Assembly (NCBI GenBank): GCA_025458025.1
Contig: JALOTF010000032.1
Span: 1-48,529 of the forward strand
Length of the DNA stretch: 48,529 bases
Source of the DNA: Beijerinckiaceae bacterium
GTDB lineage: Bacteria; Pseudomonadota; Alphaproteobacteria; Rhizobiales; Beijerinckiaceae
Direction: 5' to 3'
Made by a program: the position numbers and the translations under genes. The notes beneath the pieces are model-generated. The model was not told where the DNA came from and searched no databases. It worked only from the letters and a program-made list of their open reading frames with translations. This document shows, one piece after another, positions 1 through 48,529 of this stretch; the stretch's first letter is position 1, and each line of letters opens with the position of its first letter.

Positions 1-1591
1 GGCGAGTTGGGTGGCCTTTGCGGGCTGGTCGCGGAAAATCTCGGGCTTGGCGAGCGCCTCATCGGCGCGGGCCAGAAGGGTCGTGAGCTTCTCGACCTGC
101 TGCTCCAGCACTTTCGCTTTCTCGCGCAAGGGTTTCTGATTTTGTCGCTTTTCGGCGGCCGCGCGGCGGTCTTCCTTTTGCGAAGAGGCCACATCCTCGC
201 GCTTGCCGGAATCGCGGCGCGCTTCGAGCACGAGGCGCGCATAGGCGTCGAGATCGTCATCGAAGGGCTTCACGCGCCCCTCGGCCACCACCCAGAGCCG
301 GTCGCAGGCGGCATCGAGCAGCGAGCGATCATGGCTCACGATGATCACCGCGCCCTTGTAGTCCGCCAGCGCCTCGACGAGCGCATCGCGCATGGGGATA
401 TCGAGATGGTTCGTGGGCTCGTCGAGGATGAGGAGATGCGGTCCGTCGAAAGCCGCGAGGCCGAGCAAGAGACGCGCCTTCTCGCCGCCGGAAAGCTGAC
501 GGATCGGGGTATCGGCCTTGTCCGCCGGGAACCCCAGCCGTGCGGTGGCTGAACGGACGACCGCTTCGCCAGCCTGCGGCATCTTCCGGCGCACGAGAAG
601 AACAGGAGTTGCGTCAGAATCGAGTTCATCGAGTTGATGCTGCGCGAAATAGGCGATGTTCATGCCCCGCGCGCGGATGACCTCGCCGGATTTCGCGTCG
701 AGCCGCCCGGCAATCAGCTTCACCAGCGTCGATTTGCCATTGCCGTTCTGGCCGAGAAGGCCGATGCGATCATCGTCGGCGATGCGCAAGGTGAGGCCGG
801 ACAGCACCGTGCGCTCGCCATAGCCGACAGACGCGCCTGAAGGTTGCCACCGGCCCCAGCTTTTCCAGCCGCTTCACGCGGGATTGCGCCTGCTTCGCCT
901 TCGAGGCCTTGGCCTTGAAGCGATCAATGAAGGCCTGGAGATGCGCGCGCTCCGCCGCCAGCTTGTCTGCTGCTTTCTCGGCCAGCATGGCCTTTTCGGC
1001 ACGCTGGCGGGCGAAGCTCGAATAGCCACCGCGATAGAGCGTGAGCTTGCCGCGATCCATATGCAGCGTGTGATCAGTCACCTCGTCGAGAAAATCGCGA
1101 TCATGCGAAATCACGACCAGCGTGTGCGGATAGCACTTGAGATGCTCCGTGAGCCAGAACGCGCCTTCGATATCGAGATAGTTCGTGGGCTCGTCGAGCA
1201 GCAGCAGATCGGGTTCGCGGAACAGCACCGCCGCCGCACCGATATCCGCGAGGCGAAGCTGGATATCCGCAATACGATGCGCATCAGTCGCCGTTTCCGC
1301 TTCCTTCAGCAGGGCGAGGCGCTCGGTATCCGCCGCGAGAACCGTATCGAGCAGCGTCTCCGGCCCGCCCGGCGCTTCCTGCGCGACATGGCTGAGGATC
1401 GCCTGGCGCGGCATGGCGATCGTTCCACTTTCGAGCGCGATCTCGCCGAGGATCAGCTTGAACAGGGTGGATTTCCCGCAGCCATTGCGGCCGATCAGCC
1501 CCGTGCGCGCTGCCGTTGGAAGCTGCGCGGTGGCATTGTCCAGCAGAAGCCGGTTGCCGAGGCGATAGGTGAGGCCGGTAAGCGAAAGCAT
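1..1591 (-). pseudogene. ABC-F family ATPase gene, damaged by two deletions; runs off the left edge
   Basis: ABC-F proteins are soluble twin-ATPase proteins, many of which act on the ribosome. Reading leftward from ATG at 1591, the first ATPase domain has Walker A GRNGCGKST (about residues 34-42) and Walker B with DEPTNYLD (about 133-140). The sequence runs from RLADI directly into GAAAVLFREPD near position 1240, so the usual 30-45 residues carrying the SGGW-type signature are missing in frame. Past the linker (RVKRLEKLGPVATF), the frame changes at about 835-841 and the original frame stops at 770. The second domain resumes in another frame with ASVGYGE, GQNGNGKST, LSGGEKARL and DEPTNHLD, then a charged coiled-coil linker, and stays open to base 1. 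The 20-30 residues normally before ASVGYGE are also absent. I infer a pseudogene or an assembly fault. The rest of the gene lies outside the window. Confidence 0.85.
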
Positions 1592-1647
1592 GGCCCGCGC
1601 TATAGCGAGAGGCACCGCCGCCTGTCACGCGCGGAATGGATGCACAC

Positions 1648-1675
1648 TTGAGTTTGCGAGCCTTGCGGGCTATGC
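1648..1675 (+). promoter_or_regulatory. possible ndk promoter
   Basis: TTGAGT (1648-1653) and CTATGC (1670-1675) are separated by 16 nt, about 40 bp upstream of the ndk start, in the gap to the divergent ABC-F gene. The spacing suits a sigma-70 type promoter but both hexamers are imperfect. This is inferred from pattern only. Confidence 0.3.
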
Positions 1676-1714
1676 GGCCCACAAGCAACTTCCATCCAAA
1701 ACAGTGAGAGCATC

Positions 1715-2137
1715 ATGGCCACGCAGCGCACCTTCTCCATCCTCAAGCCGGACGCGACCGAGCGCAACCTCACCGGCGCCATCAACGCCGTGATCGAGGG
1801 CGCGGGCCTGCGCATCATCGCGCAGAAGCGCATCCTGATGGCGAAGCGCGAGGCCGAGGCCTTCTACGCCGTGCACAAGGAGCGCCCCTTCTTCGGTGAG
1901 CTCGTGGATTTCATGACCTCGGGCCCGGTGGTCGTGCAGGTTCTCGAAGGCGAGAACGCCGTGATGCGCTATCGCGAGATCATGGGCGCCACCAACCCGG
2001 CCAACGCTGCCGAGGGCACCATCCGCAAGAAGTTCGCCCGCTCGGTGGGCGAGAACTCGGTTCACGGCTCGGATTCGCCGGAGAACGCCGCGATCGAGAT
2101 CGCGCAGTTCTTCTCGGGCAACGAGATCGTCGGCTGA
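1715..2137 (+). CDS. ndk: nucleoside diphosphate kinase
   Basis: Ndk transfers the gamma phosphate of ATP to nucleoside diphosphates through a phosphohistidine and balances NTP and dNTP pools in the cytosol. The 140-residue product has the normal family length. It shows the N-terminal [10 protein letters not shown] strand with Lys11 and the active-site segment NSVHGSDS with the phosphorylated histidine at residue 117. ATG at 1715 follows a gtgagagc Shine-Dalgarno-like stretch. The gene is transcribed away from the damaged ABC-F gene and is followed 2 nt later by an acetyltransferase gene, so the two are probably co-transcribed. Nothing in the sequence looks abnormal. Confidence 0.97.
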
Positions 2138-2139
2138 CG

Positions 2140-2637
2140 ATGCCGCGCATCGTCGAGGGGTGGAGGCCGGGCGCGCTCGGCTTCATCATCGGCGAGCATG
2201 GGCAATATTACGCCCGCCACTGGGGCTTCGGAGCCTATTTCGAAGCCAAGGTTGCGGCGGGCCTCGCTGAATTCACCGGTCGGATGGAGCCTTCCACCGA
2301 CCGGTTTTTTCTGGCGATTGATGATGCGGACCAGATCCTCGGTTCGCTGATCCTTGATCTCACCGATCCCGCAGAGCCCGAGAGCGAAGCGCATCTGCGC
2401 TGGTTCATCCTGTCGGATGCCGCGCGCGGGCGGGGTCTGGGCGAACAACTGATGTCCCACGCCATGGCGCATTGCGACGCGCACAGCAGCGCCTGTTGGC
2501 TCACCACCTTCGCGGGGCTGGATGCGGCCCGCGCGCTTTATGAGCGGCATGGATTTTCTTTGATCCGCGAGGAGGAAGCCGCGAGCTGGGGCACCAAAGT
2601 ACGCGAGCAGCTCTTCCGTCGTCCCGCGCGCCGTTGA
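2140..2637 (+). CDS. GNAT-family N-acetyltransferase
   Basis: The 165-residue product fits the GNAT fold. The acetyl-CoA binding motif A appears as ARGRGLGEQL at about residues 95-104, preceded by the beta-4 strand HLRWFILS and followed by the beta-5 strand CWLTTFAG and the terminal ARALYERHGF helix-strand typical of the superfamily. The family moves an acetyl group from acetyl-CoA to an amine; the substrate cannot be read from the sequence. The N-terminal portion (GFIIGEHGQYYARHWGFG) resembles the acetyltransferase half of MarR-GNAT fusion proteins, but no MarR domain is present here. The gene starts 2 nt after the ndk stop, so it is probably in the same operon. Confidence 0.85.
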   Translation: MPRIVEGWRPGALGFIIGEHGQYYARHWGFGAYFEAKVAAGLAEFTGRMEPSTDRFFLAIDDADQILGSLILDLTDPAEPESEAHLRWFILSDAARGRGLGEQLMSHAMAHCDAHSSACWLTTFAGLDAARALYERHGFSLIREEEAASWGTKVREQLFRRPARR

Positions 2638-2711
2638 TGGATGCGGCGCAAAACTTTGATTGGTCGCAGCGCGGGTATTCCGCCAGAAGCTAACCCCGAG
2701 GGGTGAATCTC

Positions 2712-3590
2712 ATGGCCTTGCGCGATCTTATTCTGGTGCTGATGCTGGTGATCCTCTGGGGTTCCACCTTCACGGCCATGAAGATCGGCGTGGTGGATGT
2801 GCCGCCCTTGCTCATCAACACCCTGCGGTTCGCGCTCAGCGCCTTTCCGGCGATCCTCTTCATCCCCCGCCCGAAAGTGCCGCTCTGGACGCTGCTCAGC
2901 TTCGGGCTCATCCTGTTCGGCGTGAAGTTCACCGTGCTGTTCACGGCGCTGAAGCTGGGCCTGCCCGCGGGCCTCGCCTCCATCGTGTTGCAGGTGCAGG
3001 TGTTTTTCACGATTCTCTTCGCCTTCCTGCTGCTGGGTGAGCGCCCGAGCCGCATGCCGCTCATCGGGGCGGGAATCGCCTTGGTTGGCATGCTGATTTT
3101 CGCGGAAGAGAAGATCGAGAACGCGGCCCTCGTGCCGTTCCTGCTGGGCCTGCTCGCCGCCATGCTCTGGGGCTTTGCGAACATCATCGTGAAGAAAGCG
3201 AAAGCGCCGGATATCCTCGCTTTCGTGGTCTGGGCGAGTGCAGTTGCCACGCCCGCCTTGTTCGCGGCCTCGCTGATCGTCGATGGCCCCCAGCGCGTAT
3301 TCGCCACGCTTGCTGCGCCGGGCTGGACGACCGTGCTCGTGACGCTCTACCTCTCTTTTGGCGCGACGCTCTTCGGCTATTCCGTGTGGAACGGGCTGAT
3401 TTCACGCTACCCCGTGGCCAAGGTCGGGCCCTTCGCGCTGCTGATCCCGATTTCGGGCCTCGCTTGTGGCACGATCTTTCTCGGTGAAACCTTTTCGGTT
3501 CAGGCCATGATCGCCTCGGCGATTGTCTTTCTCGGCCTGATGATCAATGTCTTCGGTGACCGAATTGTCATGAGGATGCGCGCGCGATGA
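2712..3590 (+). CDS. EamA / DMT-superfamily permease
   Basis: An inner-membrane protein of about 292 residues with roughly ten hydrophobic helices arranged as two EamA repeats. The first begins LILVLMLVILWGSTFTAMKIG and the second LVPFLLGLLAAMLWGFANIIVKKA; the WGSTF and WGFANI turns are typical of this transporter superfamily. Such proteins export small metabolites or amino acids, but the substrate is not predictable. ATG at 2712 is preferred because GAGGGG at 2698-2703 lies 8 nt upstream; GTG at 2703 is an in-frame alternative. The stop codon overlaps the ATG of the molybdopterin oxidoreductase by 4 nt, so the two are translationally coupled and may handle related compounds. That functional link is inference. 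Confidence 0.88.
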   Translation: MALRDLILVLMLVILWGSTFTAMKIGVVDVPPLLINTLRFALSAFPAILFIPRPKVPLWTLLSFGLILFGVKFTVLFTALKLGLPAGLASIVLQVQVFFTILFAFLLLGERPSRMPLIGAGIALVGMLIFAEEKIENAALVPFLLGLLAAMLWGFANIIVKKAKAPDILAFVVWASAVATPALFAASLIVDGPQRVFATLAAPGWTTVLVTLYLSFGATLFGYSVWNGLISRYPVAKVGPFALLIPISGLACGTIFLGETFSVQAMIASAIVFLGLMINVFGDRIVMRMRAR

Positions 3591-5680
3591 ATGCTCCGTT
3601 TTCAACGAAGCCTGCCTTTCGCCCCTCCGTTTGCCCGCACGATTGCCCGAGCGCCTGCTCGCTGGAAGTCGAGGTGCTGTCGGATACGCGCATCGGCCGG
3701 GTGCGCGGGCACAAGGGCCAGAGCTACACCGATGGCGTGATCTGCGCGAAGGTCGCGCGCTATGCCGAGCGCATTCACCACCCGGACCGGCTGACCGAAC
3801 CGCTTCTGCGCACCGGCCCCAAGGGCTCAGGCCAGTTCCGCCCGATTGCGTGGGATGAGGCGCTGGACCGCGCGGCGGAAGCCTTTCTCGCCGCTGAACG
3901 CCAGCATGGCAGCGAGGCCGTCTGGCCCTATTACTATGCCGGCACGATGGGCCTCGTGATGCGCGACGGCATCAATCGCCTGCGCCATGCCAAGAAATAT
4001 TCCGGCTTCCACGACACGATCTGCACCAACATGGCCTGGGCGGGCTTCGTGGCGGGCACGGGCCGCCTCGCGGGCGTGGACCCGCGCGAGATGGCCGAGA
4101 GCGAGATCATCGTGATCTGGGGCACGAATGCCGTGCATACCCAGGTGAACGTGATGCACCACGCGATCAAGGCCCGGAAGGCGAACGGCACGCCCATCGT
4201 CGCGGTCGATGTCTACATGAACGAGACGATGCGGCAGGCGGATATCGCCTTGCTCGTGCGCCCCGGCACGGATGGCGCGCTGGCGACCGGCATTCTGCAT
4301 GTACTGCTGCGCGAAAACCTCGCGGATCGCGAGTATATGGCGCGGCTCACGGATGTCTCGCCCGATTTCGAGGCGCATCTCGCGAGCCGCACGCCGGAAT
4401 GGGCGGAGGCGATCTGCGGTGTGCCCGCGGCGGAAATCGAAGCCATCGCGCGGCTTCTCGGGCAGAAGCGGCGTGCCTTCTTCCGGTTGGGATATGGCTT
4501 CGCGCGCCAGCGCAACGGCGCGGTGAACATGCACGCGGCACTCTCCATCCCCACCATGCTCGGCGCATGGCAGCACCGGGGCGGCGGCGCATTCCACTCG
4601 AATTCCGGCACGTTCGGCCTACGCAAGACCATGATCGAGGGGCTGGATGTCATCGACCGCTCGATCCGCAAGCTCGATCAATCGCGCATCGGCGATATCC
4701 TGCTCGGCGAGCCCCACGCCCTGCGCCACAAGGGCCCGGTAACGGCTCTTTTCATCCAGAACACCAACCCGGTTTCGGTCGCGCCGGAGCAGGAGAAGGT
4801 GAAGCGCGGCTTCGCCCGCGAGGATCTCTTCACGGTCGTGCACGAGCAATTCATGACCGAAACGGCCGCCATGGCCGATCTCGTGCTGCCTGCGACCATG
4901 TTCATGGAGCATGACGACATCTACCAGGGCGGCGGGCACACGCATCTCATGCTCGGGCCGAAGCTCATCGAGCCGCCGGGCCAGTGCCGCTCGAACCACG
5001 AGGTGATCGTCGGGCTCGCGAAACGCCTCGGTGCGGAGCATCCGGGATTCGACATGTCCCCCCGCGAGCATATCGATTTCGCGCTGGTGCAGGCGGGCAA
5101 GGGGTCGCTCGCCGAGATTGAAAAAGAAGGCTTTATCGATACCGATCCGCCTTTCGAGCGCGCGCATTACCTGCAGGGCTTCGGCCATCGCGACGGCAAG
5201 TTCCACTTCTCGCCGAACTGGCAGAAGGTGCCGCTGAACAACGATGGTCTGATGGGCCCGTGGGAGAGCATGCCGCGCTTCCCCGACCATTGGGCGGTGA
5301 TCGAGGCCGCAGATGAGGCGCATCCGTTCCGGCTGGTCACGGCGCCGGCGCGCTCCTTCCTGAACTCGACCTTCAACGAGACGCCCGGCAGCATCAAGCG
5401 CGAGGGCGAACCGCATCTGATGATCCACCCGGAGGATGCCGCGAGCCTCGGCGTGGTCGAGGGGGATCTCCTGCGCGTCCAAAATCCGCGCGGCGAGGTG
5501 ATCCTGAAAACCACGCTGTTCGACGGCCTGAGGCGCGGCGTGGTGATCGCAGAATCGATCTTCCCCAACGCGGCGCATCGCGGCGGCAAGGGCATCAACA
5601 CGCTCACCGGGTCCGATCCGGCGGCACCGCATGGGGGTGCCGCCTTCCACGACAATCGCGTGGCGATCGCCAAGGCTTGA
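3587..5680 (+). CDS. molybdopterin-dependent oxidoreductase, DMSO reductase family
   Basis: A 697-residue catalytic subunit. The N terminus has a [4Fe-4S] motif: Cys16, Cys20, Cys24 in SVCPHDCPSAC and Cys53 in VICAKVARY. The molybdopterin domain follows (about 60-560: GTNAVHTQ, FIQNTNPVSVAPEQ, DLVLPATMFMEHDDIY), and then the C-terminal dinucleotide-binding domain (about 575-690: FRLVTAPARSFLNST, GDLLRVQNPRGEV). The ICTNMAWAGF segment lies where the family usually places the metal ligand, so a cysteine ligand is possible but not proven. There is no obvious twin-arginine signal, so the enzyme is probably cytoplasmic. No ferredoxin or membrane-anchor subunit gene is adjacent. It is coupled by a 4-nt overlap to the upstream EamA permease. 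Substrate unknown. Confidence 0.9.
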   Translation: MNAPFSTKPAFRPSVCPHDCPSACSLEVEVLSDTRIGRVRGHKGQSYTDGVICAKVARYAERIHHPDRLTEPLLRTGPKGSGQFRPIAWDEALDRAAEAFLAAERQHGSEAVWPYYYAGTMGLVMRDGINRLRHAKKYSGFHDTICTNMAWAGFVAGTGRLAGVDPREMAESEIIVIWGTNAVHTQVNVMHHAIKARKANGTPIVAVDVYMNETMRQADIALLVRPGTDGALATGILHVLLRENLADREYMARLTDVSPDFEAHLASRTPEWAEAICGVPAAEIEAIARLLGQKRRAFFRLGYGFARQRNGAVNMHAALSIPTMLGAWQHRGGGAFHSNSGTFGLRKTMIEGLDVIDRSIRKLDQSRIGDILLGEPHALRHKGPVTALFIQNTNPVSVAPEQEKVKRGFAREDLFTVVHEQFMTETAAMADLVLPATMFMEHDDIYQGGGHTHLMLGPKLIEPPGQCRSNHEVIVGLAKRLGAEHPGFDMSPREHIDFALVQAGKGSLAEIEKEGFIDTDPPFERAHYLQGFGHRDGKFHFSPNWQKVPLNNDGLMGPWESMPRFPDHWAVIEAADEAHPFRLVTAPARSFLNSTFNETPGSIKREGEPHLMIHPEDAASLGVVEGDLLRVQNPRGEVILKTTLFDGLRRGVVIAESIFPNAAHRGGKGINTLTGSDPAAPHGGAAFHDNRVAIAKA

Positions 5681-6400
5681 TCAGGCGGCCTTTTGCGCCT
5701 CATCCGCCGGGAAATAGAGCGCGAGCATCCGGTCATGATAGGCCCGTAGCGCGGGCTTGGTCTGGACATACGCACAAATGCGGGAGTCGAAATAAGGCGT
5801 CAGCATGCAGGCGATGGTGCCGAAAACGCTGGCATCGGCCCCGCAAGGCTGCTCGCCGCCAATGAAGGGGTGATGCGCCAGACGCTCCACGATGGCATCG
5901 ATGCAGCGCGCGGCAATCGCGAAGCGCTCATCGGGTGAGTAGCGCCCATTGCCCTGGCCAGCGAGGTTGCGGCGAACCCTCCGTCGGATCATCGCGATGA
6001 TGAGCGGGCGGATCAGGGCAGGGGCCTTTTCGAAGAATTTCCGCGGACCCTTGTCGAAATTGGCATCGACCATCCAGCGATCATGCACGACCGGCCAATA
6101 GAGGTGATCCTCGCACATCTTCTCGAAGGCCCAGCCAATCGCGGCACCCTCGGGGCTCACGCCCGCGTCGAAATTCACGCCATAGGCCTCTTCCAGATAG
6201 AAGCGGATCAGCGTGGAATCCGGCACGATCCGGCCCTTGTCCTCGATGATCGGAAACTTGCCCTTGGGCGCCTTGCGGAAATCAGCGGGAACGGTTTCGT
6301 AGCTGGCCTTCGCCATGCGCAACAGCACATGCGCCTTGATGACGAATGGGCTGGGATCGACCGTCCCGAAAGCCGGCCCGAATGTGTGAAGCTTGATCAT
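5681..6400 (-). CDS. glutathione S-transferase family protein (FAX / metaxin-like)
   Basis: A 239-residue protein with an N-terminal thioredoxin-like domain (IKLHTFGPAFGTVDPSPFVIKA, then GKFPIIEDKG and VPDSTLIRFYLE at about 50-70). The C-terminal helical GST domain includes PFIGGEQPCGADASVFG, close to the failed-axon-connections/metaxin type in which a conserved aspartate caps a helix. These proteins bind glutathione or similar thiols; the reaction is unknown. The stop codon abuts the stop of the convergent oxidoreductase gene. Upstream it diverges from a YafY-type regulator across a 109-bp gap containing a perfect palindrome, so it is a likely target of that regulator. Confidence 0.85.
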   Translation of the reverse strand: MIKLHTFGPAFGTVDPSPFVIKAHVLLRMAKASYETVPADFRKAPKGKFPIIEDKGRIVPDSTLIRFYLEEAYGVNFDAGVSPEGAAIGWAFEKMCEDHLYWPVVHDRWMVDANFDKGPRKFFEKAPALIRPLIIAMIRRRVRRNLAGQGNGRYSPDERFAIAARCIDAIVERLAHHPFIGGEQPCGADASVFGTIACMLTPYFDSRICAYVQTKPALRAYHDRMLALYFPADEAQKAA

Positions 6401-6442
6401 GACATTCCCCTGACAATGTGGAGGCCCCGTGCTACTGCCAGC

Positions 6443-6465
6443 CTCCTGACATCTGCTGTCAGGAG
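6443..6465. promoter_or_regulatory. putative operator, perfect 9-bp inverted repeat
   Basis: CTCCTGACA and TGTCAGGAG are exact reverse complements around a 5-nt spacer, in the gap between the divergent GST and YafY-type genes. A second CCTGACA half-site lies at about 6409-6415 near the GST start. The position suggests autoregulation and control of the GST gene by the adjacent regulator. The palindrome is directly visible; the binding protein is inferred. Confidence 0.6.
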
Positions 6466-6509
6466 CATGCGCTAATCCAGTTCGAGATCAGTTTGACCGG
6501 GGGAGCAAG

Positions 6510-7238
6510 ATGGCGCGCGCGGATCGCCTGATTCAATTGACGCAAGCGCTGCGGCGGCATCGCCGGCCGGTCACCGCCGCGCGGCTCGCGGAGGAGACCG
6601 GCGTTTCCGAACGCACGATCTATCGCGATATCATCAGCCTGCAGGTCTCCGGCGTGCCGGTGCGGGGCGAGGCAGGCATTGGTTATGTGCTCGAAAGCGG
6701 GTTCGACCTGCCGCCGCTGATGTTCACGCCGGAGGAATGCGAGGCGCTGATGCTCGGCCTGCGCTTCGTGCGAGATCGCTCCGATGCGAGCCTGCAACGC
6801 GTGATCGATGATACCCGCGCGAAGATCGAAGCCATCCTACCGCCCGCATTGAAGGAAAGCTTCAACGCCGCACCACTTTTCGCGCCGGTCTATCGACCGC
6901 GGGAGGTCGCGCGCATCGACGAGGCGACGCTGCGGCGCGCGCTCCGGGAATGGCGCAAAATTCGAATCCGCTATCGCGACGTGAAGGATGAAGTAACCAC
7001 CCGCATCATCTGGCCGGTCGCGCTCGGCTATTTCGAGACGACGCGCGGCCTTTCGGCCTGGTGCGAGATGCGACAGGGCTTCCGGCTTTTCCGCACGGAC
7101 CGGATCGAGGAACTCGGACTGTTGGACGAGAAAATTCCGAGACGCCGGGCGCTTCTCATGCGGGACTGGGAAGATGCGATGGAAAAGGAACGCGACGCCT
7201 GCGCGACCTCGCGTGAGCCAATCAGCCGGCAGACTTGA
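6510..7238 (+). CDS. YafY-family transcriptional regulator (HTH + WYL domain)
   Basis: A 242-residue protein. Residues 5-55 form an HTH_11-type winged helix (RLIQLTQALRRHRRPVTAARLAEETGVSERTIYRDI). A linker helix region carries FTPEECEALMLGLRFV, and a WYL-type effector domain lies at about 130-215 (IIWPVALGYFETTRGLSAWCEMR, RLFRTDRIEEL). WYL regulators often sense small ligands or nucleic acids and control neighbouring genes. The family's usual pairing with a divergent enzyme gene, and the perfect palindrome at 6443-6465, suggest that it controls itself and the GST gene. Its last 17 nt overlap the 3' end of the convergent purN gene. Confidence 0.88.
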   Translation: MARADRLIQLTQALRRHRRPVTAARLAEETGVSERTIYRDIISLQVSGVPVRGEAGIGYVLESGFDLPPLMFTPEECEALMLGLRFVRDRSDASLQRVIDDTRAKIEAILPPALKESFNAAPLFAPVYRPREVARIDEATLRRALREWRKIRIRYRDVKDEVTTRIIWPVALGYFETTRGLSAWCEMRQGFRLFRTDRIEELGLLDEKIPRRRALLMRDWEDAMEKERDACATSREPISRQT

Positions 7239-7845
7239 CCCTGACGCGCCGTCCCTCGACCACAAGGCGGCCCGAGGCAAGAAGCCGAATCGTTTCCGGG
7301 TAGATCCGGTGTTCTTCAGCGAGCACGCGCTCGGCCAGCGTCTCTTCGGTGTCGTCATCCAGCACCGGAACGGCAGCTTGTAGGATGATCGGCCCCTCAT
7401 CCATGCCCGGCGTCACGAAATGCGTCGTACAGCCGTGGAACTTGACACCCTCCGCCAGCGCGCGGGCATGGGTATCGAGGCCCTTGAAGCTCGGCAGCAA
7501 AGCAGGGTGGATATTGACCATCCGGCCTGCCCATTTCTCGCAGAATTCCGGCGTAAGAAGGCGCATGAAGCCCGCGAGGCAGACAATCTCCACGCCCGCC
7601 TTTTCGAGTTCCGCCTGCATCGCGGCATCGAAAGCCGCGCGATCCTTGCCATAGGCCTTGCTCGGCACGACGACCGTGGGAATGCCGGATTTCCGCGCGA
7701 AATCGAGCCCCTTCGCATCAGGCTTGTTCGACAGGACCAGCACGATCTCGGCCGGGAAATCCGGCTCGGCATCGGCCATCCAGACCAGAGCGGCCATGTT
7801 CGAGCCGCGCCCGGAAATCAGCACGGCGACGCGCTTTTTCGTCAT
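7222..7845 (-). CDS. purN: phosphoribosylglycinamide formyltransferase
   Basis: PurN formylates glycinamide ribonucleotide using 10-formyl-tetrahydrofolate in de novo purine synthesis. The 207-residue product has the N-terminal KKRVAVLISGRGSNMAALV loop, the catalytic region with MVNIHPALLPSFKGLDTHARALAEG (Asn-His pair of the active site) and CTTHFVTPGMDEGPIILQ with the conserved aspartate. ATG at 7845 was chosen because it starts directly at MTKKRVAVLISG and sits 1 nt after the purM stop, giving the usual purM-purN coupling. The 3' end overlaps the convergent YafY-family gene by 17 nt. Confidence 0.97.
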   Translation of the reverse strand: MTKKRVAVLISGRGSNMAALVWMADAEPDFPAEIVLVLSNKPDAKGLDFARKSGIPTVVVPSKAYGKDRAAFDAAMQAELEKAGVEIVCLAGFMRLLTPEFCEKWAGRMVNIHPALLPSFKGLDTHARALAEGVKFHGCTTHFVTPGMDEGPIILQAAVPVLDDDTEETLAERVLAEEHRIYPETIRLLASGRLVVEGRRVRVKSAG

Positions 7846-7846
7846 G

Positions 7847-8932
7847 TCAGACCCGGAGATGGCCGGAGGCGCGCACGCGCGGCTCTTCCGGCGCGGAGAT
7901 GATCTCACCGAAGCGGATCACGCTTTCACCTTCGGCAGTGAGGGCAGCGGCCACCGCATCGGCCATCGCCGGCTCGACCACGACCACCATGCCGATGCCG
8001 CAATTGAAGGTGCGGATCATCTCGCTTTCGGCCACGCCACCAGCCTTGGCGAGCCAGCCAAAGACCGGCGGCACATCGATGGCTGAAAGGTTGATCGCCG
8101 CGCCAAGGCCATCCGGCAGCACACGCGGAATGTTGTCGATGAAACCGCCGCCGGTGATATGCGCGAGCGCCTTGATGCCCGCGCCAGCTTCACCACGGAT
8201 GGCCGCGAGCAGCGATTTCACATAGATGCGCGTGGGCTCCAGCAAGGCTTCGCCGAGCTTGCGGCCCGGCGCGAAGGGCGCGTCGTCGTCCCAGCCGAGG
8301 CCAGCCTTCTCGGCGATACGCCGCACGAGGCTGTAGCCGTTGGAATGCACGCCGGAGGAGGCCATTCCGAGGATCACATCGCCCGGCTTCACATCATCCA
8401 GCCGGGGCAGGAGGGTGCCACGCTCGGCCGCGCCCACCGCGAAACCCGCGAGGTCATAATCGCCCTTGGCATAGAGGCCAGGCATCTCGGCCGTCTCGCC
8501 GCCGATGAGCGCCGCGCCGGCGAAACGGCAGCCCGCCGCGATGCCGCGCACGATCTCGACGCCGACGCGCGGCTCGAGCTTGCCCGTGGCGTAGTAATCG
8601 AGGAACAGCAGCGGCTCGGCACCCTGCACGACGAGATCGTTCACGCACATCGCCACGAGGTCGATGCCGATGGTGGAATGAAGGCCGGTCTCGATGGCGA
8701 TCTTCACCTTGGTGCCCACGCCGTCGTTCGCAGCCACGAGAATGGGGTCGTTGAAGCCCGCCGCCTTGAGATCGAACAGGCCGCCGAAGCCGCCGATCTC
8801 GGCATCCGCGCCGGGGCGACGCGTGGCGCGCACCAGCGGCTTGATCTCGTCGACCATCGCGTTGCCGGCGTCGATGTCCACGCCAGCCTGGGCGTAGGTG
8901 AGGCCGTTCGAGCCGGGCTTTTGCTGGGTCAC
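7847..8932 (-). CDS. purM: phosphoribosylformylglycinamidine cyclo-ligase
   Basis: PurM closes FGAM to aminoimidazole ribotide with ATP, upstream of IMP. The 361-residue protein matches the family length with a short N-terminal extension. Visible landmarks are the [12 protein letters not shown] start, the glycine-rich GGFGGLFDL loop, [10 protein letters not shown], the core [34 protein letters not shown], and [16 protein letters not shown]. The start is GTG at 8932, immediately followed by [16 protein letters not shown]. It is the first gene of a purM-purN unit, divergent from the TadG-like gene. The roughly 155-bp gap between them has an A/T-rich patch suited to promoters but no riboswitch that I can recognise. 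Confidence 0.97.
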
Positions 8933-9087
8933 TGGTGTCCGAGGCTCCGATGGAAAAAGGGAATTTGGCGTCTCAGCCCCGGGAAAACATCAGCTTTCAA
9001 TAAAAAGCAACCCAATTGCTGCGCCGCTTCCTTAACGGCTGGGGATGTAAGGACGAGGCTCACGGTATTGGCAGGAGAAGCCTTGCT

Positions 9088-10509
9088 ATGGGATACTTGG
9101 CCCGAAACGCCAGTAAGATTGCGGCTTCGGCGCGGCATTTCACGCGGGATCGGCGCGGAAGTGTCGCAACGATCTTCGCTCTCTCGCTGCTGCCAACCCT
9201 GAGCCTCCTGAGCGTCGCCGTCGATTTTTCCGCTGCGAGCAACAAACGTTCAACCCTGACAGCCGCCGCCGATTCCGCTGCCCTCGCGGGCGTGTCGGAA
9301 AGCGTGGTGAAGCAGACACTCACCTGGAACGAGCAGAAGGAAGAAAGCCTCAAGGCCATCAAGCTCCAGTTCGAGGCGCTGACATCCGATCTCAAGACGG
9401 AAGGCGTTCTCCAGAACGCCTCCTATGACGTGAAGATCAACAACAACGTCATCCAGACCAAGGTGTGTTTCGACGCGCAGGTGAAGACCTCGGTGATGGC
9501 GGTCGCGGGCAAGAGCTACATCGAGGTATCGGGCTGCGCCGAGGCGAGTTCGGCGCCGCCGGTCTATGTCAGCGTCTACGCCTTCGTCGATGCCTCCGGC
9601 TCGATGGGCATCGGAGCGAGCACAGATGACCAGCGCCTGATGAACCGCAAGCTGGGCTGCGCTTTTGCCTGCCACACGCTGGACTGGAAAACTCCGATGT
9701 TCAACCCGGATTGCGAGAACCGGGGCAACTGGGATGATGGGAGCAAGACCACGACCTGCGCCCGCAAGATCGGCGCGAAAACCCGTTTCGATGTGGTGCG
9801 CGGCGCGCTCGCTGACGTGATCGACGATGCCGGCGCCATGGCGAAGATGCCGAACCAGTTCCGCTTCGCGATCTACAAGTTCAGCAACACGCTGACAGAG
9901 GTGCAGTCGGAAACCACCAATCTCGGTGTTGCTAAGGCTGCCGTGCAATCCATGGAAATGGATATTGCCGGCGCCGGCTCGAATTTCCGCGAAGGCATGA
10001 AGGCGCTTCTGCCGAAAATCCCGACCAGCGGCGACGGCAAGACTCCCTCGACGCCCAAGGTCATCCTGCTCATCATGACGGATGGCGTGGAAGGCAACGT
10101 GAAGGAATATCGCGAATGCCGGAATGCCTGGTTGAATGGCGTCTGGACCCGGAACATCTGCAATTACTGGGGCAGCTGGAACCCGGATAATGCCTTCACG
10201 GTCAACGAGCCCGGCTTCTACTGGGGCTCGGAGCGTTCGCAGGCCATCGACTCGAAGATCTGCGACAATTTCAAGAGCAAGGGCGTAACGGTTTCAACGC
10301 TGAACACGGAATACGTCACGCCGCCGGGTTCGAACGATACCCGCTTCCAGCAGATCCAGAGCATGCTGCGCCCGGTGATCCGCCAGACCATGGCGAAATG
10401 CGCGAGCCGCGAGGAATACGCCTATTACGCCACAACTCCGGGCGAAATTCAGCGGGCGACCGACATGATGTTCCGCTCGGTGCTGGAGAAGGCGCGCATC
10501 ACCCGCTGA
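9088..10509 (+). CDS. TadG-like pilus-assembly protein with VWA domain
   Basis: A 473-residue protein. A TadE/TadG-type N-terminal segment (DRRGSVATIFALSLLPTLSL, about residues 21-48) is one membrane helix followed by the helix KRSTLTAAADSAALAG. A von Willebrand A domain follows from about residue 160, with the MIDAS motif D168-A-S-G-S172 in FVDASGSMG and ILLIMTDGVEGN. The rest probably faces the periplasm. ATG at 9088 was chosen because AGGAG at 9073-9077 precedes it by 10 nt; the frame is open upstream to 9016. TadG proteins usually accompany tad/flp pilus operons, but none is nearby, so this is an orphan copy. It diverges from purM. Confidence 0.85.
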   Translation: MGYLARNASKIAASARHFTRDRRGSVATIFALSLLPTLSLLSVAVDFSAASNKRSTLTAAADSAALAGVSESVVKQTLTWNEQKEESLKAIKLQFEALTSDLKTEGVLQNASYDVKINNNVIQTKVCFDAQVKTSVMAVAGKSYIEVSGCAEASSAPPVYVSVYAFVDASGSMGIGASTDDQRLMNRKLGCAFACHTLDWKTPMFNPDCENRGNWDDGSKTTTCARKIGAKTRFDVVRGALADVIDDAGAMAKMPNQFRFAIYKFSNTLTEVQSETTNLGVAKAAVQSMEMDIAGAGSNFREGMKALLPKIPTSGDGKTPSTPKVILLIMTDGVEGNVKEYRECRNAWLNGVWTRNICNYWGSWNPDNAFTVNEPGFYWGSERSQAIDSKICDNFKSKGVTVSTLNTEYVTPPGSNDTRFQQIQSMLRPVIRQTMAKCASREEYAYYATTPGEIQRATDMMFRSVLEKARITR

Positions 10510-10514
10510 TGGCC

Positions 10515-10532
10515 GGAGGCACTTTCGCCTCC
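10515..10532 (+). terminator. possible hairpin terminator after the TadG-like gene
   Basis: GGAGGC and GCCTCC pair around a 6-nt loop just after the TadG-like stop codon and are followed by TGCTTCCTT rather than a clean T-run. It is a weak intrinsic terminator at best. Confidence 0.35.
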
Positions 10533-10574
10533 TGCTTCCTTGATCCAGCCATGGCCGATAGTTAGCTTTCGGCC

Positions 10575-11105
10575 ATGACGATCCCCAACGCGCTCACGCT
10601 TCTGCGGCTTTGCCTCATCCCGCTGATCGTGGTCCTGATCCAGGACCGCCAGTTCTCCTATGCCTTCGTGGTGTTCCTGCTGGCGGGGTTGACTGATGCG
10701 GTGGATGGCTTCATCGCGCGGCGCTTCAACATGCAGAGCGCGGTGGGGGCCTATCTCGATGCGCTGGCCGACAAATCGCTGATCGCCGCGAGTTTCATCG
10801 CGCTGTTTGCCGCCGGCGCGCTGCCATACTGGCTCGTGGTGCTGGTGATCTTCCGCGATCTGATGATCGTCGGCGCGGTGGCGATTGCCTGGCTGCTCGA
10901 CAACCCTATCCCCATCGAGCCGCTGCTGATCTCGAAATGCAACACGGCCGCGCAGATCGGCGCGGTGGCTTTCACGCTGGCCGCCGGCAGCTTTCTCGTC
11001 ACAGCGCCCGGCGCGCACCAGATCGTGTATCTGATCGTGGCGCTCTTGACCGTCGTCTCGGTGGGCGCCTACTTCGTGAAATGGTTCCGGCATATGGCCG
11101 AGTAA
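10575..11105 (+). CDS. CDP-alcohol phosphatidyltransferase family protein
   Basis: A 176-residue polytopic membrane enzyme. The family catalytic signature is complete: D-x3-DG-x2-AR-x8-G-x3-D-x3-D, read from TDAVDGFIARR and GAYLDALADK at about residues 38-68. These enzymes displace CMP from CDP-diacylglycerol by an alcohol to make phospholipids such as phosphatidylglycerophosphate or cardiolipin. The N terminus (TIPNALTLLRLCLIPLIV) resembles PgsA, but species in this order often carry several paralogues, so the exact acceptor is left open. It is followed 22 nt later by the AI-2E-family permease in the same direction, so the pair is probably one transcript. Confidence 0.88.
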   Translation: MTIPNALTLLRLCLIPLIVVLIQDRQFSYAFVVFLLAGLTDAVDGFIARRFNMQSAVGAYLDALADKSLIAASFIALFAAGALPYWLVVLVIFRDLMIVGAVAIAWLLDNPIPIEPLLISKCNTAAQIGAVAFTLAAGSFLVTAPGAHQIVYLIVALLTVVSVGAYFVKWFRHMAE

Positions 11106-11127
11106 CAAGAGGACAACGGGGCAGCGC

Positions 11128-12210
11128 ATGACGCTTCAGCGCCAGATCGGCTTCTGGCTCGCGTGCCTCGCGGGCTTCATCGGCTTCCTGTACCTGTTTT
11201 CGGGCGTGCTGATGCCCTTCGTGGCGGCGATCATCCTCGCCTACCTGCTCGACCCAATCGTAGACCGGCTGGAGCGGATGGGCTTGTCGCGGCTGGTGGC
11301 GACCATCCTGATCATGCTGTTCGTTACGCTGGTTTTCGTGCTGGTCCTGCTGGCGGCCCTGCCGGTGCTGGTCAACCAGCTCACGGCCTTCATCGACAAG
11401 GTGCCGGGCTATGTCGCGCGCCTTCAGGTGCTGATTGCCGAGCAGGGCGGCCCGCTGATCGAGCGGTTCGGCGGCCCGGAGCGCCTGAAGGAAGTGCAGG
11501 CAGCGCTTTCGGGCGGCATGGGTGACGCCGCGAAATGGGCCGGCGGCGTGCTGACCTCCATCATCTCCGGCGGTTCCACCGTGGTGGGCCTGCTCTCGCT
11601 GCTGGTGCTTACACCCGTGATCGCCTTCTACGTGCTGCTCGACTGGGACCACATGGTGCGGAAGGTGGATGGCTGGCTGCCGCGCCCGCATGCGCCGGTG
11701 ATCCGCGATCTCGCCCACCAGATGGACCAGACCGTCGCCGGCTTCCTGCGCGGACAGGCACTGCTCTGCGTCATTCTCGGGCTGTTCTATGCCATTGCGC
11801 TCAGCTTGATCGGGCTGCATTTCGGCTTCCTGATCGGGATTGTCGCCGGGATTATCTCCTTCGTACCGTTTGTCGGGTCCATCACGGGCCTGCTCATCGG
11901 GGGAGGGGTGGCGATTGCGCAATTCTGGCCGGAATACTGGTGGATTCTCGCGGTGCTTGGCGTTTTTGCGGCGGGTCAGTTCATCGAAGGCAACATCCTC
12001 CAGCCGAAACTGCTGGGTGATGCCGTGGGCCTGCATCCGGTCTGGCTGATGTTCTCGCTGCTGGCTTTCGGCTCGCTCTTCGGCTTCGTCGGCATCCTGC
12101 TTGCGGTGCCCGTGGCGGCGGCGATTGGCGTGCTCGTGCGGTTCGCGCTGTCACAGTACATGACGAGCCGGCTCTATACCGGCGGCAAGCCCCGTGACCT
12201 CGACTCGTGA
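11128..12210 (+). CDS. AI-2E transporter family (PerM-like) membrane protein
   Basis: A 360-residue inner-membrane protein with about seven to eight hydrophobic segments. The start is FWLACLAGFIGFLYLFSGVL with FVAAIILAYLLDPIVDRLER, the central region has LVLTPVIAFYVLLDWDHM, and the conserved C-terminal stretch is FVPFVGSITGLLIGG with GNILQPKLLGDAVGLHPVW. The superfamily is named for the autoinducer-2 exporter TqsA, but most members have unknown cargo. The stop codon overlaps the GTG start of hdaA by 3 nt (12208-12210), so the two are translationally coupled. Position next to hdaA is common in alphaproteobacteria. Confidence 0.9.
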   Translation: MTLQRQIGFWLACLAGFIGFLYLFSGVLMPFVAAIILAYLLDPIVDRLERMGLSRLVATILIMLFVTLVFVLVLLAALPVLVNQLTAFIDKVPGYVARLQVLIAEQGGPLIERFGGPERLKEVQAALSGGMGDAAKWAGGVLTSIISGGSTVVGLLSLLVLTPVIAFYVLLDWDHMVRKVDGWLPRPHAPVIRDLAHQMDQTVAGFLRGQALLCVILGLFYAIALSLIGLHFGFLIGIVAGIISFVPFVGSITGLLIGGGVAIAQFWPEYWWILAVLGVFAAGQFIEGNILQPKLLGDAVGLHPVWLMFSLLAFGSLFGFVGILLAVPVAAAIGVLVRFALSQYMTSRLYTGGKPRDLDS

Positions 12211-12902
12211 GCACCGAAAGCCAGCTTCCGCTGCCCTTCGAGAGCGCGCCATCCTATGGCCGCGACGATTTTCTCGTCGGCAAGCCCAATGCGAGCGCCT
12301 TCGCCTATATCGAGCGGCATCCGCGCTGGCTCGCCCCTGCCGCCCTGCTGACCGGCCCGGAAGGCAGCGGCAAGAGCCATCTCGCCGCGATTTTCGCGCA
12401 AAAGGCCGGAGCCGCGACCATGCGCGCGGATCATCTCGCTTTCGAGGCCGTGCCGATGCTCGCTCAATCCGGTGCACTGGTGCTGGAGGATGCTGATCGC
12501 TTTCCGTCCGATGAGCGCGCCTTGTTCCACCTGCTGAACCTCGCGCGGGAAACCGGCTTGTTTCTCGTGATCACCGCCCGCGCCGCACCGGAAAACTGGG
12601 GCATCTCGACGCCCGATCTCCTCTCGCGCCTCCGCGCCCAGCCGCGCCTCGCGATGGAGGAGCCCGATGAGGGCCTGCTCGGCGCGCTGTTCGTGAAGCT
12701 CTTCGCCGACCGGCAGATTACCGTCGAGGCCGCAGTGGTCTCCTACGCGATGACGCGCATCGAGCGGAGCTACCGCGCCGTGCTGGCGCTGGTCGCGGCA
12801 CTCGACCGGCTCTCGCTCTCCCGCAAAAGGCCGATCACCCGCGCGCTCGTGGCCGAGTGCCTGGGGGATGCGCCGGAAGACGACGACGCGGAAGGCGCCT
12901 GA
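12207..12902 (+). CDS. hdaA: HdaA-type DnaA regulatory ATPase
   Basis: A 231-residue DnaA-related AAA+ protein that lacks the DnaA DNA-binding domain. The N-terminal QLPLPF (residues 6-11) is a beta-clamp binding motif, followed by Walker A GPEGSGKS (about 50-57), a Walker B-like LVLEDADRF and a sensor-like ITARAAPENW. Hda homologues load on the sliding clamp and stimulate ATP hydrolysis by DnaA after initiation. The start is GTG at 12207, within the stop region of the upstream permease gene. It lies upstream of ppk, an order often seen in Hyphomicrobiales. The acidic C terminus (EDDDAEGA) is unremarkable. Confidence 0.9.
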   Translation: MSTESQLPLPFESAPSYGRDDFLVGKPNASAFAYIERHPRWLAPAALLTGPEGSGKSHLAAIFAQKAGAATMRADHLAFEAVPMLAQSGALVLEDADRFPSDERALFHLLNLARETGLFLVITARAAPENWGISTPDLLSRLRAQPRLAMEEPDEGLLGALFVKLFADRQITVEAAVVSYAMTRIERSYRAVLALVAALDRLSLSRKRPITRALVAECLGDAPEDDDAEGA

Positions 12903-12989
12903 AACTTTTTTGCTTTCCCTGTCGCGTGGCTGACATAATCTTCTGGTGGTCAGACTATTCTTCCTGCTTCTGCTTTTCCCGCTGGCTCC

Positions 12990-15155
12990 ATGATTTCCAA
13001 CGATACCTGCCCACTGAGCCCCGATGAACTGGCGCAGCATCCCAGCCGCTTCATCAATCGCGAGCTGTCCTGGCTGCAATTCAACCGGCGCGTGCTGGAA
13101 GAGGCTGGCAATGCCGGCCACCCGCTGCTGGAACAGTTGCGCTTCCTCTCGATCTCGGCCAACAACCTCGACGAGTTCTTCATGGTGCGCGTGTCCGGCC
13201 TCATCGAGCAGATGATCGCCGGCGTGCAGACCACCTCGGACGACGGCCTCACGCCCGAGCAGGCGCTTCTCGCGATCAATGGCGAGGTGGAAGCGCTGAC
13301 CGCCGACCAGCAGGATCGCTGGCGCAAGCTGCGGCAGGCCATCGAGGCGGCGGGCATCACGGTCGTGGCACCGCTCGATCTTCTGGACGAGGATCGCGAG
13401 ACCCTGCGCGAGACGTTCCTTTCCGCGATCTTCCCGACACTGACACCTCTGGCGATCGACCCCGCGCATCCGTTTCCCTTCATTCCCAATCTGGGTTTCA
13501 GCCTCGCGCTCTCGCTGCACAAGCAGAATGACGGCAAGATGCTGAAGGCGCTGATCCGCCTGCCGCAGAAGCTGGAACGCTTCATCCGCCTGCCGGATCG
13601 CGACGGGCGTTTGCGATTCATCCTGCTGGAGCACGCGATCACACTTTTCGCGCCGAAGCTCTTCCCGGGCTACGCGCTGAAGGGGATCGGCGCCTTCCGC
13701 GTGATCCGCGACAGCGATATCGAAATCGAGGAGGAGGCGGAGGATCTCGTCCGCACCTTCGAGACCATGCTGAAGCGGCGCAAGCGCGGCGTGGTCATCC
13801 GCCTCGAAATCGAGGCAGCCATGCCGGAGGATCTCCGCGCGTTCGTCGCACAGGAATTGCGCGTGAAGGCCCGCGAGGTGTTCATCATCGACGGCATGCT
13901 CGCGCTGAACGATCTCTCCCAGCTTGTGTCGGTCGAGCGCCCGGACCTGAAATTCCAGCCGCATACGCCGCGCTTTCCGGAGCGCGTGCGCGAGCATGGC
14001 GGCGATTGCTTCGCGGCCATCCGCCAGAAGGATCTCGTCGTCCACCACCCCTATGAGAGCTTCGACGTGGTGGTGAACTTCCTCGAACAGGCTGCCCGCG
14101 ACCCCAACGTCATCGCCATCAAGCAGACGCTTTACCGCACATCCGCCAACAGCCCGATCGTGCGTGCCTTGTCGGAAGCGGCAGAAGCGGGGAAAAGCGT
14201 CACGGCGCTCGTGGAACTCAAGGCCCGCTTCGACGAGGAAGCGAATATCCGCTGGGCGCGCGACCTCGAACGCGCGGGCGTGCAGGTCGTCTATGGCTTC
14301 ATTGAGCTGAAGACCCACGCGAAGCTGAGCCTCGTCGTGCGGCGCGAAACAGCCGGGCTCGTGACCTATTGCCATGTCGGCACCGGCAATTACCACCCGA
14401 TCACCGCGAAGATCTACACGGACCTCTCCTATTTCACCGCCGATCCCGTGATCGGACGGGATGTGGCACGCATCTTCAATTTCATCACCGGCTATGCAGA
14501 GCCCGCAGAGCTAGAGCAGATGGCGGTCTCGCCGGTCACGCTCAAGCGCAAGTTGCTGGATCACATCGCGGCGGAAATCGCCCATGTGAAGGCCGGGCGC
14601 CCCGGCGCGATCTGGGGCAAATGCAACAGCCTCGTCGATCCGGTGATCATCGACGCGCTTTATGAGGCGAGCCGCGCCGGCGTGCAGATCGACTTCATCG
14701 TGCGCGGAATTTGCTGCCTGCGACCGGGAATTCCAGGCTTTTCCGACAATATCCGCGTGAAATCCATCATTGGGCGCTTTCTGGAACATGCGCGCATCTA
14801 TGCTTTCGGCAACGGCTATGGCCTGCCGCACGCCAAGGCGACCGTCTACATTTCCTCGGCCGATCTCATGCCCCGTAACCTCGACCGGCGGGTGGAGGCC
14901 CTGTGCCCCATCGTCAACCCCACAGTGCATGAGCAGGTTCTCGGCCAGATCATGCAGGCTAACCTTCTCGACAACGAACAGAGCTGGCGGGTCTTGCCTG
15001 ATGGCTCGTCCTCGCGCATGAGTGCCGCGCAAGGCGAGGAGCCCTTCAACGCTCATCGCTACTTCATGACGAATCCGAGCTTGTCTGGTCGTGGCGCCTC
15101 TCTCAAACTTTCGAGCCCTCGCACCCTTGCCAAACGGCGCGCCAACGCCGGCTAG
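12990..15155 (+). CDS. ppk: polyphosphate kinase 1
   Basis: Ppk1 reversibly polymerises the ATP gamma phosphate into polyphosphate. The 721-residue protein has the expected order: N domain ([19 protein letters not shown], about 21-39), head domain, and two phospholipase-D-like catalytic domains. The autophosphorylated histidine is His443 in [11 protein letters not shown], followed by [21 protein letters not shown]. The C domain has [22 protein letters not shown] and [29 protein letters not shown] at 12990 gives a normal length. The 3' end overlaps the predicted start of ppx by up to 65 nt, so synthesis and hydrolysis of polyphosphate are likely co-expressed. Confidence 0.96.
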
Positions 15156-16653
15156 CCCGCCCGTGGGGTCGCTGACGACCGGCCCCGTCGCCGTCATCGA
15201 TATCGGCTCGAACTCGGTGCGCCTTGTCGCGTATGATCTGCATTCGCGCGCGCCCGTGCCGATGTTCAACGAGAAATCACTCTGCGGCCTCGGGCGCGAG
15301 GTCGCGGTCACCGGCTTCCTGCCGAAAGATGGCCTGGAACAGGCGATTGCCGCTTTGAAGCGGTTCCGCGTGCTCTGCGATCTGATGCGGGTCGAAAAGC
15401 TCTATGTGCTGGCCACCGCCGCCGCCCGCCGGGCGCTGAACGGCCCGGCCTTCATCGCGGAAGTGCGGACGATCCTCGGGGCGGAGGTGACGGTGCTCAG
15501 CGGCGCCGAGGAAGCGCGGCTGGCAGCCCTCGGTGTGCTCGCAGGTCTCGACCGGCCCGACGGCCTCGCAGGCGATCTCGGCGGTGGCAGCCTCGAACTC
15601 ATCGATGTAAAAGATGGCCGGGCAGGCGAGGGCGTGAGCCTCGAACTCGGTGGCCTTGCCCTTCGGGATGCCGCCGGCAAGAGCCTGAAGAAGGCCGGCA
15701 AGATCGTGCAGGATGCGCTGACCGCCGTGCCGATCATCCGGCAGGCCCATGGGCGGGATATCATCGCTATCGGGGGCACCTGGCGCGCGATTGCCCGCCT
15801 GCACATGGCCAAGACGAATTATCCGCTCAACGTGCTGCACGGCTATGTGGCCGATGCAAAGCCGATGATCGAGTTCTGCCAGGACCTCCAGAAGGTCGAT
15901 CTCGACACGATGCCGGCAATCTCCGAGATCTCGAAAGAGCGCCGCCCACTCATCGCTTATGGCGCGCTGGTGCTGGAACAGCTTCTGCGCATGAGCGGTG
16001 CCGCGCGGTTGCAGGTGTCCACTTCCGGCGTGCGCGAGGGCATGCTCCACTCTCTGCTGCCGCCGGATTTGCAGGCGGAAGATCCGCTGCTCGTCGGCGC
16101 ACGGGCGCTGTCCGATCTCCATGCCCGCGACCCCGCCCATGCCGATGATCTCATCGCCTGGACCGATGATTTCGCCCGCACCGCATTCCCCGATGAAACG
16201 CATGGCACCCGGCGTATCCGCCAGGCCGCCTGCCTGATTTCGGAAGTCGCCTGGCGCGCAAACCCGGATTACCGGGCCGAGGAAGCCAGCCGCATGATCG
16301 CCTATGCCGCGCTTGGCGCCATTTCGCATCGCGAGCGGGCCTTCCTCGCGAGCGTCCAGCATGCGCGCTACGAGGGGCTGACCGAAAACGTGACACCGCC
16401 CTTGCGGTCGCTGCTGTCCTTGCGCGAGATCGACCTCGCACGGGCCATCGGCTGCCTCATTCGCGTGGCCTACAACATCTCGGCCGGCCAGCGGGGTATC
16501 CTGCCGATGACGCCGATCAAGGTGGAGAACGGGCGGATCGTGCAGCACCTTCCGGAGGCTTTCGCGAACCTCAATAACGAGCGACTGACCGGCCGCCTGA
16601 AACAGACCGCGAAAATGCTGAATCTCGGTTTCGAGGTCAGAATCTCAACCTGA
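15091..16653 (+). CDS. ppx: exopolyphosphatase, Ppx/GppA family
   Basis: Ppx removes terminal phosphates from polyphosphate, and related enzymes hydrolyse pppGpp. The ASKHA fold is shown by [17 protein letters not shown] (phosphate 1 loop) and [13 protein letters not shown] (phosphate 2 loop). The C-terminal helical, HD-like region extends the product to about 520 residues, typical for alphaproteobacteria. The start is uncertain. GTG at 15091 keeps a short Pro/Ala-rich N terminus inside the ppk 3' end, while GTG at 15163, just after the ppk stop, would start 15-20 residues before the conserved core. I kept the longer form. It pairs functionally with ppk. Confidence 0.92.
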
Positions 16654-16724
16654 GATTGTAAAATTACCTAAATTTTTACGCTGCCATGCGACGAAAGCTC
16701 AACACGTTCACCCGGAGTTGAGAG

Positions 16725-18470
16725 ATGGCATTCCTTCGGACGTTCCTGTCCCAGCGGTCCCTCCACAAGCAATGGCTTGTCTTTTCGATTAGCCTTGTGG
16801 CGCTGGCGGTGCTCGCCACCACCCTCATCGGCATCCAGCGCATGAATGACAAGATCGAGGAGGTCATCGACCTGCGCACATTCTGGTCTCTGCGCGTTGC
16901 AACCATGGTGCTCAACGATCGCGTGCCGATCTTTCAGGTCGAGAACAACGCCGCCGGCGAGCCCGAACGGCTGAAGATCAGCACCAGCACGAGCTTGCTC
17001 GACAACATGTCGAACCAAGAACTGACGCAAGTGGTCGATCTCATTTCGAGCGTGAACAAGGGCACAGCCACGCTGTTCCGCTGGGATAGTGCGAAGAAGG
17101 ATTATATCCGCGTCGCCACCACCGTGAAGAAGCCGGATGGCAGCCGCGCCACGGGCACCTATCTGGGGCAGAACAGCGTGGTCTATCCCTTCATGCAGCG
17201 GAAGGAAGCCTATCGCGGCCTGGCGCAGATCCTCGGCGAACTCTACCAGACCGGCTATCTCCCGATCACAGACAACAAGGGCGAGCCGGTGGGCATTCTC
17301 TATATCGGCGTCGGCAAGATCACGGAACTGGCTGAATCCTCGACCATCCTGATGCAGGAACTCACTCTGGCGGGCATCGGCATTCTCGTGCTCGGCATCG
17401 GCGTCATTCTCGTTCTCTCGGCCCGCGTGCTGCGCCCCCTGGTCGAGGTCGCCAACGCGACAAAGGCGATGGCGAATGGCGTGGAGGATATCCGCGTGCC
17501 GCACAACGACCGCTCGGATGAGATTGGCGTGATTGCGCAAGCCGTCGTGGCCTTCGGCGAAGCGGTGACCATGCAGCGGAAGATGGAGACCGAGCAGATC
17601 GCCGAAGCGCGGCGCGCGGCGCAACGCAAGGTGGAGATGGATCAGCTCGTGCAAAGCTTCCGTGATGCCATTGCCGCGAATTTCAAGCGCCTGCGCATCG
17701 GGGCGACGGAAGTGCGCTCCACTTCAGAGAAAATCCGCTCGGTCGTCGCGATGGCGGGCAATCGCGTAATCGCGGGAACGGAAGCGGCAGAAACGGGTGC
17801 GGCAGCCATTGCCGAGGTCGCCACAGCCACGAACCAGTTCGCCGGGTCCATCGCGGAAATCGCCGGGCGCTCGAACAACGCGGCCGAGGTGGTGCGCCGC
17901 GCGGCGGATTCCGGCGATCGCGCCGAGGCAGTTGCCGGTGAACTCTCCTCCGTGGTCGAACGCATCTCGGATGCGGTGTCGGTCATCTCGTCCATCGCCT
18001 CGCAGACCAACCTTCTCGCGCTGAACGCGACCATCGAGGCAGCGCGAGCGGGCGAAGCGGGCAGGGGCTTCGCGGTGGTCGCCAGCGAGGTGAAGGAACT
18101 CTCGCAGGGCACATCCAAGGCCGCGACCGAGATCGCCGAACTCGTGAAATCCATCGAAGGTGTAACCGAGGCCGTCACGCAGGCGACGCGCGAGATCGGT
18201 GAAGGCCTTGGCTCGATCAACGAGACGACCATGGTGATCGCCGCCGCCGTGACCGAGCAGGAGCAGGTGACGCGGGATATCGCGGCCAATGCCGATCAGG
18301 CGTCGCAGCGCTCGCATACGATCCGCTCGGGCTTCTCCGATGTGCAGCATGCGATCGAGGAAACAGCGAAGGCGGCAGTGGCCCTCGATGGCCTCTCGCA
18401 TGAATTTGCGGCCTCGTCGGATGCGCTCATCCGCGAATTCGAAACCTTCCTCGAGAAGATGGCAGCTTAA
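16725..18470 (+). CDS. methyl-accepting chemotaxis protein
   Basis: A 581-residue transducer: first membrane helix at about residues 20-40 ([20 protein letters not shown]), a periplasmic sensing region of about 165 residues that looks like a single Cache domain ([30 protein letters not shown]), second helix at about 210-232, HAMP ([17 protein letters not shown]) and a cytoplasmic signalling hairpin. The hairpin tip [20 protein letters not shown] followed by [20 protein letters not shown] is the CheW/CheA-binding core. The ligand is unknown. The stop codon overlaps that of convergent rnd by 3 nt. The 71-bp upstream gap is A/T-rich and probably carries its promoter. Placement between ppx and rnd looks like a lineage-specific insertion. 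Confidence 0.95.
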
Positions 18471-19654
18471 GGCGCGGCAAGATCCGAGCGCGGCACGGTG
18501 ACAACGCGGCCTTTCTCAAGGCCCAGCGTCACCTCGCCTCGGATGAGCTTCACGGCGAGATCGCCATAGATCTCGCCCTTCCAGCCCTGCAGGATGGGGT
18601 GCGGATCATCGGGCCGCGCTGCGAGTTGCTCTACCTCATCCGCCGAACCGATGAGGCGCGACGCGACCTGATGGCGATCCGCCACGGCCTGCAGCAGCAC
18701 CTTCAGCAATTGCACCAAAGCGCCGGAAACATTGGGCCGATCCGGCTCGGGGGGCGGCAGGATGGCCGGGTCCAGCGCGCGGGCGCGCTCCAGAGCTTCG
18801 AGAATATCCGCCCCGGCACGGCTGCGCTCGAAGCCATTGGGCACGGCGCGCAACTGGCCAAGTTCAGCCACGGATTTCGGATTGGCCATCGCGATTTCCA
18901 CGAGGGCATCGTCCTTCAGCACACGCCCGCGCGGCACATCGCGGGTCATCGCCTCACGCTCGCGCCAGGCGGCAAGTTCCATCAGCGCGAGCTTCTCGGC
19001 GGGTTTGCGCAGGCGCGCCTTGATGCGCAGCCAGGCTTCCTGCGGCGGCGTTTCGTAATTGCGCGGGTTGGCGAGCGCGGCCATCTCGCCGGCCACCCAA
19101 TCCTGGCGATTGTTCCGCGTGATGCGGGCCGAGAGCTTCTCGTAGACCACACGCAGATGCGTCACATCCGCTGCAGCATAAACCAGCTGTGCGGGCGAAA
19201 GGGGCCGGCGCGACCAATCCGTGAAGCGCGAGGATTTGTCGATCTTCGCGTTTGCCAGCCCGCTTGCGAGGCTCTCATAGCCGATTTGCTCGCCATAGCC
19301 GCAGACCATCGCGGAGATCTGCGTATCCACGAGCGGCGAGGGGATGAGCCCGCCCTTCTGCCAGATGATTTCAAGATCCTGCCGCGCGGCGTGGAACACC
19401 TTGGTCACGGCCGGGTTCTTCATCAGCGCGAAGAACGGCGCGAGATCGAGGTCGGGCGCCGTGGAATCCACGAGCACTATCTCGTTCTCGCCCGCCATCT
19501 GGATGAGGCAGAGCTTGGGGTAATAGGTCGTCTCCCGCATGAATTCGGTATCGACCGTCACGAAGCTTTCCGCGGCGAGCCGTTCGCAGGCTTCGGCCAG
19601 CGCGTGCGTGGAAGTGATCAGCGGGGGAAGATGCGAAGCGTCGACAGGAGACAT
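18467..19654 (-). CDS. rnd: ribonuclease D
   Basis: A 3'-5' exoribonuclease of the DEDD family involved in tRNA 3'-end maturation. The 395-residue product contains Exo I ([11 protein letters not shown]), Exo II ([13 protein letters not shown]) and Exo III ([15 protein letters not shown]), then the HRDC-type helical domain ([21 protein letters not shown]). ATG at 19654 was chosen because ACAGGAGAC lies just upstream and the exonuclease domain begins about 30 residues later; the frame is open further upstream but without family similarity. It diverges from aspS across 195 bp, and its stop codon shares bases with that of the convergent chemotaxis gene. Confidence 0.94.
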
Positions 19655-20903
19655 GAATTCGGCCCATATCGGAAAAAAACTGCCCTGTCGCCTCTCTTTT
19701 CGGCGATATCCCGGTTGCGTCACGCGCACAGCACCGGCATTGAAGCCTTGACATGGACGGGGCTCGTCGCTTCTGTCCGCCCCGGTTTTCTTGGAGGCCG
19801 GAATCCGCCCCGGATTCGGGCCTTTCCATCGTATCAACGAGCCTTTCCGATGCATCGCTACCGTTCACACACCTGCGGCGGGCTTCGCGCCTCCGATATC
19901 GGCACTCTCGCCCGGCTTTCCGGCTGGTGCCATCGCATCCGCGACCATGGCGGCGTGCTCTTCATCGATTTGCGCGACCATTACGGCATGACCCAGATCG
20001 TGGTGGATCCGGATAGTCCGGCCTTCAAGGATGCCGAAAAGGTACGTTCTGAATGGGTGATCCGCGTCGATGGCAAGGTGCGCGCGCGCCCGGCCGGTAC
20101 GGAGAACGCCAACCTGGCGACCGGTCAGGTCGAGATGTTCGTGACCGAACTCGAAGTGCTGGGTGCGGCCGCTGAACTACCAGTGCCGGTCTTCGGCGAT
20201 GTCGAATATCCCGAGGACCAGCGCCTGAAATACCGCTTCCTCGATCTGCGCCGCGAGAAGCTTCACAACAACATTATGACCCGCGTGAAGGTTATCGATT
20301 CCATGCGTCGCCGCATGAAGGATGCGGGCTTCAACGAATTCTCGACGCCGATCCTCACGGCCTCGTCGCCGGAAGGCGCGCGCGATTTCCTCGTGCCGAG
20401 CCGCATCCATCCCGGCACGTTCTACGCGCTGCCGCAGGCCCCGCAGCAGTATAAGCAGTTGCTGATGATGGCGGGCTTCGACCGCTACTTCCAGATCGCG
20501 CCGTGCTTCCGCGATGAGGACCCGCGCGCCGATCGCCTGCCGGGTGAATTCTACCAGCTCGACGTGGAAATGAGCTTCGTCGAGCAGGAGGATGTGTTCT
20601 CCACCATGGAGCCGGTGATCCGCGGTGTGTTCGAGGAATTCGCAGGCGGCCGCCCGGTCACGCCATCGCCCTGGCCGCGCATTCCCTATGCCGAGTCGAT
20701 GGCGAAATACGGCTCGGACAAGCCTGATCTGCGCAACCCGATCGTCATGCAGGATGTCTCCGAGCATTTCCGCGGCTCGGGCTTCAAGATCTTCGCGCGC
20801 ATGCTCGAAGACCCCAAGAACCGCGTTTGGGCCATCCCGGCGAAGACCGGTGGCTCCCGCGCGTTCTGCGACCGCATGAACTCCTGGGCGCAGGGCGAGG
20901 GCC

Positions 20904-20941
20904 AGCCGGGGCTGGGGTATGTAGCCGGGGCTGGGGTATGT
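20904..20941. repeat. exact 19-bp tandem duplication in aspS
   Basis: The unit AGCCGGGGCTGGGGTATGT occurs twice back to back (20904-20922 and 20923-20941). Nineteen is not a multiple of three, so the duplication explains the aspS frameshift. Collapsing it to one unit joins GQPGLGYV in the first frame to MWREEQ in the second. Confidence 0.95.
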
Positions 20942-20972
20942 GATGTGGAGAGAGGAGCAGGCTGCGGAGGCT

Positions 20973-21065
20973 GGCAGCGTTGCTCAAGCTGTCGAGAAAG
21001 CTAGCGTTTCGGTGGGCCTTGCGTCGACTGATGATGTTGCGTCTCGCTATCCGCGCGTAACAGCC
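20973..21065 (+). other. apparent 93-nt in-frame insertion within aspS
   Basis: In AspRS the glycine-rich GLGY(I/V)xWRE segment normally leads within a few residues to [15 protein letters not shown]. Here 31 extra codons separate them. Only 15 of these 31 codons end in G or C, against 23 of the next 31, and several are GTT, GCT, GAT or TCT, which are uncommon in this window. I found no strong internal palindrome and no second copy in the window. The exact edges are uncertain by a few codons. Confidence 0.65.
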
Positions 21066-21533
21066 GCCGGACCAATCGCCAACAACATCGGCCCGGAGCG
21101 CACGGAAGCGATCCGCCAGCAGCTTGATCTCAGTGCTGGCGATGCGGCCTTCTTCGTGGCGGGTGATCCGGAAAAGTTCGTGAAGTTCGCCGGAGCCGCC
21201 CGCAACAAGGTGGGCGAGGACCTCAGTCTCACGGATAAGAACCGCTTCGAGTTCGCGTGGATCACCGATTTCCCGTTCTTCGAATGGAACGAGGAGGAGA
21301 AGAAGATCGACTTCTCCCACAACCCGTTCTCCATGCCGCAGGGCGGGCTTGAGGCGCTGCAGACGCAGGACCCGCTGACCATCAAGGCCTTCCAGTATGA
21401 TATCGCCTGCAACGGCTTCGAACTGGCCTCCGGCGGCATCCGCAACCACAAGCCCGAGGCGATGGTGAAGGCCTTCGAACTCGCAGGATACGGCGAGGAG
21501 ACCGTGGTCGAGCGCTTCGGCGGCATGTATCGC

Positions 21534-21568
<35 letters not shown>

Positions 21569-21750
21569 GGCCGCGGGCGTGGACCGCATCATCATGCTGC
21601 TCTGTGACGCGCAGAACCTGCGCGAAGTCGCGCTCTTCCCGATGAACCAGTCGGCGCTTGATCTCCTGATGGGAGCACCTGCTGCGCCCAGCGCCAAGCA
21701 GCTGCGCGAATTGCACCTGCGGCTGAACCTGCCGGAGAAGTAAGTTCGGC

Positions 21751-23502
21751 ATGGACGCTGAGGAGAAGCGCCAGCGCAAGGATGATCTCCGGCGGCTTAT
21801 CACCGAAACGGGCAGCCGTTTCGTGGGCCTGTATGTGCTCGCGTTTCTGATGCTCGGCGTGGTCTCGGCGACAACCGCCGCGACCGCCTGGCTGATGAAG
21901 GATGTCATCAACGAGGTCTTCATCGCGAAGAGCCAGCAGGCTTTGTTCTTCGTCGCGGGCGCGGTTCTGGTGATTTACGTGGCGCGCGGGGCCGCCTCCT
22001 ACGGGCAGGGCGTCATCCTCGCGCGGATCGGCAATGCGATTGTCGCGGATGGGCAGAAGCGGCTCGTTTCCTCGTTGCTCGCGCAGGAGGTGAGGGGCAT
22101 CCAGAGCCGCACCTCCTCTGAAGTCATCCAGAAGCAGGTGCTTTCGGCCGATGCCGCGCGCCAGATCCTGCAATTGCTGGTGACGGTGATCGGCCGCGAT
22201 CTCCTCACGCTGATCGGCCTGATCGGCGTGATGATCGTGCAGGATCCGCTGGTGTCCGGTGTGGTTCTGCTCGCCTTGCCCATCGCTGCGGTGTTCATCG
22301 CCGGGCTCGGCATCCGCATCGGCAAGGTGCAGAAAAAGCAGGTTTCCATCGGCGTGACCCTCGCCGACCAGCTTCGCCAGATCATCCAGGGTTTTCGTGT
22401 GGTCAAGGCCTTCGGCGCGGAGGATCGCCTCGGCACGCGCCTCACGGGCGTGATCGAGGAGCAGCAGAGCAATGCCGATCGCGCTGCCGTGCTGATGGCG
22501 CGCACGCAGCCGATTGTCGAAACGCTGGCGGGCATCGCAGTCGCGCTGGTGATCCTCTATGGCGGCTGGCGCGTGATCGCGCATGGCGCGACACCGGGCG
22601 CGTTCTTCTCCTTCATCACGGCCTTGCTGCTGGCCTATGACCCCGCGCGACGCCTCGCAACCGCCCGCCTGCAGCTCGAACAGCATCGCGTGGGCCTGCG
22701 CCTGTTCTTTGAGATGATCGACGAGAAACCCGAAGCGCCCAAAGGCACACTCGCGCCCTACAAGCCGGGTGCTGGCGAGATCCGCTTCGAGGATGCCTCC
22801 TTCCACTACGCTGAAGGGTCGCCCGTCCTACGCCACGTTTCGCTCACCTTCGAGGCGGGGAAGACGACCGCGCTCGTCGGCGGGTCGGGCTCGGGCAAAT
22901 CCACCGCACTCAGCCTCATCCTGCGCTTCTGGGACCCGGTCACGGGCCACATTCTGGTGGACGGGCAGGAGACGGTCGCACTCGATCCCGCATCCTTGCG
23001 CGAGAAAATCGCCTATGTCGGGCAGGATACCTTCCTTTTCGATGGCTCTGTGCGCGAGAACATCGCCATGGGATTGCCCGAAGCCAAGGAAAGCCAGATC
23101 ATCGCGGCGGCGGAAGCAGCGCAGGCCGATGCCTTCATCCGCGCTTTGCCGCAAGGGTACGACACGCCTGTAGGCGAACTCGCAGGAAGGCTTTCCGGTG
23201 GGCAGAAACAGCGCATCGCGATTGCGCGCGCCTTCCTGCGCAACGCGCCAATCCTGCTGCTCGACGAGCCCACCGCTGCGCTGGATGCCCATAGCGAGGA
23301 AGCCCTGCGCGAGACGCTCCAGCGCCTTTCCGAAGGGCGCACAACCATCCTTGTCGCGCATCGCCTCGCGAGCGTGATGCGCGCCGACCGCATCCTCGTG
23401 ATGGAGGACGGGCGGCTGGTGGAGCAGGGCAGCCACACGGAATTGCTGGCGCGCGACGGGCGCTATGCCCGGCTCTATCGCATGCAGACGGGAGAGGGTT
23501 GA
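21751..23502 (+). CDS. ABC exporter, fused permease-ATPase (MsbA/lipid A exporter-like)
   Basis: A 583-residue half-transporter. Residues about 20-310 form a type IV exporter membrane domain with six helices (FVGLYVLAFLMLGVVSATTAA through GAFFSFITALLLAYDPARRL). Residues about 340-580 form the ATPase with Walker A GGSGSGKST, Q-loop YVGQDTFLF, signature LSGGQKQRIA, Walker B ILLLDEPTAALD and the switch histidine in VAHRLASV. The ARRLATARLQLEQHRVGLRLFFEMID linker resembles MsbA-like lipid or lipid-linked glycan flippases. It begins 7 nt after aspS and overlaps the DUF268 gene by 1 nt. It could therefore export a lipid modified by the adjacent glycan genes, though that link is inference. Confidence 0.93.
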   Translation: MDAEEKRQRKDDLRRLITETGSRFVGLYVLAFLMLGVVSATTAATAWLMKDVINEVFIAKSQQALFFVAGAVLVIYVARGAASYGQGVILARIGNAIVADGQKRLVSSLLAQEVRGIQSRTSSEVIQKQVLSADAARQILQLLVTVIGRDLLTLIGLIGVMIVQDPLVSGVVLLALPIAAVFIAGLGIRIGKVQKKQVSIGVTLADQLRQIIQGFRVVKAFGAEDRLGTRLTGVIEEQQSNADRAAVLMARTQPIVETLAGIAVALVILYGGWRVIAHGATPGAFFSFITALLLAYDPARRLATARLQLEQHRVGLRLFFEMIDEKPEAPKGTLAPYKPGAGEIRFEDASFHYAEGSPVLRHVSLTFEAGKTTALVGGSGSGKSTALSLILRFWDPVTGHILVDGQETVALDPASLREKIAYVGQDTFLFDGSVRENIAMGLPEAKESQIIAAAEAAQADAFIRALPQGYDTPVGELAGRLSGGQKQRIAIARAFLRNAPILLLDEPTAALDAHSEEALRETLQRLSEGRTTILVAHRLASVMRADRILVMEDGRLVEQGSHTELLARDGRYARLYRMQTGEG

Positions 23503-24230
23503 TGCAGCCGAAGCAGATCCTGAAGGCCATCCGCAGCCCGTCCTATCTGCGTGATCTCCTGCGCTACAGGCGCGAGGCCAAGGCCCTGGGCCGCCCCGTG
23601 CCGTCGCTGAGCAAAATCCGCCCGATCTCGGATGAGGCGACCTCGTTCACGGGCTTCGACACGCATTACGTCTACCACACGGGCTGGGCCGCGCGCGTGC
23701 TCGCACGCACCAAACCGGCGATGCATGTCGATATCGGCTCGTCGCTGTTCTTCGTCGGCAATGTCTCGGCCTTCCAGCCGATGATCCATTACGATTATCG
23801 CCCGCCTGCGTTGGCTCTGCCGGGCGTGGATGTAGGTGCGGCGGATCTGCTGAACCTCTCATTCGCGGATGCGTCAATCGCCTCGCTCTCCTGCATGCAT
23901 GTGGTGGAGCATGTCGGCCTCGGCCGCTACGGCGACACGCTCGATCCCGCTGGCGACATCAAGGCCTGCAAGGAACTCGCGCGCGTTCTCGCGCCGGGCG
24001 GGCAGTTGCTGTTCGTGACGCCAGTGGGGCAGGCGAGCGTACATTTCAACGCGCATCGCATCTATGCTTTCGAGCAGGTGATGGCGTTGTTTCCGGGCCT
24101 CAAGCTCGAGGAATTCGCGCTGATCACCGACAAGCGCGATGGCGCGACCTTCGTGCCCGATGCCGACCCTGCGCGCGTGGCGAAGCAGCGCTATGGCTGC
24201 GGCTGCTTCCTGTTCCGTAAGCCTGCATAG
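23502..24230 (+). CDS. DUF268 family protein, methyltransferase-like fold
   Basis: A 242-residue protein resembling the DUF268 family. The core reads as a class I methyltransferase: HVDIGSSLFFVG (degenerate SAM motif I), HYDYRPPAL, DLLNLSFADASIASLSCMHV with VEHVGLGRYGD (motif IV-V region), then LARVLAPGGQLLFVTPVG and FNAHRIYAFEQVMALFPG. The VEHxGLGRYGD and FNAHRIY strings are what I associate with DUF268. ATG at 23502 overlaps the ABC exporter stop by 1 nt, so the two are coupled. DUF268 proteins often occur in polysaccharide clusters, but their reaction is not established. The stop codon shares its last base with the first copy of the 44-nt repeat. Confidence 0.8.
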   Translation: MQPKQILKAIRSPSYLRDLLRYRREAKALGRPVPSLSKIRPISDEATSFTGFDTHYVYHTGWAARVLARTKPAMHVDIGSSLFFVGNVSAFQPMIHYDYRPPALALPGVDVGAADLLNLSFADASIASLSCMHVVEHVGLGRYGDTLDPAGDIKACKELARVLAPGGQLLFVTPVGQASVHFNAHRIYAFEQVMALFPGLKLEEFALITDKRDGATFVPDADPARVAKQRYGCGCFLFRKPA

Positions 24231-24273
24231 CCTTTTCCGGCGGAGTGGCCGCCGGTTCGCCCGGAGAAAAGGC
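24230..24273 (+). repeat. 44-nt palindromic intergenic repeat, copy 1
   Basis: Begins GCCTTTTCCGG and ends GAGAAAAGGC, with the internal core AGTGGCCGCCGGTTCGC. The ends are reverse complements, so it can form a hairpin. It aligns without gaps to the copies at 26821-26864 and 28528-28571. Here it immediately follows the DUF268 stop codon and may also serve as a transcription end. Confidence 0.85.
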
Positions 24274-24284
24274 TTTGGGAAAAA

Positions 24285-25043
24285 CTACCGCGTGAACAGA
24301 TAGCTCGTCTTGGCCTCGAACCAGGCGAGGCCGAAGCGGTTCAGCGTCTCGATCACGGGCGCACGGCTGAGGCTCGCATGGTGCACGCGATGCACCTTGA
24401 AGCCTGAGAAGACATCGAACACCCGCTTCGTCATCGGAAAGGTCTTGTGAAAGCGCGGGTGATTGCCGGCCGCAAAGCGCGGATGGAAAGACACAAGCGC
24501 CGCCACATCCTTCCGCTCGAGCAGGGGTGCCAGCACCGGAACGATCGCGTATTCCGCGCCTTCCGTGTCGATCTTGATGAAGACCGGCCCTTCCTTGGGC
24601 AGGAGGGCCGCGATATCCGCCGGGGTGATCGTCTCCACCGACCAGCTCACGGCGGAGCCCTTGTGATGAACGCTCGACATGGAATCGCCCTGCGCGGTCT
24701 TTGCGCCGAGCTGCACCGTGCCGTTCTCGGGCCAGACCGCACGCTCCATCACCGTGATTTTCGGCGCAAGAGACGGGTTCAGCGCGATATTCGCGCGCAG
24801 TTCGTTGGCGGCCACGGGATCGGGCTCGAAGGAGATCACCTGCTTCGCCTGTGACGCGGCGAAGAGCGTCACCGGGCCGATCCACGCGCCGAAATCGAGC
24901 ACAGTGGTCTCGGGCGTCAGTTGCGATTCAATCGCTGCAAAGGTGCCGGGCTCCCAATGGCCGGAGGAAACGCGCCTCCAGAACGGAGTCTGCGGCCCAT
25001 CGACCACGGCAAAACTGGCATTGCGAATGCGGATATCCGGCAC
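24285..25043 (-). CDS. FkbM-family methyltransferase
   Basis: A 252-residue SAM-dependent O-methyltransferase. The SAM-binding motif reads TTVLDFGAWIGPVTLFAAS with the acidic SFEPDP at the end of beta-2, followed by the FkbM hallmark GPVFIKIDTEGAEYAIVPVL. The C-terminal segment RVFDVFSGFKVHRVHHASL is variable in the family. FkbM enzymes methylate hydroxyls on polyketides or on sugars of surface glycans; the surrounding glycan genes favour the latter here. The start is GTG at 25043 (VPDIRIRNASF). It is transcribed leftward, convergent with the DUF268 gene, with the 44-nt repeat between them. Confidence 0.9.
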   Translation of the reverse strand: MPDIRIRNASFAVVDGPQTPFWRRVSSGHWEPGTFAAIESQLTPETTVLDFGAWIGPVTLFAASQAKQVISFEPDPVAANELRANIALNPSLAPKITVMERAVWPENGTVQLGAKTAQGDSMSSVHHKGSAVSWSVETITPADIAALLPKEGPVFIKIDTEGAEYAIVPVLAPLLERKDVAALVSFHPRFAAGNHPRFHKTFPMTKRVFDVFSGFKVHRVHHASLSRAPVIETLNRFGLAWFEAKTSYLFTR

Positions 25044-25099
25044 AGGTCTCTCCCGAAGCTTCGCGCTTCAAAGCAGAAATCGGAAGCCCTCGCTACCCC

Positions 25100-26041
25100 T
25101 CAGAAATCGAGAAGCAGCGTCGTGCGGGCAGGCGAGGGCGCAAGCGTGCCGATAGCCGCCTCGCCCGTGGCGCGCGGCGCGATGAGCGTGGAAGCCTCCG
25201 CAACCGCCTTCACGAGGCGCGAGAAGGGCATCAGGGCAGGATCGAGCACCTGCACATCCTCGAAGCGCAGGCCAGTCGCAGCGTGCTCGAAAGCGGCTGT
25301 CGCGGCCGGCATACGCGCGACGCTGTTCTCCAGCACGAGAACGGGACGACTGGTTTGAGAGAATGGCCCATAGAGCGCCGCGATCTTCGCCTGTATGGCC
25401 GCCAGCACGTCCGGTGCCTCCAGCGGAACCACCACATCATCAATGTGGTTCACGTGGATGGCAGTCGCCGGGCGGAAGAGTTCCACCGGACGCGGGCGGA
25501 ACAGGCCATCGGAAATCGCATCCTGAAAAAACCGCGTGCGGCCCATGCGCAGGCCCACCATCAGCAACATGTCCGGCGGGAGAGTGAAGCGATCCATGCC
25601 GAAAAAGCGCGGCAGCAGGGTATCGCAGAAGCGCGCGAGGCTCGCCTCGGCTCCGGTATAAAGCACGAGCGCCGGCTCGCGCGGGATGAACCGCCCGCCG
25701 GGCAGGAAGGGCGAGAGATCCGCCGGCGCGCGTGGTTCACCCGCCTGCCGGGCATCGGCCGCTTCAAACCGCTTGCCGGCAAGAAACACGCGCCCGCCAC
25801 CATTTTCCAGCGCGAGATCGCCCGTGAAGCGCCGGTGGCTCCAGCCTGCGGGAAGCGCCACGCCAAGATCGGTCATCACGACAGCCGCGCCATCCGCTTT
25901 CGGCCAGAACGGCAACAGCGGCGCGGTGACGAGGCTTCGCCACTCGCGCATCGCACGGCTCGAATAGAGCCGCAGCACGGCCGGAATCAGCGCTTGACGA
26001 GGGGACACGGCCCAACCATGACGTTCGAGGACGCCGCTCAA
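25100..26041 (-). CDS. uncharacterised protein, possibly a divergent glycosyltransferase
   Basis: I do not recognise this protein with confidence. It is up to 313 residues long, with no membrane segment or signal peptide. The region FCDTLLPRFFGMDRFTLPPDMLLMVG followed much later by FSRLVKAVAEASTLIAPRATGEA has the spacing and flavour of GT61-type glycosyltransferases, which carry a DxLPR stretch and a C-terminal 'LxxAxxxVGPHGA' block. The histidine-glycine of that block is not conserved, so the assignment is weak. The start is uncertain: TTG at 26041 gives the longest form, while GTG at 26008 would begin at VSPRQALIPAVL. It precedes the FkbM gene by 56 nt on the same strand and diverges from the gene at 26056. 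Confidence 0.65.
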   Translation of the reverse strand: MSGVLERHGWAVSPRQALIPAVLRLYSSRAMREWRSLVTAPLLPFWPKADGAAVVMTDLGVALPAGWSHRRFTGDLALENGGGRVFLAGKRFEAADARQAGEPRAPADLSPFLPGGRFIPREPALVLYTGAEASLARFCDTLLPRFFGMDRFTLPPDMLLMVGLRMGRTRFFQDAISDGLFRPRPVELFRPATAIHVNHIDDVVVPLEAPDVLAAIQAKIAALYGPFSQTSRPVLVLENSVARMPAATAAFEHAATGLRFEDVQVLDPALMPFSRLVKAVAEASTLIAPRATGEAAIGTLAPSPARTTLLLDF

Positions 26042-26055
26042 TAGGAGAAGCGCTT

Positions 26056-26802
26056 GTGACGCGCAACCGGCCGCTCGCCCGCATCAACCTCAATGTCTTC
26101 TCGAACGTGGCCTCGCCCGATGCGCACGATTGCCTCGTGCCGGAGGCGATCCACTCCTATTTCGAGTGCTTCGATGGCAATCGGGGCGCGGTGGAGACCA
26201 TCACGCGCATCTTCTGCGATCCGAAGCCGCATCGCGCGAATTTCCCGGCCTGGAAACAGGCGATTCTGGATGGCACGAAGGGCATTCCGGTCGAGATTGT
26301 GGAAACGGAGGGACTGATCGACAGCTTCGCCCGCTCGCTCGAGTGCAGCGAATGCGATTATGCCGTGCAGCTCGAGCATGATTTCGTGTTCATCCGCTCG
26401 CGCATTCCGCATGGCCTGCCGGAGATCGTGGCCGAAATGGAGGCAGGCGAGTTCAATTTCGTGCGCTTCAACAAGCGGCAGAACATCCGGCAGGGCTACG
26501 ACATGTTCCTCGACGAGATGCCGGGCACCGAGGTGCCGATGTGCCGCGTTAATGGCCGCTCGAACAACCCGCAGGTCATCAACGTGGCATTCTACCGTAG
26601 CGAGGTTCTACCCATCATCGGCGGCCCGAACGGCAAGGACATCGGCCTCGAAGGCGGGCTCTGCCGTTACTTCGGGGGCGGGCAGGTCTATGGCCCGTTG
26701 GGCTGGCCGAAGACGGTGCAGCATCTCGATGGCCGCGATGTGCGCTTCAGGGATCGGCTGGCGCGCAAGCTCTATTTCTGGAAGCGCGGCAAGGCGGCCT
26801 GA
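26056..26802 (+). CDS. uncharacterised protein, probable GT-A-like glycosyltransferase
   Basis: A 248-residue soluble protein. The N terminus (RINLNVFSNVASPDAHDCLV) and the central CDYAVQLEHDFVFIRSRIPHGL resemble GT-A folds, in which an acidic pair such as E-H-D binds the metal and nucleotide-sugar. Further blocks are FNFVRFNKRQNIRQGYDMF and NPQVINVAFYRSEVLPII. I cannot name a family. GTG at 26056 is preceded by AGGAG at 26043-26047 with 8-nt spacing, which supports the start. It diverges from the gene ending at 25100 across only about 14 nt if the TTG start of that gene is used, and lies convergent with the fucosyltransferase gene across a 44-nt repeat copy. Confidence 0.75.
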   Translation: MTRNRPLARINLNVFSNVASPDAHDCLVPEAIHSYFECFDGNRGAVETITRIFCDPKPHRANFPAWKQAILDGTKGIPVEIVETEGLIDSFARSLECSECDYAVQLEHDFVFIRSRIPHGLPEIVAEMEAGEFNFVRFNKRQNIRQGYDMFLDEMPGTEVPMCRVNGRSNNPQVINVAFYRSEVLPIIGGPNGKDIGLEGGLCRYFGGGQVYGPLGWPKTVQHLDGRDVRFRDRLARKLYFWKRGKAA

Positions 26803-26820
26803 AGGTCCTTTGTTCAGGAC

Positions 26821-26864
26821 GCATTTACTTCACGCGAACCAGCAACCACTTCGCTTGAAAATGC
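26821..26864 (-). repeat. 44-nt palindromic intergenic repeat, copy 2 (inverted)
   Basis: On the minus strand it begins GCATTTTCAAGCGAAGTGG and ends GTGAAGTAAATGC, matching copy 3 closely. It lies between the convergent glycosyltransferase-like and fucosyltransferase genes. Confidence 0.88.
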
Positions 26865-26876
26865 TTTTTAAAGCAT
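26861..26876. terminator. possible bidirectional hairpin between convergent genes
   Basis: ATGCTTT and AAAGCAT are exact reverse complements with a 2-nt centre. They overlap the fucosyltransferase stop codon (26868-26870) and the end of the repeat copy. A very short loop and the lack of a G/C stem make it a weak candidate. Confidence 0.3.
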
Positions 26877-27743
26877 CACCCAGCCCTCGGGGTAGAGATC
26901 CCCAATATAGGTCTTCTTGAGGGCCTCCGGCGCGAGCCAGGCGCGCGGGGCAATCACGAGCTTGCCCGGCCGGTCATCCAGCCATGCGCTCCACCAGCTG
27001 AAAGTGGAATTGGCGATGATATGATGACGCGCCCGGCTCATTAGCCAGAGATCGTCATGCGCCGGGTTGCCTGTCACCGCCTCATAGGCCACGCCCTCGG
27101 GCATCAGCGCGGGGATCGCATCGGGCGTATCCGTGAAGACATAGATGCGCTCGATGCCGCGCGCCGCGCAGGCCAGAGCAATGGCATCGCGATAATAACG
27201 CGGCGCGAGCGTGCCATGCACGGCGCTGAACTGGCTTTGCGTGAAGTCGCCGATCCGCAAATGCACCGCGAGGCTGCGCTCGGGCATGGAAGCCGCCAGC
27301 GCGCGGGCCTTCTCAGTGACCAACGGCCCCAGATCAAGCGATCTTCGAAGATCGGCTTCAAAGCCTTTGAAATATTTTTCAGAATGAAAATATCCTGAGA
27401 GGAAACACGAGCCAGAAATCGCCTCGAAGCGCGGATCATAGGCATAGCTCGCCTCGCGAAAGGCGCTGCCCTTCCACCCCGGCGGGGCGATGGCTTGCCC
27501 GAAGCTGAGGCGACGCCACGCGCGTGCGGCGAGGCGTTGGCCTGCACCCGATTCCACCACCACCCCGCCATGCGCGAGGCCTTCCAGCGCGAAGGCACGG
27601 CTGCTCTTGGCGCGGAAGCGGGAGATGTCGAACTGCAACGCACCGCCGAGACGCCGCGCCAGCGCGTAGCCCGCTGCGGCCTGAAACAGCTGGTTCCCGA
27701 GCCCGCCCAGCAACTCGACGCGGATGATCGGCTGCGCGCTCAT
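26868..27743 (-). CDS. GT11-family alpha-1,2-fucosyltransferase-like protein
   Basis: A 291-residue glycosyltransferase. It has the GT11 N-terminal motif LLGGLGNQLFQAAAGYALA (residues 11-29), the GDP-binding motif AVHLRIGDF (the HxRRGDY equivalent) and the C-terminal HIIANSTFSWWSAWL. The family transfers fucose from GDP-fucose in alpha-1,2 linkage, commonly to galactose. One position differs from the common motif: HLRIGD instead of HIRRGD. The start overlaps the stop of the upstream methyltransferase gene by 4 nt (27740-27743), so the two are translationally coupled and probably modify the same glycan. No GDP-fucose synthesis genes (gmd, fcl) are visible in the window. Confidence 0.93.
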   Translation of the reverse strand: MSAQPIIRVELLGGLGNQLFQAAAGYALARRLGGALQFDISRFRAKSSRAFALEGLAHGGVVVESGAGQRLAARAWRRLSFGQAIAPPGWKGSAFREASYAYDPRFEAISGSCFLSGYFHSEKYFKGFEADLRRSLDLGPLVTEKARALAASMPERSLAVHLRIGDFTQSQFSAVHGTLAPRYYRDAIALACAARGIERIYVFTDTPDAIPALMPEGVAYEAVTGNPAHDDLWLMSRARHHIIANSTFSWWSAWLDDRPGKLVIAPRAWLAPEALKKTYIGDLYPEGWVML

Positions 27744-28462
27744 TTCAGGAAAGGCAGGAAGCGCTTCAGGCGCGCGCGGCGCTTCTCGCGCTTGATCACG
27801 CGGATGGCGTAAAGGCGCGGGTGGATCACATCCATCTGCATCCCGTCCGGCTCGGGCGGGAAAAGATGCTGATGCGACGGCGCGAGATAGAGCGTCATGT
27901 TCTGCTGATACCAGAACTCGACATCATCATTTTCCCACGCGGCCCGGCGCGGCGCGAGGCAGGCGCGATAGCCCTCGGCAGCGAATTTTTGCGCCCAGTA
28001 GCTCTGCCATTGCTCATTGCGATGCCCCTCACCACCCTGGCAGGGAATCGCCGCCGAAAACAGCACCACGGGCGCGGATTGGCAAAGGTAGCGCACGAGG
28101 CGATTTCCGGCTTCCTCCGAAAGATGCTCGGCCACTTCCAGCGAGATCGCGAGATCAACCGGCTTGACCTCGGGCCATTGGCTGGCCTCGAAATCGATCC
28201 GCTCGAAGCTCGGTTGGGGAATGCGCAATTGCTCGGCACTCACCCATGGGCCATCGAGGCCACGCAGGGAAGGGATGCCAAGATCACCCGCCGCCTTCAG
28301 CCAGGTGCCGACGCCACAGCCCACATCGAGCATGCTAGACGGCTTGTATGCGCCCAGCAGATGCCCCAGCACGATGCGCGCGGAGCGCTCGGAGAGATCG
28401 GCAAAGCCCGCGAAGAAGTCCTTCGAATAGGCCTTGGCCCTCTCTTCGGAACTGTCGGCCAT
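27740..28462 (-). CDS. class I SAM-dependent methyltransferase
   Basis: A 240-residue protein with an N-terminal helix (AYSKDFFAGFADLSERSARIVLGH), SAM motif I SMLDVGCGVGTWL at about residues 43-55, acidic GLDGPWV, and motif IV DLAISLEVAEHLSEEAG. The YSKDFF start and the DxGCGxGTWL form resemble Methyltransf_23-type enzymes found in polysaccharide clusters. The C terminus is rich in Lys/Arg (KREKRRARLKRF). The substrate is unknown. ATG at 28462 lies in the gap that holds copy 3 of the repeat. The 4-nt overlap with the fucosyltransferase gene suggests methylation of a fucosylated glycan, which is inference. Confidence 0.88.
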   Translation of the reverse strand: MADSSEERAKAYSKDFFAGFADLSERSARIVLGHLLGAYKPSSMLDVGCGVGTWLKAAGDLGIPSLRGLDGPWVSAEQLRIPQPSFERIDFEASQWPEVKPVDLAISLEVAEHLSEEAGNRLVRYLCQSAPVVLFSAAIPCQGGEGHRNEQWQSYWAQKFAAEGYRACLAPRRAAWENDDVEFWYQQNMTLYLAPSHQHLFPPEPDGMQMDVIHPRLYAIRVIKREKRRARLKRFLPFLK

Positions 28463-28527
28463 GGGACGAGCCTCGCGTTTCGGCGGCTTTACAATCGGGC
28501 GGGAGAGCTACAAGAACGCTGCCTACC

Positions 28528-28571
28528 GCATTTTCAAGCGAAGTGGCTACCGGTTCGCATGAAGAAAATGC
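28528..28571 (+). repeat. 44-nt palindromic intergenic repeat, copy 3
   Basis: Begins GCATTTTCAAGCGAAGTGG and ends ATGAAGAAAATGC, with the core CTACCGGTTCGC. It lies in the 215-bp gap between the divergent methyltransferase and asparagine synthase genes. The remainder of that gap shows no gene and only weak promoter-like sequence. Confidence 0.9.
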
Positions 28572-28677
28572 GGTCACGAAAAGAACGGCAGCGGTTGCGG
28601 TTAATTCACCGCAGACGCTCCATAGTCAATCGCCAGCCCCCACGGGTTTGAGGCGCTTCAAACCGGAGACGGGCCTG

Positions 28678-30612
28678 ATGTGCGGCATCGCGGCGCTTTT
28701 TCGCCCCGGCGGGCTCCGCCCCGATGATCGCGACGCGCTGCGCCGCATGACCGATTCCATCCGCCATCGCGGGCCGGATGACGAGGGCTTCTGGTTCGAT
28801 GAGGCGCGCGGCGTAGGCCTCGCCCAGAGGCGGCTCGCGATTCAGGATCTCTCGCCGGCCGGTGCGCAGCCCATGCTCTCGGCCTCCGGGCGCTATGCAA
28901 TCACGTTCAACGGAGAGATCTACAATTTCAAAGACTTGCGCGCTGAAATGGAATTGAAATCCGAAGCGCCCAACTGGCGGGGCCACTCGGATACCGAGGT
29001 TCTGCTCGCGCTGATCGAGGCGCGCGGGCCAGAAGCCGCGCTGAAGGCCGCGACCGGCATGTTCGCTGTCGTGCTGCTCGACCGGCAAACCGGCGCGGTC
29101 TACATCGCGCGCGATCGCATGGGCGAAAAGCCGCTCTATATCGCGGAAATCGGCGGCGCTTACCTCTTTGCCTCGGAGTTGAAGGCCTTCAAGGCGCATC
29201 CTCAATGGGATGGCACGCTCGATCACGCGGCCATCACCGGCTTCCTGCGCCACGGCTACATCACCGCCCCGGCAAGCCTCTATCGCGCGGCAAGAAAGCT
29301 GCCGGCGGGCGTGTTGCGGCACCTCGCACCCGGCCAACCAACGCAGGACACCGTCTACTGGGACAGCCTCGCCGAAGCGCGCGCGGCGAAGGCCAACCGC
29401 TTCACCGGCACCTTCGAGGAGGCGACGGACCGGCTGGATTCGCTGCTGCACGCGGCCATCCGCCGGCAGGTGATCGCCGATGTGCCGGTCGGCGCGTTTC
29501 TCTCCGGCGGGATCGATTCCTCCACCATCGCCAGCATCATGCAGGCGCAGGCGAGCCGGCCCATCGAAACCTTCTCGCTGGGTTTCCGCGAGGCGGAATT
29601 CGATGAATCGATTTATGCACGCGACATCGCAACCCATTTGAAAACCTCGCATAACGCGATTTCCCTTACAGGACAGGATGCGGCGGACCTGCTGACAACG
29701 ATGCCGTCGATCTATGACGAGCCCTTCGCGGATCCCTCGCAATTGCCGACGACTCTCATCGCCGGTTTCGCGAGACAGAAGGTCACGGTGTCGCTCTCGG
29801 GCGATGCGGGGGACGAGCTGTTCGCAGGCTACGGTCGCTATCATTCCGTGCGCCGCAAATGGGAAAGCGGCGCGCGCGGCAGCCTTGAGCGCTTCGCCTC
29901 CGGGACCTATGCCAACGCGCTTGATGCCCTGCTCGCAATCCCCGAGGCGCTTGGGCTGCGGTCAGTCGCGGGCCATCGCATCGGGCCGTTGCGCCTGCGC
30001 TTGCAGGATCAGGCCAAGCGGATGGGTGCTGCCTCGGCTATTGAAGCCTATGAGCGCAGCTTCACGGTGATGGATCAGGCGCATCGCCTCGTGAAGGGCG
30101 GCGTGGCCGAGGCGGACCCGCTGGTGGCGGAACTCGCCCGCGAACGCGGCTGGTCGATCCTCGATTCGGCGACCGTGCTCGATGCTCAGCGCTACCTGCC
30201 GGACGATATCCTCGTGAAGGTGGATCGCGCGGCGATGCATCACAGCCTTGAGGCGCGCGTGCCGTTGCTTGATCCAGAGATTATCCGCTTCGCGTGGTCG
30301 CTGCCGGATGAGCTGAAAACGCGGGGCAAGGAGCGGAAGGCTTTGCTGAAGGCCGTTCTCGGCCGTTATGTGCCGCGCGCGCTGTGGGATCGCCCGAAGC
30401 AGGGCTTCGGCATTCCCGCCGCGGCGTGGTTGCGCGGGCCGTTCCGTGCTTTGGGCGAAGATCTGCTCTCGCGCGAGCGGCTCGAACGGCAGGGGCTGCT
30501 GGAGACGGATCTCGTGCGTGCGATCTGGGAGGATTTCCTCGCCGGGGGGCAGCGCCGGGTGAACCTCGTCTGGACCCTTTTCGTGCTCCAGCTTTACCTA
30601 TCCGAGGCTTAA
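28678..30612 (+). CDS. asnB: glutamine-hydrolysing asparagine synthase-type amidotransferase
   Basis: A 644-residue protein with an N-terminal class II glutaminase domain starting at the catalytic Cys2 (MCGIAALFRPGG), with RHRGPDDEGFW and the ITFNGEIYNF loop. A C-terminal ATP-pyrophosphatase synthase domain follows (FLSGGIDSSTIASIM, the PPi loop; SLSGDAGDELFAGYGRY; DDILVKVDRAAMHHSLEARVPLLD). ATG at 28678 is required because the second residue must be cysteine; the frame is open to 28348 but that is not coding. AsnB homologues in glycan loci often amidate sugar acids or peptide-like groups rather than make free asparagine. The stop codon shares bases with the convergent GT2 gene. Confidence 0.95.
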   Translation: MCGIAALFRPGGLRPDDRDALRRMTDSIRHRGPDDEGFWFDEARGVGLAQRRLAIQDLSPAGAQPMLSASGRYAITFNGEIYNFKDLRAEMELKSEAPNWRGHSDTEVLLALIEARGPEAALKAATGMFAVVLLDRQTGAVYIARDRMGEKPLYIAEIGGAYLFASELKAFKAHPQWDGTLDHAAITGFLRHGYITAPASLYRAARKLPAGVLRHLAPGQPTQDTVYWDSLAEARAAKANRFTGTFEEATDRLDSLLHAAIRRQVIADVPVGAFLSGGIDSSTIASIMQAQASRPIETFSLGFREAEFDESIYARDIATHLKTSHNAISLTGQDAADLLTTMPSIYDEPFADPSQLPTTLIAGFARQKVTVSLSGDAGDELFAGYGRYHSVRRKWESGARGSLERFASGTYANALDALLAIPEALGLRSVAGHRIGPLRLRLQDQAKRMGAASAIEAYERSFTVMDQAHRLVKGGVAEADPLVAELARERGWSILDSATVLDAQRYLPDDILVKVDRAAMHHSLEARVPLLDPEIIRFAWSLPDELKTRGKERKALLKAVLGRYVPRALWDRPKQGFGIPAAAWLRGPFRALGEDLLSRERLERQGLLETDLVRAIWEDFLAGGQRRVNLVWTLFVLQLYLSEA

Positions 30613-31547
30613 GCTCCGTCGACCTTCTTGTACGGCTGCGGGCGAATCCCGAAAATGTAAGCAAAAGAACCGAGGCCGCTCGCGACCTGCTTCGCCTGCT
30701 TGAAGGCGAATGTCTTGCCGGCATTCCCCATGAGCATCGCGGGGAGGGCAGGAATCATCATCACGAGGCCGCCCGCGAGCCGCCCCGCGCCTTTGGTGAT
30801 GCTGCGGAAAATGGCCTTCGCCTTGCCGCGCTGCTTTTCATGCAAAACGGAAATGCTGATCGCCACGCGAAACGCGCGCTGCAATTGCCAATCCAGCGTC
30901 ATGCGATTGGCCGGCACGTTCTCCTTCACCACCGCTTCGCCGAGCCAGCGGATGATCGCGCCGGATTTGTGCACACGCGTGAAGAAATCCGTATCCGAGC
31001 CGCCGGTGAAGCGCAGCGTTTCATCAAAGCGCAGGTTGAGGCCATCCGCAGCGAAAATGCGGGATTTCACCAGCGTATTATGCCCCTCGGCCTTGGTGAG
31101 AAGCGTGCCGGTCGCGCGCTTGTTCGGCTCGGGCAGGGCCATCCAATCGGGCGTGCCGGGCGGATATACCGAGATCACCCGGCCATAATGTACATCCGCC
31201 TCATTGCGCTGTGCCGCGGCGATCATGGTTTCGAGCCAGCCGTGTGTGGCTTCCTCGTCATCGTCGATATAGAGCAGCCAGTCATAGCCACGCTCGGCGG
31301 CGGTAATGCCGCAGCGATTGCGCGCGAAGGGCAGGCCGAGTTCCGGCTCCAGCACCACAAAGATGTTCCAGCCGGTTTCCTGCGCTATGCGCGCGGCCTG
31401 TTCCGCGCAGGTGATCTCGTGATTGTTCTCGATCACCGCAATGGCGCATTCCACTCCTGCCGGCACGGTGGAAGCCGTGACGGAGCGCAGGCAGGTCTCC
31501 AGCAGTTTGGGCCGGTTGCGCGTGCAGATGGTGACGAGAAGACGCAT
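30609..31547 (-). CDS. GT2-family glycosyltransferase
   Basis: A 312-residue protein with a GT-A fold: N-terminal LLVTICTRNRPKLLETCLRSV, GLPFARNRCGITAAERGYDWL and the metal-binding acidic motif YIDDDEEATHGWLE (about residues 92-105). A catalytic-region GGSDTDFFTRVHKSGAII and a more hydrophobic C terminus (GRLAGGLVMMIPALPAMLMG, about 253-272) follow, perhaps membrane-associated. The donor and acceptor sugars are unknown. It is transcribed leftward, downstream of the phosphatase-like gene, and ends on the same TTAA as asnB. Confidence 0.92.
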   Translation of the reverse strand: MRLLVTICTRNRPKLLETCLRSVTASTVPAGVECAIAVIENNHEITCAEQAARIAQETGWNIFVVLEPELGLPFARNRCGITAAERGYDWLLYIDDDEEATHGWLETMIAAAQRNEADVHYGRVISVYPPGTPDWMALPEPNKRATGTLLTKAEGHNTLVKSRIFAADGLNLRFDETLRFTGGSDTDFFTRVHKSGAIIRWLGEAVVKENVPANRMTLDWQLQRAFRVAISISVLHEKQRGKAKAIFRSITKGAGRLAGGLVMMIPALPAMLMGNAGKTFAFKQAKQVASGLGSFAYIFGIRPQPYKKVDGA

Positions 31548-31620
31548 GCATTCCCCGCTTTTCCGCGTGAGACCTACGGCTTTCGCGTGCGCCTTTCAAC
31601 GGGCCTATGCCCAGAAAACG

Positions 31621-32352
31621 CTATTCGTGCCGGAGCACGAAGCGATCCACGAAATCCGCAAAGCTCTTCGCCTTGAAGCCGGCCATCAGGGCATCGGCGT
31701 CGTAATCCTCGCGCACCCAATCCAAGAAGGGCTTGGCTTCATCGGGATGCGCCGCGAGATAGGCCTCGAACACAGCATCGAGAATGCCCGCTCGCGAGGA
31801 GCGGATATGCAGATGCCGCAGCGAGAGTTCATCCTTCGCTGCGCGCACAGTCGCGCCTTGCGTCACGATCCGGTCGAAGGCGGCGATGAACCCCGCGCGA
31901 TCCGCTCCCGATTTGCAGTGCACGAGCATGGGCCGGGGCATGGTTTTCAGGCGTTCCGCAATCGCCAGCAGATGCTCGCGCGGCGGCGCCATGCGGGAGA
32001 AAACCGGGATATCCACCAACGTGTCATAGGTCAGGCCCAACGCCTCGGCCTTTTCGCGCGCCAGCGCATGGCCGCCATGGTTGGGCGCATCATGCCGGAC
32101 ATTGAGAATCGAGCGGATGCCTTTCCGCGCAGCCCAGGCGATATCCCACGGCATGGGCTGGTTGGAGCGCCAGCCGGTCGGGCCATATTGCTTGCGGTTC
32201 TTCCAGACGAGGCGCACCACGCCGAAATCCCGCACCAGCAAGTCGAACCACGCCGAAAAGCGTGCGCGGAAACCGGCAATCGGCCCCTCGAAGCGGCGAA
32301 GCTTCGGGGGCAGGGCATATTTGCCGGTCTCGGGCGCTCGGGTCTCTGGCAT
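31621..32352 (-). CDS. tyrosine / dual-specificity phosphatase-like protein
   Basis: A 243-residue soluble protein with the phosphatase P-loop HCKSGADRAGF (CX5R, about residues 145-155) and an upstream general-acid region (DIPVFSRMAPPREHL). The sequence GIRSILNVRHDAPNHGGHALAREKAEALGLTY matches the beta-alpha start of this fold in bacterial DSP-type proteins. The long N-terminal basic region (ALPPKLRRFEGPIAGFRARF) is extra. In glycan clusters such phosphatases sometimes regulate tyrosine kinases of polysaccharide export, but no kinase is visible here. It sits 10 nt after the PhnA-domain gene and 73 nt before the GT2 gene on the same strand. Confidence 0.87.
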   Translation of the reverse strand: MPETRAPETGKYALPPKLRRFEGPIAGFRARFSAWFDLLVRDFGVVRLVWKNRKQYGPTGWRSNQPMPWDIAWAARKGIRSILNVRHDAPNHGGHALAREKAEALGLTYDTLVDIPVFSRMAPPREHLLAIAERLKTMPRPMLVHCKSGADRAGFIAAFDRIVTQGATVRAAKDELSLRHLHIRSSRAGILDAVFEAYLAAHPDEAKPFLDWVREDYDADALMAGFKAKSFADFVDRFVLRHE

Positions 32353-32362
32353 GGAACCCCGG

Positions 32363-32575
32363 TCAGGCCTTTTTCAGGAATTCCGTGCGCAGCACCAGCC
32401 CCTTGATCTTTTCGACACGGCACTCGACCTCCGCCGGGTCATCCGTGAGGTGGATGCCACGCACCATGGTGCCGCGCTTGAGAGTGGTGGAGGTGCCCTT
32501 CACCTTGAGATCCTTGATGAGGGTGACGTTGTCGCCCTCTTTCAACTCCGTGCCATTGCTGTCGCGCACAACCAT
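32363..32575 (-). CDS. minimal PhnA (YjdM) C-terminal-domain protein
   Basis: A 70-residue protein consisting almost entirely of the PhnA C-terminal SH3-like domain: VRDSNGTELKEGDNVTLIKDLKVKG, then TTLKRGTMVRGIHLTDDPAEVECRV and LVLRTEFLKKA. E. coli YjdM is about 110 residues and has an additional N-terminal zinc ribbon, which is absent here. Domain-only forms are common in alphaproteobacteria; despite the old name, no role in phosphonate use is established. ATG at 32575 follows a GGGGGC stretch. The 297-bp stretch upstream (32576-32872) contains no gene I can support; it should hold the promoters of this operon and of maeB. Confidence 0.85.
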   Translation of the reverse strand: MVVRDSNGTELKEGDNVTLIKDLKVKGTSTTLKRGTMVRGIHLTDDPAEVECRVEKIKGLVLRTEFLKKA

Positions 32576-32872
32576 TTTGCCCCCGCTTTTCCGCGCGGCA
32601 AACGAATCCGCGCATCGCCCTGCCTTGTGACATGAAGGCAGAACGAGGCCAAATCGGGCCCGAAATCGCTGCACTTCGGGCGCGCTGGAAAAGGACTTTT
32701 TCCGAAAGCACGCACCCCGATCCGATTTTTGCATCGAATGGGGCAATTTGCGGGTTTCCACAAACTCGCCTTCGTGGTCTTGTCATGCCAACGGAAGAGC
32801 AGAAGAAGATTTGAACGATTTCAAGCCGCAACGTTGGCTTTCTGGCAGAAGCAAAAGGGGTTCGGGGGGAAC

Positions 32873-35158
32873 ATGGCCGTCGAAATGTCGAAGGACCTGC
32901 GGGAGGGCGCGCTGGTCTATCACCGGTTGCCGAAGCCGGGAAAACTGGAAATCGTGGCCACCAAGCCGCTCGGCAACCAGCGCGATCTGGCTCTCGCCTA
33001 TTCCCCCGGCGTGGCTGCGGCCTGCGAGGCGATCGTCGAGAACCCGGCGGAAGCGGATAACCTCACGGCCCGCCAGAACCTTGTCGCGGTGATCTCCAAC
33101 GGCACGGCGGTGCTGGGCCTTGGCGATATCGGCCCGCTGGCTTCCAAGCCAGTGATGGAGGGCAAGGCGGTGCTCTTCAAGAAATTCGCCGGCATCGACG
33201 TTTTCGATATCGAAGTGAACGAGAAACGCGTCGAAAAGCTCGTGGATGTCATCTGCGCGCTGGAGCCCACCTTCGGGGGCATCAACCTTGAGGATATCAA
33301 GGCGCCGGAATGCTTCGAGGTCGAGGCCCGCTGCCGCGAGCGCATGAAGATCCCGGTCTTCCATGACGACCAGCACGGCACGGCGATCATAGTCGCGTCG
33401 GCAGTTCTCAATGCGATGGAACTCGCCGGCAAGCCGCTCGACAAGGTGAAGCTCGTGACATCCGGCGCGGGTGCAGCGGCGCTTGCCTGCCTCAACCTGC
33501 TCGTCTCGCTCGGCGTGAAGCGCGAGAACATCTGGGTCACGGATATCGAGGGCGTGGTCTACAAGGGTCGCATCGAATTGATGGACCCCTATAAGGGCAT
33601 CTACGCGCAAGAGACCTCCGCGCGGAAGCTGGCGGAAGTCATCGAGGGCGCGGATATCTTTCTCGGCCTCTCGGCGGCGGGCGTTCTCAAGCCGGAACTC
33701 CTAAAGAAAATGGCCGAGAAGCCGCTGATCATGGCGCTCGCCAACCCGAACCCCGAGATCATGCCGGAAGTGGCCTATGAGGCCCGCCCGGACGCGATGA
33801 TCTGCACGGGGCGCTCGGATTATCCCAATCAGGTCAACAACGTCCTCTGCTTCCCCTACATGTTCCGGGGTGCGCTCGATTGCGCGGCAACCACCATCAA
33901 CGAGGAGATGAAACTCGCCGCTGTGCGCGCCATCGCCGAACTCGCGCGGGAAGCGCCGTCGGATGTCGTGGCGCGCGCCTATGGCGGCGAAGCGCGGCAT
34001 TTTGGAGCGGATTCGCTCATCCCCAGCCCGTTTGATCCACGCCTCATCCTGCGCATCGCGCCGGCGGTGGCGAAGGCCGCGATGGCCTCGGGCGTGGCCC
34101 GCGCGCCGATCGCCGATTTCGCGGCCTATGAGGAGCAGCTCTCGCGCTTCGTGTTCCGCTCGGGCTTCATCATGAAGCCTATCTTCCAGCAGGCGAAGGA
34201 AAGCCCAAAGCGGGTGATTTATGCCGAAGGCGAAGACGAGCGCGCGCTGCGTGCCGCCCAGACCGCGATGGAAGAGAAATTCGCGATCCCCATCCTCGTG
34301 GGTCGCCCGCATGTCATCGAGGCGCGCATCAAGCGCTTTGGCCTCGCCATCCGGCCGGGCGTGGATTTCGAGATCGTCAACCCGGAAGATGACCCGCGCT
34401 ACCGCGATTACGTGGCCACTTATCTCGAAATCGCGGGTCGCAAGGGCATCACGCCCGAGGCTGCGCGCACGCAGTTGCGCACCAATTCCTCGATCATCGC
34501 GGCGGTGGCCGTGCGGCGGGGCGATGCCGATGCGATGATCTGCGGCCTTGAGGGCCGCTATCGCTCGCGCCTCCAGATCATCCGGGATGTGATCGGCATG
34601 GAGGAGGGCGTGACGGAACTCGCGGCGATGTCGCTGATGATCACGTCCAAGGGCGCTTTCTTCATGGCGGATACCCATGTGAACGAGGACCCAACCGCCG
34701 AGCAGCTCGCCGAGATCGGTATTCGCGCGGCGGCGGAAGTGCGCCGCTTTGGCATCGAGCCGAAGATCGCGCTGATCTCGCATTCGGATTTTGGCAGCCA
34801 TGACAGCGAAAGCGCGCGCAAAATGCGCCGCGCCACCGAACTCATCGCGGCGCGCGCGCCCGAACTCGAGGTCGATGGCGAGATGCAGGCGGATTCAGCG
34901 CTTTCCGACAAGGTGCGCGAGCGCGTGCTACCGCATTCGAACCTCAAGGGCGTGGCGAATATCCTGCTGATGCCCGATCTCGATGCCGCGAACATCGCGA
35001 ACGAACTCACCAAGGTCATCGCGGATGCGCTGCCGGTGGGGCCGATCCTGCTCGGCACGGCTTACCCCGCGCATATCGCGACCTCAACCACCACCGCGCG
35101 CGGGGTGGTGAACCTCACGGCCATCGCCGTGGTCGAGGCGCAATCGCGCAAGGCCTGA
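32873..35158 (+). CDS. maeB: NADP-dependent malic enzyme, MaeB type (malic + Pta-like domains)
   Basis: It decarboxylates malate to pyruvate with reduction of NADP. The 761-residue protein has a malic enzyme domain at about 1-430: [59 protein letters not shown] and NADP loop [14 protein letters not shown]-terminal phosphotransacetylase-like domain follows at about 435-760 ([52 protein letters not shown]). This domain is usually regulatory and senses acetyl-CoA. ATG at 32873 is preceded by GGGGGGA with good spacing. It is followed by a strong intrinsic terminator, so the gene is probably monocistronic. Confidence 0.96.
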
Positions 35159-35178
35159 GCCTGCCGCATCCGCACAGG

Positions 35179-35212
35179 AAAAAGGCCGACCCGTTTCCGG
35201 GCCGGCCTTTTT
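35179..35212. terminator. strong bidirectional intrinsic terminator
   Basis: An A-run at 35179-35183, a 10-bp stem GGCCGACCCG / CGGGCCGGCC with one A-C mismatch, loop TTTC, and a T-run at 35208-35212. It serves maeB on the plus strand and the convergent envelope-protein gene on the minus strand. Confidence 0.88.
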
Positions 35213-35245
35213 GTTGCCTGTGCGAGCCTTGCTTGCGAACTGCGC

Positions 35246-37285
35246 TTACTTGCCGAGCGCCTCAATCTCCAGCCGCTTCAGCAAAGCCGCGGGATCGTTG
35301 CCGGCGCCCGCGAACTCGATGAGCCGCACGCCCTCGGCATCCTTCGCGCGCACCTTCACGGAGAGCTCGCCGAGGCTCTTCAGGAAGTTGCCGACGGCCT
35401 CGGTCACGCGCGTGGCATCCGGGTGGTCAGCGAGGCCCATCACCAGCAGCATCGGGGCCATCGTCGCAATTTCGAGCCGCAACTGCTCGGGCTTCTTGCC
35501 GGTCTGCGTCGCGACCTGAGCAATCCCCTTCTCGAACCCGCCGCGATTGGTGAGCGAGAGGGTCGCCTGCTGCGCGGTGCCCGTGAGGAGCACGGCGGTC
35601 CAGTTCTCCACCGGGTCCTCGAAAAGCGCCTTCGGCACATTGCCGAGCACGAAGCTCATGGCGAGCGCGCCGACCTGTTCCACGCTGGTGGAGATATCCG
35701 GAAAGGTCACGGTCGATTTCGCTTCATCCCACACCCCATCGAGGTTGAAGGAGAGGTCCAAAGTCTCGATGCCCATGGCGCGGATCTGCTGGAGCACCTG
35801 CTCCTTCATCGAAGGCTGGATCGGCAAGCGGAAATTCGCGAGCTTCACGCCGATGCGCGTGGGCGTGACGCCCACAAAGGCGCCGTTGCGCATCTCGAAG
35901 CTGCCAACAGAAGCGCGAATGCGCTCATCCGGCTTGTTCTTCTGCTCGAAATCGATGTCCAGCCCCTTGAAGCCGAAGCCGATATCCGGCAGCGCCTGCC
36001 GCTCCATCTCGGCCTTGAGGCGCGCAACCTGCGCCTCGGGCTGGCTGTCGATGTCATCGCTTTCGAGCACGAGCTTGCCAAGGGCGGCGAAGATCAGCTT
36101 GTAGAAATCGCCCTGCCAATTGATGTTGCCGAGCCGCAGGGAGCCGTCCTTCGCGGAAACTTCGATGCCCTCGATCAGCCCACCGGATTGCGCGCCGCCC
36201 TGGCCGCGCATGCCGCCCAGCTTGAAGGTCACTTCCTGCTCCGGCCCGGCTTTGCCCGTGCCCTTGATGGCACCGACCTGCCATTCGCCCATCTCGAACG
36301 AATTGTAGAGTTCCAGCATGTTGGCGATAACTTCCGCCGGAAGATCTTCATCCGGGCTGGTCGCCTGCTTCTTCATGAAGGCTTCGAAACTCGGCCACAT
36401 CGCTATCACCGGCTGGCGGGGCAGGCGCAGCTTTACGCCTGACGCACTCGCGCGACCGATTTCCACGCGGAAATCCTGCATGCTCACTTCGCCATCCGCC
36501 AGCACATAGGGGCCGTGAATGGGCTTGAAGGGCGCATTGCCCGTGGGATCCGCATCGATGAACCAGCGCAGGGCAGTCACGGGATCAATAAATTCCACGG
36601 TCGTCAGGCCGAATTTGGTGGTGTAGCCCATCGGCTTCTGGCTGGCATCGGGCACGAGCCCGACCTGCCGCGTCTCCGCGACCTCAAGGCGGTTGAACAC
36701 CCCGGCGACAATGCTGCCGCCCTTGAAATTCTGGTAGACCGTGAGGCTCTTCTGGCCCTCGATTTCCGTCTCGACCTCGATGGAGCCTAGCGTGAATTCA
36801 TCCGCATTGAGCTTCGCAAGGCCATCCGCGAGGGCTGCGATGGAGGTGGTCTTAAGCAGCGTTTCAATCTCCTCGCGCGGCAGGCTCGCATTGATGAGGT
36901 TGAGATCGCTGAGCTTTACGCGGAAGGTCTGGCCGGCCCACTGCACGGAAGGAATCGTCGTGACCACGCGCGGTTTCGGCGGGGGAGGCGGAGGCGGCGC
37001 GGGCGCCACGACTGGCGCGGGAGCCGGTGCAGGTTGAGGCACGGGCGCGGGTGCCGGAGCCGCCGGGCTTGCGGGCGCAGCTGCGACAGGCGGCGTGCTC
37101 GCTACAGGCGGAGCTGCGGCGGCAGGTGATGAAGCGACCGCAGGCGGGACCGACGGGGCCGAGGCCACGGGGGGCGCTGACGGCGGGCGGATAACGAAGA
37201 ACATCGCTGCCCCGGCGACCGCTACAGCGGCCAGCGCGACCAGAAACATATTGGGGCGCGGCGCGCCCGGCTCCGGATTGCTCAT
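35246..37285 (-). CDS. uncharacterised 679-residue membrane-anchored envelope protein
   Basis: I do not recognise a named family. The N terminus is one membrane helix (MFLVALAAVAVAGAAMFFVI, about residues 13-32), then an 80-residue linker very rich in Pro, Ala and Val, and then about 570 residues of soluble sequence probably in the periplasm. The soluble part has regular beta-rich stretches (FTLGSIEVETEIEGQKSLTV, GIKVKL-like repeats such as IEVSAKDGSLRLGNINW, DIDFEQKNKPDERIRASVGS). These recall AsmA- or DUF945-like repeated beta architectures, a weak impression only. It is transcribed leftward toward the maeB terminator. The 121-bp gap to erpA shows no other feature. Confidence 0.85.
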   Translation of the reverse strand: MSNPEPGAPRPNMFLVALAAVAVAGAAMFFVIRPPSAPPVASAPSVPPAVASSPAAAAPPVASTPPVAAAPASPAAPAPAPVPQPAPAPAPVVAPAPPPPPPPKPRVVTTIPSVQWAGQTFRVKLSDLNLINASLPREEIETLLKTTSIAALADGLAKLNADEFTLGSIEVETEIEGQKSLTVYQNFKGGSIVAGVFNRLEVAETRQVGLVPDASQKPMGYTTKFGLTTVEFIDPVTALRWFIDADPTGNAPFKPIHGPYVLADGEVSMQDFRVEIGRASASGVKLRLPRQPVIAMWPSFEAFMKKQATSPDEDLPAEVIANMLELYNSFEMGEWQVGAIKGTGKAGPEQEVTFKLGGMRGQGGAQSGGLIEGIEVSAKDGSLRLGNINWQGDFYKLIFAALGKLVLESDDIDSQPEAQVARLKAEMERQALPDIGFGFKGLDIDFEQKNKPDERIRASVGSFEMRNGAFVGVTPTRIGVKLANFRLPIQPSMKEQVLQQIRAMGIETLDLSFNLDGVWDEAKSTVTFPDISTSVEQVGALAMSFVLGNVPKALFEDPVENWTAVLLTGTAQQATLSLTNRGGFEKGIAQVATQTGKKPEQLRLEIATMAPMLLVMGLADHPDATRVTEAVGNFLKSLGELSVKVRAKDAEGVRLIEFAGAGNDPAALLKRLEIEALGK

Positions 37286-37406
37286 GATATTCCCCCTGAA
37301 ATGCCTTCAACAACGAATGAAACGCTGATTTCGGGCGTCTACCATTTCAGAAGGCGGATCAAGCGGAAATTGTGGCGCGGTCAGCCCTTCGTCACCGGGA
37401 TAGGTG

Positions 37407-37802
37407 TTACACGCTGAAACTCGTGCCACAGCCACAACTGGCGGTGGCCTGCGGATTGCGGATCTGGAAGCTTTGGCCCAGCAACTCGGTCACGAAATCA
37501 AGTTCCGAGCCTTCGAGGTAGGGCGCGGAAACCGGGTCCACAAGCACGGTGATTCCCTCGCGCTCGATTCGCAGGTCGTCAGCTTTGCTCTCGGTCTCGA
37601 TGGAATAGCGATACTGGAAGCCCGAGCAGCCGCCGCCTTCCACCGCCACGCGCATCATCGCACCGGGCTTTTCTTTGGAGAGGATCACGGCAAGGCGCTT
37701 CGCGGCGCTTTCGGTGATGGCCAAAGGCGGCTTTTCCGGTGCGGCAACGGGCTGGGGCGCGACGATATCGGTCGCGGAGAGAGCGAATTTTGGAGCCATC
37801 AT
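37407..37802 (-). CDS. erpA: A-type iron-sulfur carrier / insertion protein
   Basis: A HesB/IscA-family protein of 131 residues that receives and delivers Fe-S clusters. The conserved core has AAKRLAVILSKEKPGAMMRV, the first cysteine in GGGCSGFQYRY and the final CGCG in ASCGCGTSFSV, giving the three-cysteine C-x(about 64)-C-x-C pattern. The N-terminal 25 residues (SATDIVAPQPVAAPEKPP) extend beyond E. coli ErpA, as in many alphaproteobacteria. Two adjacent ATGs (37802 and 37799) could start it. It diverges from dgt across about 110 bp, a common arrangement in this order. ErpA is my preferred name, but IscA-type cannot be excluded by sequence alone. Confidence 0.93.
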   Translation of the reverse strand: MMAPKFALSATDIVAPQPVAAPEKPPLAITESAAKRLAVILSKEKPGAMMRVAVEGGGCSGFQYRYSIETESKADDLRIEREGITVLVDPVSAPYLEGSELDFVTELLGQSFQIRNPQATASCGCGTSFSV

Positions 37803-37913
37803 CGATTTCGGTCAGGGTTCAAGGCCCTGCCGCCTTTTGCGTGACTGGTGCATTTGAATGTAAGGAAGCCGCGGCCCGCCCGCAAGATTTCACGACAAGG
37901 CCCGACGATCACG

Positions 37914-39095
37914 ATGCTGTTCACCCGTGAGCGCCCGCTCTCGCCTTTCGCCGTCGACCACCGTGCCTCACGCGGGCGGCTCTTTCCGGCTGAGCCCTCG
38001 CCGACGCGCACGGAATTCCAGCGCGACCGGGATCGCATCATCCATTCCACCGCGTTTCGTCGGCTGAAGCACAAGACGCAGGTCTTCGTGGAGCATGAGG
38101 GAGATCATTATCGCACGCGTCTGACACACACGATCGAAGTCAGCCAGATCGCCCGCGCTCTGGCGCGCAGCCTCGGCCTTGATGAAGACCTCGCAGAGGC
38201 TTTGGCTCTCGCACACGACCTCGGCCACACCCCGTTCGGCCATGCGGGCGAGGATGCACTCGATGAACTGATGGCCACCCATGGCGGGTTCGACCACAAC
38301 GCGCAGGCCCTGCGCATCGTTACGCGGCTCGAACAGCGCTATGCTGGTTTCGATGGCCTTAACCTCTCATGGGAGACGCTCGAAGGCCTCGTGAAGCACA
38401 ATGGTCCGCTCGTGGCGGCAACAGGCGAGCCCATCGGGCGCTACCGCGCGAAGGGCGTGCCCATCGCGATCTCCGAATTCGATGCGCTGTTTCCGCTGGA
38501 TCTTGTGACCCACGCCTCCGCGGAAGCGCAGGTCGCGGCCATTGCCGACGATATCGCCTACAACGCCCATGACATCGATGATGGCCTGCGCGCCGGGCTT
38601 TTCACGATCGACGACCTGCGCGATGTGCCACTGATCGGCCTGCTGATCGCGGAAATCGATGCGAAATGGCCGGGGCTTGAGCCTTCGCGCATCGCGCATG
38701 AGATCATGCGGCGGGTCATCACCCGGCTCGTGGAGGATGCGGGGCAGGAAGCCGAGCGGCGCATCGTGCGGCTGAAACCGCGCTCGGCGGAGGATGTGCG
38801 TCGCGCGCCGCATCCGGTGGTTGCGTTTTCCGACCAGATGGCGCGCGAGGAAAAGGCGCTGAAAGCGTTTCTCTTCCAGAACATGTATCGTGCGCCGCGC
38901 GTGATGGCGATGCGTGAGCAGGCCGAGCGGGTTATTCGCGGGCTGTTCGAGCGTTACATGGCCGATCCCGCCGCGATGGGCGGGAAGGGCGAGGCGCGCC
39001 CCCGCGCCGTGGCCGATTACATCGCCGGGATGACCGACCGCTTCGCGCTCCACGAATACCAGCGGCTGTTTGACGAAACGCCGCCGCTTCGCTAG
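37914..39095 (+). CDS. dgt: deoxyguanosinetriphosphate triphosphohydrolase-like protein
   Basis: A 393-residue HD-domain dNTPase that splits dNTPs to nucleoside and triphosphate. The metal-binding HD motif is visible in [17 protein letters not shown] and [20 protein letters not shown], with the later aspartate in [18 protein letters not shown]. The N terminus ([26 protein letters not shown]) is typical. ATG at 37914 gives the usual length for alphaproteobacterial dGTPase-like proteins; the frame is open 22 codons upstream without homology. Genes dgt, argS, SPOR and nagZ follow in line, a conserved order. Confidence 0.94.
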
Positions 39096-39160
39096 GCCGC
39101 GAGCCACGCTGTTTTTCACCGTCCTCGCGTGAGGATATGGCCGTTTCGCTGGTGTTTCGC

Positions 39161-40948
39161 ATGAACCTCTTCCAGTCCTTCGCCGCCGATGTGCAGGCGA
39201 CCTTGCGCGCGCTGCCGCTGACCGCGAACCTCCCCGCCGAGGCTCTGGCCCGCGTGACCGTGGAGCCGCCGCGCGATGCGACCCATGGCGACCTTTCCAC
39301 TAACGCGGCCATGGTGCTGGCGAAGGAAGCGAAGACGAACCCGCGCGCGCTGGCCACGGAGATTGTGGCGGCGCTTGAGAAAACCGGTCGCTACGTGAAG
39401 CTGGATATCGCCGGCCCCGGCTTCATCAACGCGACTTTGCCGCCCTCGGCCTATCATAATGTGTTGCGCGCAGTGCTGAAGGCCGGCGCGGATTTCGGTC
39501 GCTCGACCATGGGGCAGGGCCGGAAGATCAACGTGGAATATGTCTCCGCCAACCCCACGGGCCCCATGCATATCGGCCATGGACGCGGCGCGGTTTATGG
39601 CGATGCATTGGCGACCCTGCTCTCGGTCGCGGGTTATGAGGTCACGCGGGAATACTACATCAACGATGCCGGCGCGCAGGTCGATGTGCTCGCCCGCTCG
39701 GCCTTCCATCGCTATCGCGAGGCGCTCGGCCGCGATGTCGGCCCGGTGGGCGAGGGGCTCTATCCCGGCGATTACCTCGCGCCGGTTGGCAAGAAGCTCG
39801 CGGAAGAGTTTGGCGAGACTCTCGAAAACCTGCCCGAAAGCGAGTGGCTGCCGAAGGTCCGGCAAATCGCCATCGATTCCATGATGACGATGATCCGCGA
39901 GGATCTGGCCGCGCTGAACGTGAAGCACGATGTGTTTTTCTCGGAGGCCTCGCTGCAGGGCAAGAACTCGGCCGAGGGTGATCGCGTCGGCGCGACCATT
40001 CAGGATTTCATCGCGCGCGGGCTTATCTATCAGGGCCGCTTGCCGCCGCCGAAGGGCCAGAAGGACGAGGATTGGGAGGATCGCGAGCAGGCGCTCTTCC
40101 GCGCGACCGATTTCGGCGACGATGTGGATCGTCCACTGCTGAAATCCGATGGCAGCTACACCTATTTCGCGTCGGATATCGCCTATCACGCCAACAAGTT
40201 CAGCCGTGGCTTCGCCGAGATGATCGATGTCTGGGGCGCGGATCACGGCGGCTACGTGAAGCGCATGCAGGCGGCGACTCGCGCGGCCACCGGCGGCAAG
40301 GGCAGCCTTGAGGTGCGCCTCTGCCAGCTCGTGAAGCTGATGCGCAACGGCGAACCGTTCAAGATGTCGAAGCGCGCCGGCGATTTCATCACGCTGCGCG
40401 ACGTGATCGACGAACTCGACGAGCAGGGCGGCGCGGGGCGGGGGCGCGATTGCCTGCGCTTCATGATGCTCGACCGCAAGAACGACCAGGAACTGGAATT
40501 CGACCTCGCTAAAGTGCTGGAGCAATCGAAGGATAACCCGGTTTTCTACGTGCAATACGCCCATGCGCGCACGGCCAGCGTATTCCGGCAGGCGGAAACG
40601 CTTGTCACACCGGCGGTGAGCGAGGCCGAACTCGCTTCGGCGGATCTCACAATTCTCGCGGATGAATCGCAGGTCGGGCTCATCCGGCTGCTTGCGCAAT
40701 TCCCGCGTCTCGTGGAGCAGGCGGCGCTCAGCCGCGAGCCGCATCGCATCGTTTTCTACCTCTACGATCTCGCAAGTGCCTTTCACGGCTTGTGGAATAA
40801 GGGCAAGGAATTGCCCGATTTGAGGTTTATTAATAACGATGACCGAAAAGGAACATTAGCGAAGCTGGCTCTCGTGAAGGCCACGAGAACGGTGCTTGCG
40901 AATGGCCTCGCCATTCTCGGCGTCTCTGCGCCGGATGAAATGCGCTAG
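39161..40948 (+). CDS. argS: arginyl-tRNA synthetase
   Basis: A class I synthetase that charges tRNA-Arg. The product has an N-terminal Add-1 domain ([22 protein letters not shown]), the HIGH motif in [18 protein letters not shown], the catalytic core [15 protein letters not shown] and [13 protein letters not shown], a KMSKR motif ([13 protein letters not shown]), and the anticodon-binding C terminus ([19 protein letters not shown]). ATG at 39161 ([12 protein letters not shown]) is chosen because family members begin at this point; ATG at 39137 lies in frame but its purine stretch GAGG is too close. The length is about 595 residues. Unlike aspS in this window, the gene is intact. Confidence 0.95.
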
Positions 40949-41026
40949 GGCATTGCGGGCATCGCGTGTCCATTCGGCGAGCAGTCGCCCGTCGCGGCGA
41001 CGTTGCAGGAAGGGAAGGTCGCGTTC

Positions 41027-42838
41027 ATGACCCTCAAGAATGAGCCCCGGCGTGAGCCGTCTCTCGCGGATCTCGAAGCCTTCGAGCGCCTTCTGCGCGA
41101 CAGCCTGAAGGCTGACGGCCCTGAAGCCGCCCAGGCGCAGGTTGCGCAAGCACAGCCATCTGAGGCGGCACCTCCGGCACCGCCGCCGCAACCGGCCATC
41201 ACGGCCGATAACGCGCTGGCCGAGTTCAACCGCCTCGTCGAGGCGCCTGTGGTTTTCGAACAACCGGGCGAGCCGCCGAGCGTGTCGCGCATCTCTGCCA
41301 TCGAGCAGGCCTTGCGCGCCGATCTCGACAAGCCCGCATCAACCGAGCCCGCCCCCGCACTTCCGCGTGATCCATTGCTGGATTTCGAGGAGGAATTGCG
41401 CCGTTTCGAGGCGATGAGCCGCCCTGCGGCACCGCTTCCGGCCAATCCCGTGGAGCCCATCGAGCCCCTGCGTGGCGGTTATGCCGGTGACGCCCAGATG
41501 CCTTCGGGCCAGGCGGCAACCGCTTCCATGCAGGCCGAATGGATGGCCCCGGCCCAGCCGATCGTCATCCCAGAAGCGGCCCAACCCGATGCACATGAGG
41601 CGCTGGCCGCAGCCGAAAGCCGTCTCACGGCGGAAGCTGAAGCCGCGGCCTATGCCGGCGGTGCAGCCATGGCAGCCGGTGCTGCCGCTGGTGGCGCCAA
41701 GCGGTCGCGTGGCATCTTCCTCGCGCTGGGTGGCGTGGCCGTCGCGGGCCTCGCTGTCATTGGCGGCGTCACCGCCTTTTCGGGCTCCAAGAGCAACCAG
41801 ACGGCCAGCAACGGCAAGGTTCCGGTGGTCGCCGCGAAGCCCGAGCCCGCGAAGGAAAAGCCCGCCAATCCGGGCGGCCTCGAAGTGCCAGACCAGAACA
41901 AGCAGGTGCTCGCTGCGCGCAATGCGCCCGCTGCTGATTCGCGACCCGCTCAGGTCGTGAACCAGACCGAGCAGCCGGTTGACCTGAACCAGATCGCGCG
42001 ACGCGATAGCGTGCGCATCGTGGCACCGAACCCGTTCCAGCCCACGCCCGGCACTGCGGCTTCGGGGGAAACACCGGCGGCGACTGCGCCCGGCACTACA
42101 CCGGCGCCCGTGCCCGGTGAACCGCGCCGCGTGCAATCTGTGCGCATCGCCGATCCCGTCGCGCCACCGCCGGCTGTGACGCCCGCATCTCCACCGTCTC
42201 CGACGGCACAGGGGATCGGTGCTGGCTCCATCGCGGCGATTGCCGCCGGAACGGCTATCGCAGCGCGTCCGTCCACTCCGCCAGCGGCGCTTCCGCCCGG
42301 TGGTCAGGCTGCCATTCGCCCCACAGCTCCGGCCACTCCGCCGACTGCCATTCCCACGCCGCCGACTCCCGCTGCAGCGGCTCCGGTTGAGGCGCCGAAG
42401 GTCGAGACGCGCCCGCAATCGCCGGTGACCCCGCCGCGCCCGACAACGACGGCTAATCCGCCGCCGCGCCCGGCTGCGAACAACGCACCGTTGCCGCTGA
42501 ACCCGAATCGCCCGGCCACTCCGCCCGCTGCGGCGGCGAATGCGCCAGCCAATCCGGCTCCGCGCGTCGCTACGGCGCCCGCTGCCGCCGGGGGCGGTGC
42601 CTTCGCGATCCAGCTCGCCTCGCGCCCCACGGAAGCCGATGCACAGAATGCCGGACGCCAGCTCGGACAGCGCTTCTCCGGCCAGATCGGCGGGAAAGCT
42701 CCAGTCGTCGTGCGCGGTGAGGCCAATGGCCAGACGGTCTATCGCGTACGCGTCACCGGCTTTGCGCAATCCGAGGCCGCCTCCGCCTGTGATCGCATTC
42801 GCGCGGCGGGCGGCGCCTGCTTCGTGACACGCCAGTGA
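41027..42838 (+). CDS. SPOR-domain cell-division/envelope protein
   Basis: A 603-residue bitopic protein. Residues 1-225 are cytoplasmic, acidic and Ala/Pro rich; one membrane helix lies at about 229-251 (GIFLALGGVAVAGLAVIGGV); residues 252-520 are a periplasmic low-complexity stretch of Pro, Ala and Thr; and the last 80 residues form a SPOR domain (AFAIQLASRPTEADAQNAGR, QTVYRVRVTGFAQSEAASAC). SPOR domains bind peptidoglycan stripped of stem peptides at the septum, as in FtsN. ATG at 41027 is chosen over TTG at 41003. The gene stands between argS and nagZ, the usual place in this order. A link to septal wall remodelling is inference from the domain. Confidence 0.9.
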   Translation: MTLKNEPRREPSLADLEAFERLLRDSLKADGPEAAQAQVAQAQPSEAAPPAPPPQPAITADNALAEFNRLVEAPVVFEQPGEPPSVSRISAIEQALRADLDKPASTEPAPALPRDPLLDFEEELRRFEAMSRPAAPLPANPVEPIEPLRGGYAGDAQMPSGQAATASMQAEWMAPAQPIVIPEAAQPDAHEALAAAESRLTAEAEAAAYAGGAAMAAGAAAGGAKRSRGIFLALGGVAVAGLAVIGGVTAFSGSKSNQTASNGKVPVVAAKPEPAKEKPANPGGLEVPDQNKQVLAARNAPAADSRPAQVVNQTEQPVDLNQIARRDSVRIVAPNPFQPTPGTAASGETPAATAPGTTPAPVPGEPRRVQSVRIADPVAPPPAVTPASPPSPTAQGIGAGSIAAIAAGTAIAARPSTPPAALPPGGQAAIRPTAPATPPTAIPTPPTPAAAAPVEAPKVETRPQSPVTPPRPTTTANPPPRPAANNAPLPLNPNRPATPPAAAANAPANPAPRVATAPAAAGGGAFAIQLASRPTEADAQNAGRQLGQRFSGQIGGKAPVVVRGEANGQTVYRVRVTGFAQSEAASACDRIRAAGGACFVTRQ

Positions 42839-42842
42839 TCCG

Positions 42843-43862
42843 ATGAAGCCCTTGATCTTCGGCGCGGCGGGGCCGCGCCTGACGAACAGCGAAACCGCTT
42901 TCTATGCCGAGCACAAGCCGGCGGGGTTCATTCTCTTCCGCCGGAACATCGAAGACCCCGCGCAGGTTAAGGCGCTGGTTTCCTCCATGAAAGAAGCCGC
43001 CGGCAACCCGGATGCGCTCGTATTGATCGATCAGGAGGGCGGACGGGTCGCGCGTCTAAGGCCGCCGCATTGGCCTGTTTACCCCACCGGCGCCGCTTAC
43101 GGCGCGCTCTGGCGCATCGACCCCGATCTCGCGGGCGAAGCGGCGTTTCTGGGTGCGCGTCTCATCGCGGATGACCTCTCCCAGCTTGGCATCAACGTCG
43201 ATTGCCTGCCTGTGCTCGATGTGCCGGTTCCCGGCGCGCATGATGTGATCGGCGACCGCGCCTATGGCCGTGAGCCGCATATCGTGATGGCCCTCGGGCG
43301 TGCGGCCGCACAGGGCCTTCTGGAAGGTGGCGTTTTGCCGATCATCAAGCACATTCCCGGCCATGGCCGCGCGATGTCGGACAGCCACCATGCGCTGCCG
43401 CGCGTGAATGCCAGCCGCTACGTGCTCGACCACACGGATTTCCCCCCCTTCCGGGCCTTGGGCGATCTTGATCTCGCGATGACTGCGCATGTCGTCTACG
43501 AGGCGATCGACGCGGAAGAGCCCGCGACCACCTCCCGCAAGGTCATCACCGAGGTGATCCGCGGCCAGATGGGCTTTGACGGCATTCTCATGTCGGACGA
43601 TCTCTCCATGAAGGCGCTTTCGGGCGATTTCACGCATCGCCGCACATCCGTCCTCGCAGAGGGCTGCGATCTTGTGCTCCATTGCAACGGCGAGATGCAC
43701 GAGATGACACCCATCGCCGAGGGCTGCCCCGGCATCGCGGCGGAGGCCGAAAGACGGCTCAACCGGGCGCTTTCAGCACTCAAAAAGCCCGCGCGTCTGC
43801 CGTTTGACCGTGGACAAGCCCAGGCCCGGCTCGCCGAACTGCTTGCCATCCCCACGCATTGA
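42843..43862 (+). CDS. nagZ: beta-N-acetylhexosaminidase (GH3)
   Basis: NagZ removes N-acetylglucosamine from anhydro-muropeptides during cytoplasmic peptidoglycan recycling. The 339-residue protein shows the GH3 landmarks GFILFRRNIEDPAQ, LVLIDQEGGRVARLRPP, the catalytic His loop IIKHIPGHGRAMSDSHHALP and the nucleophile aspartate in GILMSDDLSMKAL. ATG at 42843 begins 4 nt after the SPOR gene stop. The next gene, scpA, starts 15 nt after its stop, so all belong to one transcript. Nothing abnormal is seen. Confidence 0.95.
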   Translation: MKPLIFGAAGPRLTNSETAFYAEHKPAGFILFRRNIEDPAQVKALVSSMKEAAGNPDALVLIDQEGGRVARLRPPHWPVYPTGAAYGALWRIDPDLAGEAAFLGARLIADDLSQLGINVDCLPVLDVPVPGAHDVIGDRAYGREPHIVMALGRAAAQGLLEGGVLPIIKHIPGHGRAMSDSHHALPRVNASRYVLDHTDFPPFRALGDLDLAMTAHVVYEAIDAEEPATTSRKVITEVIRGQMGFDGILMSDDLSMKALSGDFTHRRTSVLAEGCDLVLHCNGEMHEMTPIAEGCPGIAAEAERRLNRALSALKKPARLPFDRGQAQARLAELLAIPTH

Positions 43863-43877
43863 GGTGATTCTCGCCGC

Positions 43878-44702
43878 ATGGCGGGACCCACCGATACCAG
43901 CCTCGATTTCGAGGAGAGCGTGCTTGTCGCAAGCGATCGCGATGAGGGCGAGCGGCTGACCGTCTCGCTCGAAGGCTATGAGGGCCCGCTCGACCTGCTG
44001 CTCGATCTTGCGCGGCGCAACAAGCTCGACCTGCGGGAAATCTCGATCCTCGATCTCGCCGACCAGTATCTCGCCTATATCCAGGAGGCGCGGCGGCTGA
44101 AGCTGGAGGTCGCGGGCGATTACCTCGTCATGGGCGCGTGGCTGGCCTATCTTAAGTCGCGCCTCATCCTGCCGCAAAAAACCAGCGAGGCCGATCCCGA
44201 AGCCGTTGATCTCGCAAGCCGCCTCGCAGATCGGTTGCAGCGTCTCGAAAGCATCCGCAAGCTCGGTGAAATGCTCGGCGCGCGCCTCGGCGAGGCCCGC
44301 GAAAGCCTGCCGCGCGGGGCAGGGGAAAGCGTCATCATCGAGCGGCAATTTTCGTGGGATGCGAGCTTGCAGGACCTGATTTCGGCCTATGCCGAGCTGA
44401 GAAAGGTGCATGCGCAGAGCCGCTATCAGATCGGCCGTCGCACGAGCGTGCCGATCCCCGAGGCGCGAAACTTCGTGGAGGGAGAGCTCGCGCGCGAGCG
44501 GGATTGGGCGACGCTCGACCAGCTTCTCGCTCGCATGGCCGCGCATCGCAGTGCGCCGCGCAGCGCGCGCGCCTCAGCCTTCGCGGCGAGCCTCGAACTC
44601 GTGCGCGATGGCCGCGCCGATGTGAAACAGGAAGCGATTTTCGCGCCGCTTTTCCTGCGCCGCGCCGCACGAAAGCCGCTGCCAGCGGAGCCTTCCGCAT
44701 GA
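43878..44702 (+). CDS. scpA: segregation and condensation protein A
   Basis: ScpA is the kleisin subunit that, with ScpB, bridges SMC in chromosome condensation. The 274-residue product contains the N-terminal helix block YEGPLDLLLDLARRNKLDLR, LADQYLAYIQEARRLKLEVAGDYLVMGAWLAYLKSRLILP, and a C-terminal winged-helix region. The glutamate- and arginine-rich middle (GEMLGARLGEARES) is normal. The last 4 nt overlap the ATG of scpB (ATGA), indicating coupled translation and matched stoichiometry. It follows nagZ by 15 nt. Confidence 0.94.
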   Translation: MAGPTDTSLDFEESVLVASDRDEGERLTVSLEGYEGPLDLLLDLARRNKLDLREISILDLADQYLAYIQEARRLKLEVAGDYLVMGAWLAYLKSRLILPQKTSEADPEAVDLASRLADRLQRLESIRKLGEMLGARLGEARESLPRGAGESVIIERQFSWDASLQDLISAYAELRKVHAQSRYQIGRRTSVPIPEARNFVEGELARERDWATLDQLLARMAAHRSAPRSARASAFAASLELVRDGRADVKQEAIFAPLFLRRAARKPLPAEPSA

Positions 44703-45493
44703 GCAATCTGCCTTCGCGCCCCGGACCGGTTCTGCGTTCGGTTGATGATGATGACGATTCAATCCCGCGTCTGGCGCAAGGCCTCCGCATCGCGGAAGCC
44801 TTGCTCTTTGCGTCCCCCGAGCCGCTTGAGGAAGAGGCCATCGCCCGCATGCTGCCGCAGGGTGTAGATGCCAAGATCGTGCTGGTGGAGCTGGAGGCGC
44901 TCTATCGCAACAGAGGCGTGAATCTCTGCCGCGTCGCCGGAAAATGGATGTTCCGCACCGCGCCGGATCTCGGCTACCTCCTTAAAAAGGAGAGCCACGA
45001 GGAGAAAAAACTCGGGCGCGCCGCGCTCGAGACGCTGGCGATCATCGCTTATCACCAACCGGTGACGCGCGCAGAAATCGAGGAATTGCGCGGCGTTTCC
45101 ACCAATAAGGGCACGATCGACGCGCTGCTGGATGCCGGTTTCATCCGCCTGCGCGGCCGCCGCCGCACACCGGGCCGCCCCGTGACCTTCGGCACGACCG
45201 AGACCTTCCTCATCCAGTTCGGGCTCGACAAGGTGGGCGATCTGCCAAGCCTCGCGGAACTAGCCGGCATGGGCATGGCCGACCCTGCGCTTTCCACGCT
45301 CGGCATGCCACTTCCCACGGATGATCCGGCGTTGCGCGCGGACGAAGACCCGCTCGAACCCGATATCTTCGACACCATGTTCGAGGAACGCCTGGAGGAG
45401 GAGGCGGAAGCCCCGCCGCTTGACCCCGATGGCGCGGATGTGTCAGCGGAACGGGAGAACCCGACCCGCCCGCGCCCTGATCCTGATGGCTGA
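44699..45493 (+). CDS. scpB: segregation and condensation protein B
   Basis: ScpB dimers bind the ScpA kleisin. The 264-residue protein has two winged-helix domains: IAEALLFASPEPLEEEAIARML near residue 31 and LGRAALETLAIIAYHQPVTRAEIEELRGVSTNKGTIDALL at about 105-145, a strong family signature, followed by GRPVTFGTTETFLIQFGL. The C-terminal 60 residues are acidic and Pro/Asp rich (EDPLEPDIFDTMFEERLEEE). ATG at 44699 overlaps scpA by 4 nt. Its own 3' end overlaps the next gene, an ABC ATPase, by 8 nt. Confidence 0.95.
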   Translation: MSNLPSRPGPVLRSVDDDDDSIPRLAQGLRIAEALLFASPEPLEEEAIARMLPQGVDAKIVLVELEALYRNRGVNLCRVAGKWMFRTAPDLGYLLKKESHEEKKLGRAALETLAIIAYHQPVTRAEIEELRGVSTNKGTIDALLDAGFIRLRGRRRTPGRPVTFGTTETFLIQFGLDKVGDLPSLAELAGMGMADPALSTLGMPLPTDDPALRADEDPLEPDIFDTMFEERLEEEAEAPPLDPDGADVSAERENPTRPRPDPDG

Positions 45494-46574
45494 TTTCCAG
45501 AACGCCTCTCCCCGCATCCGCGCTTCCGCCGTCATTCCCGCCACGCTCTCTTTCGAAGGCGTAGGGAAATCGTTCGGCGATATCCACGCGATCGAGGATG
45601 TGACCTTCACGGCTGAAGCGGGCGAGGTGATCGGCCTGCTCGGCCCCTCAGGCTGCGGAAAATCGACCCTTTTGCGGCTGGCTTCCGGCATTGAGGAGCC
45701 GACGCGCGGGCGCATCCTGCTCGATGGCCGCGAGATTTCCGGGCCCAACGCCTTCGTGCCGCCTGAAAGGCGCGGCGTAGGCCTCGTTTTCCAGGATTAT
45801 GCGCTGTTCCCGCATCTCGATGTGATGGGCAATGCTGCGTTTGGCCTGTCGAATCTCGATTCCCGCACGGCCCTCGCGGCGGCCGATAACGCGCTGCGGC
45901 GTGTCGGCCTCGGGCATCGCCTGCGCGCGATGCCGGGCGATCTCTCCGGCGGCGAGCAGCAGCGTGTTGCGCTCGCGCGTGCCATCGTGCCGCGTCCGCG
46001 CGTGCTGCTGATGGACGAGCCGTTCTCCAATCTCGACAAGCGCATGCGCGACACCGTGCGCGAGGAAACCGTGGCGCTTCTGCGCGAAACCGGCGCCACC
46101 GCGCTCATAGTGACGCACGACCCCGAAGAGGCGATGCGCATCGCCGATCGCATCGTGCTGATGCGCACGGGGAGGGTGGTGCAGGTGGGCGATGCCCGCG
46201 CGATCTACCACCAGCCAGTGGATCTCGAAGCCGCGCGGTTCTTCTGTGATCTCAACGAGGTGCAGGGCATCGTGCGGAATGGCGGGCTGACCACGCCGGT
46301 CGGCACCTTCCCGGCAAACGGCCTCGCCGAGGGGTGCTTGGGAATCGCCGCGATCCGCCCGCAATCGATCCGCCTGCGCGCGCCTGGCTTCTGTCTGCCG
46401 GGGCGCGTGCTGGAGCGGCGCTTTCTGGGCGAACTCGAATTGTTCGATCTCGCGGTGCAGGGGCTCGATGCGCCCTTGCGCATGCGGGCGCGCGAAAGCG
46501 TGCCCTTTCAACCGGGCGCGGATGTCGGGATCGAAATCGATCCGCGTGAAGTCCTTGTCTTTGCCACCGGGTAA
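45486..46574 (+). CDS. FbpC/PotA-like ABC transporter ATP-binding protein, orphan
   Basis: A 362-residue importer-type ATPase. Motifs in order: LSFEGVGKSFGDIHAIEDV, Walker A GPSGCGKST, Q-loop VFQDYALFPHLDVMGN, signature LSGGEQQRVALA, Walker B VLLMDEPFSNLD and switch IVTHDPEEAMRIADR. A C-terminal TOBE-like regulatory domain follows (VQGIVRNGGLTTPVGTF, IRPQSIRLRAPG). The form resembles ATPases for ferric iron, molybdate or polyamine uptake. ATG at 45486 lies inside the end of scpB (8-nt overlap), so translation is coupled to a chromosome-segregation operon. No permease or binding-protein gene is near, so its partner must be encoded elsewhere. Confidence 0.9.
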   Translation: MADFQNASPRIRASAVIPATLSFEGVGKSFGDIHAIEDVTFTAEAGEVIGLLGPSGCGKSTLLRLASGIEEPTRGRILLDGREISGPNAFVPPERRGVGLVFQDYALFPHLDVMGNAAFGLSNLDSRTALAAADNALRRVGLGHRLRAMPGDLSGGEQQRVALARAIVPRPRVLLMDEPFSNLDKRMRDTVREETVALLRETGATALIVTHDPEEAMRIADRIVLMRTGRVVQVGDARAIYHQPVDLEAARFFCDLNEVQGIVRNGGLTTPVGTFPANGLAEGCLGIAAIRPQSIRLRAPGFCLPGRVLERRFLGELELFDLAVQGLDAPLRMRARESVPFQPGADVGIEIDPREVLVFATG

Positions 46575-46634
46575 GCCTAGTTTCCGCCCCGAGGGACCGA
46601 AGCGGTCGTAACGCGTTTTTGAGGAGGCCTCTTC

Positions 46635-46871
46635 ATGGGCAGCATGAGCATCTGGCATTGGCTGATTGTCGCAGTGGTCGTGCTACTGCTGTTCGGCCGT
46701 GGCAAGATCCCTGAATTGATGGGCGATGTCGCCAAGGGCATCAAGAACTTCAAGGCCGGGATGAAGGAAGAAGACCAGGCCGCCGCCGACAAGGCCAAGG
46801 AACTCGAGGCCAAGGCCGCCGAGACCGTGCAGACCCAGACGCCCGCCAGCCAGCCGCCGAAGGCGAGCTGA
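46635..46871 (+). CDS. tatA: twin-arginine translocase subunit TatA
   Basis: A 78-residue pore-forming component of the Tat export system. It has an N-terminal membrane helix ([20 protein letters not shown]), the hinge [27 protein letters not shown] and an acidic Lys/Glu/Ala amphipathic tail. ATG at 46635 has GAGGAGG upstream; an in-frame ATG at 46644 would drop three residues. It is the first gene of tatABC. The 66-nt gap to tatB contains a small G/C-rich dyad near 46894-46912 of uncertain role. The length is normal. Confidence 0.95.
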
Positions 46872-46937
46872 GCTTTCATCCGGGCGAGACCGGCGTGCGG
46901 GCTAGCCCCGCGCGCCTGAAGGAGTGCCCCTTTCGCC

Positions 46938-47390
46938 ATGTTCGATATTTCCTGGGGTGAATTCATCATCGTGGGCGTGGTTGCGCTCATCGTGATCGGG
47001 CCGAAGGAGCTGCCGGGTGTCATCCGCGCGGTGGGCCGCAGCATGGCGAAACTGCGCGCGATGGCCGGCGACTTCCGTTCTCAATTCGATGATGCCCTGC
47101 GCGAGGCCGAATTGCACGACGTGAAGAAGGAATTCGACGAGTTCAAGAACCAGGCGACCGGGCTCTCGACCTCCACGTTCGATCCTATCCGCAAGGAATT
47201 GCAGAGCGTGGCCGAAAGCGCGAAAGCGACCGCCAGCGGCGAAACCGGCGTCAACACCGTCAACGAGACGGTGCAATCCATCTCCGCCGAGGCGCAGGCC
47301 ATGGAAACTGAAATCCGCGCCGGCGCATCCGATGCGACCACACCGCCCACGCCCACGGCTGAACCCACGAAGAGCGGAAACGCTGCATGA
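46938..47390 (+). CDS. tatB: twin-arginine translocase subunit TatB
   Basis: TatB partners TatC in binding twin-arginine signal peptides. The 150-residue protein begins [21 protein letters not shown] as one membrane helix, followed by the conserved hinge [35 protein letters not shown]. The variable, acidic and threonine-rich C-terminal tail ([16 protein letters not shown]) is typical of alphaproteobacteria. The stop codon overlaps the tatC start by 4 nt (47387-47390), so the two are translationally coupled. Confidence 0.95.
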
Positions 47391-48238
47391 GTACCGCCCT
47401 GGACCCCAACCCCACGCCGACCATCGGCCCGGATATCCGCGCCGGCCAGGACGAGATCGAGGCTTCGCGCGCCCCGCTGATCGAGCACCTGATCGAGTTG
47501 CGCTCACGCATCATCAAGGCCATCGCTGCTTTCATCGTGATGACCTTCGTGTGTTTCGGCATCGCGAAATACATCTACAGCATTCTCGTCATGCCCTATG
47601 TCTGGGCGGCGGGCGGGCCGGAAAAGGCCCCGCTGATCTACACGCATCCGCTCGAATATTTCTTCGTGCAGCTGAAACTCGCGGTGTTCGGCGGCGCGTT
47701 TCTTGCGTTCCCGGTGATCGCCACACAGATCTACAAATTCGTCGCGCCCGGACTCTATAAGGACGAACGCGACGCGTTCCGCCCCTATCTCATTGCGACA
47801 CCGCTGTTTTTCCTGCTCGGCACCCTGATGGTCATGGGCGTGGCGATGCCGCTGCTCATGAAGTTCTCGCTCTCCATGCAGCAGGCCGCGACCGAGGGCG
47901 TCGCCTCCATCTCGCTCCTGCCGAAGGTGGATGATTATCTCTCGCTGATCATGACGCTGATCTTCGCCTTCGGCATCACGTTCCAGCTGCCGGTCGTGCT
48001 GACGCTTCTGGCGCGGATTGGCCTGATCGACGCTAAGTTCCTGCGCGAAAAGCGGCGTTATGCGATCGTGATTGTTTTCATCATCGCGGCGATCTTCACG
48101 CCGCCAGATGTCATCAGCCAGTTCGCGCTCGCGATTCCCACGCTGCTGCTCTACGAACTCGCGATTTTCGCGGTGGCAATGGTTGAGAAGAAGCACAAGA
48201 AGAAAGAAGCGGAAACCGCCGTAGTGCCGGGCGAGTAA
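47387..48238 (+). CDS. tatC: twin-arginine translocase subunit TatC
   Basis: TatC is the multi-spanning receptor of the Tat translocase. The 283-residue protein shows the family signature [16 protein letters not shown], then six membrane segments including [93 protein letters not shown] and the conserved [31 protein letters not shown]. The GLYKDER loop glutamate needed for signal-peptide binding is present. A short Lys-rich tail ends the protein. The complete tatABC set could export periplasmic cofactor enzymes. Confidence 0.97.
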
Positions 48239-48245
48239 CGCCTCG

Positions 48246-48309
48246 CGTCATGTCCGGGCTTGGCCATTGCACAAAACCGTGGATGGCCGGGCTGAACCCG
48301 GCCATGACG
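48246..48309. repeat. REP-like imperfect inverted repeat between tatC and serS
   Basis: CGTCATGTCCGGGCT at the left end is nearly the reverse complement of GGCTGAACCCGGCCATGACG at the right end, with an internal GGCCATTGC / GTGGATGGCC. The outer 7 bp (CGTCATG / CATGACG) match perfectly. Dispersed repeats of this type, with CGTCATG and CCGGGC cores, are common between genes in this bacterial order. Only one copy is in the window. Confidence 0.7.
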
Positions 48310-48355
48310 GGCGTGCATCTGATTTCCGATTCGCGAGCCTTCAAAAGAGCCTCCC

Positions 48356-48529
48356 ATGCATGATCTGCGCGTCCTCCGAGCGAACCCCGATGCGTTGAAG
48401 AACGCGATGATCCGGCGGAACAAGCCGGAGGAGGCCGCGAAGGTCGATCAGCTCGTCGCGCTTGATGCCGAATACCGCAAGCTGCTCACCGAGAAGGAAA
48501 CGCTGCTCGCGCGGCGCAATGCGGCCTCG
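48356..48529 (+). CDS. serS: seryl-tRNA synthetase, N-terminal fragment (runs off the window)
   Basis: The visible 58 codons (MHDLRVLRANPDALKNAMIRR, then KVDQLVALDAEYRKLLTEKETLLARRNAAS) match the start of the long antiparallel coiled-coil tRNA-binding arm of SerRS, which normally begins within the first 30 residues. ATG at 48356 is preceded by an imperfect purine stretch. The frame is open to the last base. Position after tatC is the usual one in this order. The catalytic domain lies outside the window, so the call rests on the N terminus and context. Confidence 0.88.
   Translation, partial: MHDLRVLRANPDALKNAMIRRNKPEEAAKVDQLVALDAEYRKLLTEKETLLARRNAAS

Follow-up and report, generated by a model that had tools for sequence, protein, structure and literature searches.

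The aspS gene of the window, which is the whole stretch of 48,529 nucleotides from a Beijerinckiaceae draft genome analysed here, spans positions 19850-21743, and its reading frame is shifted by a 19-bp duplication. The duplication is present in the sequence and is beyond chance; its probable origin is an error of assembly or else a rare variant, and the frameshift that it produces is most likely not a real feature. The odd segment downstream of the duplication is probably an inherited insert and not a part of the frameshift.

The 19-bp duplication and the aspS reading frames

The unit, AGCCGGGGCTGGGGTATGT, is found at 20904-20941 in two exact back-to-back copies. Together with the frames that it separates and the insert that follows, it is arranged as listed:

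19850..21004, forward strand: upstream aspS frame, with the OB fold and the first part of the class II catalytic domain, as far as the variable loop
20904..20922, forward strand: first copy of the 19-bp unit, which aligns with relatives and encodes ..QPGLGYV
20923..20941, forward strand: second, extra copy of the unit, which causes the frame change
20925..21743, forward strand: downstream aspS frame, with the C-terminal part of the enzyme and the possible restart codons GTG 20940 and ATG 20943
20942..21068, forward strand: long loop insert, in frame with the downstream part, not alignable as DNA to the relatives compared, and weakly similar as protein to the insert of G011

An earlier note on this DNA had described a 19-bp unit occurring twice in direct succession and had ascribed to it the shift between the two aspS frames. 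Its coordinates, with exact copies at 20904-20922 and 20923-20941, and its frame logic are both borne out, the length of the unit being 1 modulo 3. Among the repeats reported for the window by Tandem Repeats Finder, the duplication ranks top (score 76 vs. 50 for the next). The genome sample scanned for exact tandem duplications comprised 312,991 non-N bases, that is, the window and 16 unmasked stretches of up to 20 kb (20 were fetched); in these ~313 kb, the 19-bp duplication is the only case with a unit of at least 10 bp, all others of at least 8 bp having units of 8 or 9 bp, and the longest duplicated unit obtained in five triplet shuffles was 11 bp. The second unit is absent from those loops of relatives that were inspected.

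The enzyme is an ordinary bacterial-type AspRS (TIGR00459). Its gene starts at about ATG 19850, rather than at GTG 18599 of the ORF listing, and the upstream frame passes through the duplication and, now out of frame, stops at TAG 21002-21004. Where the two units meet, TAG 20922-20924 is created, directly before the opening of the downstream frame at 20925; the two open frames overlap by 77 nt (20925-21001). The restart codons GTG 20940 and ATG 20943 are available as the earlier note had said, and its figure of 65 nt is exact when counted from GTG 20940 through the upstream stop codon. In place of a single open frame from the OB fold to the C-terminal catalytic part there are thus two, changing at the duplication and intact apart from the shift. 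The profile search identifies both pieces as bacterial AspRS: the upstream piece reaches 381.5 bits (profile positions 3-333) and by itself exceeds the curated cut-off of 373.85 bits; the downstream piece, with 182.5 bits (positions 362-582 of 586), by itself falls below it. The two frames are 88.8 and 79.7% identical in protein to the aspS of G009, a gene that bears an insert of its own.

The draft genome (G000) consists of 153 contigs and is 97.24% complete, with 1.44% contamination. TIGR00459 gives four matches in it: two are the window pieces, and the other two belong to a single gene on contig C103, which is EpmA/GenX (350 bits to TIGR00462, EF-P gene adjacent); a search with PF00152 returns the same two genes. 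A second aspS, an AsnRS, or another PF00152 enzyme was therefore rejected, EpmA/GenX being the sole find beyond the window pieces. The claim that aspS is single copy stands, since neither profile found a second AspRS in the G000 assembly, and the option of an intact second aspS elsewhere received no support from this search of a 97.24% complete genome. As PF00152 also finds no AsnRS in the assembly, the AspRS of the window probably serves both tRNA-Asp and tRNA-Asn.

Among the 16 other genomes of the genus, aspS lies in one open frame in 13 and is open to the contig end in G010; none was found in G003 and G007. G007 is listed as 100% complete, and in both genomes aspS is perhaps broken or was lost in assembly. 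The search covered 17 genomes of the genus, and no genome among them has two aspS genes. The other aspS genes read are open to their stop or to the contig end, including L115 and L135, with loops of 11 and 25 residues, and among the genes read and the matches listed the two-frame aspS is confined to the window assembly. The window shares with G009 the gene order exonuclease/HRDC gene, aspS, ABC transporter, and it is collinear with G009:C7, most segments having 82-91% DNA identity. Elsewhere along this alignment, the window has 133 nt extra at 32352-32485, where a 355-residue open frame of G009 aligns with ~44 extra window residues, and the segments 5693-6509 and 9051-10536 are without a match in the collinear G009 region.

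The variable loop of AspRS and the insert of the window

The duplication sits at the upstream edge of an AspRS loop that varies in length and sequence. Aligned as DNA with its three nearest relatives, to which its segments are 84.8-91.4% identical, the window matches as far as 20920-20922 and again from 21069-21102, and within the genus the segment between GLGY and GP(I/V) ranges from 9 to 53 residues. In 133 rows of full-length aspS from members of the family and named relatives (Bosea sp. AAP35 counted twice; contig-truncated genes and the partial L111, L115, and L135 omitted), the loop has 9-14 residues in 112, a similar 25-residue form in nine, and 33-82 residues in 12 rows from 11 genomes. 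Counting the window (~43 residues) and G010 (35 residues), loops of 33-82 residues occur in 13 genomes, and no other position of AspRS has as many inserted residues. The long loops are real, since their carriers include Bosea sp. AAP35, the record of which is not marked as a MAG, and G006, assembled in four contigs. In the 12 long-loop rows, the mean GC of the loop is 0.54 vs. 0.64 in the remaining gene, and the 112 short loops have 0.67. Exceptions among the long loops are the loop of G023/G063 (0.636) and the window insert (0.605 vs. 0.632 in its flanks), although GC at the third codon position is lower in the window insert (0.55 vs. 0.81-0.84).

The GAD domain sits inserted in the catalytic domain of bacterial AspRS. 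With an E limit of 0.01, neither of the window pieces matches it, and the Bosea homologue scores 21.1 bits against PF02938, under the 23.4 cut-off, at residues 382-440. From the architecture of AspRS and this sub-threshold match, the loop presumably lies in the GAD region. With the same homologue, the solved relatives 4wj3, 6hhv, 1efw, and 1c0a were found by sequence, and its AlphaFold model, a poor one (mean pLDDT 60.5, pTM 0.45), places the insert between strands 353-361 and 400-403.

Several further observations concern aspS inserts in the family. The longest loop observed, that of L072 (G074), has 82 residues in frame with a GC of 0.49; it has no Pfam match, and its PHROGs matches are at noise level. 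A second insertion site lies downstream, near residue 421 of the Bosea protein, with 36-37 extra residues in three rows, and is common to L069 (G115), L070 (G106), and L071 (G129). In L012 (G006) and L018 (G009), conserved residues flanking the loop are also strongly altered, e.g., GLAHIFF...GPIPKRIGREKVRQLREQFKLNAGDAIFF, and in G006 the GC is low across ~200 bases around the loop. The literature searched, by title and the opening of the abstract, contains no mention of the AspRS loop or of this frameshift.

The earlier note was right about the coordinates, the frame logic, and the single copy; the variable, insert-bearing loop adjoining the duplication had escaped it. In a phylogeny built from the aspS segment that precedes the loop, the window groups with G006, G009, G010, and G011 (SH-aLRT 99), and long loops are found in all five members of this clade. 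Loop state changed at least six times among 22 rows and eight times among 131 rows. When 13 loops were compared all against all, the G023/G063 pair stood out with E 1e-23; the window and G011 share 35% over 43 residues (E 3e-5, in a tiny set), and E lies between 0.012 and 0.07 for the pairs that rank next. Shuffling was applied to 21 pairs. The similarity between the window and G011 inserts was reached by none of 1000 shuffles when the three hairpin residues were kept and by four of 1000 when they were not, and that of a few other pairs by 12 to 34 per 1000. The similarity to G011 is therefore weak; with the other members of its group, the window insert has no detectable similarity. Because long loops are common to all five clade members, and the other aspS genes read are open, the window insert is probably inherited and fast-evolving, with only the second 19-bp unit specific to the window assembly.

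Two sources of the inserts were considered and rejected. A single shared family does not agree with the comparison of the 13 loops, which are mostly unrelated, and nothing points to a mobile repeat family: the window and G009 inserts match only themselves in their own genomes (other matches at E > 0.2). Pfam gives no match for seven inserts, and PHROGs gives only noise (best E 0.16).

Possible origins of the second unit

The explanation we favour, with moderate confidence, is that the cells very probably have a single 19-bp unit and an unbroken aspS, the organism's sole known AspRS gene, and that the second unit is an artefact of assembly or of a mixed-strain join. The variable loop may not be alike in all strains or close relatives that were sampled together, and assembly could have joined sequence at the upstream edge of the loop so that a second unit arose, two pieces with a common 19-bp end being laid end to end instead of overlapped. 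That the error lies in the assembly, and that the faulty join took this form, are both inferred, each at that same middling confidence. Several results argue for it: with no other AspRS-type enzyme found, a fixed knock-out is hard to believe; both aspS frames are intact apart from the shift; and 13 congeners keep aspS in one open frame. In three of eight contig-truncated aspS genes of relatives that were fetched (G018, G041, and G095), the contig stops at residues 347-376, beside the loop, which also favours this explanation and fits strain variation in the loop breaking assembly graphs; the excess, slight and post hoc in a small sample, has a binomial probability of 0.006 if the target is set at 5% of the gene and of 0.021 if it is set at 8%.

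The last argument for an artefact comes from a second gene on the same contig, an ABC-F ATPase gene with deletions that relatives lack, which the earlier note had left unseen:

1..1594, reverse strand: damaged ABC-F ATPase gene at the contig edge, best NCBIfam match PRK10636, with deletions at about 1228-1235 and 832-837

The gene is in three pieces, 96, 96, and 91% identical to G009. Relative to that genome, it has one in-frame deletion of 114 nt and one frame-breaking deletion of 74 nt, so that residues 123-158 and 293-314 of the G009 protein are missing and the second loss breaks the frame. The first loss removes the SGGW stretch of the first ATPase domain, which we take to be the ABC signature. 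The deletions are absent from 14 of the 16 other genomes of the genus, which have a full-length match in one frame; in G007, the gene ends at the contig end, at residue 605, and is otherwise whole, and in G003 no orthologue was found. As the gene is well preserved apart from two new deletions, local misassembly seems likelier than decay, although the deletions could represent real decay of a dispensable gene.

In all, 73 open frames (72 kb, from the window and three further contigs) were compared, and seven were flagged for a frame change. Two of these are clear breaks, aspS and the ABC-F gene, and three were judged by eye to be shadow, leader, or pre-start sequence: the flags in L096 and L099 (~15590-16026) fall in shadow or leader sequence, and that at window 40846-41016 precedes the start codon. 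L099 ~12739-13208, which has an 8-nt difference with frames open in both genomes, is also among the four flags of the reverse-direction comparison, and L093 3672-4737 was flagged as well. Contig C9 begins where the G009 order continues from the window, and the two, the one neighbouring pair of contig ends compared, share no end overlap from which an assembler word size might be read. Internal N runs that would betray scaffolding were not found in the stretches taken.

Nothing in the sequence itself proves an artefact, and slipped-strand duplication is also an ordinary mutation. Of the options offered by the earlier note, an artefact and a slippage allele remain likely, and an intact second aspS is not supported. 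The main rival, though rather unlikely, is a real and recent slipped-strand duplication, lethal or nearly so, that affects some of the population or the clone that was sequenced; recombination between the neighbouring copies would remove one unit and so reverse it. The copies are exact and unmutated in frames otherwise intact, the site adjoins a loop fast-changing in length, and the unit contains two GGGG runs, all of which would suit slippage; however, the assembly would contain such an allele only if most of the sequences had it, and this is difficult when it inactivates the only AspRS found. It is improbable that a functional aspS lies in an unassembled part of the genome and that the window copy is a decaying duplicate. 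The 97.24% completeness and the 153 contigs leave room for it, but the window copy stands in the gene order common with G009, without further decay, and none of the 17 genomes of the genus has two aspS genes.

A real split AspRS, in which two polypeptides made from overlapping frames and divided in the loop would assemble into an active enzyme, is very improbable. It could draw on GTG 20940 and ATG 20943, on the intact downstream frame, and on the position of the break in an insertion-tolerant loop that elsewhere has up to 82 residues, which the poor model of the Bosea homologue would put between two strands. Against this, only GGGG precedes the starts, by eye a weak ribosome-binding site, and the strong-looking GGAGAGAGGAG falls, again by eye, after the restart codons; no other aspS read is split, and another broken gene lies on the same contig. 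A split aminoacyl-tRNA synthetase should have its two open frames conserved in at least two species, which was not seen among the aspS genes read and the matches listed, and this option of the earlier note gained no positive support beyond the tolerance of the loop for long inserts. Slightly more doubtful still is the full form of this proposal, in which both units would be real and fixed and AspRS would consist of two polypeptides split in a loop already insert-tolerant in the lineage. That recoding within the 77-nt overlap would yield full-length AspRS, whether by +1 ribosomal frameshifting or by bypassing 19 nt from one copy of the unit to the other, is barely credible: the frames overlap and the identical copies would supply matching take-off and landing codons, but no stop codon or recognised shift-prone motif is visible by eye at the point of change, and there is no conservation among the relatives read.

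A real and fixed duplication would be notable, since an essential enzyme, probably serving two tRNAs, would then function as two pieces or through recoding. Taken as the artefact that we favour, the case is mainly a warning: assemblies may break at the variable loops of housekeeping genes, and the result may look like a lethal frameshift. The AspRS loop gained long, mostly AT-rich inserts several times within one alphaproteobacterial family, in an enzyme otherwise highly conserved around it, which prompts one to ask whether the loop has a role at all, and of what kind.

Comparison with known systems

The two frames of the window jointly match the bacterial AspRS family (TIGR00459/NF001750) end to end except for the loop. 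The window gene differs from that family in being broken by the 19-bp duplication and in its loop of ~43 residues, compared with 9-14 in 112 of the 133 rows. Rickettsia palindromic elements are in-frame inserts in protein genes. The AspRS inserts resemble them as in-frame extra segments in an alphaproteobacterial housekeeping gene; however, the two inserts tested have no further genomic copy, and the 13 loops are mostly unrelated. As a probable rather than a proven case, the window resembles assembly artefacts at contig joins or strain-variable sites in three ways: an essential gene in a draft of 153 contigs has a short, exact tandem duplication; odd deletions affect another gene of the same contig; and in three other drafts, contigs end beside the same aspS site.
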